A stretch of 64,000 bases of DNA, from assembly GCA_003221035.1 (NCBI GenBank), contig QHUB01000026.1, positions 56,810 to 120,809 on the forward strand. Reading direction: 5' to 3'. Shown one piece after another: positions 1-64,000 of this stretch. Positions within the stretch are counted from its first letter, which is position 1; each line of letters begins with the position of its first letter. This DNA is from Gemmatimonadota bacterium (GTDB lineage Bacteria; Gemmatimonadota; Gemmatimonadetes; Gemmatimonadales; GWC2-71-9). Below the pieces are notes generated by a model that was not told the DNA's origin, ran no database searches, and saw only the letters and a program-made list of their open reading frames with translations. A program made the position numbers and the translations under genes.

Positions 1-829
1 CCGCGAAGCGCCGTCCTTCGATCTCCTGGATGCCCAGGCTGTCGAGCGTCGGCGCGTGCACCGGCGCCAGCGTGTCTTCCACGAGGAGGTTCACCTCGGC
101 CGTGGCCTGGTCGATCGGAATCACGAACCGGCGCGTGCCGGCGGCCACCGTATACGCGTAGCTCACTTGCTTGGCAGGTCCGGGACCGATCGGCGCGAGC
201 ACGAGCACGCTGTCATTGCGGAATCGCATCGCTTCCGCCGAGATGTCGCCCTGGCCGCCGCGGAACTGACTCGTGCGCTCGGGCACGCGGCCCGCCCAGG
301 TCGGCTGAATGGAATCCCGGGCGACCCGCGTCGTTGCGCCACGATTCTCGAGCTCGAGGATCTCCAGGACCTCGCGCGTACCCTGGTCCGTCGCCCGTGC
401 GATCGTGGCCAATCGCCGCGTGATGGCGATCGGCGGACCGTCGGTCGTCGTGCGATAGGTCACGATGTCGTCGACATGCGCGATCGGGCGATCGCCGGCT
501 ACGAATGCGGACGAGACGTAGGCGATGCTGTCGAACCAGACGGTGACGACGTAGGCGCCCGTCGTATCGGGATGGCGCAGCTCGATGCGATAGCGCCCGC
601 GCGCGTCGCTGCGGACCGAATCGATCGGCCCCGCGCTCTCGCGCGACACATGATGCAGCACGACCATCGCCTTGGAGAGCGGGACGGTATCACCCCCACC
701 GCGCAGCACGCGGCCGCTCACGCTCACGGCTTGGGCAGAGAGCGCCGCCGGTGCGAAGCTGATGGAGATGATTGCGCAGGGGCGCAGCAGTGCTGCGCTT
801 CTACGGCGTAAACTTCCCGAAATCTTCAG
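1..829 (-). CDS. Secreted protein with carboxypeptidase-regulatory-like domain, C-terminal part outside window
   Basis: An open minus-strand frame runs from about 829 to the window edge with no stop; the first in-frame stop upstream is TGA at 854-856. The start has no ATG: a CTG at 829 is the only plausible start before a signal-peptide-like stretch (RRRSAALLRPCAIISISFAP then ALSAQA). The mature protein begins VSVSGRVLRGGGDTVPLSKA, which looks like the beta-sandwich of carboxypeptidase-regulatory-like (CarboxypepD_reg) domains seen in exported proteins. After it come beta-rich segments such as RFVIPIDQATAEVNLLVEDT. The start overlaps the end of the upstream nuclease gene, so it is probably the last-read gene of that operon. 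Function is unknown; an envelope or extracellular role is inferred from the signal peptide only. Confidence 0.6.
   Translation of the reverse strand, partial: MKISGSLRRRSAALLRPCAIISISFAPAALSAQAVSVSGRVLRGGGDTVPLSKAMVVLHHVSRESAGPIDSVRSDARGRYRIELRHPDTTGAYVVTVWFDSIAYVSSAFVAGDRPIAHVDDIVTYRTTTDGPPIAITRRLATIARATDQGTREVLEILELENRGATTRVARDSIQPTWAGRVPERTSQFRGGQGDISAEAMRFRNDSVLVLAPIGPGPAKQVSYAYTVAAGTRRFVIPIDQATAEVNLLVEDTLAPVHAPTLDSLGIQEIEGRRFA
776..804. repeat. Degenerate copy of the 28-bp palindromic repeat
   Basis: The arms GCGCAGCA and TGCTGCGC face each other across one base. The flanks resemble the perfect 28-bp palindrome at 35146-35173, with one extra central base and a few mismatches. It overlaps the stop codon of the nuclease gene and supplies the N-terminal codons of the downstream secreted protein. 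Relatedness to the mtaB palindrome is inferred by eye. Confidence 0.45.
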
Positions 830-1316
830 GATCGAGGTTCTGGAGGTATGACTTCAGCGTGTCGGCATCGAGCGGCGAGCTGCCGGCCGGACCCGCGCCG
901 GGTTGAACCGTGCCGTCGCTCGTATCCACCGAGGTCAGCTCGAGCAACGTCTCACTCGTCATGATCGGCGCCTTGAGACGCAGGGCCAGCGCGATCGAGT
1001 CCGACGGTCGTGCGTCGATCTGAATAATCGTGTCGCCGCGGTAGATGTGCAGCTCGGCGAAGTACGTGTTGTCCTTGACCTGCGTGATGATCACCTTGCG
1101 CAGCTCGGCGCCCAGGCCGACGATCACCTGCTTGAGCAGGTCATGCGTGAGCGGGCGGGAAAACTTCACGCCGGCGAGCTCCATCGCGATGGCGCTGGCT
1201 TCGGCCGGGCCGATCCAGATCGGCAAGACGCGCTGTCCGTCATTCTCCTGTAGAATCACGACCGGCGTATTGGTGGTGCGATCCAGCCCGAGGTGAGCTA
1301 CTCGAACCTGCAGCAT
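801..1316 (-). CDS. Bifunctional nuclease family protein (DUF151)
   Basis: A 171-residue protein of the DUF151/BFN family, starting MLQVRVAHLGLDRTTNTPVV. Family signatures are visible: VLPIWIGPAEASAIAMEL near residue 30 and RPSDSIALALRLKAPI about 70 residues later. BFN members in plants and bacteria have been reported to act on DNA and RNA; the bacterial role is poorly defined. ATG at 1316 is chosen because the domain begins there. A GTG at 1337 that overlaps the ahcY stop would add seven residues. It is the third gene after metK and ahcY, so it is probably co-transcribed with the SAM-cycle genes, though no functional link is evident. Confidence 0.88.
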   Translation of the reverse strand: MLQVRVAHLGLDRTTNTPVVILQENDGQRVLPIWIGPAEASAIAMELAGVKFSRPLTHDLLKQVIVGLGAELRKVIITQVKDNTYFAELHIYRGDTIIQIDARPSDSIALALRLKAPIMTSETLLELTSVDTSDGTVQPGAGPAGSSPLDADTLKSYLQNLDPEDFGKFTP

Positions 1317-1336
1317 GGCTCCCCCGGAACCGGCCA

Positions 1337-3908
<2,572 letters not shown>

Positions 3909-3920
3909 GTTCTTGAGTCC

Positions 3921-5735
3921 TTAAGTTTTCAAGCTACCGGAGCGCCGTCCGGCGGGCAACCGCGCGTCAGGATCGAGCAGCGTCAGATCCACCGCTTCCG
4001 CCAGTGCAAATCGCAAGATGTCGAGCGCGAGCTCCGCCGATCGCGCCGCGAGTGCCGCCTCCGCGGCCGCTCGCGCTTGCGCCGTGGTAACCTGGCGAAT
4101 CAGCCACTTGATCAATGGCAGAGCCGGCGGCGCGACGGACAGGGTTTCGTAGCCCAGGCCAAGCAAGAGGAATGCCGAAAGCGGCTCTGAGGCCATTTCG
4201 CCGCAGACGCTGGCGGGTTTGTTAGCGGCTCGTGCCGCTTCTGCCACTACCTTGAGCAGGCGCAAGACGCTCGGATCGTGCGGCGTGAACCGATCTGCCA
4301 GACGCGCGTTGCCGCGATCCACGACCAGGGTGTATTGGGTGAGATCGTTGGTGCCGACGCTGAGAAAGTCGCTCACCTCCGCCAGACGATCCGCGAGCAC
4401 CGCGGCCGCCGGCGTTTCGACCATCACGCCGAGCGGCACCGATTTCGCCGCGGGGATGCCGGCCTGTTCGAGACGCACGGCCTCTTCCTGCATCATCTCC
4501 CGCGTGCGCTCCACTTCGTCCAGGCGGGTGACGAGCGGAATCATCAATTGGATATCTGCGGTGGCAGCGGCGCGCAGCACGGCGCGAATCTGCGTGCGAA
4601 ACATCGCGGGCTCGTCGAGGCAGACTCGGATCGCGCGCCAACCCAGGAACGGATTCGCTTCCACAGGACCGCGGAACGGCGCGGGAAATTTGTCGCCGCC
4701 CAGATCGTACGTGCGCACGACCACCGGATAGCCGGCAAACGCCTCACCGATGCGCCGGAAATACGTCGTCTGCGTCTCCTCATCGGGGAGCTCGCTGTGA
4801 CCCGTGATGAGAAACTCGGTGCGCAAGAGTCCCACACCTTCGGCGCCGTGCGCCTTGGCGTACTCGAGCTCGTCGGGAAGATCGACGTTGCCGCGCAGCG
4901 CGATCTTCACGCCGTCCACCGTGACCGACGGCTGCGCGACGGCTTCCTCGAGCCGCGTGGCGAGCTCGCGCCGCCGCCTGTCGGTCCGCTCGGCCTCCTC
5001 GATTTCGGCCGGCGTCGGATCGAGCAGCACGGTGCCGCGCGTGCCGTCCAGAATCGCCGTCGTGCCGGGCCGAATCCGCGCCACCGCGCCCCGCACCCCA
5101 AAGATCGCGGGAATGCCGATCGAGTGGGCGAGAATCGCCGCGTGCGACGTGCGCGTCCCCTCTTCACTGATGAGGCCGACGATCTGATCGCGATCGAGCT
5201 GCACCGTCAGGCCAGGCGACAGCTCGCGGGCGACCAGAATCGACGGCTCCGACAAGCTCTCCCACACGTCGGACACGCCGCGCTTGTGCATGAGATGCTG
5301 GATGACGCGGATGGCGACGCCGGTCAGATCGGCGAGCCGCTCCTTGAGCAACGGATTGCCCGCCGCGGTCCAGAGATCGCGCACTTCCAGGGTCTTGAAC
5401 TCGAAGGCTTTCTCGGCGGTCAGATGATTCTCGCGAATCAGCTCTTCGACGCCGCCGATGAAGTCTTTGTCTTCGAGCATGAGGAGCTGCGCATCGAAGA
5501 TGCGCGCTTCATCCACGCCGGCGCGGTCCTCGGCGCGGGCCCGCAACTCGCTGAGCTGCTTCCGCACGTCCTTCAGCGCGGCCCGCAGCCGCCGCACTTC
5601 CTTTTCGACCTGGGTGCGGGGCACGACGCGATGCGGAACTTCGGGCAACGCCCACCGGACCGTCACGGTCGGCCCCATGGCGATGCCCGGCGAGACGCCG
5701 ATGCCTTTCAGCAGGCGGTCGGCTGGCGGATTCAC
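3921..5735 (-). CDS. ptsI: PTS enzyme I (phosphoenolpyruvate-protein phosphotransferase)
   Basis: A 604-residue cytosolic enzyme that takes phosphate from PEP and passes it to HPr. It has an N-terminal PEP-utilising domain (KGIGVSPGIAMGP), a phospho-histidine site EEGTRTSHAAIL with His at about 198, and a C-terminal PEP-binding barrel with LLRTEFL, VGTNDLTQYTLVVDRGN and the active cysteine in SVCGEMASEP. Translation starts at GTG 5735, overlapping the ptsH stop as GTGA, so the two are coupled. The C-terminus extends slightly past the family's usual end. It is the last PTS gene of a full relay in one operon. Confidence 0.97.
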   Translation of the reverse strand: MNPPADRLLKGIGVSPGIAMGPTVTVRWALPEVPHRVVPRTQVEKEVRRLRAALKDVRKQLSELRARAEDRAGVDEARIFDAQLLMLEDKDFIGGVEELIRENHLTAEKAFEFKTLEVRDLWTAAGNPLLKERLADLTGVAIRVIQHLMHKRGVSDVWESLSEPSILVARELSPGLTVQLDRDQIVGLISEEGTRTSHAAILAHSIGIPAIFGVRGAVARIRPGTTAILDGTRGTVLLDPTPAEIEEAERTDRRRRELATRLEEAVAQPSVTVDGVKIALRGNVDLPDELEYAKAHGAEGVGLLRTEFLITGHSELPDEETQTTYFRRIGEAFAGYPVVVRTYDLGGDKFPAPFRGPVEANPFLGWRAIRVCLDEPAMFRTQIRAVLRAAATADIQLMIPLVTRLDEVERTREMMQEEAVRLEQAGIPAAKSVPLGVMVETPAAAVLADRLAEVSDFLSVGTNDLTQYTLVVDRGNARLADRFTPHDPSVLRLLKVVAEAARAANKPASVCGEMASEPLSAFLLLGLGYETLSVAPPALPLIKWLIRQVTTAQARAAAEAALAARSAELALDILRFALAEAVDLTLLDPDARLPAGRRSGSLKT

Positions 5736-6031
5736 GCGCCGTCCTTCTGCGGCTTCAGGTGCATTTCGTGGAACCCGGCGGCCACGAGCTCGAGCAGCGC
5801 CGCCATCGCCTGCTCGGCGTCATCGCCCTCGCACCTGATGCGAATCGACGAGCCGCATTCCGCGGCCAGGGTCATCATGCCGAGGATACTCTTGCCGTTG
5901 ACGACGGCGCCGTCCTTGTGCACCTCAACGGACGACTTGAACTTGTTCGCCACTTTCACGAACTCCGCCCCCGGCCGCACGTGCATGCCGAGCGGATTCA
6001 CGATGCGCGCGTCGCGCTCGACTAGGGCCAC
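5732..6031 (-). CDS. ptsH: Phosphocarrier protein HPr
   Basis: A small PTS carrier of 99 residues when started at GTG 6031, the last start before the conserved fold (ALVERDARIVNPLGMHVRPG). The catalytic histidine is His17 in GMHVRPGAEF. A regulatory serine is present (Ser48 in NGKSILGMM), matching the HprK target Ser46 of Firmicutes. An encoded HprK a few genes upstream makes serine phosphorylation likely. A longer open frame from 6436 would add a basic, arginine-rich leader with no HPr similarity and is rejected. The gene overlaps the EIID end by 10 bases. Confidence 0.95.
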   Translation of the reverse strand: MALVERDARIVNPLGMHVRPGAEFVKVANKFKSSVEVHKDGAVVNGKSILGMMTLAAECGSSIRIRCEGDDAEQAMAALLELVAAGFHEMHLKPQKDGA

Positions 6032-6774
6032 AGGACCCCCGCGACCAGCGCCAGCGCCGCCACCGCGAGTGAGAGCCGCAGTCCATTGACGCGATCGCCG
6101 CGGAGGCGCAGCAGGATGAAGCTCAGCGCGGCCACAATCGCGAGGGCGATTCGGGCCCACGCGTCGAACGGCCCTGACAGAAAGGCTGCCGTCAGCGGCA
6201 AGGCAGCGCCGACCGCGAATGCCATCGCGGGACCGAGGACCGCGCCGGCCTTCTGCAGCATCGGATGGTGCAGCGCGACGGAGACGCGCGTGCCGTGGGT
6301 CCAGCCGGCTTTCAGCGCCCACCAGCGCAGCGCGACGTGGCCGATGTTGTAGACACAGAGGAATGCCGCCACCGCGATCCATCCGGCGCCGAGCGCGATG
6401 GCAGCCATCGTCAGTCCCGAAAGGAATGGGAGCCACCCGGCCCAGACCAATCGGTCACCCAGAGACCCCAGCGGCCCGCAGAGCGCTTCGCGCAGGCGCT
6501 CGATCTGATCCGGTGACGCGCCGTCGTGCTCGGCGCGCGCGGCCGCGCCGATCGCCAGCCCGGCCAGGTATGGATGGGCATTGAAGAAATGCCCGCCGCG
6601 CGCCACCGCCGGGCCATACCTCGTCGCGTCGAGATCGCGGAGCAGCGGCTCCTCGGCGACGCCGACACCGACGCCGAGCATCCGCTCGTAATTGTACGAG
6701 CCCTGCACCGCGAACAAGCGGAGCAACGCGCGCGCGAGCGCCCCTTTTCCTCGGGCGCCGTTCACCGCAGCCAT
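6022..6774 (-). CDS. PTS mannose/fructose/sorbose family EIID component
   Basis: A membrane subunit of about 250 residues of the mannose-class PTS permease, recognised by the N-terminal region ALLRLFAVQGSYNYERMLG and AHPYLAGLAIGAAARAE. Hydrophobic segments such as WLPFLSGLTMAAIALGAGWI and GAVLGPAMAFAVGAALPLTA follow. EIID pairs with EIIC to form the channel and carries no phosphorylation site. ATG at 6774 is chosen over an upstream ATG at 6816 because it sits at the usual family start and just inside the end of EIIC. It is somewhat short for EIID, which is typically nearer 280 residues. The transported sugar cannot be told from sequence. Confidence 0.9.
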   Translation of the reverse strand: MAAVNGARGKGALARALLRLFAVQGSYNYERMLGVGVGVAEEPLLRDLDATRYGPAVARGGHFFNAHPYLAGLAIGAAARAEHDGASPDQIERLREALCGPLGSLGDRLVWAGWLPFLSGLTMAAIALGAGWIAVAAFLCVYNIGHVALRWWALKAGWTHGTRVSVALHHPMLQKAGAVLGPAMAFAVGAALPLTAAFLSGPFDAWARIALAIVAALSFILLRLRGDRVNGLRLSLAVAALALVAGVLWP

Positions 6775-7448
6775 AGTGTCGCCACCAGGCCGCCGCCAAG
6801 CCCGGCGGCAAACCACGCGAGGTTGGGACCGCGACCCACGAGGCGCAGCGTCCCTGCCGCGCCGGCCGCGAGCGCGGTCGCCACCGCGGCGACCGCGAGG
6901 ATCACGGCGCCGCGGACGGTGAGCGCGTTCGCGAGGAGCGGGCGAGCCAGCCAGGCGAGGACGAGCCCGACCATCGTCACCAGCGCCGCGCGCACTGCGT
7001 CGCGCAGCAGTCCGCCAACATGGACGCGGACCAGTGCGCCCGGATCTCCCGATTCGAGCTGCGCCGCGGCGGCGTGGACGATCCGCGAATTGATGCGCCG
7101 CAGCAGATTGATCGTCAGGCCGCCGGTCAGGCCGGTCACCAGGCCCACGAGCGCGCCGAGGCCCAGGCCGAGCACGCCGGCGGACGCGTGCGCCGTCGCA
7201 ACGGCCGCGACGGTCGCGGGTCCGTACTCGGGGTAGCGCACCGCGCCGACCGGCAGGATGTCGTACTGGAGCAGCTCGAACACGATCCCGAGCTTGAGGC
7301 CGGTCGGGATGTCGCCGAGGATCGCGCCGGCCACGGTCCCGGCAACGAGCGGCCGCGCGATCATCATCTGCGGCAGGCTCACCAGATCCACGCCGACGAA
7401 CGTGCCCCAGACGACGAGAGCGAGCAGCACTTCGACGGGGAGGATCAC
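6762..7448 (-). CDS. PTS mannose/fructose/sorbose family EIIC component
   Basis: A 228-residue integral membrane protein and partner of EIID. It is mostly hydrophobic, with the family-like motifs GTFVGVDLVSLPQMMIARPL at the N-terminus and GLKLGIVFELLQYDILPVGA at about residue 50. The start at 7448 overlaps the EIIB stop by 4 bases (ATGA). Placed between EIIB and EIID, it completes a four-gene EII complex. Weak conservation among EIIC proteins leaves the substrate open. Confidence 0.9.
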   Translation of the reverse strand: MILPVEVLLALVVWGTFVGVDLVSLPQMMIARPLVAGTVAGAILGDIPTGLKLGIVFELLQYDILPVGAVRYPEYGPATVAAVATAHASAGVLGLGLGALVGLVTGLTGGLTINLLRRINSRIVHAAAAQLESGDPGALVRVHVGGLLRDAVRAALVTMVGLVLAWLARPLLANALTVRGAVILAVAAVATALAAGAAGTLRLVGRGPNLAWFAAGLGGGLVATLWLR

Positions 7449-7918
7449 GTGAACTCTCCGATGGGAACCGCCCGCGCGGTGGGGACGTCCTGCGCCGTGA
7501 CCTCGACGCCGCGAGCGGCGAGCTCGCGCAGCTTGCTCGCCTCTTCGTCCGTCAGGTACACGAACCGGAGCCGCTCCGTGCGGCCCGCGCGGTGGTGGAC
7601 GCCGCCCACGTTGAAGCGCTTGACCTGCGGCACCCGCGCGGCGAGCGCGACGGCGGTCTCGACGTCGCCAACGAGCAGAATTCCGACCCGCGCATCGGCT
7701 TCCCAGTCGGAGAACTGCGCAGCGGCCTGCTCCACCGATGCAAAGATCACCTCGATCTGCGGGGACACACCCATGCGATAGAGGTCCTGCTCCCAGTCAC
7801 TGCTCGAGACCTCGTCATCGACCAGTACGATGAACGAGCAGTTGAGCGGCTGCCCCCAGCCCACGACCACCTGACCGTGAATCAGCCGGTCATCGATGCG
7901 GTACAGCGCGAGCGTCAT
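7445..7918 (-). CDS. PTS mannose-class EIIB component
   Basis: A cytosolic 157-residue subunit that receives phosphate from EIIA on a histidine and hands it to the sugar. The signature ALYRIDDRLIHGQVVVGWG places the phospho-histidine at His14. ATG at 7918 overlaps the EIIA stop as ATGA. A longer frame to 8176 would run through the EIIA gene and is not real. In mannose-class systems EIIA and EIIB are often fused; here they are separate genes, as in several Gram-negative regulatory PTS clusters. Confidence 0.95.
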   Translation of the reverse strand: MTLALYRIDDRLIHGQVVVGWGQPLNCSFIVLVDDEVSSSDWEQDLYRMGVSPQIEVIFASVEQAAAQFSDWEADARVGILLVGDVETAVALAARVPQVKRFNVGGVHHRAGRTERLRFVYLTDEEASKLRELAARGVEVTAQDVPTARAVPIGEFT

Positions 7919-8292
7919 GCGGTGACGCGGATGGCCTTGGCACCGGCGTCGACCGCACGGCGAGCGGCGTCCGCAGGAGCGACGTCCCGGTGGAAGACGA
8001 AATCGAGCAGCATCGCCAGATTGACCCCGGTGACGACCGCGATCTCCGCGCCGCCTTGCTTGGCATAGCGCGCGGAGCTGGTGAAACACGAGCCGCCGGG
8101 CAGGTCCACGAACAACACCGCCGGTCCGGGTCCCACCGCCTCGCGCAGCCGCTCGCCCAGTGCCTCGGTGCCGCACCCTTCGTTGGATATCGGCGTGAGC
8201 GCATCGTCGATCCCGGTGATCGCTTTGACCGCCGCGACGAGCGCCTGCGCGACCGCGGCGTGCGACACGATGACGCCGCGCAGCTCACTCAT
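7915..8292 (-). CDS. PTS mannose-class EIIA component
   Basis: A 125-residue cytosolic protein of the EIIA-Man fold. The predicted phosphorylation site is His11 in GVIVSHAAVAQALV, and AVLFVDLPGGSCFTSSARYA matches the conserved middle strand and loop. It accepts phosphate from HPr and donates to EIIB. It begins inside the end of hprK, overlapping by 8 bases, so kinase and EIIA levels are probably tied. The neighbouring genes contain no sugar catabolic enzyme. Confidence 0.94.
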   Translation of the reverse strand: MSELRGVIVSHAAVAQALVAAVKAITGIDDALTPISNEGCGTEALGERLREAVGPGPAVLFVDLPGGSCFTSSARYAKQGGAEIAVVTGVNLAMLLDFVFHRDVAPADAARRAVDAGAKAIRVTA

Positions 8293-9259
8293 AGTCTTCC
8301 TCGAGATAGTGCTGCAACCCGCCCTTCTCGCGCATCCGCCGGATGAGCCGCTCGTTGAACGCGTTCGCGGAATCGACGCCGCTGTACCGCAGCAGGTGAT
8401 TCATCGCCACGACTTCGCAAATCACCGTCAGATTCTTGCCGGGATTCAACGGCACCGTGACCAGCGGCAGCTCGATGTCGAGCAGCTCGGTGCGCTGCTG
8501 ATCCAGGCCGGTGCGGTCGTATTCGCGGGTATTGTCCCAGTCTTCGAGCTGCACCACCACTTCGATCCGCTTCTGCTGGCGCACCGACCGGATGCCGAAG
8601 AGCGCGTTGATGTCGATCAGGCCGACGCCGCGGATTTCCATGTAGTGGCGCGAGATCTCGTGGCCGCGCCCGATCAGGACGTCGTTGCCGCGGCGCGTGA
8701 TGTGCACGACGTCGTCCGCGACGAGCCGGTGGCCGCGCTCGACCAGATCGAGCACGCACTCGCTCTTTCCGATCCCGGAGCGCCCGCGAAACAACAAACC
8801 GACGCCGAAGACGTCGGCGAGCGAGCCGTGGACGGTGGTGCGCGGCGCGAACGCATCGTCGAGGAATGGCTTCAGCCGGCGGTAGAATTCCGCCGTCTTG
8901 AGCCGCGTGCGGATGACCGAGATGCCACGGTCGCGCGCCAGGACGAGCAGCTCCTGTGGAGCCTCCTGTCCTTTGGTGATGATGACGCACGGCAGCTCGT
9001 AGGACAGGAACGTCTGGATCGACCTGGCGCGCGCCTTGTCGTCCAGCGACGCGAGGTAGGTGATCTCGGTTTCGCCCAGGATGTGGATGCGATCCGTGCC
9101 GAGGAAGCGCGCGGTGTACCCGGCCAGCACGAGGCCGGGACTCGACGCCTCCGGCGAGCGAATCTCCCGCTCGAGCCCAACCTCGGCGGTCAGCACCTCG
9201 AGTTGCAGCGGATCGCCCTTGCGGGCGAGCAGGTCGCCAACCTTGAGCGGGGTGGTCAC
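8285..9259 (-). CDS. hprK: HPr kinase/phosphorylase
   Basis: A 324-residue bifunctional enzyme that phosphorylates and dephosphorylates the regulatory serine of HPr. It has an N-terminal HprK domain and a C-terminal kinase domain with His in TVHGSLADVFGVG at about 142-154, the P-loop GRSGIGKSE at 158-166, LVADD, and the HprK signature EIRGVGLIDI. It starts at 9259 inside the hpf stop (ATGA). Presence of both HprK and a Ser-containing HPr implies a nutrient-sensing role in addition to sugar uptake. Confidence 0.96.
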   Translation of the reverse strand: MTTPLKVGDLLARKGDPLQLEVLTAEVGLEREIRSPEASSPGLVLAGYTARFLGTDRIHILGETEITYLASLDDKARARSIQTFLSYELPCVIITKGQEAPQELLVLARDRGISVIRTRLKTAEFYRRLKPFLDDAFAPRTTVHGSLADVFGVGLLFRGRSGIGKSECVLDLVERGHRLVADDVVHITRRGNDVLIGRGHEISRHYMEIRGVGLIDINALFGIRSVRQQKRIEVVVQLEDWDNTREYDRTGLDQQRTELLDIELPLVTVPLNPGKNLTVICEVVAMNHLLRYSGVDSANAFNERLIRRMREKGGLQHYLEEDYE

Positions 9260-9582
9260 TGACTCTCGGCCACCCCGGAACGCCGCGTGCGGCGGCGTGG
9301 CTTCACGGTCTCTTTTTCATCGAGCAATTGGCGCTTCAGGCGCGCGATCGCGGCATCGAGCGCGGAGCGGCTGTCTGCCGCCTGCGACTTCGCGATGTGG
9401 ACCCGCCCGCGCGGCGCGTGGACCTCGATCTCGACTCCCGCCTCGCCGTGGTCTTCGGTAAACGTGACCTGCGCGTGATGCGGCCGGCGGACGAGCCTGA
9501 CGACTTTCTCCACCAGCTCGCGGGTGTGCGCGCGCAGATCGTCATCGATGTCGGTGTGACGGGCGGTGATCGTGATGCGCAT
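9256..9582 (-). CDS. hpf: Ribosome hibernation-promoting factor, short form
   Basis: A 108-residue HPF/YfiA-family protein, starting MRITITARHTDIDDDLRAHT. It binds the 30S subunit and helps silence ribosomes under starvation. The length is that of the short HPF; the C-terminal dimerisation domain of long HPF is absent, replaced by a basic tail KPRRRTRRS. An AGGAAG ribosome binding site precedes ATG 9582. Location immediately upstream of hprK and the PTS relay resembles the hpf-PTS neighbourhood known beside rpoN in Proteobacteria, but no rpoN is in the window. Confidence 0.93.
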   Translation of the reverse strand: MRITITARHTDIDDDLRAHTRELVEKVVRLVRRPHHAQVTFTEDHGEAGVEIEVHAPRGRVHIAKSQAADSRSALDAAIARLKRQLLDEKETVKPRRRTRRSGVAESQ

Positions 9583-9585
9583 GCG

Positions 9586-10710
9586 TCAGCTCTTCCTTTC
9601 TCGTTCGGCAATAGTGTGCTCGATGTGCGCGAGCGTCGCGCGCGCGGCGGCCTCCCAGGACAATCCTTCGGCGAACCGCCGCGCTGCCGTGCCGAGGCGC
9701 TCGACGAGCCCGGCGTCGGCGGCCAGCGCGAGCATGCGATTCGCGAGCGCGTCCGTGTCGCCGTGCGGCACCAGATAGCCGGTCACGCCATGCTGGACGG
9801 ATTCTCGCAACCCCGGACTGTCCGACGCGATCGCCGGAGTGCCGCTCGCGGCCGCCTCGACGTTCGTGATCCCCCAGCCCTCCTTCGGGCTCGGGAATAC
9901 GACTGCCCATGCCTGCCGCAGCAAGCGCTGCTTTTCCGCTTCCGCCACGAAGCCCAGAAAGCGGACCGCATTCTCCAGGCCGAGTGCTCTCGTCAATCGC
10001 TCCAGGCGCGGCCGATCGTCGCCCTGCCCGCAGATGTCGAGCGTAATGTCGGCGCGCGCCTGCCGCGCGGTGGCCAATGCCCGCAGCGCAAACTCCACTC
10101 CTTTATAACGCTTCAATCGGCCCAGGTACAGAAACGCGGGATGCGGGGCGCGCGGAGTCGCGGGATCGGGGCGATACACGCGCGAGTCCACACCCGGATG
10201 AATAACCATCACACGCTCGTTTGGTATCCCGCGCCGGACCAGATCGTCCCGCGTGCTCTCGGAAATCGCGTGAAACGCGGCCTTCCTGTATACCCAGGGA
10301 ATGGGCAACTCGGCCGCCCACACGATGCTCGCCGTCGGGACGCTGGCCTCGGCAAATGCGGTCGTCCCAAACAGATGTGGCACGATCGCGACGAACGGCA
10401 GCCGTGTCAGGGTCGGCAGAAAGAGCGGGAGTTTATTGATGTCTTCGATCACCACATCCAATGATTGCGCGCGCAACACGCGGCGCACCGCGCTGCGAGC
10501 ATGCAGCGCAAAGCTGTGCCGCCCGGCTATGCGCGTCACTCGCATCCCATCGACGTGTGTCTCGGGCACACCGCGCGGCCAGCCGCTTGCGATCAGATGG
10601 ACCTCATGGCCCCACCCGGCGATGCGGCCGAACAACTCGTGCAGATGGATCTCGGCGCCACCGGCCTGTGGATTCTCCCGGTCGTTCCAGTTGACCAGCA
10701 GGATCCTCAC
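9586..10710 (-). CDS. Glycosyltransferase family 4 (GT-B fold)
   Basis: A 374-residue glycosyltransferase when started at GTG 10710, just before MRILLVNWNDRENPQAGGAE, a typical GT4 N-terminus with the GGAE acceptor loop. The C-terminal nucleotide-sugar site is visible in FLYLGRLKRYKGVEFALRAL and FPSPKEGWGITNVEAAASGT, containing the E-x7-E pattern. GTG 10710 overlaps the nusB stop (GTGA). Donor and acceptor cannot be predicted; a role in surface polysaccharide or glycolipid is likely. It lies between nusB and hpf, a mixed housekeeping operon. Confidence 0.88.
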   Translation of the reverse strand: MRILLVNWNDRENPQAGGAEIHLHELFGRIAGWGHEVHLIASGWPRGVPETHVDGMRVTRIAGRHSFALHARSAVRRVLRAQSLDVVIEDINKLPLFLPTLTRLPFVAIVPHLFGTTAFAEASVPTASIVWAAELPIPWVYRKAAFHAISESTRDDLVRRGIPNERVMVIHPGVDSRVYRPDPATPRAPHPAFLYLGRLKRYKGVEFALRALATARQARADITLDICGQGDDRPRLERLTRALGLENAVRFLGFVAEAEKQRLLRQAWAVVFPSPKEGWGITNVEAAASGTPAIASDSPGLRESVQHGVTGYLVPHGDTDALANRMLALAADAGLVERLGTAARRFAEGLSWEAAARATLAHIEHTIAERERKS

Positions 10711-11138
10711 AGCGCGCCGGTTTCGTGCGCAATGGCATCGAGCACGCCGTTGACGAAAGCCGGCGCGCGCGCGCCGGCAAACCAATGCGCGAGCTTCACC
10801 GCCTCGTCGATCACCACGCGCGACGGCGTCGCCGCCTCGTCCAACTCGGCGAGCGCGAGCCGCAGGATGTTCCGCTCCACCGCGCCAACGCGCTCGAGAC
10901 GCCAGTGCTCGGCCGCGTCCGCGATCCGGCGATCGAACTCGGGCAGACCGGCCACCGCTTTGGCCGCGAGATCCGCGCCGCGATCGTAGCCCAAGGGCGC
11001 CCGCCCGTAAATGACGGCGACGCGCGCGACCACCGCCCCGATGCTGGGCCGTCCGGACAGCTCCCAGGCGTACAGCAGCTGGAGCGCGCGGGCTCGGGAC
11101 TTAGTCTCGGGGCGCTGCACCGAACCGCTCGAGCGCAT
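10707..11138 (-). CDS. nusB: Transcription antitermination factor NusB
   Basis: A protein of up to 143 residues with the NusB start ETKSRARALQLLYAWELSGR and the C-terminal part LALAELDEAATPSRVVIDEA then VKLAHWFAGARAPAFVNGVL. It joins NusE (S10) on boxA RNA in rRNA antitermination. The start is uncertain: ATG 11138 overlaps the ribH end by 38 bases, while GTG 11120 gives a shorter overlap and still keeps the whole domain. ribH-nusB adjacency is common in bacteria and supports both calls. Confidence 0.93.
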   Translation of the reverse strand: MRSSGSVQRPETKSRARALQLLYAWELSGRPSIGAVVARVAVIYGRAPLGYDRGADLAAKAVAGLPEFDRRIADAAEHWRLERVGAVERNILRLALAELDEAATPSRVVIDEAVKLAHWFAGARAPAFVNGVLDAIAHETGAL

Positions 11139-11577
11139 CGGCGGTCTCGAGCGCCGCCTGCACCGCCTCGGCGCCCTTGCCCAGGCGCGCCAGCGCCTGC
11201 GCTTCGTTGTCGGTGGTCAGGACGCCGAAGCCCACCGCGATGCGGTGCGCGAGCGCGACGTTGCCCAGCCCGCGCGCCGCTTCGCCCGCGACATACTCGA
11301 AATGCGGCGTCTCCCCCCGGATCACGCAGCCGAGCGCCACGATCGCGTCGAAACGCTCGCTCGCCGCCGCGGCCTCGGCCAGCACAGGCAGCTCGAACGC
11401 GCCGGGCGCCCAGGTGACCTCGACGTTGGCATCCGCGATCCCGCCCTTGCGCAGCGCCTCGCGCGCGCCGTCGAGCAGCTTCGTGGTGATGTGCTCGTGA
11501 AAGCGACTGACGACGATCGCTACGCGCCGCTGCCGGTTCGACGTTCGCGCAGCGGGAGCGGGTGCTTTATGTGGCAC
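11101..11577 (-). CDS. ribH: 6,7-dimethyl-8-ribityllumazine synthase
   Basis: Makes the riboflavin precursor dimethylribityllumazine. The 158-residue protein shows IVVSRFHEHITTKLLDGARE, the catalytic surroundings WAPGAFELPV and GCVIRGETPHFEYVAGEAAR, and the active histidine region ALAHRIAVGFGVLTTDN. It is the fourth rib gene of a ribD-ribE-ribBA-ribH run, two bases after ribBA. The N-terminus carries a short proline/alanine-rich extension (HKAPAPAARTSNRQRR) of the kind often seen in this family. Confidence 0.96.
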   Translation of the reverse strand: MPHKAPAPAARTSNRQRRVAIVVSRFHEHITTKLLDGAREALRKGGIADANVEVTWAPGAFELPVLAEAAAASERFDAIVALGCVIRGETPHFEYVAGEAARGLGNVALAHRIAVGFGVLTTDNEAQALARLGKGAEAVQAALETADALERFGAAPRD

Positions 11578-11579
11578 GA

Positions 11580-12785
11580 TCAGTGAGTGAGGAAGTGACC
11601 GAGCTTGTCGCGCTTGACGTCGAGGTACGCGCGGTTCTCATCCGAGGGCGCGGGCACGATCGGCAACCGCTCGATGATCTCGAGCCCATATCCCTCGAGA
11701 CCGATCAGCTTCATCGGATTGTTCGTCAGCACACGGATCGACGAGAGACCCAGGTCCAGCAGGATTTGCGCGCCGATACCGTAGTTCCGGAGGTCGGGCT
11801 TGAAGCCGAGCTTCTCGTTCGCTTCGACGGTGTCGTGTCCCTGATCCTGAAGCTCGTAGGCCTTGAGCTTGTTGAGGAGCCCGATGCCCCGTCCTTCCTG
11901 ATCGAGGTAGACGACAACGCCCGCCCCCGCTTCGGCGATCATGCGCATGGCGCTATGCAGCTGCCAGCCGCAGTCACAGCGCGCCGAGCCAAAGACGTCA
12001 CCGGTCAGGCACTTCGAGTGCATGCGGACGAGGATGCCCTGTTTGCCGGCGACAGCGCCGTAGGACAGGGCGATATGCTCCGCCTGATCGACATCGTTGC
12101 GATAGCCAATGATGCGGAATTCGCCGAAGGGCGTCGGCAGTCTGGCGTCGGCCACGCGGTGCACGAGCCGCTCATGCTTGAGCCGGTACGCGACGAGCTG
12201 AGCGACGGTGATGAATGTGAGGCCCTGCTCTTTCGCGAAGCGCTCGAGATCGGGCCGCCGCGCCATCGAGCCGTCAGCGTTCAGGATCTCGCAGATCACG
12301 CCGGCCGGATACAGACCGGCGAGTCGAGCGAGATCGATGCTCGCTTCGGTCTGTCCGACGCGCTGCAGGACGCCGCCGGGGCGGGCCCGGAGCGGGAAGA
12401 CGTGCCCTGGCCGGCGCAGGTCGCTCGGGACAGTGGACGGGTCGATGGCCACGCGGATCGTGGCGGCACGATCGGCGGCCGAGATGCCGGTCGTCACGCC
12501 GAACCGGGCCGCGGCGTCGATGCTGATCGTGAACGCGGTCTCGTGGGACTCGTTGTTGTGCTCGGTCATCTGCGGGAGGCCGAGCGCCAGGCAGCGCTCC
12601 GGGGTCAGCGGCATGCAGATGAGGCCGCGGGCATGTGTCGCCATGAAGTTGATCATCTCGGCCGACACCTTTTCGGCGGCGCCGATCAGATCGCCTTCGT
12701 TCTCGCGCCGTTCGTCATCGGCCACGATGACGAGCTTGCCCGCGCGAATGTCCGCAATCGCCTGTTCTACGGCTGTGAACGACAT
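11580..12785 (-). CDS. ribBA: Bifunctional DHBP synthase / GTP cyclohydrolase II
   Basis: A 401-residue fusion. The N-terminal RibB half (VIVADDERRENEGDLIGAAE, THARGLICMPLT) makes dihydroxybutanone phosphate; the C-terminal RibA half (HSKCLTGDVFGSARCDCGWQ, DQEGRGIGLLNKLKAY) opens GTP. The zinc-binding cysteines of RibA are intact in CLTGDVFGSARCDC. The start overlaps the end of ribE by 19 bases. This supplies both entry points of riboflavin synthesis in one polypeptide. Confidence 0.97.
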   Translation of the reverse strand: MSFTAVEQAIADIRAGKLVIVADDERRENEGDLIGAAEKVSAEMINFMATHARGLICMPLTPERCLALGLPQMTEHNNESHETAFTISIDAAARFGVTTGISAADRAATIRVAIDPSTVPSDLRRPGHVFPLRARPGGVLQRVGQTEASIDLARLAGLYPAGVICEILNADGSMARRPDLERFAKEQGLTFITVAQLVAYRLKHERLVHRVADARLPTPFGEFRIIGYRNDVDQAEHIALSYGAVAGKQGILVRMHSKCLTGDVFGSARCDCGWQLHSAMRMIAEAGAGVVVYLDQEGRGIGLLNKLKAYELQDQGHDTVEANEKLGFKPDLRNYGIGAQILLDLGLSSIRVLTNNPMKLIGLEGYGLEIIERLPIVPAPSDENRAYLDVKRDKLGHFLTH

Positions 12786-13354
12786 AGCTGCCTCACGTAC
12801 TTGCCCAGCACGTCCGCTTCGACGTGCACTCGGTCGCCTTTGGTCAGTTTCCCCAGCGTCGTCTGCGCGCGCGTAAACGGGACGAGCGAGACTTGGACGA
12901 CGCCGGACCGCGGCAACGTGTTCACCGTCAGACTCACGCCATCGACCGTGATCGCGCCGTGCAGCACGGTTGTTTCTTCGACTTCCCGCGGCACGCGAAT
13001 GTCGACGAGCAAGGCGTCGCCTGCATCCGCAACCCCCTCGACCGTGCCAACGCCGTCCACATGGCCCTGGACAAAGTGACCACCCAAGCGATCACCCGCG
13101 CGGACGGCCCGCTCCAGGTTCACCGCGCGGCCCGTTTGCCACTCGCCGATCAGCGTACGACCGAGCGTCGTCGCGACGGCGTGGACCGTGAATCCGCCCT
13201 TCAAGACTCTCTCGACGGTCAGACATGCGCCGTTGACCGCGATGCTCTCGCCCTTCTTGACGCCACGATACCGCGCCTTGATGCGCAGTTCCGCGCCGTT
13301 GTTCTGCTTCACCGCCTCGATGCGGCCCACCGCATCTACGATTCCGGTAAACAT
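12767..13354 (-). CDS. ribE: Riboflavin synthase alpha subunit
   Basis: A 195-residue enzyme that dismutates two lumazine molecules into riboflavin. It has two lumazine-binding repeats: the first starts MFTGIVDAVGRIEAV and contains GESIAVNGACLTVE, and the second contains GGHFVQGHVDGVG and GVSLTVN. The full length and both repeats are intact. It overlaps the ribD end by 19 bases. The gene is called ribE in the Bacillus nomenclature and ribC in some E. coli literature. Confidence 0.96.
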   Translation of the reverse strand: MFTGIVDAVGRIEAVKQNNGAELRIKARYRGVKKGESIAVNGACLTVERVLKGGFTVHAVATTLGRTLIGEWQTGRAVNLERAVRAGDRLGGHFVQGHVDGVGTVEGVADAGDALLVDIRVPREVEETTVLHGAITVDGVSLTVNTLPRSGVVQVSLVPFTRAQTTLGKLTKGDRVHVEADVLGKYVRQLCRSQP

Positions 13355-14409
13355 AGCCGTCGATCCAAGACCAATAATGTATCAGAGCCCAATGCACGGC
13401 GCTCCACGACTGTCCAGCGCGGCGCCTCGGCGAGCGGAAATGCCGGAATTCCGGGGAAAGCGGGCACCGCACCTTCACCGAGCCACACGGGCGACTGCAC
13501 CCAGTACAGCCGGTCGACGAGCCCCTCGGCCAGGAGCTTGGTGCCTAACGCGCCGCCGCCCTCGCATAACAACGACTGGATCCCGGCAAGCCGGAGCTGC
13601 GCGAATGCCTGGGACAGCGTCTGCGGGCGGAAGACGCGCACGCCGTTTCCCTCGAGCACCGAAACATTCGCCGCCGGTGCTTCGGGAGACGCGACGACCC
13701 AGGTCGGTACTTCGCGCGCCGTCTGCACGAGCGAGACGCCGAGGTTGAGCATCGCGCGGCGGTCGAACACGATGCGGACCGGCGGTTTGCGCGGCGTCAC
13801 ACCGCCGCGCGCCGTGAGCTGCGGATTGTCGGTGAGCGCCGTCGTGCCGCCGACCGCAATCGCGTCGAATCCCGCGCGGAGCCAGTGTACGTGATCGCGC
13901 GCTTCCGGTCCCGAGATCCACTGCGAGCGTCCCCCGGCATCGGCAATGCGGCCATCGATCGATGTCGCGAGCTTCAGGGCTACGAACGGTAGATCGGTTT
14001 GCTGGCGCGTAAACAGGAACGGCGCGTTCTGCGCGGCGGCTTCCTCGGCGAGCACGCCGAACTGCGTTTCGATCCCTGCGCGCTTCAGGATATCGAAGCC
14101 GCCTCGTGCATCGAGGTCGGGGTCGCGCACGGCGGCGACGACGCGGCGCACCCCGGCGGCTCGAATCGCATCGGTGCACGGTGGCGTCTTGCCATGATGC
14201 GCGCAGGGCTCGAGCGTGACGACGAGCGTCGCGCCGCGCGCTTTGTCGCCGGCCGCGTGCAGGGCGGCGAGCTCCGCATGCGGACCCCCGAACTCGGCGT
14301 GCCAGCCTTCGGCGACGGCGTCGTCGCCGCGCAACACCACCGCCCCGACGAGGGGATTGGGGGACACGCGACCCCACCCGCGCCAGGCGATCTCGAGGGC
14401 GCGGCGCAT
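13336..14409 (-). CDS. ribD: Bifunctional riboflavin deaminase-reductase RibD
   Basis: A 357-residue fusion. The N-terminal deaminase has the zinc site PHAELAAL (His44, Glu46) and EPCAHHGKTPPC (Cys69, Cys78); the C-terminal reductase has LKLATSIDGRIADAGGRSQW and LLCEGGGALGTKLLAEGLVD. ATG 14409 is chosen over an in-frame ATG at 14547 because it follows a GGGAG ribosome binding site and lies just after the purM stop. No FMN riboswitch can fit in the 13-base gap from purM, so riboflavin control, if any, is at a distant promoter. Confidence 0.95.
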   Translation of the reverse strand: MRRALEIAWRGWGRVSPNPLVGAVVLRGDDAVAEGWHAEFGGPHAELAALHAAGDKARGATLVVTLEPCAHHGKTPPCTDAIRAAGVRRVVAAVRDPDLDARGGFDILKRAGIETQFGVLAEEAAAQNAPFLFTRQQTDLPFVALKLATSIDGRIADAGGRSQWISGPEARDHVHWLRAGFDAIAVGGTTALTDNPQLTARGGVTPRKPPVRIVFDRRAMLNLGVSLVQTAREVPTWVVASPEAPAANVSVLEGNGVRVFRPQTLSQAFAQLRLAGIQSLLCEGGGALGTKLLAEGLVDRLYWVQSPVWLGEGAVPAFPGIPAFPLAEAPRWTVVERRALGSDTLLVLDRRLCLPES

Positions 14410-14422
14410 CGCGTCGCGCTCC

Positions 14423-15487
14423 CTATCTCTCTTCAAATCGAACCGTCGCGGAGCCTGTGGAGGTTTTTTTCGAGGAACGTATTTCGCCAACGATCCAGGC
14501 CGGCACGTGCGCTCGCTCCGCCGACTTGACGATGATCTCCACGTCATCGCGGGACACCACCGCGATCATGCCGACGCCCAGGTTGAAGACGCGCCGCATC
14601 TCATCGCGGCTCACCTGCCCCCCGCGCATCAGGACCCGGAACAGCGGTGGCCAGGGCCAACTGCCGGCGTCAACGACGGCGTCTACGCCGGAGGGGAGGA
14701 CTCGGACGAGGTTCCCCGCGATTCCGCCGCCCGTGATGTGAGCGAGCGCATGCACGATGCTCAGCACCGGCCGCAGCGCTGCTGCATAACTGCGGTGGAT
14801 GGCGAGCAAGACTTCCCGCACCGTCTGCGCCGACTCGGGAAATGGATCGTCGATGCCGAGCTTCATCCACTCGAATACGATTTTGCGCGCGAGCGTGTAG
14901 CCGTTGGTATGCAGCCCGGTGGACGCAAATCCGATCAGCTGATCGCCCGGGGCGACGCGGTCGCCGTGCAGGGCTGCGTCCTCTTCGACGACGCCGACAA
15001 TCGATCCGGCCAGATCGTAGTGGCCCGGTTGATAGAGATCGGGCATCTGCGCCGTTTCGCCGCCCGCGAGGGTCATCGCGTGGGCGCGACAGCCGCGCGC
15101 CACACCGGTGACGATCTGCTCGGCGATCTCCGGCACGAGATTGCCGGTCGCGATGTAGTCGAGAAAGGCGAGCGGTGTGGCGCCGTGCACGAGGATGTCG
15201 TTCACGGAATGATTGACGAGATCTTCGCCGACGGTGTCGTGAATCCCCGCCATTGCCGCGACCAGCACCTTCGAGCCGACGCCGTCCGTGGACATCACCA
15301 GCACCGGGTTCTTGTAGCCATCCGGTACGCGGACCATTCCGCCGAACCCGCCGACCGCCCCTCGCGCCAGCGGCGTGCGCGTCCCGCGCACGAGCTCCGC
15401 GATGCGCCGCTTGGCCTCCTCCGCGGTGTCGAGCTTGACGCCGGCGGCCGCGTAGCGATCGGGGAGGGCCTTGGGGGCCTTCGTCAT
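14423..15487 (-). CDS. purM: Phosphoribosylformylglycinamidine cyclo-ligase
   Basis: The fifth step of de novo purine synthesis, forming aminoimidazole ribotide with ATP. The 354-residue protein starts with YAAAGVKLDTAEEAKRRIAE and shows PVLVMSTDGVGSKVLVAAMA, NHSVNDILVHGATPLAFLDY, GGETAQMPDLYQPGHYDLAG and HITGGGIAGNLVRVLP, all expected for PurM. The start overlaps the stop of the PfkB kinase gene by 4 bases. No other pur gene is near. Confidence 0.97.
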   Translation of the reverse strand: MTKAPKALPDRYAAAGVKLDTAEEAKRRIAELVRGTRTPLARGAVGGFGGMVRVPDGYKNPVLVMSTDGVGSKVLVAAMAGIHDTVGEDLVNHSVNDILVHGATPLAFLDYIATGNLVPEIAEQIVTGVARGCRAHAMTLAGGETAQMPDLYQPGHYDLAGSIVGVVEEDAALHGDRVAPGDQLIGFASTGLHTNGYTLARKIVFEWMKLGIDDPFPESAQTVREVLLAIHRSYAAALRPVLSIVHALAHITGGGIAGNLVRVLPSGVDAVVDAGSWPWPPLFRVLMRGGQVSRDEMRRVFNLGVGMIAVVSRDDVEIIVKSAERAHVPAWIVGEIRSSKKTSTGSATVRFEER

Positions 15488-16410
15488 GCCTCGCCGTCCA
15501 GCGAGAAGTGAATGAGATCGCGGAATGCCTTCACGCGACCATGCACTTCCTGAAGCGTGATCTGCTCGAGCCGCTGCGTACCGAACGCTTCGACCGCGAG
15601 CGAGCCCATGGCCGAGCCGTAGATCATGGCCCGGCGGAGGTTGGGAAACGCCAGATCGCCGGTGCGCGCGAGATACGCCATGAACCCGCCGGCAAACGCG
15701 TCCCCCGCGCCGGTCGGATCGAAGACCTCCTGAAGCGGGTACGCCGGCGCCTTGAACGTCGTCTCGGGATCGACGAGCAGCGCGCCGTGTTCACCCTGCT
15801 TGATCACCACCATCTTGGGCCCGCGCCCCAGGATCCAGTGGGCCGCGCGATAGACGTTCCAGTCGCCGGAGAGCTCGCGCGCCTCGGAATCGTTGACCAT
15901 CAGGATGTCGATGTGGCGGAGCAGCTCGAGCAGCAGATCCTTTTTCCCCTGAATCCAGTAGTTCATCGTGTCGCAGGCGACGAGCTTGGGCTGCTTCACC
16001 TGGTCGAGCACGTTGAGCTGGAGCTCGGGATCGATGTTGCCGAGAAAGACGTAGCGGGCGTCGCGGAACTTCTCGGGAATGCGGGGCTGGAATTGCGCAA
16101 ACACGCCGAGCCGTGTTTCGAGCGTTTCGCGGCTGTTGAGATCGTAGGAGTAGCGCGCCTTCCAGCGGAACGACTCGCCCCGCTGCCGCTCCACGCCCGC
16201 GAGGTCCACGCCGCGCGAGGCCAGCTTCTTGAGGTGCTCTTCGGGGAAGTCGCTGCCCACCACGCCCACGACCTGCACCGGACAGAGCACCGCGCCCGCC
16301 ATCGAGAAAAACACGGCCGCGCCGCCGAGGGCGTCGGCGGTTTCGCCGAAGGGCGTACTGACCGAGTCGAGCGCGATCGATCCGACGACGAGCAGGCTAC
16401 CGGGCACCAC
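15484..16410 (-). CDS. PfkB family carbohydrate/nucleoside kinase
   Basis: A 308-residue ribokinase-fold protein. It starts LLVVGSIALDSVSTPFGETA, has the substrate-side GGAAVFFSMAGAVLCPVQVV and VVGSDFPEEHLKKLASRGVD, and the C-terminal ATP/catalytic signature DPTGAGDAFAGGFMAYL with the catalytic Asp in GAGD. The substrate is not determined by these motifs. Position between argS and purM hints at, but does not prove, nucleoside phosphorylation. The start follows the argS stop directly. Confidence 0.88.
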   Translation of the reverse strand: MVPGSLLVVGSIALDSVSTPFGETADALGGAAVFFSMAGAVLCPVQVVGVVGSDFPEEHLKKLASRGVDLAGVERQRGESFRWKARYSYDLNSRETLETRLGVFAQFQPRIPEKFRDARYVFLGNIDPELQLNVLDQVKQPKLVACDTMNYWIQGKKDLLLELLRHIDILMVNDSEARELSGDWNVYRAAHWILGRGPKMVVIKQGEHGALLVDPETTFKAPAYPLQEVFDPTGAGDAFAGGFMAYLARTGDLAFPNLRRAMIYGSAMGSLAVEAFGTQRLEQITLQEVHGRVKAFRDLIHFSLDGEA

Positions 16411-18054
16411 TTACATCCGTTCCGGGGCGCGGATCCCCAAGAGGGAGAGACCGTTCGCGAGCACCTGCTTGGCGGCGCGCGCGAGCACGAGCCGGGCCGC
16501 TTCCTCCGGCTCGCCGAGGACGCGGTACTTGTGATACCACGCATGGGCGACCCGGGCCAGTCCCTCCAGATAACTCGTGATCCGGTGCGGCTCGCGCGCC
16601 GCCGCGGCGCCGGCGACCATGGCGGGGAAGTCGGCCAGCTCCTTGATCAAATCCGCTTCCTCGGGCTGGGTGAGGACGCTCAAATCCACGCCCTCGGCGC
16701 GCACGCTCGCCGGATCGCGTCCCGCGACGCGGAAAATCCCGAACATGCGCGCGTGCGCCATCTGCACGTAGAACACCGGGTTTTCGTCCGTCTGACTCTT
16801 GGCGAGATCCACGTCGAATACGAAATGCGTCTCGCCGCGCCGCATCAGATAGAAATAGCGCACGGCATCGCGGCCGACTTCCTCGACGAGGTCCCGCACC
16901 GTCATGTAGCTGCCCGCGCGCTTGGAGAGTTTCACCTCCTCCCCACCCCGCATCACCGTCACCATCTGATGCAGCACGTATTCCGGATAGCCCTGCGGAA
17001 TTCCCATTTCGAGCGCCTGCAACCCGATGCGCACGCGCGCGACGGTGCCGTGGTGATCGGCACCCTGGACGTTGAGCGCGTGCGTGAAGCCCCGCTCCCA
17101 CTTGGTCACGTGATAGGCGACGTCGGGCAGGAAATAGGTGAACTCCCGCCCCTTCTCCGCGCTCTTCCGCATCACGCGGTCTTTGTCGTCGCCGAAGTCG
17201 GTGGTGCGCAGCCACAGCGCGCCGTCCTTCTCGTAGGTGTGCCCGGCGCCGACGAGCCGGCGCGTCGTCTCGTCCACCTTGCCATCGGTATAGAGCGACG
17301 ACTCGAGGAAATACACGTCGAACTTCACGCCGAAGGCCTGCAGGTCGCGATCTTGTTCAGCCCGGAGCTCGCGTACGGCGTAACGACGTACGGCGTCGAG
17401 GTCCGCGCCTTCCGAATCCTCGGGATGCTCCGCGACGTAGCGCTCGGCGATCTCGCGGATGTAGTCGCCCTGATAACCCTGTTCGGGAATCTCCGCGCTC
17501 ACCCCCCGCGCCTGGCGGATGCGTGCCTGCACGCTGCGCGCCAGGTTCATGATCTGGCCGCCGGCGTCGTTGTAGTAGAACTCGCGGGTCACCTTCCAGC
17601 CGGTCCATTCGAGCAGCGCAGCGATGGCGTCGCCGAGCGCGGCCTGACGGCCGTGGCCGACGTGCAGCGGCCCGGTCGGATTGGCCGAGACGAATTCGAC
17701 GTTGAAGCTCGCGCCGTGGCCGACGTCGGTCTTTCCGTACGCGGCGCCGGCCGCGAGAATCGCGGGCAGCGCGCCCACGACCTGGGCGTCGGCGAGGAAG
17801 AAGTTGATGAATCCGGGCCCGGCGATTTCGGTCTTGCGTACCAGCGCCGGGGGCAGCGTCAGCCCGTTGATGATTTGCTCGGCGACGGCGCGAGGTTTCT
17901 GGCCGATTTTTTTGGCGAGCGCCAGAGCGAGGTTCGTTGCGATGTCGCCGTGCGTCGGATCCCGTGGACGCTCGAGGACGACGTCCACGCCGGGCGCACC
18001 CAGGCGCGCCGCCGCTTCAGTCAGCGCCGCGCGAATCGTGTCGTGTACAGTCAC
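16411..18054 (-). CDS. argS: Arginyl-tRNA synthetase
   Basis: A class I aminoacyl-tRNA synthetase of 547 residues. It has the N-terminal Add-1 domain, a HIGH-type motif HVGHGR at 131-136 after VEFVSANPTGPL, a degenerate KMSKS at VKLSKRAGSYMTVRDLVEEV, and the C-terminal DALR anticodon-binding domain ending in LANGLSLLGIRAPERM. Many ArgS proteins lack a canonical KMSKS, so this is normal. The start overlaps the FmdB-like gene end by 4 bases. Confidence 0.97.
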   Translation of the reverse strand: MTVHDTIRAALTEAAARLGAPGVDVVLERPRDPTHGDIATNLALALAKKIGQKPRAVAEQIINGLTLPPALVRKTEIAGPGFINFFLADAQVVGALPAILAAGAAYGKTDVGHGASFNVEFVSANPTGPLHVGHGRQAALGDAIAALLEWTGWKVTREFYYNDAGGQIMNLARSVQARIRQARGVSAEIPEQGYQGDYIREIAERYVAEHPEDSEGADLDAVRRYAVRELRAEQDRDLQAFGVKFDVYFLESSLYTDGKVDETTRRLVGAGHTYEKDGALWLRTTDFGDDKDRVMRKSAEKGREFTYFLPDVAYHVTKWERGFTHALNVQGADHHGTVARVRIGLQALEMGIPQGYPEYVLHQMVTVMRGGEEVKLSKRAGSYMTVRDLVEEVGRDAVRYFYLMRRGETHFVFDVDLAKSQTDENPVFYVQMAHARMFGIFRVAGRDPASVRAEGVDLSVLTQPEEADLIKELADFPAMVAGAAAAREPHRITSYLEGLARVAHAWYHKYRVLGEPEEAARLVLARAAKQVLANGLSLLGIRAPERM

Positions 18055-18338
18055 TTGTCGGAGCTGGTGTCTTTCTTCTTCGGCTTGTCGGTCTTCTCGG
18101 TCTTCTCGGTCTTCTCGGCCTTCTCGGCCTTCTCCGCCGTCTCGGCGGCGTCCGGCTTTTGTTTATAGTCGGTCTGATAGAATCCGGAGCCCTTGAAGAC
18201 GAGCCCGGCCCCGCCCGAGATCTGCCGCTCGGCCCGCTTGCCGCATGTGGGGCACTTGGCGAAGCGCTGGGCGGAGATGCGCGGGAACGTCTTCTCGAAC
18301 AGGTGCCCCTTCGGGCACTTGTACTCGTAGGTTGGCAT
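18051..18338 (-). CDS. FmdB-type zinc ribbon protein with Lys/Glu/Thr-rich tail
   Basis: A 95-residue protein. Residues 1-45 form the FmdB/CxxC_CXXC_SSSS zinc ribbon: MPTYEYKCPKGHLFEKTF then FAKCPTCGKRAERQISGG, with three visible cysteines (Cys8, Cys29, Cys32) and a His that may complete the site. GGAGLVFKGSGFYQTDYK is the usual continuation. The last 35 residues are a charged repeat of EKA/EKT units encoded by six 9-bp repeats. The family function is unsettled; a nucleic acid or regulatory role is often suggested. Confidence 0.9.
   Translation of the reverse strand: MPTYEYKCPKGHLFEKTFPRISAQRFAKCPTCGKRAERQISGGAGLVFKGSGFYQTDYKQKPDAAETAEKAEKAEKTEKTEKTDKPKKKDTSSDK
18091..18144. repeat. 9-bp tandem repeat coding for EKT/EKA units
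   Basis: Six in-phase copies of a 9-bp unit related to GTCTTCTCG on the plus strand code for the charged tail of the zinc ribbon protein. Because the unit is a multiple of three, copy-number change would lengthen or shorten the tail without a frameshift. Confidence 0.9.
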
Positions 18339-18371
18339 CGGTCGGGAATCTAATGATAGCCAGGACGCAAA

Positions 18372-18614
18372 CTACTCCGGCTGCCCGTCCTTATGCTTCC
18401 TGACGAACTGGAGGGCGCCGGACGGGCAGCGCATGATTTGAGCAGCCACCACATCCGCCGACGCGAGCTCCGGCCGCACCCACCGCTTGTGCTTGATGTC
18501 GAACACGTCGGGCAGTCCGCGTACGCACACGCCGGAATGAATGCACACGTCGGGGTCGAATGTGACGATGATGTCGTCGGCTTCGTAGGTCTGCCGGCGC
18601 TTGATGGGGGCCAT
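18372..18614 (-). CDS. Divergent ferredoxin-like protein (Fer4_19 type)
   Basis: An 80-residue protein from ATG 18614. The pattern CIHSGVCVRGLPDVFDIKHK then RCPSGAL is that of the Fer4_19 (DUF1271) iron-sulfur family. Three cysteines (24, 30, 63) and His26 are available, not the four cysteines of a classical 4Fe-4S ferredoxin, so the cluster type is uncertain. An upstream ATG at 18644 would add ten unremarkable residues. It probably acts as a small electron carrier; its partner enzyme is not apparent nearby. Confidence 0.85.
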   Translation of the reverse strand: MAPIKRRQTYEADDIIVTFDPDVCIHSGVCVRGLPDVFDIKHKRWVRPELASADVVAAQIMRCPSGALQFVRKHKDGQPE

Positions 18615-18640
18615 GGACCCGAATCTAGCGATCCAATGGC

Positions 18641-18790
18641 TCAATGGTGCTTGAAGTACTGCACCGCGCGCTCGTGCCGCTCGGCGGCTGCCCGGCTCGA
18701 AAAGGTCCCCAGATTCCGGCGCCTGCCGGTGCGCGGGTCGCGCTTGCGCGAGTACAGCCGGTATTTCCCTGATGTCAGTTTGCGAATCAT
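18641..18790 (-). CDS. Small conserved basic protein, 49 aa
   Basis: Starts MIRKLTSGKYRLYSRKRDPR and ends EREV-like RHERAVQYFKHH. The compact basic sequence with TGRRRNLGTFSSRAAAERHE resembles a widespread short hypothetical protein found in several phyla (recalled pattern, not searched). Its arginine/lysine content suggests nucleic acid or ribosome contact, which is inference only. ATG 18790 is chosen because the longer frame from 18886 runs through the next gene with a proline/arginine-rich leader. Confidence 0.7.
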   Translation of the reverse strand: MIRKLTSGKYRLYSRKRDPRTGRRRNLGTFSSRAAAERHERAVQYFKHH

Positions 18791-18800
18791 GCCTCGAATC

Positions 18801-19013
18801 TCACCTGGCGGTCGGCGGCGCGGCAGGTGGCGAGGACGACGTCGCGGCCTCGACCTTCTTCGCCCGGTAGATGGACAGGATTCCACGAATGATGAAGAAG
18901 ACGCCCAAGGCGTCGAAGATGATGTTCAGGATGCCGAAGTCGCCACGAAAGACGGAGTCCCCGCGGGCGAGGCCAATCGCAATGATCACGGCGCCCCAGA
19001 AGATGCTCTTCAT
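18801..19013 (-). CDS. Small membrane protein, 70 aa
   Basis: Starts MKSIFWGAVIIAIGLARGDS, then a second hydrophobic stretch GILNIIFDALGVFFIIRGIL, and ends in a Ser/Pro/Ala-rich tail (ATSSSPPAAPPTAR). Two membrane-spanning helices with both ends probably cytosolic. It is preceded by AGGAGC upstream of ATG 19013 and is the first minus-strand gene after a divergent start at 19163. No family recognised. Confidence 0.72.
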   Translation of the reverse strand: MKSIFWGAVIIAIGLARGDSVFRGDFGILNIIFDALGVFFIIRGILSIYRAKKVEAATSSSPPAAPPTAR

Positions 19014-19162
19014 TCAGGTGCTCCGGTTCGAGGAGCTCCTAATGTAGCAAATCTTCTAATCTCCAATGGGCTGCAGGTCTAATCCCGCCGAAATGACCAT
19101 CCGGCCCACGACGGAGTATCAGTGAAAGCCGTACAAACCCCCGAACTCTTTCGGAGACACAT
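19014..19162. promoter_or_regulatory. Divergent intergenic region, likely two promoters
   Basis: This 149-bp gap separates genes read outward on both strands. On the minus strand TGCTACATT resembles an extended -10 element about 35 bp before the 19013 start. On plus, GGAG at 19153-19156 is a clear ribosome binding site for the 19163 gene. Exact promoter elements cannot be fixed by eye. Confidence 0.4.
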
Positions 19163-19393
19163 ATGCGAGTCCTGCGGAACCTCCTGGCATCTGCCGCTGC
19201 GCTGCTCGCGGTCACAGCGACCCGTGCCGCCGCGCTCGTCCAGGGCGCGAAAGTCGAAATCAAGACAGGTGAAAGTCACGCCGCGTGGTACACGCAGCCG
19301 GTGTGGATTGCGATCGGCGTGATCGCGCTCGTCCTGATCATCGTCCTCATCTCGATGGCCGGCCGCCGCAACAACACGACCGTCGTGAAGTAA
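19163..19393 (+). CDS. Small exported/membrane protein, 76 aa
   Basis: One of only three plus-strand genes. It has a Sec-type leader (MRVLRNLLASAAALLAVTAT, then RAAALVQG), a short polar segment GAKVEIKTGESHAAWYTQPV, and one membrane helix WIAIGVIALVLIIVLISMAG followed by basic RRNNTTVVK. Topology is therefore a short periplasmic loop with a C-terminal anchor. ATG 19163 is supported by GGAG six bases upstream. Unknown function. Confidence 0.75.
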   Translation: MRVLRNLLASAAALLAVTATRAAALVQGAKVEIKTGESHAAWYTQPVWIAIGVIALVLIIVLISMAGRRNNTTVVK

Positions 19394-19399
19394 GCAGTT

Positions 19400-19795
19400 C
19401 TAGTCCGAGGCTCGCGTGAGCCGCAGCTCGGCCCACGCGACCTCACGGGCTTCGATGATCTGCCGAACCTGCCGTTCCCGCGCCGTGAGCGGCGCGCCTC
19501 CCGTCTTCACTTCGAGAAACACCACGCGCCGGACCTGACCGTCGGCCAGTCCGTCGAACACGACGAGATCGACCGGGCTGCCGAGGAAGCGTGCATCCTT
19601 GGGATTGAATCCGAACTCGGGGAGATAGGGGACGAGCTGTTCATGTACCTTGCCCGCGGTCACGGCCAGGCTGCGTTGCACCGCGTTTTCACGGATTTTC
19701 GCGCTGTAGCGCAGTCGCCAGATGACGAAGTAGAGGGACGCGATCACGACGCCGATCACGATGCCCAGCAACACACTGCCGACGTTACGATCCAT
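19400..19795 (-). CDS. Membrane-anchored Holliday junction resolvase-related endonuclease fold
   Basis: A 131-residue protein. One N-terminal membrane helix (VGSVLLGIVIGVVIASLYFV) precedes a predicted PD-(D/E)xK core: FLGSPVDLVVFDGL supplies the Asp and VVFLEVKTGGAPLT the ExK. QVRQIIEAREVAWAELRLTR finishes the fold. This matches the Endonuc_subdom/Holliday-junction resolvase-related family, usually annotated from sequence only. ATG 19795 is preferred over 19807. It overlaps the end of the PHP gene by 11 bases. A nuclease tethered to the membrane is unusual; whether it is active is unknown. Confidence 0.78.
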   Translation of the reverse strand: MDRNVGSVLLGIVIGVVIASLYFVIWRLRYSAKIRENAVQRSLAVTAGKVHEQLVPYLPEFGFNPKDARFLGSPVDLVVFDGLADGQVRRVVFLEVKTGGAPLTARERQVRQIIEAREVAWAELRLTRASD

Positions 19796-20846
19796 CACGA
19801 ACTCCACCGACCCATGCGCATAGCTCGCTCCTCGTCAGGAAGTTCACGACGCGGTCCTCAGGGATCCGGGCCGAGAGCGCGGCCGCCAGGCCGAGCTCGA
19901 TAAACGCCAGCTGCGTGGGCCCGTGCGCGTCCGTGCCAATAGAGATGCGGCAGCCGGCGCGCTTGGCAAGACGCAGCAAGGCAACGTTCAGGTCTTGCCG
20001 GTCGGGATAGGCATCGATCTCCAGAGCTTTGTCCAGCTCCGCGGCCACGTCGAAGACCCGCGCCCACTCCGCGGTGAGTCCCAGGCGAAAGTTGTAAATC
20101 CGGCCGCGCGGATGACCGAGGATCTGGATGTCGGGATTGTGGAGCGCGCGGACGTAGCGCTCAGTCTGATCTTCCGTCTTCCGCAAGGCCGAGTGGAAAC
20201 AGCCCAGTACGACATCCAGCTCGGCGAGGGCGTCGGGTGGCATGTCACCCTCGCCCTGGGGATTCAGGTTCAGCTCGATGGAGCGCAGCACGCGCAGCGG
20301 CTGCCCCGATTCCGCGAGCGACGCGTTGACCTGCTCGATCTCCCGCGCCTGGCGGCGCAGCTGCCGGACATCGATTCCGCCCGCGATCTTGAGACTCTGC
20401 GCATGATCGGTGATGGCGAGGTATTCATAGCCGCGCTCCACCGCCGCCTCTGCCATCTCGGCGATCGTTCCGGAGCCATCGCTCCATTCCGAATGCGTCT
20501 GCAAGTCGCCGCGAAGTAACGCAGCCCACTTCGGTCTGTGCGAGAGAATTGCGCGGGCCGCGGGGAGCGTCAGGAATCCGGTCCGGATCGACGGCGGCTC
20601 CGGAATCTCCGGCGGCTCGTCGAGCCAGCCACGGATGATTCGCTCGAGATGCGGGCCGACGCCCGACAGCTCGGTGAGTGATCGTCCGGCCGCGTGGATG
20701 TCGGCCGCTTCTTCCGGCCAGACAAATGCCCGGCGCGATGCCCGGCGCAGCGCCTTCTGGAGAGGGTATTTCGCCTTGCTCGAGGCGACGGCCAGCAGCT
20801 CAGCGATGGCAGCGTTATCGAGCGGGTGAGAGCGGCCGCGACCCAT
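19785..20846 (-). CDS. PHP-domain phosphoesterase with helix-hairpin-helix (PolX C-terminal-like)
   Basis: A 353-residue protein. Residues 1-95 carry an HhH segment LTELSGVGPHLERIIRGWLD; the rest is a PHP domain with GDLQTHSEWSDG, YLAITDHAQSLKIAGG, RSIELNLN, LGCFHSAL, LGHPRGRIYNF and IGTDAHGP, the metal-binding histidines and aspartates. It looks like the C-terminal half of family X polymerase PolX without the polymerase core. The first motif has Gln where the common form is DLHxH, removing one metal ligand. Could be a 3'-5' exonuclease or a histidinol-phosphatase-like enzyme. Confidence 0.85.
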   Translation of the reverse strand: MGRGRSHPLDNAAIAELLAVASSKAKYPLQKALRRASRRAFVWPEEAADIHAAGRSLTELSGVGPHLERIIRGWLDEPPEIPEPPSIRTGFLTLPAARAILSHRPKWAALLRGDLQTHSEWSDGSGTIAEMAEAAVERGYEYLAITDHAQSLKIAGGIDVRQLRRQAREIEQVNASLAESGQPLRVLRSIELNLNPQGEGDMPPDALAELDVVLGCFHSALRKTEDQTERYVRALHNPDIQILGHPRGRIYNFRLGLTAEWARVFDVAAELDKALEIDAYPDRQDLNVALLRLAKRAGCRISIGTDAHGPTQLAFIELGLAAALSARIPEDRVVNFLTRSELCAWVGGVRDGS

Positions 20847-20867
20847 GGCTGCTCTTACCCGCGCGTG

Positions 20868-21380
20868 CTATGAACGGACCCGCAGCTCCAGTCGTTGAAT
20901 TCGCGGCTGAACGCGCGCCGCCAATCGGATGGAGCCAACCAGGAGGAGGAAGAACAGCAGCGCGGTCGCCACCACTTCGCGCGGCCGCCAGCGCGTGATC
21001 GGCGGCGCAAATCCCGCCAGCGCCAGCGCGACCGCCAGCACGATCACGGCGTCGAAGCTCGCGCGCTGCCAGTAATCCCCGTTCAGGTGCAGCCACATCC
21101 CGAATTCATCGAACGTGAGGCCGAGCCCGATGCCATAGATGACCGCGGCGGTCGGAGGGACAGCCGAGGGGACGGGCTTGAAGAGCAGGTACGCGCCAAC
21201 GCCCGCGAGGAGGAAGATGCCATAGTTGAGGTGATGGACGTGGATGTCGCGCACATGCAAGTACAGGTCCGGCATGCGGTGCAGCATGACCAGGACGTTG
21301 ACGAGCCGCAGGACGACGAACGTGACGAGCAGGCTCAGCAGCACGAGCCGGGCGAGAGGACGGGTGTTGGGGGGAAGCAT
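20868..21380 (-). CDS. Polytopic membrane protein, conserved hypothetical
   Basis: A 170-residue protein with about four to five membrane segments, including LARLVLLSLLVTFVVLRLVN, YGIFLLAGVGAYLLFKPVPS and VVATALLFFLLLVGSIRLAA. Polar signatures between helices are VRDIHVHHLNYG and GLTFDEFGMWLHLNGDYWQR, with three histidines clustered in the first. Such intramembrane His/Asp/Glu sets suggest metal or proton handling, but that is inference. No family name is recalled with confidence. Confidence 0.75.
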   Translation of the reverse strand: MLPPNTRPLARLVLLSLLVTFVVLRLVNVLVMLHRMPDLYLHVRDIHVHHLNYGIFLLAGVGAYLLFKPVPSAVPPTAAVIYGIGLGLTFDEFGMWLHLNGDYWQRASFDAVIVLAVALALAGFAPPITRWRPREVVATALLFFLLLVGSIRLAARVQPRIQRLELRVRS

Positions 21381-21423
21381 ATGTTCTCATCTAGACTCTG
21401 CAATTACCGCGCCGGATACACCT

Positions 21424-22332
21424 TTACACGGTGCAGACGTCCACAGCCTCCTTCAGCGAGCGCAACGGATCACGGGTCGGCACGAATTCGTGCGCTACAT
21501 ACCCCGTAAAGCCGGTTTCGGCGATGGCGCGCGCCACGGCGTGGTAGTTCAGCTCCTGGGTGTCGTCCAGCTCATGACGGCCGGGCACGCCCCCCGTGTG
21601 GAAGTGTCCGATGTGCTGCGCGTGCTGGCGGATCGTGCGGATGACGTCGCCTTCCATGATCTGCATGTGGTAGATGTCGTAGAGCAGCTTTACCCGTGGT
21701 GAGCCGACGCCGTCGATGATGGTGGCCCCAAAGGCTGTGCGGTCACCCTGATAGTCTTTGTGGTCGACTTTGCTGTTCAGCAGCTCCACGCAGATCGTGA
21801 CGCCGGCCTTTTCGGCGGCCGGCGCAATGCGCCGCAATCCCGTGATGCACGCCCGCGTGGCCTGCTCGTCAGTTCGACCTTGCCGGTTCCCGAACATCGC
21901 GATGAGGTTCGGCACGCCGTGCTGGGCGGCGCTGGGGAGCGCTTTCTCGAGCTCACCCACCAGGAGATCGTGGTTTGCGGGATCGTTGAATCCGCGCGGA
22001 ATGAAGTCGTCGCGGATCGCGGCGTAGCCCATCGAGCAGACGAGCCCATTTTGACGGACGACCGGCCAATCTTCGGACGCGAGGAGATCGATCCCGGCGA
22101 GACCCATTTCCTTGCCGGCCTTGCACAGATCCGGCAACGGGATGTCGCGATAGCACCAGCGGCTCGCGGACTGCTTGAGGCGGCCGGCCGAACGAGCTGC
22201 CGGCCGCGCAGCCGCGGCAACGGTCGGACCGCCCAGCGCCCCGACGGCCGCAGCAGCAGCCGCCAGACTCACCAATACTTCACGACGGGTGACCGTCGGG
22301 CTGTCCGACCGTTTATCCCTCTCGCCCATCAA
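21424..22332 (-). CDS. Tat-exported TIM-barrel isomerase (hydroxypyruvate isomerase-like)
   Basis: A 302-residue protein. It has a twin-arginine leader (TRREVLVSLAAAAAAVGALG) and an AP-endonuclease-2-type TIM barrel. Visible are IPLPDLCKAGKEMGLAGIDL, the metal-site region VTICVELLNSKVDHKDYQGD, KLLYDIYHMQIMEGD and HFHTGGVPGRHELDDTQELN, which resemble hydroxypyruvate isomerase (Hyi). It is the last gene of the four-gene sugar-oxidation operon and overlaps the preceding TIM-barrel gene by 4 bases. Export implies it works on a periplasmic sugar product, not on cytosolic hydroxypyruvate. Confidence 0.87.
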   Translation of the reverse strand: MMGERDKRSDSPTVTRREVLVSLAAAAAAVGALGGPTVAAAARPAARSAGRLKQSASRWCYRDIPLPDLCKAGKEMGLAGIDLLASEDWPVVRQNGLVCSMGYAAIRDDFIPRGFNDPANHDLLVGELEKALPSAAQHGVPNLIAMFGNRQGRTDEQATRACITGLRRIAPAAEKAGVTICVELLNSKVDHKDYQGDRTAFGATIIDGVGSPRVKLLYDIYHMQIMEGDVIRTIRQHAQHIGHFHTGGVPGRHELDDTQELNYHAVARAIAETGFTGYVAHEFVPTRDPLRSLKEAVDVCTV

Positions 22333-23201
22333 AACTCCAGCTGCTTCAGATAGTTGTAGCTCACCGCCACGTCCTGGAATCCCTGCGGCGGGTTGTCGTG
22401 CTCGACAAAGAAGTGCTTGATGCCGGCTTGATCACGCTTCGCGAAGATGCGCTTCCAATCGATCTTCCCCTGACCCACGTCGGCCATCTTGTACTCGGGC
22501 GCCGGGCCCCCGTCCTTCACATGGACCAGCGGCACGCGGCCCGGCCAGCGCGCGAAATAGGTGAGCGGGTCCTGGCCGGCCTTCGTGATCCAGTAGAGAT
22601 CGATCTCGAGCTGCACGAGTTTTGGATCCGTGCTCTGCAACAGGACGTCGTAGGGGATCTGCCCGTCCATCTTGGGGAATTCGAAATCGTGGTTGTGATA
22701 GGCGAACTGGATCCCGGCGTCGCGCGCCATCTGGCCGGCGTGGTTGAAGACTTGCGCGAAGTTCTTCCAATCGTCGAGCGTCTTACGCCGCTCCTCGGGA
22801 ATCCACGGCATCACGATGTACTCGTGCCCGATCGTCTTGGCCGTGTCGAGGGCGGTCTTCCACTGGTCGTCATTCGTGAACGGGACGTGCGTGGACGGGG
22901 CCGTGAGTCCGTGTCGATCGAGCATGGCCTTGATCTCGGCCGGGGAATGGTCGAAGTACCCCGCGAACTCGACCTCTTTGTAGCCGATCTCCGCGATGCG
23001 CGCGAGCGTGGTCTCCACGTCTTCTTTCATCTTGTCGCGCACGGTGTAGAGCTGAATGCCGACCTTATCTATACGGGAGCGGGCGGCCGGAAGCCGGGAA
23101 CCGGAACACGCGACGGCGACACCCACTCCGGCCATCAGCTCAATGAACTCTCGCCGAGTTGTCCGACTCCCGGCTCCCTGCTCCCCGCTCCGGCTTTTCA
23201 T
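22329..23201 (-). CDS. Tat-exported sugar phosphate isomerase/epimerase-like TIM barrel
   Basis: A 290-residue protein from ATG 23201, preceded by AGGAGAG. Before the twin-arginine TTRREFIELMAGVGVAVACS it carries a 28-bp heptamer repeat translated as SRSGEQGAGSR. The barrel shows VGIQLYTVRDKMKEDVETTL, YKEVEFAGYFDHSPAEIKAM, FAYHNHDFEFPKMDG, QLEIDLYWITKAGQDP and LVHVKDGG, typical of the AP_endonuc_2 family. Members are linked to 3-keto-sugar isomerisation or cleavage. It overlaps the GMC oxidoreductase by 4 bases (ATGA), consistent with handling that enzyme's product. Confidence 0.88.
   Translation of the reverse strand: MKSRSGEQGAGSRTTRREFIELMAGVGVAVACSGSRLPAARSRIDKVGIQLYTVRDKMKEDVETTLARIAEIGYKEVEFAGYFDHSPAEIKAMLDRHGLTAPSTHVPFTNDDQWKTALDTAKTIGHEYIVMPWIPEERRKTLDDWKNFAQVFNHAGQMARDAGIQFAYHNHDFEFPKMDGQIPYDVLLQSTDPKLVQLEIDLYWITKAGQDPLTYFARWPGRVPLVHVKDGGPAPEYKMADVGQGKIDWKRIFAKRDQAGIKHFFVEHDNPPQGFQDVAVSYNYLKQLEF
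23164..23191. repeat. Four-unit heptamer array (GGAGCNG on minus)
   Basis: On the plus strand the array reads CGACTCC, CGGCTCC, CTGCTCC, CCGCTCC: four consecutive 7-bp units, 28 bp. It is translated in the N-terminal tail of the TIM-barrel protein ahead of its Tat motif. Same family as 41177-41204, 52067-52094 and 58636-58669. Confidence 0.85.
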
Positions 23202-24853
23202 AGCTCTCTCCTTTTCATCGCGTCGACGGCGTACGCGGCCGCGCGGGCCGTCAAGGCCATATAAGTGATGGACGGATTCTGACAGGCCGTCGACGCCATG
23301 CAGGCGCCGTCGGTGATGAACAGATTCGGGACGTCCCACGACTGATTGTGCGCGTTGAGCACCGAAGTCTTCGGATCCTTGCCCATGCGCGCGGTGCCCA
23401 TCTCGTGAATCACGAGCCCGGGCGCATTGTCACTCGTGTACGGCTGAATATCGTGCGCGCCGGCCTCAGCCAGCATCTCGGCCGCGCTGATCGACATGTC
23501 GTGCACCAGCGCCTTCTCGTTGTCGCCGTATGCGCAGCTGATGCGCGCGGCGGGAATGCCCCAGGCGTCCTTCTTCTCTTTATCCAGCTCGACGGTGTTC
23601 GCCTCGTTCGGCAGCATCTCGCCGAAACCGTAGAAGCTGAAGCCCCAGGGGCCCGGCTTGCGCAGGGACCTCTTGAAGTCGGCGCCGAAGCCCGCCTGCT
23701 CCACGCCGCGCCCCCAATCGGACCGCCCGCCGCCGCCTTGGAACCCGTAGCCGCGCACGAACGGCGACTTGCTCTTCACGTTGCGGAAGCGCGGGACGTA
23801 GATGCCGTTCGGGCGATTGCCGATCGTCTCCTTATCCGCCGGGCCGTCGATCCGGCCGCTCGCGCCGCCGCCCATGATGTGATCCATGAGGTTCTTGCCG
23901 ACCTGCCCGCTCGAGTTCGCGATGCCGGAGAGCAGCAGGATGCGCGCGGACTCGATCGTCGAGGCGCACAGGAACACGATGCGGCTCTTGAATTCGAGCG
24001 CGTGCTTGGTCTGCCCATCGATGACGCGCACGCCGGTCGCCCGACCCGTCTTGCGGTCATACGTGATGCTCTGCACGACGGAGTACGGCCGCAGCGTCAG
24101 CTTCCCGGTCGCCTGCGCGGCGGGGAGCGTCGCGTTCACGCTCGAGAAATACGAGCGGGTGATGCAGCCGCGATGACACGGTCCACAATAGTGGCAGGCG
24201 GCGCGTCCATTGTGCGCTTCGGTCAGCACCGCGCAGCGGCCGATGGTCACGATCCGCTCGCCGCCAAAGGCTTTCCCGACTCGATCCCGCACGATCTGCT
24301 CGACGCAGTTCAGCGCCATCGGCTTCAGGAACTGACCGTCGGGCAATTGCGGCAACCCTTCGGCCTGCCCGCTGATCCCGACGAACTTCTCGACGTGGTC
24401 GTACCAGGGCGCGATGTCGGCATAGCGAATCGGCCAATCGACGCCGACGCCTTCGCGGGCGTTTGCTTCGAAGTCGAGATCGCTCCAGCGGTAGACCTGT
24501 CGCCCCCACATGATCGACCGCCCACCCACCTGGCGCCCGCGGATCCAGGAGAACGGCTTGCCTTCAGGGGTGGTGTAGGGGTTTTCGAGATCGTTGACGA
24601 AGAACTTCGAGGCCATCTCATCGCACGCGTAACACTGCTGCTGAACCGGCTGGGTCCTGGCGAGTGCTCTGCGGTCGCCCATGCCGCGAAATTTCATTTC
24701 CCACATCGGCACGTGCTCGACGTAGTCTTTCTCGGGTACGATCGGCCGTCCCGCTTCGAGCACGAGGGTTTGCAGTCCCCGCTCGGTCAGCTCTTTCGCC
24801 GCCCAGCCGCCAGACATGCCGGATCCGATGACGATCGCGTCGTAGGACTTCAT
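23198..24853 (-). CDS. GMC family FAD oxidoreductase (glucose/gluconate dehydrogenase large-subunit type)
   Basis: A 551-residue flavoprotein from ATG 24853. The FAD site AIVIGSGMSGGWAAKELTER is at 7-26, and GRQVGGRSIMWGRQVYRWSD is the GMC-like loop. The C-terminal active site contains VIHEMGTARMGKDP and CQNPSITYMALTARA. A compact cysteine set, Cys220, Cys223, Cys226 and Cys230 in CHYCGPCHRGC, resembles the iron-sulfur ligands of FAD-dependent glucose dehydrogenase. With the subunit 3 gene directly upstream (ATGA overlap), it probably oxidises a sugar or sugar derivative outside the cytoplasm and passes electrons to the membrane. Confidence 0.92.
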   Translation of the reverse strand: MKSYDAIVIGSGMSGGWAAKELTERGLQTLVLEAGRPIVPEKDYVEHVPMWEMKFRGMGDRRALARTQPVQQQCYACDEMASKFFVNDLENPYTTPEGKPFSWIRGRQVGGRSIMWGRQVYRWSDLDFEANAREGVGVDWPIRYADIAPWYDHVEKFVGISGQAEGLPQLPDGQFLKPMALNCVEQIVRDRVGKAFGGERIVTIGRCAVLTEAHNGRAACHYCGPCHRGCITRSYFSSVNATLPAAQATGKLTLRPYSVVQSITYDRKTGRATGVRVIDGQTKHALEFKSRIVFLCASTIESARILLLSGIANSSGQVGKNLMDHIMGGGASGRIDGPADKETIGNRPNGIYVPRFRNVKSKSPFVRGYGFQGGGGRSDWGRGVEQAGFGADFKRSLRKPGPWGFSFYGFGEMLPNEANTVELDKEKKDAWGIPAARISCAYGDNEKALVHDMSISAAEMLAEAGAHDIQPYTSDNAPGLVIHEMGTARMGKDPKTSVLNAHNQSWDVPNLFITDGACMASTACQNPSITYMALTARAAAYAVDAMKRREL

Positions 24854-25395
24854 GGCTGCTCGAGGGAGTAGCAGGGTTCGTAGCGGCCCGGGACGACACG
24901 GTAGTGGAGCTCCGACGTGGAGCCGACCTCGGACGTGTAGTAGCCGGTCAACGTGAGCCACTTCATGGCCGAGAAGAAGTTCTTCGAGGTATCGCTCTTG
25001 GTGTCGCGGAGGCGCGCCAATTCGTAATCGAGGTCTTCGAGGATTTGTGTCTGCTGCTGCGGCGTACCGCCCACGAAGTTTTTCCCGAACGCGGTGCGAC
25101 TCCGCTCGTCCACGTTGGCGAGTCCGCCGGTGAACATCTGGCGCTGCTCGTCATCCGCCCACTCGGCGAGCATGACGTCGATGAAGGCCGGGACGCCCGC
25201 CTCTCGCGCACCCGGCGTGTCGGTTTTGGGAATGATCAGCTCGGCGATGGTGGCAACAGTTTCGTTCTGCTGTGGGGTGAGCGCGCGGAGCGTGCCAGCG
25301 CGAATCTTCTGGTGGACGGCGCGTCCCATGGCGAGGAGCTCATCGGGGAGTGCGGCCGTCCCGGCGAGCAGGAGCAGAACTTCACGCCGGTTCAT
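24850..25395 (-). CDS. Gluconate 2-dehydrogenase subunit 3 family protein
   Basis: A 181-residue small subunit from ATG 25395, supported by GAGGAAC six bases upstream. It has an N-terminal leader (MNRREVLLLLAGTAALPDEL) with a twin-arginine-like start, then the family-like LTPQQNETVATIAELIIPKT, DTPGAREAGVPAFIDVMLAE and FFSAMKWLTLTGYYTSEVGS. In known dehydrogenases this subunit chaperones or exports the flavoprotein through Tat. The GMC partner here lacks its own leader, fitting piggyback export. Confidence 0.92.
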   Translation of the reverse strand: MNRREVLLLLAGTAALPDELLAMGRAVHQKIRAGTLRALTPQQNETVATIAELIIPKTDTPGAREAGVPAFIDVMLAEWADDEQRQMFTGGLANVDERSRTAFGKNFVGGTPQQQTQILEDLDYELARLRDTKSDTSKNFFSAMKWLTLTGYYTSEVGSTSELHYRVVPGRYEPCYSLEQP

Positions 25396-25459
25396 CAACA
25401 GTTCCTCGTGAAGAGAGTGCTCTAACTTGGCATGCAAACGGCCGGCTGGCCAATGCAAC

Positions 25460-26212
25460 CTATCGGCGCTGCTGCGCAAACAGCCACTTCACGAATTCAT
25501 CGGACCCGTACGCCGCATCCCACGAGTTGTGGTTCAGCCCCAACATTTCGGTGTAGTGAACGTCGGCGCCGGCGGCCTTCAGCGCCGCGGCCGGCTCGCG
25601 CGAGCCGTTCACATTTACAACCTGATCGACTTCGCCGTGAAAGATCCAGATCGGCGTCTTGCCCAGTTTCTGCACCAGGAGCGGCATGATCTGGGCGCTA
25701 TCTCCCGGAACGACCGGCTGCGAGCCGCGGAACTGGGGAAAGTCGCGGATCCAGCCACAGATTGGCACGACGGCCGCGAACAGCTCGGGATGCCGGTAGG
25801 CGATGTACCACGTGCCGTTGCCGCCCATCGACAGTCCCGTGAGGTAGACGCGCTTGGGATCGACATGGAATTCGCGCATGGTTTGCTGAAGCGCTGCGAC
25901 AGCCATGTCAGCGGGCGTGCCGACCCACAGCGAGTCGCGCGGCACCTGCGGGAACACGACGATCGCCGGATAGCGCGACGGGTTTTGCCGGATCGCGGGC
26001 GCGAGACCGACGCTGGTCTGCAGCAGTCCGTCGCTGCCGCGCTCCCCCGCCCCGTGCAAGAACAGGATGGCGGGCCAGCTCGGCTGCGCGGCATAGGTGG
26101 CAGGGACATACACCTGATAGTGGTAGGACTGTCCCGCCACGGTGACGGTGCGATCGAGGAATCCAGTCTGTACCGTTTGCGTCGACGCGAGTTGCAGGAG
26201 AAGCAATAGCAT
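25460..26212 (-). CDS. Secreted alpha/beta-hydrolase, esterase/phospholipase-like
   Basis: A 250-residue protein. The second ATG (26212) is preferred because GGGAG sits nine bases before it; ATG 26218 is two codons longer. A hydrophobic leader (MLLLLLQLAS) precedes the fold. The catalytic triad is visible as Ser in VYLTGLSMGGNGTWYIAYRH, Asp in IFHGEVDQVVNV and His in LGLNHNSWD; the oxyanion strand is PAILFLHGAGERGSDGLL. It resembles PHB-depolymerase/feruloyl-esterase-like hydrolases of polysaccharide users. Lies upstream of the sugar-oxidation operon. Confidence 0.87.
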   Translation of the reverse strand: MLLLLLQLASTQTVQTGFLDRTVTVAGQSYHYQVYVPATYAAQPSWPAILFLHGAGERGSDGLLQTSVGLAPAIRQNPSRYPAIVVFPQVPRDSLWVGTPADMAVAALQQTMREFHVDPKRVYLTGLSMGGNGTWYIAYRHPELFAAVVPICGWIRDFPQFRGSQPVVPGDSAQIMPLLVQKLGKTPIWIFHGEVDQVVNVNGSREPAAALKAAGADVHYTEMLGLNHNSWDAAYGSDEFVKWLFAQQRR

Positions 26213-26230
26213 GGTCATATGCTCCCGAGG

Positions 26231-26617
26231 TCACGAGACGTTCGCGCCGGCCTCCACGAGCAACTCTCGCAACAGCGAGCGGTGGCAGCGCGATTCATTT
26301 TCGCAATAACAACCGACGGAGAAATTGGCGTGCCGCGACAGGGCCGCAAGCAACTCAATGAGATGGCGGGCCTCCGGACGCTTCATCTCGGCGCGATAGC
26401 GGCGCGCGTACGTGCCCCAGCGCGCGTCCGTGATCGGCTGTGATTTGATCCAGGAGAACAGCGCGGGACTCGGCGCCAGCTCAGGAACCCAGACGTCGTA
26501 GAAGTCGCGTCGCGCGTATTCGGCTTTCGCGACTCCGCGCGGCGGGCGGCGGACGGTGCCAAGGCGGAGTCCCTCGTTCGAGGCACGACGCGTGCCGAGT
26601 CTAACGATCCGAATCAG
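26231..26617 (-). CDS. DUF488 family protein
   Basis: About 128 residues. Recognised by RLGTVRRPPRGVAKAEYARR, FYDVWVPELAPSPALFSW and the C-terminal CYCENESRCHRSLLRELL with its cysteines and histidine. DUF488 proteins are small cytosolic proteins of unknown activity. The start is unresolved: the conserved part begins at IRIVRLGT, where the only near start is a CTG at 26617 that overlaps the upstream stop (CTGA); the first in-frame ATG is at 26650, inside the previous gene. GAGGGG lies eight bases before the CTG. Confidence 0.8.
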   Translation of the reverse strand: MIRIVRLGTRRASNEGLRLGTVRRPPRGVAKAEYARRDFYDVWVPELAPSPALFSWIKSQPITDARWGTYARRYRAEMKRPEARHLIELLAALSRHANFSVGCYCENESRCHRSLLRELLVEAGANVS

Positions 26618-27996
26618 TATCCGTACCCCTCGACGCCGGCCGCCCGCCAATCCGCCGTGTAAAACACGGTCACGGCGGTCCCACCTCCAGAAGCTCGCGC
26701 CGAGCGGCCATAGCAGGCGTACGCAACGGGCGAGCCGAGGTACGAGAAGCGCAGTGCGATGAGGTCGTCACAGCCTCCCAGCGTCCAGTGCCTGCCGTCA
26801 GCCGTGAGGGCGCGATACCAGTCGGTCAGACCGGCGCTCAGGAATCTCCGAAACCGCGGGGTGATCGGCGCGCTGTCCGGCTTGGCGAGGATCGTACCCA
26901 GGAGTGCGGGAATCGGCAGCGGCGGCTGCCTCCCCTGCCACGCATCGACCAGATGCGGCGGCTGCAGCGCGGGCTCGAGTAAACCGGCAATGCCATAGGC
27001 GATCGCGCCGACCTGCGCCTCGGCGAGATTGGCGAGCACGATGACGGTCAGGCCCGATCTCGGATAGCGCGCGATGACCGTCTTGAACCCCTGCCACGAG
27101 CCGGTATGCGAGATCCGCGGCAGCATGCGCTGGGGCAGCACGTACCAGCCGAACCCGTACGGATACGACGCGCCATCGTTGAGTCGCACCGCCGTCCACG
27201 CGGTGTCGAGCAGACCGGCACCCACGACGCGACGACCGTTCAACGCAATCGCCCAGCGCGTCAGATCGCGGACGGTGAAATAGAGCGCGCCGTCGGCGGT
27301 GGTGTTGAGCATGGGCGCGACCCATTCCTGATTCTTCAGCTGACCGTCCTCGAGCTGGTAACCGGCGGCGCGATTGGGAACGATGTCGTGCTCGGAGATA
27401 ATGCGGGAATCGTTCATGCTGAGCGGCCGGAAAACAGAATCGCGCAACAGATCGCCGTAAAAGCGGCCGGTCACCCGATGGATCAGGACGCCCAGCAGCA
27501 CATAGCCGGTATTGCTGTAACTCCAGCGCTCACCCGGCTGAAAGTCGAGCGGGCGCGACGCCGCGAACTTCACCAGCTCGTCTTCCGTAAAGTCCTTGCG
27601 ATAATCGAACGTGGAATCGGTGTATTCGGCGATGCCGGAGGTGTGCGTCAGCAGATGGCGCACGGTGATCCCGCGCCACACATCTCGACCTTCGGGAAAC
27701 CAGCGCACAACCGAGTCGTCGAGCCGCAGCCGGCGATTGACGACGAGCATCTCCACGAGCGCGGCCGTGAATTGCTTGCCCATCGATCCTGACTGGTAGA
27801 CGGTGCTGTCCGAGGCAGGCACGCGCAGCTCGACGTTGGCAAGTCCGTAGCCGCGCGACACCAGCACCCGATCGCCCTGCAGCACGGCGAGCGACAGGCC
27901 GGGAACGTGCTGCCGCTCCATCTCGGCCTGGACGAAACGACTGATCGCCGCTGTGTCGCCCTGAACGAGGAAGAGCGAAAGCAAGAGGAGATTCAT
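26614..27996 (-). CDS. Secreted serine hydrolase, class C beta-lactamase fold
   Basis: A 460-residue exported protein with a short leader (MNLLLLSLFLVQGD). The three fold motifs are present: SxxK as YQSGSMGKQFTAAL, YxN as WSYSNTGYVLLG, and the third box ISHTGSWQGFKTVIARY. The C-terminal 110 residues form an extra beta domain of the kind found in D-aminopeptidase or esterase homologues. It is more likely a peptidase or esterase than a resistance enzyme. Located three bases before the mutase gene. Confidence 0.88.
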   Translation of the reverse strand: MNLLLLSLFLVQGDTAAISRFVQAEMERQHVPGLSLAVLQGDRVLVSRGYGLANVELRVPASDSTVYQSGSMGKQFTAALVEMLVVNRRLRLDDSVVRWFPEGRDVWRGITVRHLLTHTSGIAEYTDSTFDYRKDFTEDELVKFAASRPLDFQPGERWSYSNTGYVLLGVLIHRVTGRFYGDLLRDSVFRPLSMNDSRIISEHDIVPNRAAGYQLEDGQLKNQEWVAPMLNTTADGALYFTVRDLTRWAIALNGRRVVGAGLLDTAWTAVRLNDGASYPYGFGWYVLPQRMLPRISHTGSWQGFKTVIARYPRSGLTVIVLANLAEAQVGAIAYGIAGLLEPALQPPHLVDAWQGRQPPLPIPALLGTILAKPDSAPITPRFRRFLSAGLTDWYRALTADGRHWTLGGCDDLIALRFSYLGSPVAYACYGRSARASGGGTAVTVFYTADWRAAGVEGYGY

Positions 27997-27999
27997 CGC

Positions 28000-29502
28000 T
28001 CAGCGCGGATCGTACGCGCCCCAGGCGCCGCGGAGGACGTCACTGATTTCGCCCAGCGTCGCGCGCGCGCGAACCGCCTCGAGAATCGGCTCCATGAGCG
28101 GGGCCGCGGCATCGCGGGCTGCCGAGTCGAGCGTGGCGAGCCGCCGTTTCACGCTTCCCGCATCCCGTTTCCCACGCAGCTCCGCAAGACGCCGGCGTTG
28201 CTGATCCGCGAGCCGGGAGTAGTCGGGCGCAACGGTCGCCGGCGCCGCTTCGCCGGTCACGTACTCGTTGACGCCAACCACGACCCGTTTCCCCGTCTCA
28301 ATCGCGCGCTGCTGTTCGTACGCGCTGCGCGCGATCGCCTCCTGGAAGTAGCCACGCTCGATCGCTTTGACGGATCCTCCCCCAGCCTCGACCTCTTCGA
28401 CCAACTGCCGGGCAGCGCTCTCGAGCTTGTCGGTCAGGCCCTCCACGTACTCGCTGCCGCCGAGGGGATCGACCACGTCCGGCACGCCGGTCTCGTGCGC
28501 GAGCAGCTGCTGGGTGCGGAGTGCCAGCGTCGCGCTGCGTTCGGTGGGCAGCGCCAGCGCTTCATCATAGGAGTTGGTATGCAGCGACTGCGTGCCACCC
28601 AGGACCGCGGCCATCGCCTGAACGGCGACGCGAACGACGTTGTTGAGCGGCTGCTGCGCGGTCAGTGTGGCGCCGCCGGTCTGCGTGTGAAACCGCAGCC
28701 GTGCGGCGGCATCGCTGGCATTGAACTTCTCCTTCATGAGACGCGCCCACAGCCGCCGTGCCGCGCGAAACTTGGCGATTTCTTCGAACAGATTGCTGTA
28801 CGCGGCGAAGAAGAAGGACAGCCTGGGGCCCAGCTCGTCCACCGAGACTCCGACGGACGACGCACGACGCACGTATTCAAGGCCGTTCGTGAAGGTGAAG
28901 GCCAGCTCCTGGACCGCCGTAGCGCCCGCCTCGCGCATGTGATAGCCCGAGATCGAAATCGGGTTGAAGCTCATGCTGTTGCGCGACGTGAACCGGAGAA
29001 TGTCGGCGATGAGCCGGAGCGAGGGCTCGGGAGGATAGATGTACGTGCCGCGGGCGATGTACTCCTTGAGAATGTCGTTCTGCAGCGTGCCCTGAAGCTT
29101 GGTGAGGGCGACTCCCTGCTCCTCTCCCACCACGACATACATCGCGAGCAGGATCGCGGCGGTCGCGTTGATCGTCATCGACGTGGACACGCGATCGAGC
29201 GGAATGGCGTCGAATAGCCGCGCCATGTCGTCCACGCTGTCGATCGCCACACCGGCCCGGCCGACTTCGCCCTCCGCCATCGGATGATCCGAGTCGTATC
29301 CCATCTGGGTGGGCAAGTCGAACGCGACCGAGAGGCCCGTCTGCCCGGCCTCGAGGAGGTGCTGAAACCGGTCGTTCGTTTCCTCCGCCGTTCCAAAACC
29401 CGCGTATTGGCGCATCGTCCACAGCTTGCCGCGGTACATCGTGGGATAGATACCGCGGGTGAACGGCCATTCGCCCGGAAGCGGAGTGCTGGTCTCCGTC
29501 AT
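28000..29502 (-). CDS. Methylmalonyl-CoA mutase, large (catalytic) subunit
   Basis: A 500-residue catalytic subunit. Motifs are [100 protein letters not shown] and [18 protein letters not shown]. The B12-binding domain is absent, so a separate small subunit must be encoded elsewhere; this two-gene arrangement is common. It interconverts methylmalonyl-CoA and succinyl-CoA in propionate or branched-chain metabolism; isobutyryl-CoA mutase is an alternative. It overlaps fbp by 4 bases (ATGA). Confidence 0.93.
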
Positions 29503-30530
29503 CGCGACTCGGCGAGCACCGCGCTCGCGAATGCGACGTCTTGCTTCGATCCGATGATGAGCGGCGTGCGCTGGTGCAGCTCCGTGGGCGCGACGTCGAG
29601 GATGTCCTGGCCGAGGCCGTCGATCGCGGCGCCGCCCGCTTGCTCGACGACGAAGGCCAGCGGAGCTGCTTCATAGAGCAGCCGCAGTTTGCCCTGCGGC
29701 GCGTTGGTATCGGCGGGATACAGGAACACGCCGCCCGACATCAGGTTGCGGTGGATATCCGCGACCAGCGACCCGATGTAGCGCGCGTTCTTGGCCTCGA
29801 CCCGTCCATGATCGCCATTCTTGAACGCGCCGACGACGCGTTGAATTCCGGGCGCCCACTTGTTCCAGTGACTCTCGTTGACGCTGTAGTACTGGCCTAC
29901 GGCGGGTGAACGAATGTCGGGGTGCGACAACAGGAACTCGCCGATGGTGGGATCGAGCGTGAAGCCGTGCACGCCCTGCCCCGTGGTATAGACCAACATC
30001 GTGCTCGAGCCGTACAGGATGTAGCCCGCGGCGATCTGCGCGCGACCCTTCTGCAGACAGTCGGCCAGCGATCCCGGACCGCGCTTGGTCGCATTGCGGC
30101 GGTGAATCGAAAAGATCGTCCCGATCGAGACGTTCACGCCGATATTGCTCGAACCGTCCAGGGGATCATAGAGCAGCACGTATTTCCCGCTGCGGCGATC
30201 GTCGCGCACCTGGACCGGGATTGGCTGCTCTTCCTCCTCCGAGGCGACGATGCACACGCGGCCGGTATGCTCCACGCTGTGGCGCACGGTATCGTGGGCG
30301 AACACATCCAGCTTCTGTTGCACCTCACCCTGCACATTGGTCGTGCCGATTTCACCGAGGATGTCGGTGAGTCCCGCGCGCCGCACCTGGCGCGAGATGA
30401 TCTTGGCGGCGAGGCACAGATCGTACAGCAGGTTCGACAGTTCCCCGGTCGCCTCGGGGTGCAGTCGCTCCTGCTCCATGATGAAGCGCTCAATCGTGAT
30501 GACGGAGGTCTGTGCTTGCGAGCGTGCCAT
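29499..30530 (-). CDS. fbp: Fructose-1,6-bisphosphatase class I
   Basis: A 343-residue gluconeogenic enzyme. Evidence includes the N-terminal [20 protein letters not shown], the metal site [23 protein letters not shown]-like [36 protein letters not shown] and [23 protein letters not shown] 30530 is chosen to include the conserved N-terminus although it overlaps the comEC end by 41 bases; an internal ATG at 30479 would remove the family-typical TIERFI. Coupling with the mutase fits growth on organic acids or C3 units. Confidence 0.96.
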
Positions 30531-32682
30531 TACTCGAGACGGTGAAGGTGATGGTGCCCCGCTCATCCGTGCGGAGCACGGTGACCCCGTGTGTTCGCAG
30601 CCGGCCAAGAGTCTCCGGCGCGGGATGGCCGTACCGATTCCTCGCGCCGACGCTGATCACCGCGTCCTCCGGCCGCAGCTCGTCGAGCCAGCGATCGGAG
30701 GTCGCGCCGCGCGACCCGTGGTGCCCGACTTTCAACAGCGCGACGTGACCCACGTGGCCCGCAAGATGCGCCTCAGTCGGCATCCCGGCATCTCCCGCGA
30801 GGAGCAGCCGCGTACCGCCATAGGTCACGAGCAGCACGACCGACTCCTCATTGATGTCGGTCTGGCTCGCCGCCCAGGCCGAGTCCGGACTCAGCACATC
30901 TATCGTCACGCCATCCAGCTCGAGCCGGTCACCGCTTCGTGCCGGACGCCACTCGGCACCGTCGCTTTCCACGGCGCCGAGGAACCCTAGATACCCCGGA
31001 TCCGGCACGGGCTCCCCGGGTTCGAGCACGAACGCCGGGTCGAACACGTCGAGCACCGCCGGCAACCCGCCGAAATGATCGAGGTGCGCATGCGTCGCGA
31101 CGATCGCGGCCAGCTGCGTCGCCCCGTGACCGCGCAACCAGGGGACCACGACCCGGCGCCCGGCATCGCCCTGCGGCCCCTTCGGCCCACCGTCGATCAG
31201 GAGCCAGCGACCGGCCGGACTCCGCAGCGCAATCGCGTCGCCCTGGCCAACATCAAGGAAACTTACGGTCAAGCAACGACAGTCTGAAAGGCGCGGAAAG
31301 GCGCGGAACAGCGCCGTGAGCGAGAGGATAGCCGCGGTGAAGCTCGCTCGTGCGGCGATCGTCCAGCGCCGGCGCGGCGTGTTCCAAAGCCACCACGCGA
31401 GCACGAGGATGCCCGACCACACCGCGGCCGCCCGGGGACCGGCGATCATGATGAAATGGCCGCCGGGCAGAGCGGCCGCGGTCTTTGCGACGAGATCGAG
31501 CAGGGCCAGGCACAGGCCCGCTCCCGCCGCCAGCCAGGTCGAAGACACGAGGAGTGAAACCATGAGGCCCGGCACGGCAAGACCCGCCAGGGGAATCGCC
31601 GCGAGATTGGCGATCACGCCGATCGGCGCCACGGTTCCGAAGGCGTACGCCGTGATCGGCGCGGTGATCAATGTCGCCGCGGCAGCCGGAGCCAGCAGCC
31701 GCACGATCTTCGATTGTCGCTCGGTGGCGCGCCCGGCCCAGATCACGGCGGCGACGGCGCCCACCGACAGCCACGCCCCCACCGACTGCACCGCCCACGG
31801 ATCACCCAGCATGACGCACAGCGCCGTCAGGGCGACGAGGCCTCGTGGCGCGACGATGCGCTGCCGCAGCCTCGCGACGTCGAGACCGATCAGCATGGCT
31901 CCGGATCGTGTGGCGGGAGCCGGGAAACCGAGCAACCAGATATAGCCGAGCATGACGGCGGTGCCGGCCAGGAAGCGGGCGCGGGCGCTGAGGCGCAGCC
32001 GGACCAGCAGGACGTTGAACCACGCGGCGAAGAACGCGACATGGAGTCCCGAGATCGACAGCAGGTGCGCCAGTCCTGAGCGCGCGTAGCGCTCGCGCAG
32101 CTCGGCGTCCAGCTCGGTTCGTCGGGCGATGACGAGCGCGTCCACCAACGGCGCCCGCGTTCCGAACAGGGCGTGACTGCGCTCGGCGACGCGATCGCGC
32201 AGCGCACCGCGGCCCCGAGGTGTGGCATCGAGTGCACGCACGCGCCGCGCGACGAGCACACCGCTCGCTTCGTCGCCCAGGAAGCGCCCGGCCACTACCC
32301 ACGTGGTCCCTCCGTGCGCCGCATGCGCTTCGGGCCACCGAATCGTGAGTGCCCCGCCGCACGGCCCGCCGCGTACCATACCTTCCGCGACGCCGCCCGA
32401 GGCCGCGACGGGGTCGGTGAGTTGGACGACAGCGGAGCGTGTGGCGGCCGTTCGACTCCACAGACCCGCACACGACGCACGCTGTTCGCGCACCGCGGCC
32501 CCGCCCCAGAGCACACCAGCGACCAGCATGACCCCGAGCGCTGCGCCGAGCGGAGCGCGACGAAGCAGCAGCGCCGCTGCACACAACACCAGCAGCGCCG
32601 TTACACGCAGTTCCACGCCGTGGAGCGCCGCGGCTAGCCCCGCGGCGAAACCAATCGTGAGATAGAGGATTGGCGGGCGCAC
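30490..32682 (-). CDS. comEC: DNA internalisation protein ComEC/Rec2
   Basis: A 730-residue inner-membrane channel for incoming single-stranded DNA. It has an N-terminal DUF4131-like region, a Competence domain ([20 protein letters not shown]) with many membrane helices, and a C-terminal metallo-beta-lactamase domain starting at [20 protein letters not shown] with HxHxDH as [25 protein letters not shown] and [20 protein letters not shown]. The lactamase-like domain with its metal site intact suggests nuclease activity. GTG 32682 is the start. ComFB-like and ComEC side by side point to a natural-transformation function, although other com genes are not here. Confidence 0.93.
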
Positions 32683-32694
32683 GCCCGCCTCAGA

Positions 32695-32979
32695 CTAGAG
32701 CTGCGTGGGTTTCACGCCGCAGCGAGGCGCGAGCGCAACCTTGCGGAAGCCTTCGAGCAATACGACGTCGAGCTTCGCCTTCTCGCCGTCGCTGTGCAGC
32801 GTCAACTCGGTGAGAATCTCGCCTTGACGGGTGGAGACGTAGTGCGGAGCCAATCGATTGAGCGTGAACACCAGCACGTCGCCGCGGCATACATCGCAGC
32901 CGCAGAATCCGGGAAACGCGTCGCGCAGGCTCTGATACTCGCGCTGCGCGACTTCCAACGTCACGTTGGTGACGGACAC
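32695..32979 (-). CDS. ComFB-like late competence protein
   Basis: A 94-residue protein from GTG 32979, at the first start before the conserved NVTLEVAQREYQSLRDAFPG. The cysteine pattern CGCDVCRGDVLVFTLNRLAP then HYVSTRQGEIL matches ComFB-type proteins, which bind zinc in some family members. Family proteins occur in competence or signalling operons; recent work links ComFB homologues with cyclic-di-nucleotide binding in some phyla. The frame from 33063 overlaps miaB further and is less likely. It overlaps the miaB stop by 19 bases. Confidence 0.85.
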   Translation of the reverse strand: MSVTNVTLEVAQREYQSLRDAFPGFCGCDVCRGDVLVFTLNRLAPHYVSTRQGEILTELTLHSDGEKAKLDVVLLEGFRKVALAPRCGVKPTQL

Positions 32980-34280
32980 GCGGCGAGCTCCTCGATCGGC
33001 CAGGCGGTAAAGGTCGAGCCGGTCGTTCCCGTGAGCCGCACGCGGCGGTAGGTCCCGATCCACGCAGCCGGGCCCTCGAGCAGCGCGATCTTGTTCGTGC
33101 GCGTGCGCGCCTGTAGCAGCGCGCCCCGCTTCGCCGGGCCTTCGACGAGCACCTCGTGCGTCGTCCCGACGAGTCCGATGTTCTTCCGCCTGGCGATGCG
33201 GCGGACCAGTTCGATGAGCCGGCCGATCCGCGCGGTCTTGAGCTCCTCCGGCACGTGGTCCTTGATTCGGACCGCGGGCGTCCCCTCGCGGACTGAATAC
33301 TTGAACGTGTAGGCGTCGTCGAATGCGACCTGCTCGACCAAGGACAGCGTTTCCTGGAAGTCCGCCTCGGTCTCACCGGGAAAGCCCACGATGATATCGG
33401 TCGAGAGCGCAACGCCCGGCACTGCGGCGCGGAGCGCGGCGACGACGTCCACATAGCGCTCCCGATCATAGCGCCGCAGCATCCGCCTGAGCGTGCGCGA
33501 GCTCCCGCTCTGCACCGGCAGATGCACGTACTCGCACACCGCCGGCGTGGTCGCCATGGCGTCGAGCACGCGCGGTGTGAAGTCGGTGGGATACGGCGAC
33601 GTAAAGCGCAGGCGTCGAATCCCGTCCACCGCCCCGACCGCGCGCAGCAGGTCGGCGAAATCGTGTTCGCCATCGTGATAGCTGTTGACAGTCTGGCCAA
33701 GCAGCGTGACCTCGGTAGTGCCCGTCTCCGCGAGTCGACCAACTTCGCCCGCCACATCGGCCAACTTGCGGCTGCGCTCCGGGCCACGCGTCATCGGAAC
33801 AACGCAGAACGTGCACCGATAATCGCAGCCCCGTTGCACCGTCACGAATGCGGAGATGGGGTTGTCGCGCACGGGAGGAACGTCCTCGTAGTGCTCCCAA
33901 CCCTGGAACGCGACATCGGCGGCGCGCTCGCCCTCCCGAGCCCGCGCGATCAGCTCGGGAAGACCGCGATAGCCATCGGGACCGATGACCAGGTCCACCT
34001 GCGGCACACGCTCGAGGAGCTTGGGACCGAGCCGCTGCGCCATGCAACCCACGACGCCGAGGACGTCACCGGGCCGCTTGTAGCGCTTGAGCTCGCCCAT
34101 GCGGCCGAGCACCCGCTGCTCCGCATGGTCCCGGACGGCGCACGTGTTCACGAGCAGCACGTCCGCTTCGACCGGATCGTCGGTGCGCACGTAGCCCTCG
34201 CGGCCCAGGACGCCGAGCATCAGCTCGGAATCCGAGACGTTCATCTGGCAGCCGTAGGTCTCGATATAGATGCGGCGCAT
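32961..34280 (-). CDS. miaB: tRNA-2-methylthio-N6-dimethylallyladenosine synthase
   Basis: A 439-residue radical-SAM methylthiotransferase for A37 of tRNAs reading U-starting codons. The first cluster site is IYIETYGCQMNVSDSELMLG with VLLVNTCAVRDHAEQR; the radical-SAM triad is VQRGCDYRCTFCVVPMTRGP; HLPVQSGSSRTLRRMLRRYD and IIVGFPGETEADFQETLSLV follow, then a C-terminal TRAM domain. ATG 34280 overlaps the mtaB stop as ATGA. The extension to 34322 is rejected because it lies inside mtaB. Confidence 0.96.
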   Translation of the reverse strand: MRRIYIETYGCQMNVSDSELMLGVLGREGYVRTDDPVEADVLLVNTCAVRDHAEQRVLGRMGELKRYKRPGDVLGVVGCMAQRLGPKLLERVPQVDLVIGPDGYRGLPELIARAREGERAADVAFQGWEHYEDVPPVRDNPISAFVTVQRGCDYRCTFCVVPMTRGPERSRKLADVAGEVGRLAETGTTEVTLLGQTVNSYHDGEHDFADLLRAVGAVDGIRRLRFTSPYPTDFTPRVLDAMATTPAVCEYVHLPVQSGSSRTLRRMLRRYDRERYVDVVAALRAAVPGVALSTDIIVGFPGETEADFQETLSLVEQVAFDDAYTFKYSVREGTPAVRIKDHVPEELKTARIGRLIELVRRIARRKNIGLVGTTHEVLVEGPAKRGALLQARTRTNKIALLEGPAAWIGTYRRVRLTGTTGSTFTAWPIEELAACPSPT

Positions 34281-34282
34281 CG

Positions 34283-35509
34283 TCAGTTGACCGTCACCTC
34301 GAAGCGGGGACGCCCGTCCCACAGTTCGCTATCAAGATAGACACTCAAATAATCTTCCGTCATCACCTCGAGCTGGGCCTTGATCCGGCCCGTCACCACC
34401 CCGTCGGCGCGTTGCCCCAGGCGGCGCGCACGATAGGCGGCCGCGTTCGCCTCGCCAAGCTCCCGCAGCTCGCGCGCCCGGGCGCGAATCACCTCGGGAC
34501 CCACCTGACCGGCGAGCTTTGCGGCGGGCGCGTCGGGGCGGACCGAAAAAGGGAAGACATGCAGATACGTGAACGGCAAGGCGCGTAGCAGCGCGAGTGA
34601 GGCGCGGTGATCGTCATCCGACTCGCCGGGAAACCCGGCAATGACGTCGGCGCCGAGCCCGAACACGGCCATCCGCTCGGCGAGCCACTCGATCCGCGCG
34701 CGATAGCTCTCCGCCGTGTACCAGTGCCGCCCCATGCGCTTCAGCACGCGGTTGGAGCCCGATTGCAGCGGCGCGTGTAGATGTGCGGCCAGATGGCGTG
34801 GCGCGCCAAGGAGGAGTCGCGCGAGTGTGTCGTCGACTTCGGTGGCTTCGACGCTGGACAAACGGAAGCGAACGTTCGGCACGCTTTCGATCAGGGCTTC
34901 GACCAGCTGTCCGAGCGAACGCACGACGCACGAGGCATCACGCACGTCCGTGCCATACGTCCCGATATGCACACCGGTCAGCACGATCTCCGCGTGGCGC
35001 TCGGCCAGCCCCCCCGCTTCCTCTATAAGGTCGGCAATCGGACGCGAACGGTTCGCGCCTCGCGCCAGGGTCGTCGCGCAAAACGTGCAATGCTCGTCGC
35101 AACCATCCTGGATCTTTAATAACGCACGGGATCTGGTAACAGCAGGTAGGGGCGCAGCATGCTGCGCCCCTACTCGCGAAGCGACGCCGGCCGCCTTGAG
35201 CACAGCGTCCGGATCCGCGTTCGCCACCACCGCCTGCACCGACGGCAACGCCGCGATGGTGCCGTCGTCGAGCGCCGCGGCGCAGCCCATGACGATGGTG
35301 CGCGCGTCACCGCTCTTGGCGATGTGGCGCACGAAGCGCCGGAGCTTGACTTCGCTTTCACCGGTGACCGTACAGGAATTGACGACGGCGAGATCGGCCA
35401 GCGCAGGATCATCCACTACCACCGCACCGCTCGCGCCGAATGCCTCGCGCACGCGCTCGGTGTCGTACTGATTCGCTTTGCACCCGAAGGTATGGAAGTA
35501 AACGTTCAC
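34283..35509 (-). CDS. mtaB: tRNA t6A37 methylthiotransferase MtaB
   Basis: A 408-residue MiaB-like paralogue acting on t6A37 of ANN-decoding tRNAs. It starts at GTG 35509 (MNVYFHTFGCKANQYDTE). The radical-SAM cysteines are CDEHCTFCATTLARGANRS; EIVLTGVHIGTYG and IAGFPGESDDDHRASLALL follow. Two stretches look foreign to the family: VGAQHAAPL, encoded by a perfect 28-bp palindrome, and RDASCVVRS, encoded by a 28-bp heptamer array. Both sit in linkers away from catalytic residues. The gene overlaps the beta-barrel gene by GTGA. Confidence 0.93.
   Translation of the reverse strand: MNVYFHTFGCKANQYDTERVREAFGASGAVVVDDPALADLAVVNSCTVTGESEVKLRRFVRHIAKSGDARTIVMGCAAALDDGTIAALPSVQAVVANADPDAVLKAAGVASRVGAQHAAPLPAVTRSRALLKIQDGCDEHCTFCATTLARGANRSRPIADLIEEAGGLAERHAEIVLTGVHIGTYGTDVRDASCVVRSLGQLVEALIESVPNVRFRLSSVEATEVDDTLARLLLGAPRHLAAHLHAPLQSGSNRVLKRMGRHWYTAESYRARIEWLAERMAVFGLGADVIAGFPGESDDDHRASLALLRALPFTYLHVFPFSVRPDAPAAKLAGQVGPEVIRARARELRELGEANAAAYRARRLGQRADGVVTGRIKAQLEVMTEDYLSVYLDSELWDGRPRFEVTVN
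34920..34947. repeat. Four-unit heptamer array (ACGCACG) inside mtaB
   Basis: Units in order are ACGCACG, ACGCACG, AGGCATC, ACGCACG, 28 bp, in uninterrupted phase. It codes for the DASCVVRS stretch between GTYGTD and the following helix of MtaB. Confidence 0.8.
35146..35173. repeat. Perfect 28-bp palindrome inside mtaB
   Basis: Every one of 14 base pairs matches; the left arm is GTAGGGGCGCAGCA. It is translated as VGAQHAAPL. It can form a 14-bp hairpin stem with no loop in DNA or a tight RNA hairpin. The related degenerate copy is at 776-804. Confidence 0.95.
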
Positions 35510-36615
35510 GGCCGCACGGTCAGCCCCAGCAACATCGTCCACAAGTGCTCTTTCATTCCCGTTCCGGTGCGCTCGAGCCGCTCGACGCCGATATCGATGC
35601 GACCCCGGCCGCCGGAGAACTGGCGAGCGACGCCGGCCGAGAGCGCAGACTCCTTCGGAGCCTCACCGACGCCCCACGGCAGCAGGCCCTGGCGCGCGCC
35701 AAGTCTAAACGGCGCGCCAAATTTTCCGATTTCGAGACCGGCCGACCAGCTGAAGGTGTCGTGCGAATTCGGCAGGCCCGTCACGGACCAGTTGTTCCAC
35801 GAGACGGCCCCCGCGAGGCTCGCCTCAGCGCCCGCGCGCCAGAGCAGTCCGCCGCCGTAGCTCACTGGCAGGTCGTGCTCGGCGATCGTCTTCCCCGCGA
35901 TATCGGACCGAAGCTTCGAATCGGAGCGGGCCCATCCGGACACGCGCAGGGCCTGGAACAGATCGAGTAACACACTGACTGACGCCCCGTTCGCGCCGTA
36001 CGCGACTTCGCTTCGCGATGTCGACGACCGGTACAGCGTGTCCCCAAATGTCCGTTGGGCGACCTCGCGGGTCGAACCGCTGAGCCGATGCACCCCGCCA
36101 CCGATGGTGAGATGCCTGCCCAGTCTGGCCGCCAGCGCCACACGCAGGTCGGTGATGGCGCCGTCACTCGTGATCTCATCGGTGACGGGCTGCGGCACAC
36201 CGCCGATGTCGATCGTGTCCTTGATCAGCACGCCGTAGCTGCGATCGAGATAGGTCGTAAATCCGCCACCAATGGTGATCCGGCGGGTCAACGGCCCGAC
36301 GACGACCAGGGATGGAAAACGGGTCTCTTTCAGCGAAGACTGCGTCCCGCCGGTGGGATCGACGGTGCGCCACGAGGTCGTCAGCGCGATATTCGCGCTC
36401 AGGCGGCGAACATCGGCGAGGACCGCGTCGGTCAGTGGCGAAAACGGATCGAACGGCGCGAACGCCCCGCCCGTGGCTCGCGCCCGAGCACTTTCCGACT
36501 TGCCCGGCGTCCCCAAGCCCTGGATTCCGAACTGTGAGCTCTGGGCGGCGATCACCGAAGGCCCGACCACGAGCAGCAATGCCGGGAGCGCGAGCGCGCG
36601 ATGGAGCGGCGTCAT
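35506..36615 (-). CDS. Predicted outer-membrane beta-barrel protein
   Basis: A 369-residue protein with a Sec leader (MTPLHRALALPALLLVVGPS, then VIAAQSSQFG). The mature part alternates short amphipathic strands and turns, for example RRITIGGGFTTYLDRSYGVL, HLTIGGGVHRLSGSTREVAQ and LPVSYGGGLLWRAGAEASLA, and ends in an aromatic-poor strand LWTMLLGLTVRP. The N-terminal GIQGLGTPGKSESARARATG recalls OM porin-like or FadL-like barrels in which an early loop lies in the pore. No named family fits. It follows the lipoprotein gene with a 4-base overlap, so the pair may form one envelope unit. Confidence 0.72.
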   Translation of the reverse strand: MTPLHRALALPALLLVVGPSVIAAQSSQFGIQGLGTPGKSESARARATGGAFAPFDPFSPLTDAVLADVRRLSANIALTTSWRTVDPTGGTQSSLKETRFPSLVVVGPLTRRITIGGGFTTYLDRSYGVLIKDTIDIGGVPQPVTDEITSDGAITDLRVALAARLGRHLTIGGGVHRLSGSTREVAQRTFGDTLYRSSTSRSEVAYGANGASVSVLLDLFQALRVSGWARSDSKLRSDIAGKTIAEHDLPVSYGGGLLWRAGAEASLAGAVSWNNWSVTGLPNSHDTFSWSAGLEIGKFGAPFRLGARQGLLPWGVGEAPKESALSAGVARQFSGGRGRIDIGVERLERTGTGMKEHLWTMLLGLTVRP

Positions 36616-37940
36616 GGTCGCCCAAACGCATAGCGGGTCACATACGTCACGCGCAACGCCGGTCGAAATGCGGGCGCGCGCGACGAGTAGAATCGCGCCT
36701 CGGTGTAGGACGCGGCTTCCGGACGCTGGAGCAGAACGAAGGTGGTCACCGCGGCCGTGTCGAGCGTCCAGGCGCGGACCATGCTCGTCAGCTCGAGCCG
36801 CACGGTATCGGTGGACCCGATATGTATGACGACGCTATCGGTGAACAGCGATCCTGTATTCACCGGCGATTTCGCGCCCAGATCGCCGAGCACCGGGTAG
36901 GCGACGATCCGGAAGGAGTCGCTCGGCGTTCCCTGCGCCGCGTTGGCGGGGACGAGCAGCAGCGTGGCGCGCACGACGTCGATCGAGTCGTGCAGGAACT
37001 TCGGCAGCGCGACGCGCACCACGGCTCGTGCTGACGGGACACCGCCAATCGCCAGATTGGAATCGATCGCCGGCGTCGGCGGGTTGAAGACAAAATTATC
37101 GAAGCGCGGCGGCACGATCTTGTCCTTGGAGGCCACGCTGTCGGGCGTCGCCGAGACAGTGTCGGGGATCGTGTAATGATAGAACCAGCGCAACAGCGGG
37201 CTGTCGGTGCCCGATTCCGACGAGCCCAGACCGACGCTGGCGAATGAATCGGCCGCGACGCGCCAGCCGAACGCCAGGCGTCCGGTGTCGGCCGCGCTCA
37301 GCGGCGCCTGCACCGTATCGAGCTTTACGTAGATGAGGAGCGTCGAGTCGATCTGCGTGAGCAACACGTTGTCGTCCGGATCGACGCGTATGGAGTCGAT
37401 GCACACGGGACAGAGATTTCGCCAGTAATTCACCACCGCCGTGTCGGTCGCGCCGGGCGCCCCGAGCAGATGGCTGACATCCACGCTGTCTACGGGTGCG
37501 GCGACGAAATACGGATCGAGCGAGGCGAAATCGGACGTGGAATCCACCGTCACCGGCAATCGATAGACCCGCAGCTTCAAGCCGGTCGTGTTCTTGGGCC
37601 GCTTCACGATCACGAACCGGAGCCGGAGCGAGTCCACGACCTTCGGCACGGTGGTCGTATCGCCCACCTTCGCCTGGATCCGCGGCATGATGGTATCGGT
37701 CGAAAAGAACGCGCGGCTGTCCACCACACCCGGAACGTCGGTGGCGGTCAGCTCCAACGCATGGAAGCTCTGCACGTAGCCGCGGAAGGAAGAGTCGCGC
37801 TCGATGATGGTGGCAAAGACGCTGTCGTGCGCCTGGATCGAGCTTCCGGGACAGAAATCGGGACACACGCCGGGCGCCGTCGGCTGCTCGGTACATGCAG
37901 CCGCTGCGATCAGCAGAAAGGAGAACAGGCGCCGCTTCAC
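36612..37940 (-). CDS. Predicted surface lipoprotein, 442 aa
   Basis: A lipoprotein with leader MKRRLFSFLLIAAAACTEQP; the lipobox cysteine is Cys16. Two cysteine pairs occur in the mature part (CPDFC near residue 26 and CPVC near 190). The rest is beta-strand-rich with repeated Asp-Ser/Asp-Thr turns (VDSLRLRF, VDSVDVSHLL, TDTVRLELTS), consistent with jelly-roll or DNRLRE/DUF4270-like modules, not confirmed. It shares an operon with cdd upstream and the beta-barrel downstream. No catalytic motif seen. Confidence 0.75.
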   Translation of the reverse strand: MKRRLFSFLLIAAAACTEQPTAPGVCPDFCPGSSIQAHDSVFATIIERDSSFRGYVQSFHALELTATDVPGVVDSRAFFSTDTIMPRIQAKVGDTTTVPKVVDSLRLRFVIVKRPKNTTGLKLRVYRLPVTVDSTSDFASLDPYFVAAPVDSVDVSHLLGAPGATDTAVVNYWRNLCPVCIDSIRVDPDDNVLLTQIDSTLLIYVKLDTVQAPLSAADTGRLAFGWRVAADSFASVGLGSSESGTDSPLLRWFYHYTIPDTVSATPDSVASKDKIVPPRFDNFVFNPPTPAIDSNLAIGGVPSARAVVRVALPKFLHDSIDVVRATLLLVPANAAQGTPSDSFRIVAYPVLGDLGAKSPVNTGSLFTDSVVIHIGSTDTVRLELTSMVRAWTLDTAAVTTFVLLQRPEAASYTEARFYSSRAPAFRPALRVTYVTRYAFGRP

Positions 37941-38323
37941 CGGTCCAACGACTCCTTCGTAAAAGCGTCAGGCAACAGCGCCGCCAGGGTCCACCGTTTC
38001 TCGGTGGTGCGACCGACAGCGCGCACTTCCAGATCCAGACCGAATTCGGCCAGCAGCTGGCGACAGGCGCCGCAGGGCGCCGCCGGCGGATCGACGTCCG
38101 TCGTGACGACGATGCGCGTCAACTTCCGGGCGCCGCCCACCACGGCCGCGCCGAGCGCCATGCGCTCCGCGCAAATGGTGAGACCGTATGATGCGCTCTC
38201 CACGTTACAGCCGACATACACAGTACCGTCCTGCGCCTCGAGCGCGGCGCCGACGTGAAACTGGCTGTATGGCGCCCAGGCATGTTGCATCGCGGCACGG
38301 GCGCGCTGTACCAGGTCGCTCAT
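37937..38323 (-). CDS. cdd: Cytidine deaminase
   Basis: A 128-residue zinc enzyme that deaminates cytidine and deoxycytidine. Zinc and catalytic residues are visible in GCNVESASYGLTICAERMAL (Cys and Glu) and PPAAPCGACRQLLAEFG (two Cys), the homotetrameric-type Cdd pattern. It overlaps deoB by 4 bases, a usual nucleoside-salvage pairing. Confidence 0.96.
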   Translation of the reverse strand: MSDLVQRARAAMQHAWAPYSQFHVGAALEAQDGTVYVGCNVESASYGLTICAERMALGAAVVGGARKLTRIVVTTDVDPPAAPCGACRQLLAEFGLDLEVRAVGRTTEKRWTLAALLPDAFTKESLDR

Positions 38324-39516
38324 TCCTCCGCGAGCTCCTTCAAGAACGACGTCCCCGCAGCGAGCGCCGGCAACCCGAAATACTCGGCGACCGTCTGCCC
38401 CATGTCCGCGAACGTGCGGCGCGTCCCCAACGCCACGGGATGCACGCTCGGACCCAGCACGAGAATCGGCACGACCTCGCGCGAATGATCGGTGGACGGC
38501 GTCGTCGGATCGTTGCCATGATCCGCGGTCAGCACCACGACATCATCCGGCCGGAGCCGCGCCCCGAGCCGCGGAATCCATGCGTCGAGCTCCTGCAGTC
38601 CCTGATGAAACCCGGCGACGTCGTTGCGATGCCCCCACGTCTGATCGAACTCGATCACGTTCACGAACACGAACCCGGTGTCGAGCGTATCGAGTGCCTG
38701 CTCGATCAACCGGTACGCGTCCGCATTCGTCGCCGTATGCTCGCTGCTGATGTTCCGGCCTGCGAACAGGTCGTCCACCTTGCCGATCCCGATGCGCGTC
38801 ACACCGGCGTCGGCCATGAGGTCGAGCAGCGTCGTCCCCGTCGGTGCGATCGAAAAATCCTTGCGGTGCGGCGTCCGGCGGTAGTCCCCCGGCTTGCCTT
38901 CGAAGGGTCGCGCGATGACTCGGCTCACGGCATGCTCACCCTTCAGCATCTCGCGGGCGAGCGCGCACGCTTGATACAGCTCCGCCAGCGGAACGGCCTG
39001 TTCATGTGCCGCAATCTGAAAAACCGAATCCGCCGACGTATAGACGATCCACTTTCCACTCCGTTGCTGCTCGGCACCGAGCTCGTCGATGATCCCGGTC
39101 CCGGACGCCGCCTTGTTCCCGAGCCAGCCGCGTTTGGTGCGGCGGGAGAACTCGTCCAGCAAGGGAACAGGAAACCCCTTCGGGTAGGTCGGAAAGCCGT
39201 TTTCCAACCGCACGCCGCAGATCTCCCAGTGCCCCGTCGTACTGTCCTTACCCGCCGATGCCGGTCGCGCGACACCGTACGCGGCCGTCGGCGTCACCTG
39301 CGACGACAAACCGGAAATCCCGGAGGCACCGCCGACGTCGCGGCAACGACCCAAACCTATTTTTTCCAGATTCGGCAGTTTCAACCCGCCGACTGCGCGG
39401 GCGACGTTGCCGAGTGTATCCGAGCCTGCATCGCCGTAGGCCGCGGTGTCCGGCGCGGGACCTGTGCCGAGCCCATCCAGCACGATGATGGCGGCACGCC
39501 CGGTCCCGTACTTCAC
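38320..39516 (-). CDS. deoB: Phosphopentomutase
   Basis: A 398-residue alkaline-phosphatase-superfamily enzyme that converts (deoxy)ribose 1-phosphate to 5-phosphate. Motifs are IIVLDGLGTGPAPDTAAYGD, SAGKDSTTGHWEICGV with the phospho-Thr, VVVLTADHGNDPTTPSTDHS and REVVPILVLGP. It feeds nucleoside carbon to the pentose pathway along with cdd. The start overlaps the alr stop by 4 bases. Confidence 0.96.
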   Translation of the reverse strand: MKYGTGRAAIIVLDGLGTGPAPDTAAYGDAGSDTLGNVARAVGGLKLPNLEKIGLGRCRDVGGASGISGLSSQVTPTAAYGVARPASAGKDSTTGHWEICGVRLENGFPTYPKGFPVPLLDEFSRRTKRGWLGNKAASGTGIIDELGAEQQRSGKWIVYTSADSVFQIAAHEQAVPLAELYQACALAREMLKGEHAVSRVIARPFEGKPGDYRRTPHRKDFSIAPTGTTLLDLMADAGVTRIGIGKVDDLFAGRNISSEHTATNADAYRLIEQALDTLDTGFVFVNVIEFDQTWGHRNDVAGFHQGLQELDAWIPRLGARLRPDDVVVLTADHGNDPTTPSTDHSREVVPILVLGPSVHPVALGTRRTFADMGQTVAEYFGLPALAAGTSFLKELAEE

Positions 39517-40610
39517 ACCGTGACCCTCGGCAGACGTGGGCCCAGGCTGGTGAGGAACTCGTGCGGCACCTCACCGCTCCACTCCGCCATTTCCTTCAGC
39601 GTGATACGCTGCTTCGAGTCTTCGCCCACGATGGTCGCGATGTCCCCCACCTGCACTTCCAGCGTGCCGGTTTCAACGAGCGCCATATCCATCTGCACGA
39701 ATCCCACGATCGGACGCCGTTGTCCTCGCAGCAGCACCGAGGCGCCGCCCCCGCCCCCACCCCCGCCCCCGCCCCCCGCGGTGCCCAGCATCCGCCTGAG
39801 GCCGTCGGCGTAGCCGCATCGCAGCGTCGCGACGACCGTGTCACGGGAGGCTGTCCAGCTCGCGTCGTAGCTCACACTCTCGCCGCGGCGAATGCGGCGC
39901 ATACTCAGCACTCGCGCCCGTACGCTGACCACCGGCTTGGGCTGCGGCAGGTCGTCCCCGGGCGATCCGCCGTACAGGAAGATCCCCGGCCGTACGAGGT
40001 CGAGTGCGAACTGATTGCCGCGCAGCGCGGCCGCGCTATTGGCCGCGTGTAGCAACGCCGGCCGTCGCGGCAACTTCGCGACCGCACCTTGAAACCGTTC
40101 CAGCTGTCGTTCCGCCGAGCCGTCGCGCCGCTCGGCCGAGTGGAAGTGCGTATAACAACCCTCGAACGACGGCGTATCGACCGCTTCGCCCAGCTCGTCC
40201 GCTTCGTCCCAGCGAACTCCGGCGCGTCCCATCCCGGTGTCGATTTCGACGTGGAAGGGACGGTCGCCGCGCGTCGTCCATTCGAGGATACTGCCCGCGT
40301 CCCCGAGCGCCGGGGTCAGCTGGTGGCGGTCGTACTCGTCGAACCACTGCGCGCGCGCCGGCATGAAGACGAGAATGGGACGCGTAATGCCGGCCGCGCG
40401 CAGCTCCGCGCCTTCTTCGATCGTGGCGACGCCGTAGCCCCAGGGGTCGAGCTGCTCGAGGGCCTTGGATACTAGGACGGCTCCGACCCCGTACGCATTC
40501 GCCTTGACGACAGGGAGGAGCCGTGTGCCTGCTATCTTTGCTACCGTTCGGGCGTTGTCGACGAGGGCTTCCACGTCCACTTCGACCCAGGCTTTGCCCT
40601 TCGTTGACAC
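39513..40610 (-). CDS. alr: Alanine racemase
   Basis: A 365-residue PLP enzyme giving D-alanine for peptidoglycan. The PLP lysine is in RLLPVVKANAYGVGAVLVSK; HVEIDTGMGRAGVRWDEADE, FALDLVRPGIFLYGGSP and GESVSYDASWTASRD (the catalytic Tyr) follow, then IVGFVQMDMALVETG. GTG 40610 or GTG 40616 is the start; upstream codons in frame belong to the divergent promoter side. In the C-terminal domain an 11-glycine stretch, encoded by hexanucleotide repeats, is inserted between GTA and ASVLLRGQRRP. Confidence 0.94.
   Translation of the reverse strand: MSTKGKAWVEVDVEALVDNARTVAKIAGTRLLPVVKANAYGVGAVLVSKALEQLDPWGYGVATIEEGAELRAAGITRPILVFMPARAQWFDEYDRHQLTPALGDAGSILEWTTRGDRPFHVEIDTGMGRAGVRWDEADELGEAVDTPSFEGCYTHFHSAERRDGSAERQLERFQGAVAKLPRRPALLHAANSAAALRGNQFALDLVRPGIFLYGGSPGDDLPQPKPVVSVRARVLSMRRIRRGESVSYDASWTASRDTVVATLRCGYADGLRRMLGTAGGGGGGGGGGGASVLLRGQRRPIVGFVQMDMALVETGTLEVQVGDIATIVGEDSKQRITLKEMAEWSGEVPHEFLTSLGPRLPRVTV
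39747..39776. repeat. Hexanucleotide GCCCCC tract in alr
   Basis: Five consecutive 6-bp units (GCCCCC, one ACCCCC) code for the poly-glycine stretch of the racemase. The unit is a multiple of three, so length changes leave the frame intact. Confidence 0.92.
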
Positions 40611-40616
40611 GGTCAC

Positions 40617-40649
40617 TGGCGCGGGTATTCTACCCGGCCCGGAGGCTAA
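40617..40649. promoter_or_regulatory. Short divergent region between alr and mazG with inverted repeat and strong RBS
   Basis: The inverted repeat CGGGTA-TTC-TACCCG at 40622-40636 lies between the two starts, and GGAGG at 40641-40645 precedes the mazG ATG by four bases. A regulator site or a hairpin limiting one of the transcripts is possible; nothing more can be told. Confidence 0.4.
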
Positions 40650-41420
40650 ATGCAAGGCGATTCAGCGCTTGGACGTGCTCTGGCACTCGTACGCGAGCTG
40701 CGACAGCGGTGCCCGTGGGACCGCGCGCAGACCCCGCAGACGCTCCGTCCCTATCTGGTCGAAGAAGCCCTCGAGCTCGATCACGCGATTCAAACCGACG
40801 ACCCCGAGGCGATGCGCGACGAGCTGGGCGATCTGCTCCTCCATCTCGCGTTTCAGATCGTGATCGCCGAGGAGCGCTCGCAGTTCAATGCCGAAGTGGT
40901 CACGCGCTCGCTCGAGGAAAAGATGTGGCGCCGCCATCCTGGCCTGTTCGGTGAAGGCCGCGTCAGCCGCGACGATCACGCCGGTTGGGAGCTGGTGAAA
41001 CGGCGCGAGCCGCGTGCGGGAGGCAAACGCAGCACCCTCGCGGGACTGCCCGCGACATTGCCGCCGCTCTTGATGGCGTATCGGCTCCAGGAACGGGCCG
41101 CGGGGATCGGGTTCGATTGGCCGGATGCGACTGGTCCGATGGCGAAGGTGAAAGAAGAGATCGGGGAGCTCGAAACGGAACAGGGAGCGGGGAGCCGGGA
41201 GCAGATCGAGGAGGAACTCGGCGACTTGCTGTTCGCGGTCGTGAATCTCTCGAGAAAGCTCGCGGTCGATCCGCGGGCCGCTCTCGAGCGCGCGAACGCG
41301 AAGTTCCAGGAGCGCTTCGAGGCAGTCGAGAAGCTGGCCGAGGAGCGCGGCCTGGAGATGGGGCGCGCCACGCTCGAGGAGCTCGACAAGTTGTGGGACG
41401 AGGTGAAGGCGCGGCGGTAG
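40650..41420 (+). CDS. mazG: Nucleoside triphosphate pyrophosphohydrolase MazG
   Basis: A 256-residue house-cleaning NTPase with two MazG repeats. The first has CPWDRAQTPQTLRPYLVEEA and DELGDLLLHLAFQIVIAEE; the second has KVKEEIGELE and IEEELGDLLFAVVNLSRKLA, each with the ExxE...ExxD metal pattern. The linker of the second repeat contains EQGAGSREQ, encoded by a 28-bp heptamer array. One of three plus-strand genes in the window, opposite to alr. Confidence 0.95.
   Translation: MQGDSALGRALALVRELRQRCPWDRAQTPQTLRPYLVEEALELDHAIQTDDPEAMRDELGDLLLHLAFQIVIAEERSQFNAEVVTRSLEEKMWRRHPGLFGEGRVSRDDHAGWELVKRREPRAGGKRSTLAGLPATLPPLLMAYRLQERAAGIGFDWPDATGPMAKVKEEIGELETEQGAGSREQIEEELGDLLFAVVNLSRKLAVDPRAALERANAKFQERFEAVEKLAEERGLEMGRATLEELDKLWDEVKARR
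41177..41204. repeat. Four-unit heptamer array (GGAGCNG) in mazG
   Basis: Units in order are GGAACAG, GGAGCGG, GGAGCCG, GGAGCAG: 28 bp with no phase break. It is read in the sense direction of mazG, as in the other coding copies. Confidence 0.88.
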
Positions 41421-41421
41421 C

Positions 41422-43698
41422 CTATGGCATGACGGGCCGCGGCCCCGCGGGCAGATGCTCCATGAGATAGCGCGTGAGCAGCGAGTAGATGTGGAGCGTT
41501 GTCCCTCGGCCCTCGCAGATGCAGTGGGAGCGATTGGGATACGCCATGAAGTCGAACGGCTTGCCGAGCTCGACCAGGCGATTGACCAGCCGCTCCGTCC
41601 CTTGATAGTGCACGTTGTCGTCGCCGGAGCCGTGCACGACCAGCAGCCGCCCCTTGAGGCCCTGGGCCTGATTGATTGGCGACGCACGGTTATAGCGTGC
41701 GCTGTCCGCCGCGGTTTGGAGGAGGCCCATGTAGCGCTCCTGGTAGATCGTGTCGTATAGCCGCTCGTCCGGCACGGGCGCCACCGACATGCCCACCTGG
41801 TACACGTCGGGATAGCGAAACATCGCCTGCAACGTGCTCGAGCCGCCGCCGCTCCAGCCCCACACCGCGACGCGGGAGCGGTCGAGATAGCTGTGAGACG
41901 CGGTGAGCGCGCGCACGGCGTCCGCTTGTTCTTTGCTCGAGAGCACCCCGACCGCCCCGTAGACGATTTTCCGCCACGCCCGCCCACGCGGCGCGGGTGT
42001 GCCGTGGTTGTCGATCGAGACGACGACGTAGCCCTGGTCGGCAATCAGGTGGTACCACAGCGTGGTGCCGCCGCTCCAGGCGTCGTTCGTAGTCTGGCCC
42101 GCCGGCTCGCCGTACACGTACACCAGCAGCGGATAGCTCCTTGTCGAATCGAAACTCGCGGGTTTGATCATCCAGCCGTCGAGCGCGACACCATCGCCCA
42201 CCGTCACCTTGAAGAACTCACCGGGATGCGCGATGTGCGGCGCCACGGCGGCGCGCAGCTTCGCGTTGTCGACGAGCGTGCGGACGACGCGGTGCGACGG
42301 CAGCTCGACCAGCTCCGTCACCGACGGGCTGTCGAAATGGGAATAGGTGTGAAACGCGAAGTGCGCGTCGGGCGAGATTCGGTAGGTGTGCGTCCCCACC
42401 GCCGCAGCCGGTGACACGCGAACCGCACTTCCCTTCCCGTCGAGCTTCATCCGGTACAGGTAGCGCTGGGTCGCGTTGTCCGGCGAGGCGATGTAGTAGA
42501 GCCAACCGCCGGCCTCGTCTACGCCGGCCACCGTCACCACGTCGAACGCACCCGGCGAGATATTGGTGATACGCTTTCCGTCGCGACTGACGCGATAGAC
42601 ATGCCTCCAGCCGTCCCGCTCACTCGTCCACAGAAACTCGGCGCCTTTCGCCATCCAGGTCACGTCGTCAACCACATCCACCCAGGCACTGTCGTGTTCG
42701 GTGAGGATCGTCCGTGTGGCTCCGGTGATCGCGTCGGCCAGCATGACGCGGTCGGTGTTCTGCAGCCGGTTCATGCGCTGCAGCATCAGCTCGTTCGGTC
42801 CGGTCCACTCCATCCGCGGGAGATAATTCTGCGCCGGGTCGTCGGGGATCTGGAGCCACGTCGTCGCTCCGCCGTTGGCGCTCACCACGCCCGCACGTAC
42901 GGCCGAGTTGCCCGTGCCGACCTTGGGATATTGAATCGGGATGACCCGGGGATAGAGCGAGTCGGTGTCGTTGATCAGATCGAACGTCCCGACGCTGGTC
43001 ATGTCGAACTGCCAGTACGCGATCCTGGCGCCGTCGGGAGACCAGCGGAACGCGTCGCGCAGATCGAACTCTTCTTCGTAGACCCAGTCGGTCATGCCGT
43101 TGACGTGGAGCGAGTCTGCGCCGCTCGTGAGCGCGGTAATCGCGCCGTCCGCCAGCCGTTCGACGTAGATGTTTCCCTGCCGCACGTACGCCACGCGGTC
43201 GCCCGCGGGCGAGAACTTGGCGTACATGAGCGTCGAGGGTGGCGCATCCGGTCCTCCGAGTTTCTTGAGCGCGCCGGTCTTGCGGTTCAAGACCCAGTAG
43301 TCGCCGCGTGTATTCTGGCGCCACACGCGCTGGGTGTTGGTGAAGAGGAGCAGCAGGTTGCCGTCGGCGGACCAGGCATAATCGTCGAAGTCGAGCGCTT
43401 CGTTTGTGCCGGGCGGCGTCATCTGGCGGGCCGAGACGTAGACGCTGCGGGCGCCGGTGGCGGTGGCATAGCGGACGATGTCGAACGCCTTGTTGTTGTC
43501 GGCCGACCGCTCGACGGTGGTGTACGCGGCGCCGGTCTCGATCCAGCGTGCGGGGCCGAAGCGCTGCGGGGCGAACTCTCCTGACGCAAAGATGCGACGC
43601 AGCATGGCGTTTACCGTATCGGGAACGGCGGGGGCCGGCATCTGAGCCCGGACGGGCGCCCAGGTGCAGAGCGCCAGCAAGGCGAGCACGCGTCTCAT
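41422..43698 (-). CDS. Exported S9 family peptidase, dipeptidyl peptidase IV-like
   Basis: A 758-residue exported protein from ATG 43698 (leader MRRVLALLALCTWAPVRA). The beta-propeller carries the DPP-IV glutamate motif WVYEEEFDLRDAFRWSPDG; the C-terminal alpha/beta-hydrolase holds Ser in VAVWGWSGGGSSTLQAMFRY, Asp in HGSGDDNVHYQGTERL and His in YPNRSHCICEG. It probably removes X-Pro or X-Ala dipeptides from peptides in the periplasm. The longer frame from 43812 lies in the glyoxalase gene. It overlaps that gene by ATGA. Confidence 0.94.
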   Translation of the reverse strand: MRRVLALLALCTWAPVRAQMPAPAVPDTVNAMLRRIFASGEFAPQRFGPARWIETGAAYTTVERSADNNKAFDIVRYATATGARSVYVSARQMTPPGTNEALDFDDYAWSADGNLLLLFTNTQRVWRQNTRGDYWVLNRKTGALKKLGGPDAPPSTLMYAKFSPAGDRVAYVRQGNIYVERLADGAITALTSGADSLHVNGMTDWVYEEEFDLRDAFRWSPDGARIAYWQFDMTSVGTFDLINDTDSLYPRVIPIQYPKVGTGNSAVRAGVVSANGGATTWLQIPDDPAQNYLPRMEWTGPNELMLQRMNRLQNTDRVMLADAITGATRTILTEHDSAWVDVVDDVTWMAKGAEFLWTSERDGWRHVYRVSRDGKRITNISPGAFDVVTVAGVDEAGGWLYYIASPDNATQRYLYRMKLDGKGSAVRVSPAAAVGTHTYRISPDAHFAFHTYSHFDSPSVTELVELPSHRVVRTLVDNAKLRAAVAPHIAHPGEFFKVTVGDGVALDGWMIKPASFDSTRSYPLLVYVYGEPAGQTTNDAWSGGTTLWYHLIADQGYVVVSIDNHGTPAPRGRAWRKIVYGAVGVLSSKEQADAVRALTASHSYLDRSRVAVWGWSGGGSSTLQAMFRYPDVYQVGMSVAPVPDERLYDTIYQERYMGLLQTAADSARYNRASPINQAQGLKGRLLVVHGSGDDNVHYQGTERLVNRLVELGKPFDFMAYPNRSHCICEGRGTTLHIYSLLTRYLMEHLPAGPRPVMP

Positions 43699-44081
43699 GG
43701 GCGGCCTCCGAACGAGATGATGTGGCCGTCCGGATCCTCGACATAGAAGTCCTTCGTGCCCCAGTCGGTCGCGGCGAGAGGACGCAGGACCGTGACCCCG
43801 TTCGCGAGACACTGTTCATAGAAGACGTCGATCCCGTCCACTCCGCCGGCCGCATCGAGGTGCTCCTGCTCGCGGCGCCACTCGCGCTCTGCGGGGTTCC
43901 TGGGCGCTTCCTTGAGATGCAGCTCGAGCCCGTCCCGTTTGCCGATCGCGTAGAAGCCATCCCACGGCTCGCCGAAGGTAAAGCCGAGCTTCTGGTAGTA
44001 GGTCATCGAGCGCTCCAGATCATCCACCAGAAACTGAGGCGCGAAAGAGGTCACGTGGGGTTGGCTTGTTTGCTTGGTCAT
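43695..44081 (-). CDS. Glyoxalase/bleomycin-resistance superfamily protein
   Basis: A 128-residue VOC-fold protein from ATG 44081. Recognised by APQFLVDDLERSMTYYQKLG, FYAIGKRDGLELHLKEAP and the C-terminal KDFYVEDPDGHIISFGGRP. It is probably a small dioxygenase, isomerase or binding protein; bleomycin-binding proteins share this pattern. Metal ligands are not certain. The substrate is unknown. The 44165 start is rejected because it extends through the neighbouring lipoprotein gene. Confidence 0.85.
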   Translation of the reverse strand: MTKQTSQPHVTSFAPQFLVDDLERSMTYYQKLGFTFGEPWDGFYAIGKRDGLELHLKEAPRNPAEREWRREQEHLDAAGGVDGIDVFYEQCLANGVTVLRPLAATDWGTKDFYVEDPDGHIISFGGRP

Positions 44082-44106
44082 TGCTTGCTCGGCGTGGATC
44101 GTGGTC

Positions 44107-44424
44107 CTACTTTCTGCGCTCCTGTTCGCGCCGCACCGCGGCGAGCAGCGGCGGATCCATGACAATATTCAGTGAACGCCCGCTCTTTCGTTGATCGTCG
44201 ACGATCACCTTCGCTGCCTCATCGGCACTCATCGTATGCTCGGCATAGGCGTTCAGCGCCGCCATGATTTCGTTCATCGATTGAGCTCGCGTTGCCGAAT
44301 CAGACCGTCCCCGCGACGGGGTCGCGGTAAAGACCATGACGGTATCCACCGTTTCTTGCTGGGCCTCTTCTGAGCTACAAGCCGCGAACATCAGCACGAG
44401 AGCGAACAGGGTCAGGGATCTCAT
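44107..44424 (-). CDS. Small lipoprotein, 105 aa
   Basis: Leader and lipobox MRSLTLFALVLMFAACSSEE with Cys16. The mature part, after EEAQQETVDTVMVFTATPSR, is helical and charged (NEIMAALNAYAEHTMSADEA) and ends in AAVRREQERRK. No family recognised. It overlaps the small basic gene by 4 bases. Confidence 0.72.
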   Translation of the reverse strand: MRSLTLFALVLMFAACSSEEAQQETVDTVMVFTATPSRGRSDSATRAQSMNEIMAALNAYAEHTMSADEAAKVIVDDQRKSGRSLNIVMDPPLLAAVRREQERRK

Positions 44425-44633
44425 TTTGCGCCACGCTTTCTGCCACGGGCCTTTTTGCGCGCGCGGGCGCGGGCGGGTCGGCGCCCTGCTCTCTTGCGCT
44501 TGGGCTTCACGCGCTCCGGAAGCTCCCGGCGGCCTGTGTCGCGATTCCAGCGTTCGTATTGCTCGGGTGTGATCTCACCACTCAGCAGCAGCGCCGCAAA
44601 CTTGCGACGTTGCGCTCGGCTCTTGAATGGCAT
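44421..44633 (-). CDS. Small basic protein, 70 aa
   Basis: Starts MPFKSRAQRRKFAALLLSGE, followed by ITPEQYERWNRDTG and a C-terminal Lys/Arg tail (KPKRKRAGRRPARARARKKA). The N-terminal pattern is found in short proteins of bacteria and phages (recalled, not searched). The tail resembles histone H1-like or DNA-condensing proteins. Inference: nucleic-acid binding. Confidence 0.68.
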   Translation of the reverse strand: MPFKSRAQRRKFAALLLSGEITPEQYERWNRDTGRRELPERVKPKRKRAGRRPARARARKKARGRKRGAK

Positions 44634-44806
44634 GGCTAGCGGCGAGCCTGATTGGCGCGAGTCATGCGTTTCTTAAACCACAAGCCTGTTTTTGTGCGCT
44701 CAGAAGCGCGCGCGCCGTGTGTCCCCGCTGGCGCCGAACGGCTAACTCTACCGGCGACAGCGGGCACCGCCAGCTGGCGCCGTGGACGAATCAGTCAGGC
44801 GATGAC

Positions 44807-45088
44807 TCAGGGTTTCCCAAAGAGCGCACGCAACTCCTGCTTCGCCGCATTCAGGCGGGCGCGCTGCGTCTGGGACAGTTGCCGGCCTGCACGATTGATG
44901 TAGAACGTCAACATCGACATCGCGGACCGATACGGACTGGACTTGCGCCGCGCGCTCCGCTCCGCTGAACGCTTGAGCGATCTGGCGATCGCCTTCGGAC
45001 TCTTCGTGAATACTCGGCGCTCGAGATCGAGCGCGTTGCTTTCGCGTGTGACGCGCTGCGACCAGCGCCGAGACTTAGTTCTTGCCAT
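44807..45088 (-). CDS. DUF3175 family protein
   Basis: A 93-residue basic protein. SQRVTRESNALDLERRVFTK, SPKAIARSLKRSAERSARRK and SSPYRSAMSMLTFYINRAGR match DUF3175, a family of short proteins in soil and environmental bacteria with no known role. Length is typical. It is followed 19 bases on by rtcB upstream in transcription order. A 173-bp gap to the next small gene (44634-44806) holds no recognisable gene. Confidence 0.85.
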   Translation of the reverse strand: MARTKSRRWSQRVTRESNALDLERRVFTKSPKAIARSLKRSAERSARRKSSPYRSAMSMLTFYINRAGRQLSQTQRARLNAAKQELRALFGKP

Positions 45089-45107
45089 GTGTCACCTCAC
45101 AGGTCAT

Positions 45108-46312
45108 CTAGTCCTTGTACGGATCGAATTCATCCGCCCCCGCCATCACCACAATCAGCGGGCGCAGCGTGTGCAGTACCTCGACCGTCGAGCCCTGAGC
45201 CTTCAGGACATCGGGCAGGCGACGATACACGTGTGGGCTCTCATCGGTTCCGCCGCCGCGCAGCACCACGCCCTTCCCCTTGATCCACTCGTTCATCATC
45301 TCGCGCGAGATCGCGCCCGGCTTCAGCACCTTGCCCTTGCGCGTGCGCTTTCCCGCCGCCGCGGTGCGGCTCATGACGCGACCCGCGCCGTGCACGGTCG
45401 AATACAGCGCGCGGGCCTGCAGCTGCCGGGTCTCGGCGTCCGACGCCGTCGCGCCCTGCACGATCACTGCGTTGTCGCCCATCGAGCCGCCGACGAAGCC
45501 TTTCTGGCCTGGAAACGCCGGCGTCGCGCCCTTGCGCACGACGTACAGCGTCTCGCCGCCGTGCTCCTCGATCCAGGCGAAGTTGTGATGGTTGTGCACC
45601 AGCTCCAGCTCGCGGCCGCCGAGAATCGACACGGTCTTGCGCGCGACCCACTCGCGGCCGGCGTACGCGTATCGGCCCGCGAGATTCATGAGCTGCCAGT
45701 ACGCGTCACCGACTGGCGCATGCACGTCGAGCAGCATCTCGCGCTCCGGCGCGCGCTCGCCCCACTGCTTGTTCTGCGACAGCGCGAGGAAGCCGTGCGC
45801 CACGCCGTAGCCGAAGCCGCGCGAGCCGAAGTGCACGCCGACCCAGATACCATCTTCCTCGTCGGCAAACACGTCGACGTAGTGATTGCCCGAGCCCACG
45901 GTGCCGAGCTGCTCGCGCGCCTTGCCGCGCAGGCGGTCGCGCTCCTGCTGGTCGGGCACGGCTTCCCACGCCGGATCCTCGAACAACGGATCATCGGTCG
46001 GCGCATCGTCCGCGCGGTTTGTGCGACCGATGCCGAAGGACAGCGTCGCCTGGATCTCGTCCGCCAGCTCGCGAATCCTGCCCTGGATCTGCGGCAGCTT
46101 GAGATTGGTGCGGATCGCCGCGTTGCCGCAGGCGATGTCGAAGCCCACGCCCACGACCGAGACCTTGTCGCGATACGCCGCGACGCCCCCGATCGGCATG
46201 ACGTAGCCGACGTGGCCGTCTGCCATGAGGGCGGCCCGCTCGGCGCGGCTGGCCACGTCCTCGAGTTGTGAAAGAGTGTTGGGCTCGTGCTGGCCGAAAA
46301 CGGCTGGCTTCT

Positions 46313-46322
<10 letters not shown>
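45108..46322 (-). CDS. rtcB: RNA-splicing ligase RtcB
   Basis: A 404-residue RNA ligase from GTG 46322, overlapping the asnS stop. It joins 2',3'-cyclic-phosphate or 3'-phosphate ends with 5'-OH ends using GTP and Mn. Metal and guanylation residues are visible: MADGHVGYVMPIGGVAAY, GVGFDIACGNAAIRT with Cys65, VGSGNHYVDVFA, VHFGSRGFGYG, VHNHHNFAWIEEH and VHGAGRVMSRTAAAG with the guanylated His. The usual DIGCGM is DIACGN here, as in some RtcB paralogues. The longer frame through asnS is rejected. Confidence 0.93.
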
Positions 46323-47596
<1,274 letters not shown>

Positions 47597-47611
<15 letters not shown>

Positions 47612-48745
47612 AGGCGCGGCATACTAGTGGCGGGAGTTTTCAGTGTCAACGCGATGACCGCAGCATGCGGCGGCTCGATGAAAAACGTTCCGGCGCGCCA
47701 GGAATTAGGCTGGCCCGTCTACCTGGGTGACCAGCGCCACGACGCCGCCGCACAGGAAAGCCTCAATCCCGCCCCCCGCCCCCTCTGGCACGCGACCGTG
47801 GGGCGCAGCGTGCGCGGCAGCCCAGCGCTGGGCGAAACCGTCATCGCCGTGGGGACGGGGGACCGCAACGTGGTGCTGCTCGATCGCGCGAGCGGCGCTG
47901 TGCTTTGGAAAGTCGGTGTCGACGGGTCGGTACGCACCGGCCCGCTGCTGAATCAGGACCGGCTGTTTGTCGCCACCGAGTCGCACTCCAACGGACAGGT
48001 GTACGCGATGCGCTTGCGCGACGGCCACACGCTGTGGCGCGCTCGCGTGGGAAGCGTCCTTGCCCCACTCACCTTCGACACGACAACCGGCGCGCTCTAC
48101 GTCGGCACCGACGGGGGCGCGGTGCTGCGCCTGGAGTCCGAGAAAGGCCAGGTGCAGTGGCAAACGGCCCTGAGTGGCGCGGTACGCGCCGGCCCGCTCA
48201 TCACGCCGCACGGGCTGCTCGTCGCCACGACGAGCGACACACTCTACCTGCTCGATCCCGACCACGGCGCGGTCCGTGCGCAGCTCGCGCTACCGGGCAC
48301 CGTGCTCGCCACGCCGGCGACCGACGGGCGCCGGGTGTATCTCGGCACCGTCAACGGTCGCATCGTAGCCATCGATCTCGAATCGGGGACCACGGTGTGG
48401 GATCACGCCGCCGGTGATGCGGTGTACGGCGCGCCCGCGCTGGTGCGTGACACGCTGTTTGTGATGGCCCGCAACGGCCAACTCTGGCTGATTCCTGTCA
48501 CGCAACCCGACTCGGCAACGAGTCACGCGCTCGGCATCGTTGCGACCGCGGGTCCAACTCCGCTCGCATCGGGCGGAGGCGTGCTCGTCGCCAGCGTCAG
48601 CGGTGACGTGTTGCTCGTCGAGCCGTCGAGCGGCGAGATTCGTTGGCGCACGCAAGTTCCCGGCGCCATCGATGAGCCGCCACTCGTGCGGGAGCGACAG
48701 ATGGTCGTGATCGGGGGCCGCGGCAATATTCACACGTTTCGATGA
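47597..48745 (+). CDS. PQQ-like beta-propeller lipoprotein (BamB-like)
   Basis: A 382-residue plus-strand protein with a lipobox-like VFSVNAMTAACGGSM and then PQQ-like blades: VRGSPALGETVIAVGTGDRN, VRTGPLLNQDRLFVATESHS, VLATPATDGRRVYLGTVNGR and RIVAIDLESGTTVWDHAAGD. Such propellers include BamB of the outer-membrane assembly complex and other scaffolds. The start is open: ATG 47597 overlaps asnS divergently, and GTG 47627 gives a leader nearer to normal lipoprotein length. Role inferred from fold only. Confidence 0.82.
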
Positions 48746-48759
48746 GTCCCCGGGGGGGG

Positions 48760-50826
48760 TCAGCCGACCCTGAACAGCTCGAATCCTCTCTCGTATCTCG
48801 TCACAATCCGCTCGCGATACGCCGCGTGCTCGCGCTTTTCCAGCGCGGGATCGGTGCCGATCATGGCAGCAGCCGCGGCGCGCGCGGAGTCGAGCAGCGG
48901 GAGGTCCGTCTCGAGATTCGCGTACCGCAGTGGCACGCCGCCCGACTGTCGCGCGCCGGTGAGCTCACCCATGCCGCGCTCGTGCAAGTCCAGCTCGGCG
49001 ATCTTGAAGCCGTCCGTCGTCTCGGTGAAGGCCTGCAGCCGCATCGCTGCCTCTGAGGAATCCGACAGTAGAATGCAGTGACTGGCCGCCGCTCCACGCC
49101 CCACCCTCCCCCGCAGCTGGTGCAGCTGCGCCAGCCCGAATCGCTCCGCGTGTTCGATCAGCATCACGGTGGCGTTGGCGACATCGATCCCGACCTCGAT
49201 GACGGTGGTCGCAACCAGGATGTTGACCTGATTGTCGCGGAATGCGCGCATCGTCGTGTCGCGCTCCTCGGCTTTCATCCGGCCATGCACGAGGCCCACG
49301 CGAAATTCGGCAAAGGTCTTGGCCAGCTTCTCGGCCATCGTCGTAGCCGCTTTCAGATCCGCGCGCTCTGATTCGTCGATCACGGGATAGATCACGTACG
49401 CCTGCCGCCCCGCGGCGCACTCCGTGCGAATGAATTCGTAGATCTTGGCGCGTGCCGCATCGGTGCGGAGCGCGGTCTTCACGGTGCCGCGGCCGGGCGG
49501 ACGCTCGCGGATCTGCGTGACGTCCAGGTCGCCGTAGAGCGTGAGCGCGAGCGAGCGCGGGATCGGCGTGGCAGTGAGCAAGAGGACGTCGGGCGCATCA
49601 CCTTTCTCCACGAGCGCGGCGCGCTGCTCGACCCCGAAGCGATGCTGCTCGTCGATCACCGCGAGGCCGAGGCGGCGGAACGAGACCGATTCCTGAATCA
49701 GCGCGTGCGTCCCGACGACGATTCTCGGGCTCCCGCCCGCGATGCGTTGGCGCGCCGCGGCTTTCTCCGCCGCGGTCATGCGCCCGAGCAGCATCTCCGG
49801 TCGAATCGCGAGCGGCTCCAGCAGACGCGTGAGTGTAGCGCCGTGCTGCTCGGCGAGCAGCTCGGTGGGAGCCATGATCGCGGCCTGGTAATCGTTTTCG
49901 GCCGCGAGCAGCATCGCGAAGAGCGCGACGACCGTCTTGCCGGTCCCGACGTCGCCCATCAGCAGGCGATGCATGCGCAGCGGCGCCGTCATGTCGTCCG
50001 TGATTTCGCGAATCGCCTCGCGTTGATCGTTGGTGAGCTCGAAGGGAAGATTCTCTTTGAGCTGTGTGGTGAGCTCCCGTTTCAGCTCGAAGCGAATTCC
50101 CACGCGTGAGCGCTTGGCCAAATGTCGCGCGCGCGCCTGCACGAGCTGCTGATCGAACAGCTCGTCGAACGCGAGCCGCCGGCGTCCCAGCTGCGCGTCC
50201 GCCACTTTCGGCGGCCGGTGCATCAGCTCGAGCGCGCGGTGCAGCTCGAGCAACTGGTGGCCCTCCCGGAAGCCCGCGGGATGGGGATCCACGACCAGGG
50301 GCAACAGCTCGTCCAGATGCTGCTGCACGAGCGCGCGGATCTGCCGGTGCGTCAGTCCTTCGGTGGCCGGATAGATCGGGAGCACGAGTCCGGGATCGCC
50401 GTCAGTGTCGTCGCCGGCTTCGGCGAGCACGATGAATTCGCTCGGCACGATCTGCTTGCCGTGGTAGTAGCGCACCGGCCCCGTCACGAGCAGCAGCTGT
50501 CCCTTCTTGATTTGTCGCTCGAGGAACGGCCGTCCCGGCCACGCGCACTCGAGCAACCCGCTCGCGTCCCGCAGCACCGCGCGAAACACGCGCAAGCCGC
50601 GCCGAGTCGGCAGCACGCCGGTGCTGACGACCCGGCCCACGCAGGTCACGTCCTGGTTGATCGCGACGCGCGCGAGCGGCGTGACCGTCGTGGCGTCGAG
50701 ATAGCGATGGGGCGTGTGATACAAGAGATCGCCGGCGGTACGAATGCCGAGCCTTTGGAGTGCCTCGGCGCGTTTTGGGCCGACGCCCTTGAGAAACTTG
50801 ACTGGAGAGTTGAGCTGGAGCCTCAA
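48760..50826 (-). CDS. recG: ATP-dependent DNA helicase RecG
   Basis: A 688-residue fork-reversal helicase. It has an N-terminal wedge OB fold (LNSPVKFLKGVGPKRAEALQ, FRAVLRDASGLLECAWPGRP), then helicase motifs: LMGDVGTGKTVVALFAMLLA (Walker A), MAPTELLAEQHG, VIDEQHRFGVEQR (Walker B), LLTATPIPRSLALTLYGDLD, VATTVIEVGIDVANA and QLHQLRGRVGRG. It starts at 50826 within the ftsY stop (ATGA). Confidence 0.97.
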   Translation of the reverse strand: MRLQLNSPVKFLKGVGPKRAEALQRLGIRTAGDLLYHTPHRYLDATTVTPLARVAINQDVTCVGRVVSTGVLPTRRGLRVFRAVLRDASGLLECAWPGRPFLERQIKKGQLLLVTGPVRYYHGKQIVPSEFIVLAEAGDDTDGDPGLVLPIYPATEGLTHRQIRALVQQHLDELLPLVVDPHPAGFREGHQLLELHRALELMHRPPKVADAQLGRRRLAFDELFDQQLVQARARHLAKRSRVGIRFELKRELTTQLKENLPFELTNDQREAIREITDDMTAPLRMHRLLMGDVGTGKTVVALFAMLLAAENDYQAAIMAPTELLAEQHGATLTRLLEPLAIRPEMLLGRMTAAEKAAARQRIAGGSPRIVVGTHALIQESVSFRRLGLAVIDEQHRFGVEQRAALVEKGDAPDVLLLTATPIPRSLALTLYGDLDVTQIRERPPGRGTVKTALRTDAARAKIYEFIRTECAAGRQAYVIYPVIDESERADLKAATTMAEKLAKTFAEFRVGLVHGRMKAEERDTTMRAFRDNQVNILVATTVIEVGIDVANATVMLIEHAERFGLAQLHQLRGRVGRGAAASHCILLSDSSEAAMRLQAFTETTDGFKIAELDLHERGMGELTGARQSGGVPLRYANLETDLPLLDSARAAAAAMIGTDPALEKREHAAYRERIVTRYERGFELFRVG

Positions 50827-51665
50827 TCGGAGACCAGGCGGTGCGCGAATCTCACGGGATCGAACGGCTCCAGATCCTCGAGCGTTTCTCCTGTCCCCAA
50901 GAACCGAATCGGCACCTGAACCGCGCGACGCAGCGCAACCACGCTGCCGCCTTTGGCCGTTCCGTCGAGCTTCGTGACGATGAGTCCCGTGAGCGGCACC
51001 GCGGCGGCAAAGGCTTCGGCCTGGCGCACGGCGTTCTGGCCCACGGTCGCATCGAGCACGAGCAGCGATTCGTGGGGCGCGCCGGCGAGCCGCTTGCCGA
51101 CGACGCGCACGACTTTCTTCAACTCTTCGCGCAGGCGCTCGTCGGTATGCAACCGGCCGGCGGTGTCCACGAGCACAGTATCGATGCCGCGCGTCACCGC
51201 GGCGTCAACGGCGTCGAACGCCACCGACGCGGGATCGGCGCGCGGCGACGCGCCCACAAACGCGGTCGCCAGGCGATCGGCCCAGATCTTGAGCTGCTCG
51301 GTCGCGCCCGCGCGGAACGTGTCGCCTGCCGCGAGCAAGACGCTGCGTCCCTCGCGTTTGAGATGCTGCGCGAGCTTCGCGACCGACGTCGTCTTGCCCG
51401 TGCCGTTGACGCCGAAGATCAGCATGACCGTGGGTGGCTGCGCCGCGCGCGCGAGCGGCGTGCCCGGCGGGCCGAGCTGTTCGACGACGATGCGCTCGAG
51501 CGTCGCCTGATCGACTTTATCGGCGCGGCTCAGGCGCTCGACTGTCTCGTTCGTCGCGGCGACGCCGAAATCCGCCTCGACCAGCTGTCGTTGCACGTTT
51601 TCCAGCCAGGCGCGGTCTCCGCCCGGACCCGTGAAGAATCGGCCGACCTTTGTCCAGAGTCCCAC
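50823..51665 (-). CDS. ftsY: Signal recognition particle receptor FtsY
   Basis: A 280-residue SRP GTPase from GTG 51665, which shares one base with the preceding stop. N-terminal helices (LENVQRQLVEADFGVAATNE) precede the G domain: VMLIFGVNGTGKTTSVAKLA (P-loop), LLAAGDTFRAGATEQLKIWA, VLVDTAGRLHTDERLREELK, LIVTKLDGTAKGGSVVALRR and IRFLGTGETLEDLEPFDPVR. The acidic A domain of E. coli FtsY is absent, as in many bacteria. Confidence 0.96.
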   Translation of the reverse strand: MGLWTKVGRFFTGPGGDRAWLENVQRQLVEADFGVAATNETVERLSRADKVDQATLERIVVEQLGPPGTPLARAAQPPTVMLIFGVNGTGKTTSVAKLAQHLKREGRSVLLAAGDTFRAGATEQLKIWADRLATAFVGASPRADPASVAFDAVDAAVTRGIDTVLVDTAGRLHTDERLREELKKVVRVVGKRLAGAPHESLLVLDATVGQNAVRQAEAFAAAVPLTGLIVTKLDGTAKGGSVVALRRAVQVPIRFLGTGETLEDLEPFDPVRFAHRLVSD

Positions 51666-53428
51666 TACGGCAGTCCCTGGCGGCGCCGCAACGTCCACTC
51701 GGTGGCGAGCGCCGCGATCGCGAGGATGAACAGCCACCAGCGGTCGCGCAGGCCCACCGATGCAAGGCGCGTTGTCGCTTCGCCGGGCTGCGCGGTCAGT
51801 GCCGGCGTGCGCGGCAGCCATTCATCGGAATACGTCTCGACGACGACGATTCCCTGCTCCGATCCGCCGCCCCCCCCGAGCGCGTAGCGATAGACGCCGG
51901 GAGGCAGCAATAGCTCCGCGCGCCCCGCGGGGTCAAACCGCAGGGAGTCAGTGCGCGTCGTGTCGTTGGTGCGAAGCGTCACGCCAAGCGTGCGGGACGT
52001 GTCGGGCGACGTCCAGCGCCACACGAGAGGCATTCCGTTCGGTACTTCCAGCGCGACCGGAACCGCCCGCTCCCTGCTCGCCGCTCCCTGCTGTCCCAGC
52101 AGCCAGTCCACCAATGCGGCGACCACCGTGCGATACGCCTCCTCGGCAGCGCCGCCCCGAAATGCCCAGCGCCACAGACCGGCCGCCGAGACGGTAGCGA
52201 CCCGTTGTCCTTCGCGCTGTTCGAGCGTGAGCACGGGTCGCGGGGAACCCCGGCGCGCGAGTCGCGCCGTCAACGCGACCACCGGCGTGTGGCTCGAATC
52301 GCGGGTGATCGTCACCGCGGTCGCCGGCGGCAGCGAGTCCCACTGCACGCCGGCAAGCGCGGACGTGAAGGGAGAAGATAGCGGCCGCTCGACGTACCAG
52401 TCCCCCGTCTGTCCGTTGGTGGACCACAGCAGCAGCGCGCCACGGCTGCTCGCGGCGGTGAACGCGCGCGCGCGTTCGGGATCGCCCAGGGCGATCGTCA
52501 GCCGCGCGTTCCTGGCGCCGCGCGTGAGATCACCGGCCGGTACGGGAGCGAGCGTGGCCGCGTCGCGCCAGCGCCCCGGCTCCGTCTCGACGAACATCTT
52601 GACCGGCACGCGCGCCACATCGGTCAGGGTGCGGGCGAGAAACCGCGCTTCCCAGTCCGGCGGCGATGCGAAGAGGACGGCGGCGGGCTCGAGACTGACG
52701 TCGACGACGAACTCCCGCTTGTCGTCGCGCGGCTCGGCGTCCTTCACGCCGTCGAGGCCGACCTCGAGAACCGACCAACCGGGATGCGGGATGCGAGATG
52801 CGGGCAGCGTGAGCTCTTGTGACAGTACTCCGCCGTCAGGCAGCGCAACGCGTTGTGCCAACAGCTCGCGGCCATCCGAGCGGACGACCAGTGTGACGTT
52901 CCGCCTCCCGCTTCTCGCATCAGGTATCCCGCCCGCTCCATAACTCACCCTGAGCCGGACCGTATCGGCCCGTGTCACATGCCTCGGCCCCGCGACGCCC
53001 GCGACATATGCATCGAAGAACGGCGGCCTGGGCTCTACAATGACGCGCGGTCGCCGGAGCAGGTCGGACGGAATAGCGCCGCCCGTGACGTCGTCCAGAT
53101 CGCCATCGGTCAGTACGATGACTTCGCCCGCGCGACCCGCGGCCGCCTCGAGCGCCGGGCCGAGCTGGCTGGCGCCGTCGGCGGGCGGCGTGGTATCGAA
53201 GGCGGTGACGCGCGAGCCGAAGCGCCACACCACGGCGCCCCGCCGCGCCAGCCGGCGCGCGCTGTCGAGCGCGGCGCTCCACGATCCGTTCGCACCGCGC
53301 ATGCTGAGCGACGCATCGAGCAGCACGATCGGCTGATCGCCCGCGGGCAGCCGCCGCGAGCTCGCGGGATTGATGAGCACGAGAATCAGTGCGAGCACCG
53401 CCACAACGCGCAGGATCACGAGAGACAC
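51665..53428 (-). CDS. VWA-domain membrane protein (BatA-like)
   Basis: About 587 residues from GTG 53428. An N-terminal membrane helix (VSLVILRVVAVLALILVLIN) leads into a VWA domain with MIDAS elements DASLSM and VLTDGDLDD. Beta-rich and poly-Gly segments follow, with a C-terminal membrane helix (DRWWLFILAIAALATEWTLR). Such proteins pair with MoxR ATPases or BatB in stress or envelope pathways, but no moxR is near. The gene holds three heptamer repeat arrays and a run of eight C at 51870-51877. It overlaps the hisA end by 13 bases. Confidence 0.82.
   Translation of the reverse strand: MSLVILRVVAVLALILVLINPASSRRLPAGDQPIVLLDASLSMRGANGSWSAALDSARRLARRGAVVWRFGSRVTAFDTTPPADGASQLGPALEAAAGRAGEVIVLTDGDLDDVTGGAIPSDLLRRPRVIVEPRPPFFDAYVAGVAGPRHVTRADTVRLRVSYGAGGIPDARSGRRNVTLVVRSDGRELLAQRVALPDGGVLSQELTLPASRIPHPGWSVLEVGLDGVKDAEPRDDKREFVVDVSLEPAAVLFASPPDWEARFLARTLTDVARVPVKMFVETEPGRWRDAATLAPVPAGDLTRGARNARLTIALGDPERARAFTAASSRGALLLWSTNGQTGDWYVERPLSSPFTSALAGVQWDSLPPATAVTITRDSSHTPVVALTARLARRGSPRPVLTLEQREGQRVATVSAAGLWRWAFRGGAAEEAYRTVVAALVDWLLGQQGAASRERAVPVALEVPNGMPLVWRWTSPDTSRTLGVTLRTNDTTRTDSLRFDPAGRAELLLPPGVYRYALGGGGGSEQGIVVVETYSDEWLPRTPALTAQPGEATTRLASVGLRDRWWLFILAIAALATEWTLRRRQGLP
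52067..52094. repeat. Four-unit heptamer array (GGAGCNG family) in VWA gene
   Basis: On plus the units are CCGCTCC, CTGCTCG, CCGCTCC, CTGCTGT, 28 bp in phase. It is translated as part of the stretch QQGAASRERA of the VWA protein, again in the GGAGC sense orientation. Confidence 0.78.
52781..52808. repeat. Four-unit heptamer array (GATGCGG family), plus orientation
   Basis: Units GGGATGC, GGGATGC, GAGATGC, GGGCAGC, 28 bp. It is translated as ASRIPHPG in the VWA protein. An oppositely oriented related array lies 92 bp away at 52901-52928. Confidence 0.8.
52901..52928. repeat. Heptamer array (GATGCGG family), minus orientation
   Basis: On plus the units are CCGCCTC, CCGCTTC, TCGCATC, AGGTATC; the reverse complement gives GATACCT, GATGCGA, GAAGCGG, GAGGCGG. 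It is degenerate but in phase. It codes for GIPDARSGRR of the VWA protein. Confidence 0.6.
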
Positions 53429-54102
53429 GCGAGCGCCTCCGCGATCGTGAACTTCCCGTCGTACAACGCTCGGCCCACGCATGCGCCCGCGAGCCGCGCG
53501 GCGCGCGCCGCGCGCAGGTCATCGAGCGAGCCGACGCCGCCCGAGACGATGACGTCCAGGCCCAGCGCGGCCAGCTGACGCGCGCCATCCAAGTCCGGAC
53601 CGGTCAGCTTCCCGTCGCGCGTTACCTCGTTATAGATGATCGTGCGAATGCCGAGTTGCGAGACCTGGAGCGCGAGGTCGCGCGCCGTGAGATCGAGAAT
53701 GTCCTGGGTCCCGCGCGGCGCCACGCGGCCGTCCTTGGCATCGATGCCGGCGGCGAGTTTGCCGGCGCCGTGGCGGGCGATCATGCGTGCGACAAGTCCC
53801 GAGTCGACGGCACCGCGCGGCCCGATCACAACGCGGGTGGCGCCGAGCGTGAACATCTGATCGATGTCGATCTCGCGAAACAGCCCACCGCCGACCTGCA
53901 CGTTGACCGTGGCGGCGTTCAGAACGGCGCCGATCAGCCCGTGATTGTCCTGGCGGCCGTACGCGCGATCCATGTCCACGAGATGAATCCAGCGCGCGCC
54001 CGCGCGCGTGAACGCCTGGAGCGCCGCGATCGGCTCGGCCATCGCTCCGTGGGCGCGTGCGACGCGCCCGCCTTCGATGTCTACGGCGGGATAGAGCTCC
54101 AC
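53416..54102 (-). CDS. hisA: HisA-type phosphoribosyl isomerase
   Basis: A 228-residue TIM barrel for the fourth step of histidine synthesis. Catalytic aspartates are visible: ELYPAVDIEGGRVARA (first Asp) and KLAAGIDAKDGRVAPRG (second). VNVQVGGGLFREIDIDQMFT and LDVIVSGGVGSLDDLRAARA are the phosphate-binding parts. It is a little short for HisA (usually about 240) and stands apart from other his genes. A dual TrpF activity (PriA-like) is possible but not indicated by sequence alone. Confidence 0.87.
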   Translation of the reverse strand: MELYPAVDIEGGRVARAHGAMAEPIAALQAFTRAGARWIHLVDMDRAYGRQDNHGLIGAVLNAATVNVQVGGGLFREIDIDQMFTLGATRVVIGPRGAVDSGLVARMIARHGAGKLAAGIDAKDGRVAPRGTQDILDLTARDLALQVSQLGIRTIIYNEVTRDGKLTGPDLDGARQLAALGLDVIVSGGVGSLDDLRAARAARLAGACVGRALYDGKFTIAEALACLS

Positions 54103-54126
54103 GCAGCGAAATCTGTGGTGAGGTGT

Positions 54127-55413
54127 CTAGTCGTCGCGAGCGGGCCCGGCGACAGAGCCGAGCGCCGGCGCCGCGGCGGGCAGACCGCTGGGCTCGAGCT
54201 CCGCGAGGAGCTGCGCCCGGACATCATCGAACCGCGACTTCAGCTCCGGGGGCACCGGCACCCCGGCGCCCGCATCCTTGCGCTGCGGGTTCGTCGGCCG
54301 GCCATTGACCAGGAATTCATAGTGCAGGTGCGGGCCCGTCGACAGGCCGGTCGATCCCACATACCCGATCGTCTGTTCCTGGCCGACACGCTGGCCCACG
54401 TGCAGGCCCGCCGCGAACCGCGACAGATGTCCGTAGCGCGTCCGGATGCCGTTGGCATGGCGGATCTCGATGAGATTCCCGTAGCCGCCGCTGGGGCCCG
54501 CTTCGGTGACGATGCCGTCGGCGGTCGCGCGCACCGGCGTCCCGTACGCGGCCGCGTAATCCGTGCCCTCATGGTTGCGCCACCGCTTGAGAATCGGATG
54601 AAAGCGGCCGCCAAAGCGACTCGAGATGTGGCTGAACCGCAGCGGCGCCCGCAGGAAGGCGCGGCGTAATGACCGGCCGCGATCGTCATAAAAGCCGGTC
54701 GCGCCGTTCGAGCCCTCGAAGGCAAACGCGAAGCTGGGCGCACCGGCCACATCCACGCGCGCGGCGAGAATGCGGCCAAGCCGTTTCTCGCCTGTGGGCG
54801 ATTGCAGCCGATCGATCAGGACCTCGACGCGGTCACCGGGCCGCAGGTCGCGCGTGAAATCCACTTCCCAGTCGTATACGTCGGCGATGGCCCATGCGAG
54901 CGCGACGCGCTGGCGCGACGGCAAAAATGAATCCGGGATCGCCGCATCGAGCGCGTCGTACAGATTCGACTGAATGACGGCCGTCGTGCGCAAGCGCTCC
55001 GTGGTCCAGGGAATCGTCTCGACCGTTTCGCTCCAGCCGGAGTCCGGGGCGAGCCGCGACATCACGAGATGACGCTGGGGATCGAGCCGCACGGACAGCC
55101 GATTTGCGACCGGCTCGCCCTTCACGCGGCGCAGTGCGAAGACCATCCCCGGCTGCATGCGCCGGGGATTGAGCGTATGCGTGGCTTTCATGAAGGAGAC
55201 ATACTCGTGACCGGTGATGCCCGCGCGCGCGAGCACGTCGGAGAGCATTTCGTTTCGGCCGAGCGTGTCGGCCCATTCATCATACGCCTTGGTGACGACG
55301 AGCGGGAGCGCGACCGGAATCTGCCGCGACGGCCACGCCTGATGTGCAGCCCAACCCAGCAGTCCCGCGGCGAGCGCGCCCGCGGCAACGTATTGACTCG
55401 CCCGCCACGTCAT
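54127..55413 (-). CDS. M23 family metallopeptidase (LytM/peptidoglycan endopeptidase)
   Basis: A 428-residue exported protein. One N-terminal hydrophobic helix (AAGALAAGLLGWAAHQAW), a middle OapA/LysM-like region (DVLARAGITGHEYVSFMKAT) and a C-terminal M23 domain. Zinc ligands are visible: RFHPILKRWRNHEGTDYAAA gives His and Asp, and STGPHLHYEFLVNG gives the HxH. Such enzymes cut peptide crosslinks of cell wall or activate amidases. It follows ftsZ with a one-base overlap (TGATG), fitting septal wall remodelling. Confidence 0.92.
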   Translation of the reverse strand: MTWRASQYVAAGALAAGLLGWAAHQAWPSRQIPVALPLVVTKAYDEWADTLGRNEMLSDVLARAGITGHEYVSFMKATHTLNPRRMQPGMVFALRRVKGEPVANRLSVRLDPQRHLVMSRLAPDSGWSETVETIPWTTERLRTTAVIQSNLYDALDAAIPDSFLPSRQRVALAWAIADVYDWEVDFTRDLRPGDRVEVLIDRLQSPTGEKRLGRILAARVDVAGAPSFAFAFEGSNGATGFYDDRGRSLRRAFLRAPLRFSHISSRFGGRFHPILKRWRNHEGTDYAAAYGTPVRATADGIVTEAGPSGGYGNLIEIRHANGIRTRYGHLSRFAAGLHVGQRVGQEQTIGYVGSTGLSTGPHLHYEFLVNGRPTNPQRKDAGAGVPVPPELKSRFDDVRAQLLAELEPSGLPAAAPALGSVAGPARDD

Positions 55414-56597
55414 CAGTCCATCTGTCTCCGGATGAAGGTCGGAATTTCCATTTCGTTCAACTCTGGATTCAGCGGCATCTGTGCAGGCCCCTTCTTCGGC
55501 ACGATCTCGGACGGCTTCGCAAATCCGGGCGGCGGCACGGGGGTCGGCCGCGCCCCGCTTGCAGCCTGGCGATCGCGGAACGGCAGCACGCCCGCCGTCG
55601 GCCGCTGCACGCCGGCCAGCGCGTCGGCCATCGCGCCGGTCTTGTCGAACCCGGTCGCAATCACCGTGATTCGCACTTCGCCGTGCATCGCGGGATCGTT
55701 GACGGCGCCGAAGATGATTTCGGCCTCGTCGCCCGCCGCGTCGTGGATGGCTTCGCTGATCTGGGTCACTTCGCCCAGCGTGAGGTCTTCGCCACCCGTG
55801 ATGTTGATCAGCACGCCCGTCGCGCCGGCGATCGAGATGTTGTCGAGCAGCGGACTCGAAATCGCCTGCTGCGCCGCTTCCATCGCACGGTTTTCGCCGC
55901 GTCCCTGGCCCGTCCCCATCAACGCCGCGCCGCCGTTCTGCATCACGGTGCGCACGTCCGCGAAATCTACATTGACGAGCCCCGTGACACAGATGAGGGC
56001 CGAGATACCCTGAGTCGCATGCAGCAGCACTTCGTCGGCTTTTTTGAGCGCATCCTGGAACGGAATGCCTTTGCCGACGACCGCGAGGAGCCGCTCGTTC
56101 GGGACCACGATCATCGTATCCACGTGCTTGCGCATCTCGGCGATGCCCATTTCCGCCTGCCGCATGCGCTTGCGCCCTTCGAACAGGAACGGCTTGGTGC
56201 AGATGCCGATCGTGAGGGCGCCGAGATCGCGGGCGACCTGGGCGATGATCGGCGCCGCGCCGGTGCCGGTGCCGCCGCCCATGCCGCAGGTGACAAACAC
56301 GAGATCCGCGCCCTGCAGGGTATGCAGCACCTCGTCGCGATTTTCCTCGATCGCCTGGCGGCCGATCTCGGGCCGCGCGCCGGCGCCGAGTCCGCGCGTG
56401 AGCTTCTTGCCGATCTGCACCTTCACATCGGCCTTGTTGTTGAGGAGCGCCTGGGCATCGGTGTTGACCGAGATGAACTCGACGCCGCTCACGTGCTCGT
56501 CGATCATCCGGTTCAGGGCGTTGCCACCGCCCCCGCCGACGCCGACGACTTTCATCCGCGCGTTCTGTGTAACGGTTTCTTCGAGTTCGAAGATCAT
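55413..56597 (-). CDS. ftsZ: Cell division protein FtsZ
   Basis: A 394-residue tubulin-like GTPase that forms the division ring. It starts [20 protein letters not shown] with [11 protein letters not shown], has the tubulin signature GGGTGTG at 107-113, and [20 protein letters not shown]. The C-terminal conserved peptide [11 protein letters not shown], which docks FtsA and ZipA-type partners, is present after a Pro-rich linker. No doubt on identity. Confidence 0.99.
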
Positions 56598-56613
56598 GGT
56601 TGTCCCCTAGGGC

Positions 56614-57861
56614 TCAGAAGAAGTCCTGCAACCATCTCTTGAGAGGGCCAAACAACTTCTCCGGGGCGCCGCCGAACAACACGCCGGGAGCGGCGCCCTG
56701 GGCATGCTTGCGTGCCGCATACAGCACGAGACCGACGGGCACCGCGTAGCGCGGCGCCTGCACACTGTCGACGAGCCCGGAAATCCCGAGCTCGGGATGT
56801 CCGGCGCGCACCGGCGCGGCGAAGACCTCGCGCGCCAGCTCGACCATGCCGGGCAGGTGCGCGGTGCCACCCGACAGCACGATGCCGGCGGGCAGCCGTC
56901 CGGCGCCATAGCCTGCGCGCTCGAACTCGCGACCCACCAGCTGAAAGATCTCGTCCACGCGCTGGTGGATGATGTGCGCGACCAGCTCGCGCGACGCGGT
57001 CCGCGCGCCCTGCGCGGGCGTGGACGGCAGGCTCACCATCTCGCCCGCATCCACGAGCGGCGTGTACGCCGCGCCGTGCCGCTCTTTCAATCTTTCGGCA
57101 TCGGACTGCGTCACGCCGAGGCCCTGCACCAGGTCGCTGGTGACGTGGGAGCCGGCGTACTTGAGCGACGCGAGATGGCGGATCTTGCCTTCGTGAAAGA
57201 CGGCGACGCCGGTCGAGCTGCCGCCGACTTCGACCAGCGCGACGCCCAGCTCCTTTTCATCGTCGGTGAGGACCGCGTAGGATGCCGCGAGCGCCTCGAG
57301 CACGAGGTCGGCGACGCGATACCCCGCGCGCTGCACGCTCTTGCGCAGATTCTGCGCCGCGGTCGACTGCACCGTGACGAGGTACATGTCCACCTCGAGC
57401 CGGGTCCCGGTCATGCCGACAGGATCGGAGATGCCGTGCTGCTGATCGACGACGTACTCCTGCGGGATGTCGTGCAAGAGCTCGTGCTCGCGTCCGAGCG
57501 ACACGGCGCGCGCGACCTCGTTGACGCGCGCGATGTCTTGCGCGGTGATCTCTTCGCCGCTGACGGCGACGACGCCGGTCGAGTTGCGCGCCGCGACGTG
57601 CTCGCCCGCGATGCCGCAGGTGACATCCGGGACGCGCGCGCCGGCCATGCGCTCGGCGTCCTTGAGCGCGGCCGCAACCGACCGAGTCGTCTCGTCGATG
57701 TCGCGCACCATGCCGCGGCGCACGCCGCTGTTTTTGGCGATGCCGACACCGAGGATCTTGGCGAGCGGGGCGCGCGGCAGGTCGCCCGCGAGCTCGGCGA
57801 TCACGGCGCAGGTCTTGGTGCTGCCGAGATCGAGCCCGGCGACGAGGCGACGCTCAGGCAT
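56614..57861 (-). CDS. ftsA: Cell division protein FtsA
   Basis: A 415-residue actin-fold protein that tethers FtsZ. The N-terminal AGLDLGSTKTCAVIAELAGD, the 1c subdomain (GISDPVGMTGTRLEVDMYLV), VALVEVGGSSTGVAVFHEGK and the phosphate-2 loop AGIVLSGGTAHLPGMVELAR are seen. The C-terminus ends FGPLKRWLQDFF, an amphipathic membrane-targeting helix. It starts at 57861, sharing one base with the ftsQ stop (TGATG). Confidence 0.98.
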   Translation of the reverse strand: MPERRLVAGLDLGSTKTCAVIAELAGDLPRAPLAKILGVGIAKNSGVRRGMVRDIDETTRSVAAALKDAERMAGARVPDVTCGIAGEHVAARNSTGVVAVSGEEITAQDIARVNEVARAVSLGREHELLHDIPQEYVVDQQHGISDPVGMTGTRLEVDMYLVTVQSTAAQNLRKSVQRAGYRVADLVLEALAASYAVLTDDEKELGVALVEVGGSSTGVAVFHEGKIRHLASLKYAGSHVTSDLVQGLGVTQSDAERLKERHGAAYTPLVDAGEMVSLPSTPAQGARTASRELVAHIIHQRVDEIFQLVGREFERAGYGAGRLPAGIVLSGGTAHLPGMVELAREVFAAPVRAGHPELGISGLVDSVQAPRYAVPVGLVLYAARKHAQGAAPGVLFGGAPEKLFGPLKRWLQDFF

Positions 57862-58631
57862 CAGGCGCTCCGTCCCGCGGCGCGACGCCGCACGACAACC
57901 TGCCCCGCATAGCGGGCATCGAGCTCGTCATACGGCCGCGCTTTCGCAGCCAGATCTCTCACCACCAGCACCACCGCCTGAATCACCTCCGGTCCCGCAT
58001 CGCGATTGAGCAGCACGCGATGGGTACCAAGCTCGAGTGCGACGTCACCGCCGGGCGAATCGTCTCTGAGCTCGCGCGCGGCATCGATCGCCTGAAACAG
58101 CGCGGGATCCACCGCCTGCATCCGCGCCAGCAACCCGACCACACCGGAATCCTCGGTCCCTGCTCGGACGATCGGCAAATCGAGCGGACCCGCGCTCGCG
58201 CCCGCGCCCGGACCGGCGGGATCGAACGGCAAGGGACGCGCGTCGGCGCCGACGACTTCCAGCGACCCGCGCGCGTCTTCGAGCAGCGCGACGGGCTCCG
58301 TCTCGCGCACGATCACGCGCAGCGACGCCGGCGGCCGGCGGATGACCGCAGCGTCGGCAATTCCCGTCACGCCGCGCAAGCGCCCGGCGAGCACGCCGGT
58401 ATCGTCGAACACGCTCGCCTCGGGCGACAGCTGCAATGCCTCCAGCACCCGCTCGGCGCTCAGATACCGGATGCCGACGATCTCGACCTGCCGCACGCGG
58501 AAAAACGTCAGGCGCCGCAGCGCGAGCGGCGCCGTCATCCACGCGACCATGACCACCAGGACCACGCCCGCCCACGCCAGCACACGCCAGGAGACACGGG
58601 GCAGGCGCAGCACGCGGAACTTCCATTTCAC
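57861..58631 (-). CDS. ftsQ: Cell division protein FtsQ
   Basis: A 256-residue bitopic protein from GTG 58631, which overlaps the murC stop (GTGA). One membrane helix (VLAWAGVVLVVMVAWMTAPL) precedes a POTRA domain (FFRVRQVEIVGIRYLSAERV) and a FtsQ beta domain (PASLRVIVRETEPVALLEDA). A 580-residue frame from 59603 would add an antisense-like arginine-rich leader across murC and is rejected. Order murC-ftsQ without murB or ddl is unusual. Confidence 0.94.
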   Translation of the reverse strand: MKWKFRVLRLPRVSWRVLAWAGVVLVVMVAWMTAPLALRRLTFFRVRQVEIVGIRYLSAERVLEALQLSPEASVFDDTGVLAGRLRGVTGIADAAVIRRPPASLRVIVRETEPVALLEDARGSLEVVGADARPLPFDPAGPGAGASAGPLDLPIVRAGTEDSGVVGLLARMQAVDPALFQAIDAARELRDDSPGGDVALELGTHRVLLNRDAGPEVIQAVVLVVRDLAAKARPYDELDARYAGQVVVRRRAAGRSA

Positions 58632-60055
58632 GCGACTGCTCCCTGCTGGGTCCCGACTCCCCCGGCTCCCCCGCCGCCGCCCAAGAGCTTCAGCAGCTCC
58701 GGACCCACACGCGTGATGTCGCCCGCGCCCAGCGTGAACACGACATCCCCTTCGCGCACCGCGCGCGCGACATGCGTCGTGACGCCTGCACGATCCCGCA
58801 CCGCAACGGTCGCCGCGCCCGCGCGCGTCGCGCCGCGCACCACCAGATGATGCGTCACGCCGTCCTGCGGCTGCTCGCGCGCCGCATAGATCGGCGCGAC
58901 GACCACCATGTCTGCCGCCGCCAGCGCCTTGCCGAGCGCCTCCCCGTGCAGCGCCGTGCGCGAAAACAGGTGCGGCTGAAATACCGCGATCACGCGCCGC
59001 CCCGGAAATGCCTGTCGCGCCGCCGCGAGTGTCGCGGCGACTTCCGTCGGGTGATGCGCGTAATCGTCGACCACCGTGACGCCACCGGCTTCCCCCAATC
59101 GCTCGAAACGACGCCCGACGCCGCGAAACTCCGACAGCGCGGCAGCGCCGAGCGCAACGTCTGCGCCCAAGGCCTGCAATACCCCGAGCGCGGCGGCCGC
59201 GTTGCGCACGTTGTGCAGCCCGGGCACCGCCAGCGCGAGCTCGATCGTCTGACCGCTCGGCAGCGAGATGTTGGCTCGCGAACCGCCCGGCTCGAGCCGC
59301 ACCGCGCGAATCCGCACGTCGGCAGTCGCGCCGTGCCCCACCCGCCACACCGGCGCGTCGATTCTCAGTGCGACACGATCCGCCCCCGAGTCGTCCGCGC
59401 CGACGATCACGCGCTGCGCCCGCGACGCGAAAACGGCGAACGCTTCCTCGAGCGCTTCCATCGAGCCGTAGCACTCGAGGTGATCGGCTTCGACGTTGTT
59501 CACGACCGCAACGGTCGGCCGCAGCGACAAGAACGACTTGTCGTACTCGTCCGCTTCCACGACGTACAGCGCGTCGCCGCCGATGTGCGCGTTGCCGCCC
59601 CACGCAGCGACACGGCCGCCGGCGAGCCCGGTGGGGTTTCGCCCGGCGGCCGTGAGGGCCTCCGTCACCATGACCGTAGTGGTCGTCTTACCGTGTGTCC
59701 CGGCGACCGCTACGACCCCCTCTGTCCCCCCGGCGACCAGCTCTCCCAAAGCGTCGGCCCGGCGCACGATCGGCAGGCCCAGCGCACGCGCGTTGTCCAG
59801 CTCCGGATGGTCGCGCGGCACCGCCGCCGTAACTACAACAGCGCGAGCCCCTTCCACATGGCTCGGATCGTGGCCCTGCCAAACACGAACTCCCAAGGCG
59901 GTCAGGTCATTGGCACCGCCCGCGGAAGTGTCGGAATCACAACCAGTTATGGAGACTCCCCGGTGCCTGGCAATCATCGCCAAGGCGCTCATCCCCGCCC
60001 CGGCTATGCCCATGAAATGGATGGGTCGGGGATCCCCGGTTCGAAACAAGGTCAT
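58628..60055 (-). CDS. murC: UDP-N-acetylmuramate-L-alanine ligase
   Basis: A 475-residue ligase adding L-Ala to UDP-MurNAc. It has the Rossmann start IHFMGIAGAGMSALAMIARH, the ATP site VVAVAGTHGKTTTTVMVTEA, YVVEADEYDKSFLSLRPTVA, RVEADHLECYGS-type NNVEADHLECYGS and VDDYAHHPTEVAATLAAARQ. The C-terminal tail after ELLKLLGGGG is low complexity, ending GVGTQQGAVA, encoded by a loose GGAGCNG heptamer array. Length otherwise normal. Confidence 0.97.
   Translation of the reverse strand: MTLFRTGDPRPIHFMGIAGAGMSALAMIARHRGVSITGCDSDTSAGGANDLTALGVRVWQGHDPSHVEGARAVVVTAAVPRDHPELDNARALGLPIVRRADALGELVAGGTEGVVAVAGTHGKTTTTVMVTEALTAAGRNPTGLAGGRVAAWGGNAHIGGDALYVVEADEYDKSFLSLRPTVAVVNNVEADHLECYGSMEALEEAFAVFASRAQRVIVGADDSGADRVALRIDAPVWRVGHGATADVRIRAVRLEPGGSRANISLPSGQTIELALAVPGLHNVRNAAAALGVLQALGADVALGAAALSEFRGVGRRFERLGEAGGVTVVDDYAHHPTEVAATLAAARQAFPGRRVIAVFQPHLFSRTALHGEALGKALAAADMVVVAPIYAAREQPQDGVTHHLVVRGATRAGAATVAVRDRAGVTTHVARAVREGDVVFTLGAGDITRVGPELLKLLGGGGGAGGVGTQQGAVA
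58636..58669. repeat. Imperfect GGAGCNG heptamer array at 3' end of murC
   Basis: On plus: CTGCTCC, CTGCTGG, then CGACTCC and CGGCTCC separated by short slips. It is less regular than the other copies. It codes for the terminal Gly/Val/Thr-rich residues of MurC. Confidence 0.6.
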
Positions 60056-60079
60056 CTGTGGGCAGCTAATATACGAAAT

Positions 60080-61165
60080 CTACGCAACTTGCGAAAGCTC
60101 TAAAACCTTGGCGACGATGGTTCGGGCGGCATTCGGGTGGCCTCGGCCGCGGGCACTCCGGGCCAGGGCAGCCAGTCGCTGGTCGTCATGGGCCAGCCCG
60201 ACGACGGTGGTCGCGAAGGTCTGGGGCGTAAATTCCCGCTCGAGCAGCAGGACGCTGGCACCCGCGTTTGCGAGCGCGCGCGCGTTGAACGTCTGATGGT
60301 CGGCGGCCGCCGTCGGCAACGGCACCAGCACACTCGGCTTCGCCCAGGCGCACAGCTCGGAGACGGTCATCGCACCCGCGCGCGCGACCACCAGATCCGC
60401 GGCGGAGTACGCGGTGCCGATGGGATCGAAGAAGCCGCGCACCGCGACGCGGCCGGGAATCGCGAGTGACGCGTAGCGCTCGAGATGCATGGTGCCCGTG
60501 CCCCACAACAGATTCACGTCGCCGAGCATTTGGCGCTGGATGGTACGCGCAATGGTGTCGTTGATCGCGCGCGCGCCCTGACTGCCGCCGAAGACGAGCA
60601 CCGTGCGTCGCTCGGGACTCAGTCCAAACTCCGCGCGCGCGGCGCCGGGGTCGATCGGTCCTGGTGGCATGATCGGATTTCCAAAGACAAAAACGTGCGT
60701 GCGCTTTCCGGGTGAGAGGAGCAGACGCGCTTCCGGAAATCCAAGGTGGACCTGATCGGCGCGGCGCGCGAGCCAACGCTGCGTCAGTCCCGGAAATGCG
60801 TTTTGCTCCTGCAGTGCGGTCGGGATCCGGGCGTTCTGCGCGCGCCAGACGACCGGCCCCGCCGCGTACCCGCCCGTGCCGATCACGATCGCGGGATGCT
60901 CCTCGCGCAACACGCTGCCCGCGGCACGCCACGCGCGGACGGCGATCGCCGGCCAGCGCATGTTGCGCCACCACGCGCGGCGATAGATCGGCTCCATGGG
61001 CAACAGATGAAATCGGAACGGATGCTGCGGAAGGATCTGCGCCTCGAGGCCGCGTGCCGCGCCGACGAGCGTGACCTCATGCCCGGCGTCGGCCGCGACT
61101 CGCGCCAGTGCCAGGGCGGGCATCAGGTGCCCTCCAGTACCTCCGCCCGCAATCAGGATCTTCAC
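60080..61165 (-). CDS. murG: UDP-GlcNAc:undecaprenyl-PP-MurNAc-pentapeptide transferase MurG
   Basis: A 361-residue lipid II-forming GT-B enzyme. GTG 61165 starts MKILIAGGGTGGHLMPALAL with the GGGTGGH motif; IPTALQEQNAFPGLTQRWLA, VLVFGGSQGARAINDTIART, LVVARAGAMTVSELCAWAKP and SVLVPLPTAAADHQTFNARA follow. No clear ribosome binding site precedes GTG 61165; just upstream lies a large repeat structure. The in-frame ATG at 61207 falls inside the repeats and is unlikely. Confidence 0.97.
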   Translation of the reverse strand: MKILIAGGGTGGHLMPALALARVAADAGHEVTLVGAARGLEAQILPQHPFRFHLLPMEPIYRRAWWRNMRWPAIAVRAWRAAGSVLREEHPAIVIGTGGYAAGPVVWRAQNARIPTALQEQNAFPGLTQRWLARRADQVHLGFPEARLLLSPGKRTHVFVFGNPIMPPGPIDPGAARAEFGLSPERRTVLVFGGSQGARAINDTIARTIQRQMLGDVNLLWGTGTMHLERYASLAIPGRVAVRGFFDPIGTAYSAADLVVARAGAMTVSELCAWAKPSVLVPLPTAAADHQTFNARALANAGASVLLLEREFTPQTFATTVVGLAHDDQRLAALARSARGRGHPNAARTIVAKVLELSQVA

Positions 61166-61173
61166 GACAAAGA

Positions 61174-61234
61174 ATTGCGGATTGCGGAATGCGGAATGGT
61201 GAACCAAATGCGAAATGCGAAATGCGGAATGCGG
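61174..61234. repeat. AATGCGG heptamer array, left arm between murG and ftsW
   Basis: Eight units on plus: ATTGCGG, ATTGCGG, AATGCGG, AATGGTG, a 5-bp slip, then AATGCGA, AATGCGA, AATGCGG, AATGCGG. It ends 9 bp from the murG start codon. Confidence 0.93.
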
Positions 61235-61283
61235 AATATCCGGGCCCGGGTCGAAGCCATTCTACCTGATTCGAACCCCGCCT

Positions 61284-61339
61284 CTACATTCCGCATTCCA
61301 CATTCCGCAGTCCGCATTGGGCTTTTCGCATTCCGCATT
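61284..61339. repeat. AATGCGG heptamer array, right inverted arm
   Basis: Eight uninterrupted 7-bp units on plus: CTACATT, CCGCATT, CCACATT, CCGCAGT, CCGCATT, GGGCTTT, TCGCATT, CCGCATT. The last unit overlaps the ftsW stop codon. It faces the left array across a 49-bp core with the palindrome CCGGGCCCGG. Confidence 0.93.
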
Positions 61340-62507
61340 ATGCCTTCCGCGCTCGCCCAACACTCGCCAGCACACCAGTGGCAGCTAGCGCGACGATCAA
61401 GGACGAGCGCCCATACGACATAAACGGCAGCGTAACTCCGGTAGCGGGGATGACAGCGAGGCTCACGCCGATGTGCAGCACGACACTCAGGCCCACCATG
61501 ACGGTGATCCCGGCCGCGAGGAGCTGCCCGAACGGATCCTGAGCATTCCGCGCGATGCGAAACCCGAGCCAGACGAACGTGCCGAACAGGAGCATGATGA
61601 CCAGCACGCCCAGGAATCCCCATTCCTCGCCGATCGTGGAGAAAATGAAATCGGAGTACGCGTACGGCAGGTAGCCGAGCTTCTGCTGCCCTTGCCCGAA
61701 TCCGGCCCCGAGCAGCTCGCCCGCGCCGATGCCGGTCACCGACTGCTGCACTTGCCACGTTGCCTCTGCCGGCACGGCGCCGGGATTCAAGAAGGTGAGG
61801 ACGCGGGCGAGGCGATACTGCGCCGTGGCGATGGCGCCGAACAGCAGCGGACCGGCGGCCACGCCGAGCGCGAGGAAGTGGCCGATGCGCGCGCCCGCCG
61901 TGAACAGTACCGTGCCCGCGAGGACCGCGACGAGCAGCGCCATGGAGAGGTGCGGTTCGAGGAAGATCAAGCCGATGAGCGGCACGAGGATGACGAGAAA
62001 CGGCAGGACGCCCCGCTTGAACTCTCTGAGCTGCACGCCCTTCTTCGCGGCGAGCATGGCGCACCACACCACGACGGCGAATTTGGCCAGCTCCGACGGC
62101 TGCAGTGTGAGAATGCCGAGATTGACCCAGCGCCGCGCGCCGTTGATGGTCGGAGTGATCGCGTGCGTGAACGGCAGCAGCGGGATCAGCAGCAGGAACA
62201 GCGTGAGGCCGAGCAATGGCCAGGCCCACTCGCGCCACCGGTGGTAATCGATGCGCGCAAAAATGACGGCGAGCAATCCACCCACCACCGCACCGACGGC
62301 CTGCCGCAGAGCAAAGCTCGCGCCCACCTGTCCGCCGGTCGTGGTGACGAGACTCGATGCGCCGTACACTGCGGCGAGTCCGAACACGACCAGGACTGCG
62401 GTCACGACAAAGAGCAGGCGCCCTTCCCAGGTTACCGCGCTTCGACTATGCGCCGGAATGTGGCCCCCCGCTCTTCGTAGTTCTTGAACATATCGTAGCT
62501 CGAGCAC
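61338..62507 (-). CDS. ftsW: Lipid II polymerase/flippase FtsW (SEDS family)
   Basis: Up to 389 residues with about ten membrane helices. Features: FALRQAVGAVVGGLLAVIFA, NGARRWVNLGILTLQPSELA (SEDS signature with the conserved PSE), LEPHLSMALLVAVLAGTVLF, SDFIFSTIGEEWGFLGVLVI, and ATGVTLPFMSYGRSSLIVAL. It is the septal glycan polymerase partner of FtsI. The start is unclear: GTG 62507 overlaps murD by 76 bases, and no ATG or GTG occurs near the usual N-terminus until a GTG inside the first helix. Confidence 0.94.
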   Translation of the reverse strand: MLELRYVQELRRAGGHIPAHSRSAVTWEGRLLFVVTAVLVVFGLAAVYGASSLVTTTGGQVGASFALRQAVGAVVGGLLAVIFARIDYHRWREWAWPLLGLTLFLLLIPLLPFTHAITPTINGARRWVNLGILTLQPSELAKFAVVVWCAMLAAKKGVQLREFKRGVLPFLVILVPLIGLIFLEPHLSMALLVAVLAGTVLFTAGARIGHFLALGVAAGPLLFGAIATAQYRLARVLTFLNPGAVPAEATWQVQQSVTGIGAGELLGAGFGQGQQKLGYLPYAYSDFIFSTIGEEWGFLGVLVIMLLFGTFVWLGFRIARNAQDPFGQLLAAGITVMVGLSVVLHIGVSLAVIPATGVTLPFMSYGRSSLIVALAATGVLASVGRARKA

Positions 62508-63820
62508 GCCGGTGACAGGAGCACCGCGTCGCCCGGCTGCGCCGCACGCGCGGCGCGCGCCATCACGTCTTCAAACGTCGTCCCGCGCTCGAGCGGAACC
62601 GTGCCCTTGAGATCCTGCTCGACCAGCGGCCCGGCTTCTCCGTACGCGATCACCAGCCGACAGCGCTCGGCGAGCAGCGGCGCGAGACTCGTGTACGGCT
62701 CGCCCTTGTGGCGGCCGCCGAGCAGCAACACGTAGGGCCGCTGCATCGCGATCACGGCCACGGTGGTAGCCGCGATGTTCGTCGCCTTGGAATCGTTGAT
62801 CCAGAGGACCCCGCGCACCTCACGCACCGGCTCGAGCCGATGCGGCAGCGCGCGGAAGGAGCGCAGCCCTCCGGCGATCAGCGCCGTGGGGACGCCGACT
62901 TCGTGGACCGCCAGCGCCGCCGCCAGGGCGTTCGCGACGTTGTGGTCGCCGAGGAGATGCAGCTCGTCTCGCTGCAGCAACGCCTCGCCCCCCAGGCGCA
63001 GGACGCGCGCGCTCGCCTCATACCATGCCTCCATCGGCTTGCCGAGTGAGAAGCACACGTGGCGGCCCGCGGCCCCCCGCGCGAGCTCGAGCACCAGCGT
63101 GTCGTCGCCGTTGAGCACCCAGATGTCGTCGCCGCTCGCGTTGCGGAACAGCAGCCGCTTGTCGCCGTAGTACGCCTCCGCCGACGGATATCGGTCCAGA
63201 TGATCCGGCGCGAGGTTCGTCAGGATGCCGATCTCCGGCGCGAAATTCGGACTGTCGTGGAGCTGGAACGAGGAAACCTCGAGACTGAGCCACTGATAGC
63301 GCTCGTTCGCCAGGGCGAGGTCGGTGACGGGCCGGCCGATGTTGCCGGCGGTCGTCGACCGCAACCCGGCGGCGCTCAGCAGATGCGCGACCAGTGCGGT
63401 GGTCGTCGTCTTGCCGTTGGTGCCGGTGATGGCGATGCTGCGCGTGCCGGGCTGCAGCGCCGCGAGCGCGCGGAATCCGAGATCGAGCTCCGACACGATC
63501 TCCACACCCGCATGCCGCGCCGCGGTCAGCACCGGCGCGTCCGGCGGCACGCCGGGCGACACGACGACGCCCGCGGCATGCCGAATCTTGGCGAGGTCGT
63601 GACGGCCGATTTCGACGTCCACCCACGGCACGCTCTTCAGCGCTTCGGCGGCGGCGCCGGCGTACGGATGATCGGATGCGTCACTGGCATAGACGCGCAC
63701 GCCCTCGCGCGCGAGCAGCCGCGCGGCCGCGACTCCGCTCTTGCCGAGGCCGATGATCGCGACCACGCTACCGGCGCGGCGCCAGGTGTTCGGAACGAGT
63801 CCTCCCTCCTTCCGTTCCAT
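62432..63820 (-). CDS. murD: UDP-N-acetylmuramoylalanine-D-glutamate ligase
   Basis: A 462-residue ligase adding D-Glu. From ATG 63820: VVAIIGLGKSGVAAARLLAR, VVSPGVPPDAPVLTAARHAG, RSIAITGTNGKTTTTALVAH (ATP loop), WLSLEVSSFQLHDSPNFAPE, ILTNLAPDHLDRYPSAEAYY and INDSKATNIAATTVAVIAMQ. ATG 63820 shares one base with the mraY stop (TAATG). Standard length. Confidence 0.97.
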   Translation of the reverse strand: MERKEGGLVPNTWRRAGSVVAIIGLGKSGVAAARLLAREGVRVYASDASDHPYAGAAAEALKSVPWVDVEIGRHDLAKIRHAAGVVVSPGVPPDAPVLTAARHAGVEIVSELDLGFRALAALQPGTRSIAITGTNGKTTTTALVAHLLSAAGLRSTTAGNIGRPVTDLALANERYQWLSLEVSSFQLHDSPNFAPEIGILTNLAPDHLDRYPSAEAYYGDKRLLFRNASGDDIWVLNGDDTLVLELARGAAGRHVCFSLGKPMEAWYEASARVLRLGGEALLQRDELHLLGDHNVANALAAALAVHEVGVPTALIAGGLRSFRALPHRLEPVREVRGVLWINDSKATNIAATTVAVIAMQRPYVLLLGGRHKGEPYTSLAPLLAERCRLVIAYGEAGPLVEQDLKGTVPLERGTTFEDVMARAARAAQPGDAVLLSPACSSYDMFKNYEERGATFRRIVEAR

Positions 63821-64000
63821 TACCGCACCTTGAGTGTCGCCAGCGCGATCATCGCGCTCAGCACCCCCAGGATGTAAAACCGCATCACCACCTGCGGCTC
63901 CGCCCATCCGAGTTTCTCGAAATGGTGATGCAGCGGCGCCATACGAAATACCTTGTGGGAATCCGCGTACTCCTTCCCGTACTTTTTCTTCCGGTACTTG
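63820..64000 (-). CDS. mraY: Phospho-MurNAc-pentapeptide transferase MraY, C-terminal part
   Basis: Only the last 59 residues or so are in the window, running off its right edge. They read [20 protein letters not shown], then the MraY hallmark [20 protein letters not shown], and the last membrane helix [19 protein letters not shown]. The histidine cluster HHHFE is part of the active site. Its stop overlaps the murD start by one base. Confidence 0.93.

Follow-up and report, generated by a model that had tools for sequence, protein, structure and literature searches.

To our knowledge, S23 (four-helix-bundle) proteins are widespread and have no known function, and we know of no agreed origin for the heptamer repeats of bacteria. 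Small dispersed repeats in tandem heptamers in Nostoc and the STRR heptamers of cyanobacteria, said to have been described by Elhai in 2008 and by Mazel in 1990, reportedly form hairpins and are thought to be mobile. We know of neither facing arms nor an S23 link for these repeats.

In Coxiella burnetii, the intervening sequence (IVS) of 23S rRNA carries an S23p ORF in its loop, and tandem GACAGAT heptamers are located upstream of this ORF (PMC4990558). In the part of that report dealing with the insertion, it has a 28-bp stem, is described as selfish, is excised by RNase III in vitro and has a large ORF deletion in one strain; S23p of X. campestris has a known structure, a homopentamer of four-helix bundles (PMC4990558). 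A passage in PMC10053308 states that PF05635 resembles Avd of diversity-generating retroelements and compares 2GSC with 4DWL. In Xanthomonas, GGGAATC heptamers are preferably arranged in four units, with 70 (Xcc) and 75 (Xac) convergent pairs, and are mostly intergenic, near stop codons and few between divergent genes (PMC4692102). The sections concerned interpret these repeats as G-quadruplexes, describe them as 'generally' not associated with mobile elements and draw no link to S23 (PMC4692102). The TAACTGA heptamers of Beggiatoaceae are abundant and intergenic, and in the relevant part of PMC4679880 they are listed as direct repeats, one being indirect.

Structure of the ftsW-murG hairpin

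The window, i.e., the whole stretch of 64,000 nucleotides that was analysed, contains ftsW (PF01098; minus strand, 61338..62507) and murG (PF03033 and PF04101; minus strand, 60080..61165, GTG start at 61163-61165). The gap between them consists of two facing arrays of AATGCGG-type heptamers separated by a 50-bp core. The initial annotation had recognized these arrays, which are evident in the sequence, but had counted eight units on each side, whereas clear units number 7 (left) and 5 (right). The canonical part of the element (61207-61318) includes an inner left arm of four AATGCGR heptamers and AAT (plus strand, 61207..61237), which is a canonical four-unit arm, the core (61238..61287), which forms an inner hairpin when folded, and an inner right arm of four reverse-complement units and ATT (minus strand, 61288..61318). 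By eye, the core could be aligned with the cores in the ftsW-murG gap of two related genomes, G002 and G007. On the left, three extra outer units and AAT (ATTGCGG, ATTGCGG, AATGCGG, AAT; plus strand, 61174..61197) are separated from the inner arm by a 9-bp interruption (61198-61206). On the right, a degenerate stretch of 11 bp (61319-61329) is followed by one extra outer unit and ATT (minus strand, 61330..61339), which overlaps the TAA stop codon of ftsW (61338-61340) at the element edge. The extra units of both sides were absent from the G002 and G007 copies. The right array indeed runs in 7-bp phase into the ftsW stop, as had been noted, but the left array is interrupted by the 9 bp.

A stem of about 55 bp had been expected in the transcript, and 55 outer pairs were predicted by folding (minus strand, 61177..61350). 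Folding of the RNA of 61150-61350 (minus strand), a check that the initial annotation had proposed, gave a long stem with an energy of -104.6 kcal/mol, whereas 200 shuffles averaged -65.0 (sd 4.5; z -8.7) and none of them reached the real energy. A search of 60900-61600 against Rfam gave no match up to E = 1. The TTG start of murG at 61207 in the ORF list lies within the array and is likely spurious. Such arrays are open in all frames and lead gene calling to false N-terminal extensions, of which murG is a likely example.

A dispersed family of facing heptamers

The genome (3.36 Mb, 113 contigs) contained 28 exact matches to ATTCCGCATTCCGC and 0 to the reversed pattern, and AATGCGRAATGCGRAAT with up to two mismatches gave 79 + 79 matches in the whole genome versus 1 + 0 for the reversed control. 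Of the 15 other loci around exact matches, 13 had a facing pair in which the AATGCGG side came first; L021 had a one-sided array and L022 had no cluster in the scan. When one element was used in BLAST searches, other copies, which came from this genome and other genomes of the genus, matched over most of the length including the core, with ~69-79% identity. Four copies folded as RNA had z values of -4.4 to -9.2.

Within the phylum, AATGCGGAATGCGGAAT occurred in 22 of 298 genomes, 21 of which belonged to one family, and the reversed control gave 0 in every comparison. Species genomes scanned for the facing pattern yielded at least 120 stretches in about a dozen phyla. The titles among the matches listed included, without being exhaustive, Gemmatimonadetes, Bacteroidia, Acidobacteria, Planctomycetes, Nitrospirae, Verrucomicrobia, Sulfuricella, Microbulbifer, Deltaproteobacteria, Omnitrophica, Sumerlaeota, Calditrichia and Anaerolineae. 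Four units were the modal arm length among the 120 matches listed, all from other genomes (83 of the left and 69 of the right arms; 52 matches had four in both), and their cores, with a median of 22 bp, were apparently lineage-specific. In the collected loci, a biased sample, period-7 arrays numbered 315, compared to 25, 12 and 4 for periods 6, 8 and 9, an excess that is itself biased because most loci were chosen for AATGCGG. Viral carriage of the element was considered and rejected, as the whole viral collection contained a single facing AATGCGG stretch, on viral contig L328.

Several other arrays were observed. A heptamer array at L015:4831-4854 is apparently in frame within a hemW-like ORF, and arrays at L011:1272-1518 and L023:5067-5147 also appear to be in frame inside ORFs. 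One-sided three-unit arrays of the GGGAGCC/GGGAGTC type, a unit unmatched among the S23 arms listed for this genome, are present in the window at 23163 and 41181, and arrays of this type also occur at L298:13691, L308:13421, L309:14031 and 17315, L310:13183, L315:2957 and L304:13449.

The genomic placement of copies was based on codon-model gene calls, without curated annotation. Among the 120 matches listed, 51 were located between co-directional genes, 23 between convergent and 3 between divergent genes, 28 were inside a predicted gene and 15 at an edge; under a stricter rule for 'inside', the corresponding numbers were 58, 23, 3, 20 and 16. Background gaps of 30-500 bp were co-directional in 259 cases, convergent in 40 and divergent in 83, such that divergent gaps accounted for 3/77 among the matches listed versus 83/382 in the background. 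When matches listed and own-genome copies were combined, 88 of 105 adjoining gene 3' ends and 40 of 67 gene 5' ends were within 20 bp of a copy. The 14 copies of this genome included 8 co-directional, 4 inside genes, 1 divergent and 1 edge. In a stratified edge-match test for target duplication, a 2-bp match was seen in 14 cases versus 6.9 expected (1/100 shuffles; 61 offsets tried), and no target duplication of 3 bp or longer was found at copy edges over the 61 offsets.

S23 genes between facing arms

At L015, two facing AATGCGR arrays ~365 bp apart enclose one ORF, which matched PF05635 (53.2 bits), TIGR02436, 'four helix bundle protein' (79.9 bits), and PDB 2rld (1e-15). Judged from these matches, its product is a protein of 23S rRNA intervening sequences (S23). 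This S23 copy (L265/L015) shares its AATGCGR terminal arms with gene-less copies, as an autonomous element would with its MITEs. In total, 11 S23 genes were identified in this genome. Their arms use the heptamers GTCTGGT, GGGGCCT, CGTCGTG, GATGTGG and AATGCGR, octamers which include CCGCTGAG and GACGCCCA, and, in L259, the decamer GACGGTAAGG.

We assembled a set of 70 S23 loci (the best 30 of the phylum search, 10 further loci of this genome and 30 from 27 genomes of other phyla). In the arm test, the gene was placed by HMM and an inverted-repeat score above 17 between the 300-bp flanks was counted as a pass; L242, with a 13-bp flank, was dropped, leaving 69. Of these, 59 passed and 10 failed, compared to 4/1000 passes for control positions in the same loci. 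Passes were similarly divided by group, with 33/39 in Gemmatimonadota and 26/30 elsewhere, and 10 of the 11 S23 genes of this genome passed, L263 missing at a score of 16.0. Among the 59 passing loci, the best lag of the paired arms was 7 in 49 cases and 8 in six. An S23 match was also present in 25 plasmid records. We analysed 12 of them, from named strains of cyanobacteria, Chloroflexota, Bernardetia and Treponema; 10/12 genes scored above 17 and 11/12 had a best lag of 7. The sole S23 gene found in Microbulbifer donghaiensis, and likewise that in M. taiwanensis, had AATGCGG arms. The RNA of the whole S23 element (L015:2020-2480) was not unusually stable (z -1.4; 11/100 shuffles equalled it).

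Conversely, one of eight long facing pairs among 156 loci enclosed an S23 gene, under a strict array filter which also missed the L015 pair; three S23 genes were found in these 156 loci, two of which passed the arm test. Facing heptamer pairs 290-751 bp apart with no S23 gene found between them were observed at L067, L100, L106, L121 and L136, and these may represent other cargo or two separate copies. A three-unit ACGACGC array is present in the window at 28851-28873. The same unit forms the arms of S23 copy L262 and recurs in about a dozen further stretches elsewhere in this genome. According to annotation, several plasmid S23 genes (L316, L318, L319, L325 and L317) are within or beside defence-like operons; annotated neighbourhoods include helicase - S23 - N-6 DNA methylase, DrmD - S23 - MmeI, DUF1156 - S23 - Swt1 HEPN (twice) and an adjoining cas1.

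The occurrence of S23 genes was also compared with that of the arrays, with relatedness only partly controlled in these statistics. PF05635 was present in all 22 AATGCGG-positive genomes of the phylum versus 137 of 276 negatives (P = 5e-7) and, within the family, in 21/21 positives versus 33/44 negatives (P = 0.012), the median PF05635 copy number being 7 in positives and 2 in negatives (P = 1e-6). In other phyla, 27 of 28 array-bearing genomes had PF05635, compared to 0/14 control genomes; short arrays were present in M. rhizosphaerae, in which no S23 gene was found. A sample of 464 kb from this genome (400 kb chosen without regard to arrays plus the window) contained three facing heptamer sites, all of which, like 20 of its 35 period-7 arrays, used the unit of a same-genome S23 copy; periods 5 and 6 gave 2 and 1 facing rows, respectively, with poorly matching units. 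Compared with the 5' end of the S23 element, with single-base shuffles as controls, the 13 cores of this genome had a mean score of 8.9 (7.5 shuffled) and 26 other Gemmatimonadota cores 9.3 (7.1 shuffled); the 86 cores of other phyla were barely alike (6.8 vs 6.5 shuffled).

Orthologous junctions and paired change of arms

Two of the six readable ftsW-murG gaps of the same genus had no arrays. In G006 the junction reads stop-TAAT-TCTATCTC-GTG, and that of G008 is compact and array-free. Elements with a similar core occupy this gap in G000, G002 and G007. In G005, also of this genus, the facing arrays consist of GGAACGC/GGAAGTC; in G018, from a different genus, they consist of GGTGAAC, and G019 has AATGCGG arms with a different core. 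The initial annotation had taken heptamer-free, ordinary sequence in relatives as evidence against its interpretation; such sequence was found in the two empty gaps, while the other gaps were filled, and the empty ones fit insertion and loss. In a tree of FtsW and MurG, G006 branched first within the genus, with a support of only 0.49, and G008 was sister to G005 (0.96), positions which make gain and loss, or replacement, likely. A comparable picture was seen at the L020 junction, readable in 9 of 10 genomes of the genus: two had AATGCGG arms, two GGATTGC arms, two facing octamers and one a perfect palindrome, and two (G004 and G006) had nothing. The palindrome (L182 in G001) is a perfect 26-bp sequence, TAGGGGCGCAGCATGCTGCGCCCCTA, at a position where relatives have facing arrays.

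The S23 site of L015 carries the gene in eight genomes of the genus, where both arms are made of AATGCGA, ATTGCGG, GTGTGGC or GGAACGC. At site A, the core was alignable among G000, G001, G005 and G006 (0/200 shuffles as good for each of the six pairs) and the arms carry three units across these four genomes; the G007 core is unrelated. We compared arms at four sites in 20 hand-picked genome entries. This selection excluded two genomes at site A (G002 and G004), one at the S23 site (G003), four at L020 (G003 and G007 as well as G004 and G006, which are empty there) and, at ftsW-murG, the empty junctions along with G002, G007 and G019. The match between arms of the same genome was unequalled in 20,000 permutations (0). 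Fifteen of the 20 entries were best in both row and column, and the other five lost to a relative with the same unit. Since orthologous copies differ in unit in both arms, the two arms appear to have been rewritten together. This whole-arm covariation is the best evidence that pairing matters, as DNA or RNA. Pair-preserving C>T/A>G changes, which RNA-level selection would be expected to make more frequent on the sense strand, were not in excess there (40 vs 33, P = 0.48).

Discussion

The ftsW-murG hairpin is probably one of a widespread family of small mobile elements, longer members of which have a four-helix-bundle gene between matching arms; such a family would account for many heptamer repeats across bacterial phyla. 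With a probability of roughly 0.6, we consider the window hairpin to be a gene-less, non-autonomous relative of S23-gene elements with arms of the same unit, which spread with the aid of S23, is tolerated in mRNA and has its arms co-rewritten. We infer movement of the element, S23 activity and cutting of its RNA. An S23 element with its arms would be the parent of gene-less copies; its protein likely binds the arms, and gene-less copies of the same unit would spread with its help, by analogy with MITEs spreading via a transposon. Tolerance of the hairpin in mRNA would allow copies to persist at the stop codons of operon junctions; as in 23S rRNA intervening sequences, RNase III would most likely excise the hairpin from the mRNA or cleave it open. 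Both arms would be rewritten in concert. In favour of this reading are the dispersed family with its fixed four-unit architecture, the empty and replaced junctions, the S23 genes between facing arms, plasmid ones included, the co-occurrence of S23 with the arrays, the shared units in the 464-kb sample, the cores of Gemmatimonadota copies and the matching of arms at orthologous sites. Several results speak against it: the negative wobble test, the lack of a clear target duplication, the ordinary stability of the S23 element RNA, the 10/69 S23 loci that failed, the single S23 gene within eight long facing pairs, the arrays of M. rhizosphaerae and the dissimilar cores outside Gemmatimonadota.

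The initial annotation had offered three options for the hairpin: reduced murG translation, splitting of the mRNA or a tolerated mobile repeat. The last is the best supported, because the family is dispersed, 2/6 readable same-genus gaps are array-free and the arms match an S23 element of the same genome. By analogy with 23S rRNA intervening sequences, which RNase III cuts according to the passages concerned of PMC4990558, it is plausible that the mRNA is split at the element. Specific control of murG found no support, as some relatives have no element. The empty G006 junction also has no clear ribosome-binding site, as judged by eye, so the missing site of murG in the window need not stem from the element. 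A role as terminator or murG regulator was not supported, given the empty relatives and the negative RNA wobble test.

We weighed several other explanations. Polymerase slippage could expand heptamers, with facing pairs produced by template switching on a hairpin and S23 merely sharing tolerant places. The variable number of tandem units and the one-sided arrays (L021; site C) agree with slippage, and an origin of heptamers by this process is discussed in part of PMC4692102. However, slippage hardly accounts for the sharp four-unit mode in both arms among the 120 matches listed, a unit shared by about a dozen phyla, facing arms at 59/69 S23 loci versus 4/1000 controls, or copies that are alike over their full length including cores, and we regard it as unlikely. 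We give equally little weight to a hairpin selected at the RNA level, as a terminator, an attenuator or a stabiliser of 3' ends, that was repeatedly acquired from any hairpin-forming sequence, with S23 incidental. Copies close to stop codons (88/105 3' ends within 20 bp, matches listed and own genome), avoidance of divergent gaps (3/77 of matches listed vs 83/382 background gaps), differing hairpins in 7/9 genomes read at the L020 junction and arms that stay matched would all be expected of such a structure. Nevertheless, the sense-strand wobble test was negative, two junctions are empty at each of two sites (ftsW-murG and L020), a full terminator would be costly because the element is inside the ftsW-murG operon, and S23 genes between matching arms are left unexplained.

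Two further possibilities invoke known classes of repeats. Movement of REP/REPIN-like elements by a RAYT (Y1 transposase) would fit copies that are short, palindromic, intergenic and dispersed, and this genome has one Y1_Tnp match; this match (PF01797; L175, G000:C101:23346-23615) is partial and marginal (23.8 bits, cut-off 23), however, and the matching arms surround S23 genes, which makes such movement very improbable. Least probable are G-quadruplex repeats as proposed for GGGAATC in Xanthomonas. Although the layout there is the same in the sections concerned of PMC4692102 (facing heptamers in fours, adjacent to stop codons), AATGCGG lacks a GGG tract, many of the units have GA at their end, and several S23 arm units, e.g., TAATTCG and GATTTAC, have no G runs.

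Compared with these alternatives, we favour the S23-related mobile hairpin. In a broader and more tentative proposal, which falls somewhat short of even odds, S23 genes would define a family of mobile hairpins with private-unit arms (mostly 7, sometimes 8 or 10 bases) that are co-rewritten in place; scattered facing heptamers, including those of Xanthomonas and the ftsW-murG gap, would be gene-less footprints, and arms would serve as each element's address. If the S23 link is true, one element family explains both S23 proteins and heptamer repeats, S23 gains a testable nucleic-acid partner, its own arms, and there is a natural case of two separate DNA arms whose sequences change in step.

Comparison with known systems

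The 23S rRNA IVS shares with the elements described here a long stem of complementary ends (55 pairs predicted for the window copy, z -8.7), and its S23p ORF in the loop is matched by the family, in the AATGCGR-armed S23 copy, but not by the window copy. The IVS is located in 23S rRNA genes, whereas the copies here are at protein-gene junctions; since the window copy lies between ftsW and murG, it is not classed as a 23S rRNA IVS, though it may be IVS-like in its working. In the description of the Coxiella IVS within PMC4990558, heptamers are given upstream of the ORF only, with no facing pair, private units or gene-less copies. Facing 7-bp arrays, commonly with four units per arm, proximity to stop codons and few copies in divergent gaps are shared by the Xanthomonas type and the family here, but the unit differs and G-tracts are absent (AATGCGR has no GGG). 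The repeats of Beggiatoaceae are also heptamers, but of another unit and, in the relevant part of PMC4679880, mostly direct. Nostoc plasmids do carry S23 genes with facing heptamer arms. A likeness to MITEs is seen in the empty sites of relatives (G006 and G008 at ftsW-murG; G004 and G006 at L020).

In the open-licence literature searched, we found no paper joining S23 genes with facing heptamers. Facing four-unit heptamers beside stop codons in Xanthomonas (in the pertinent sections of PMC4692102) and, in the passages devoted to them, S23 ORFs in 23S rRNA hairpin insertions are already in print. What is new here is, across many phyla, that private arms face each other on either side of S23 genes at protein-gene junctions, together with the gene-less copies that use S23 arm units and the joint change of both arms at orthologous sites.
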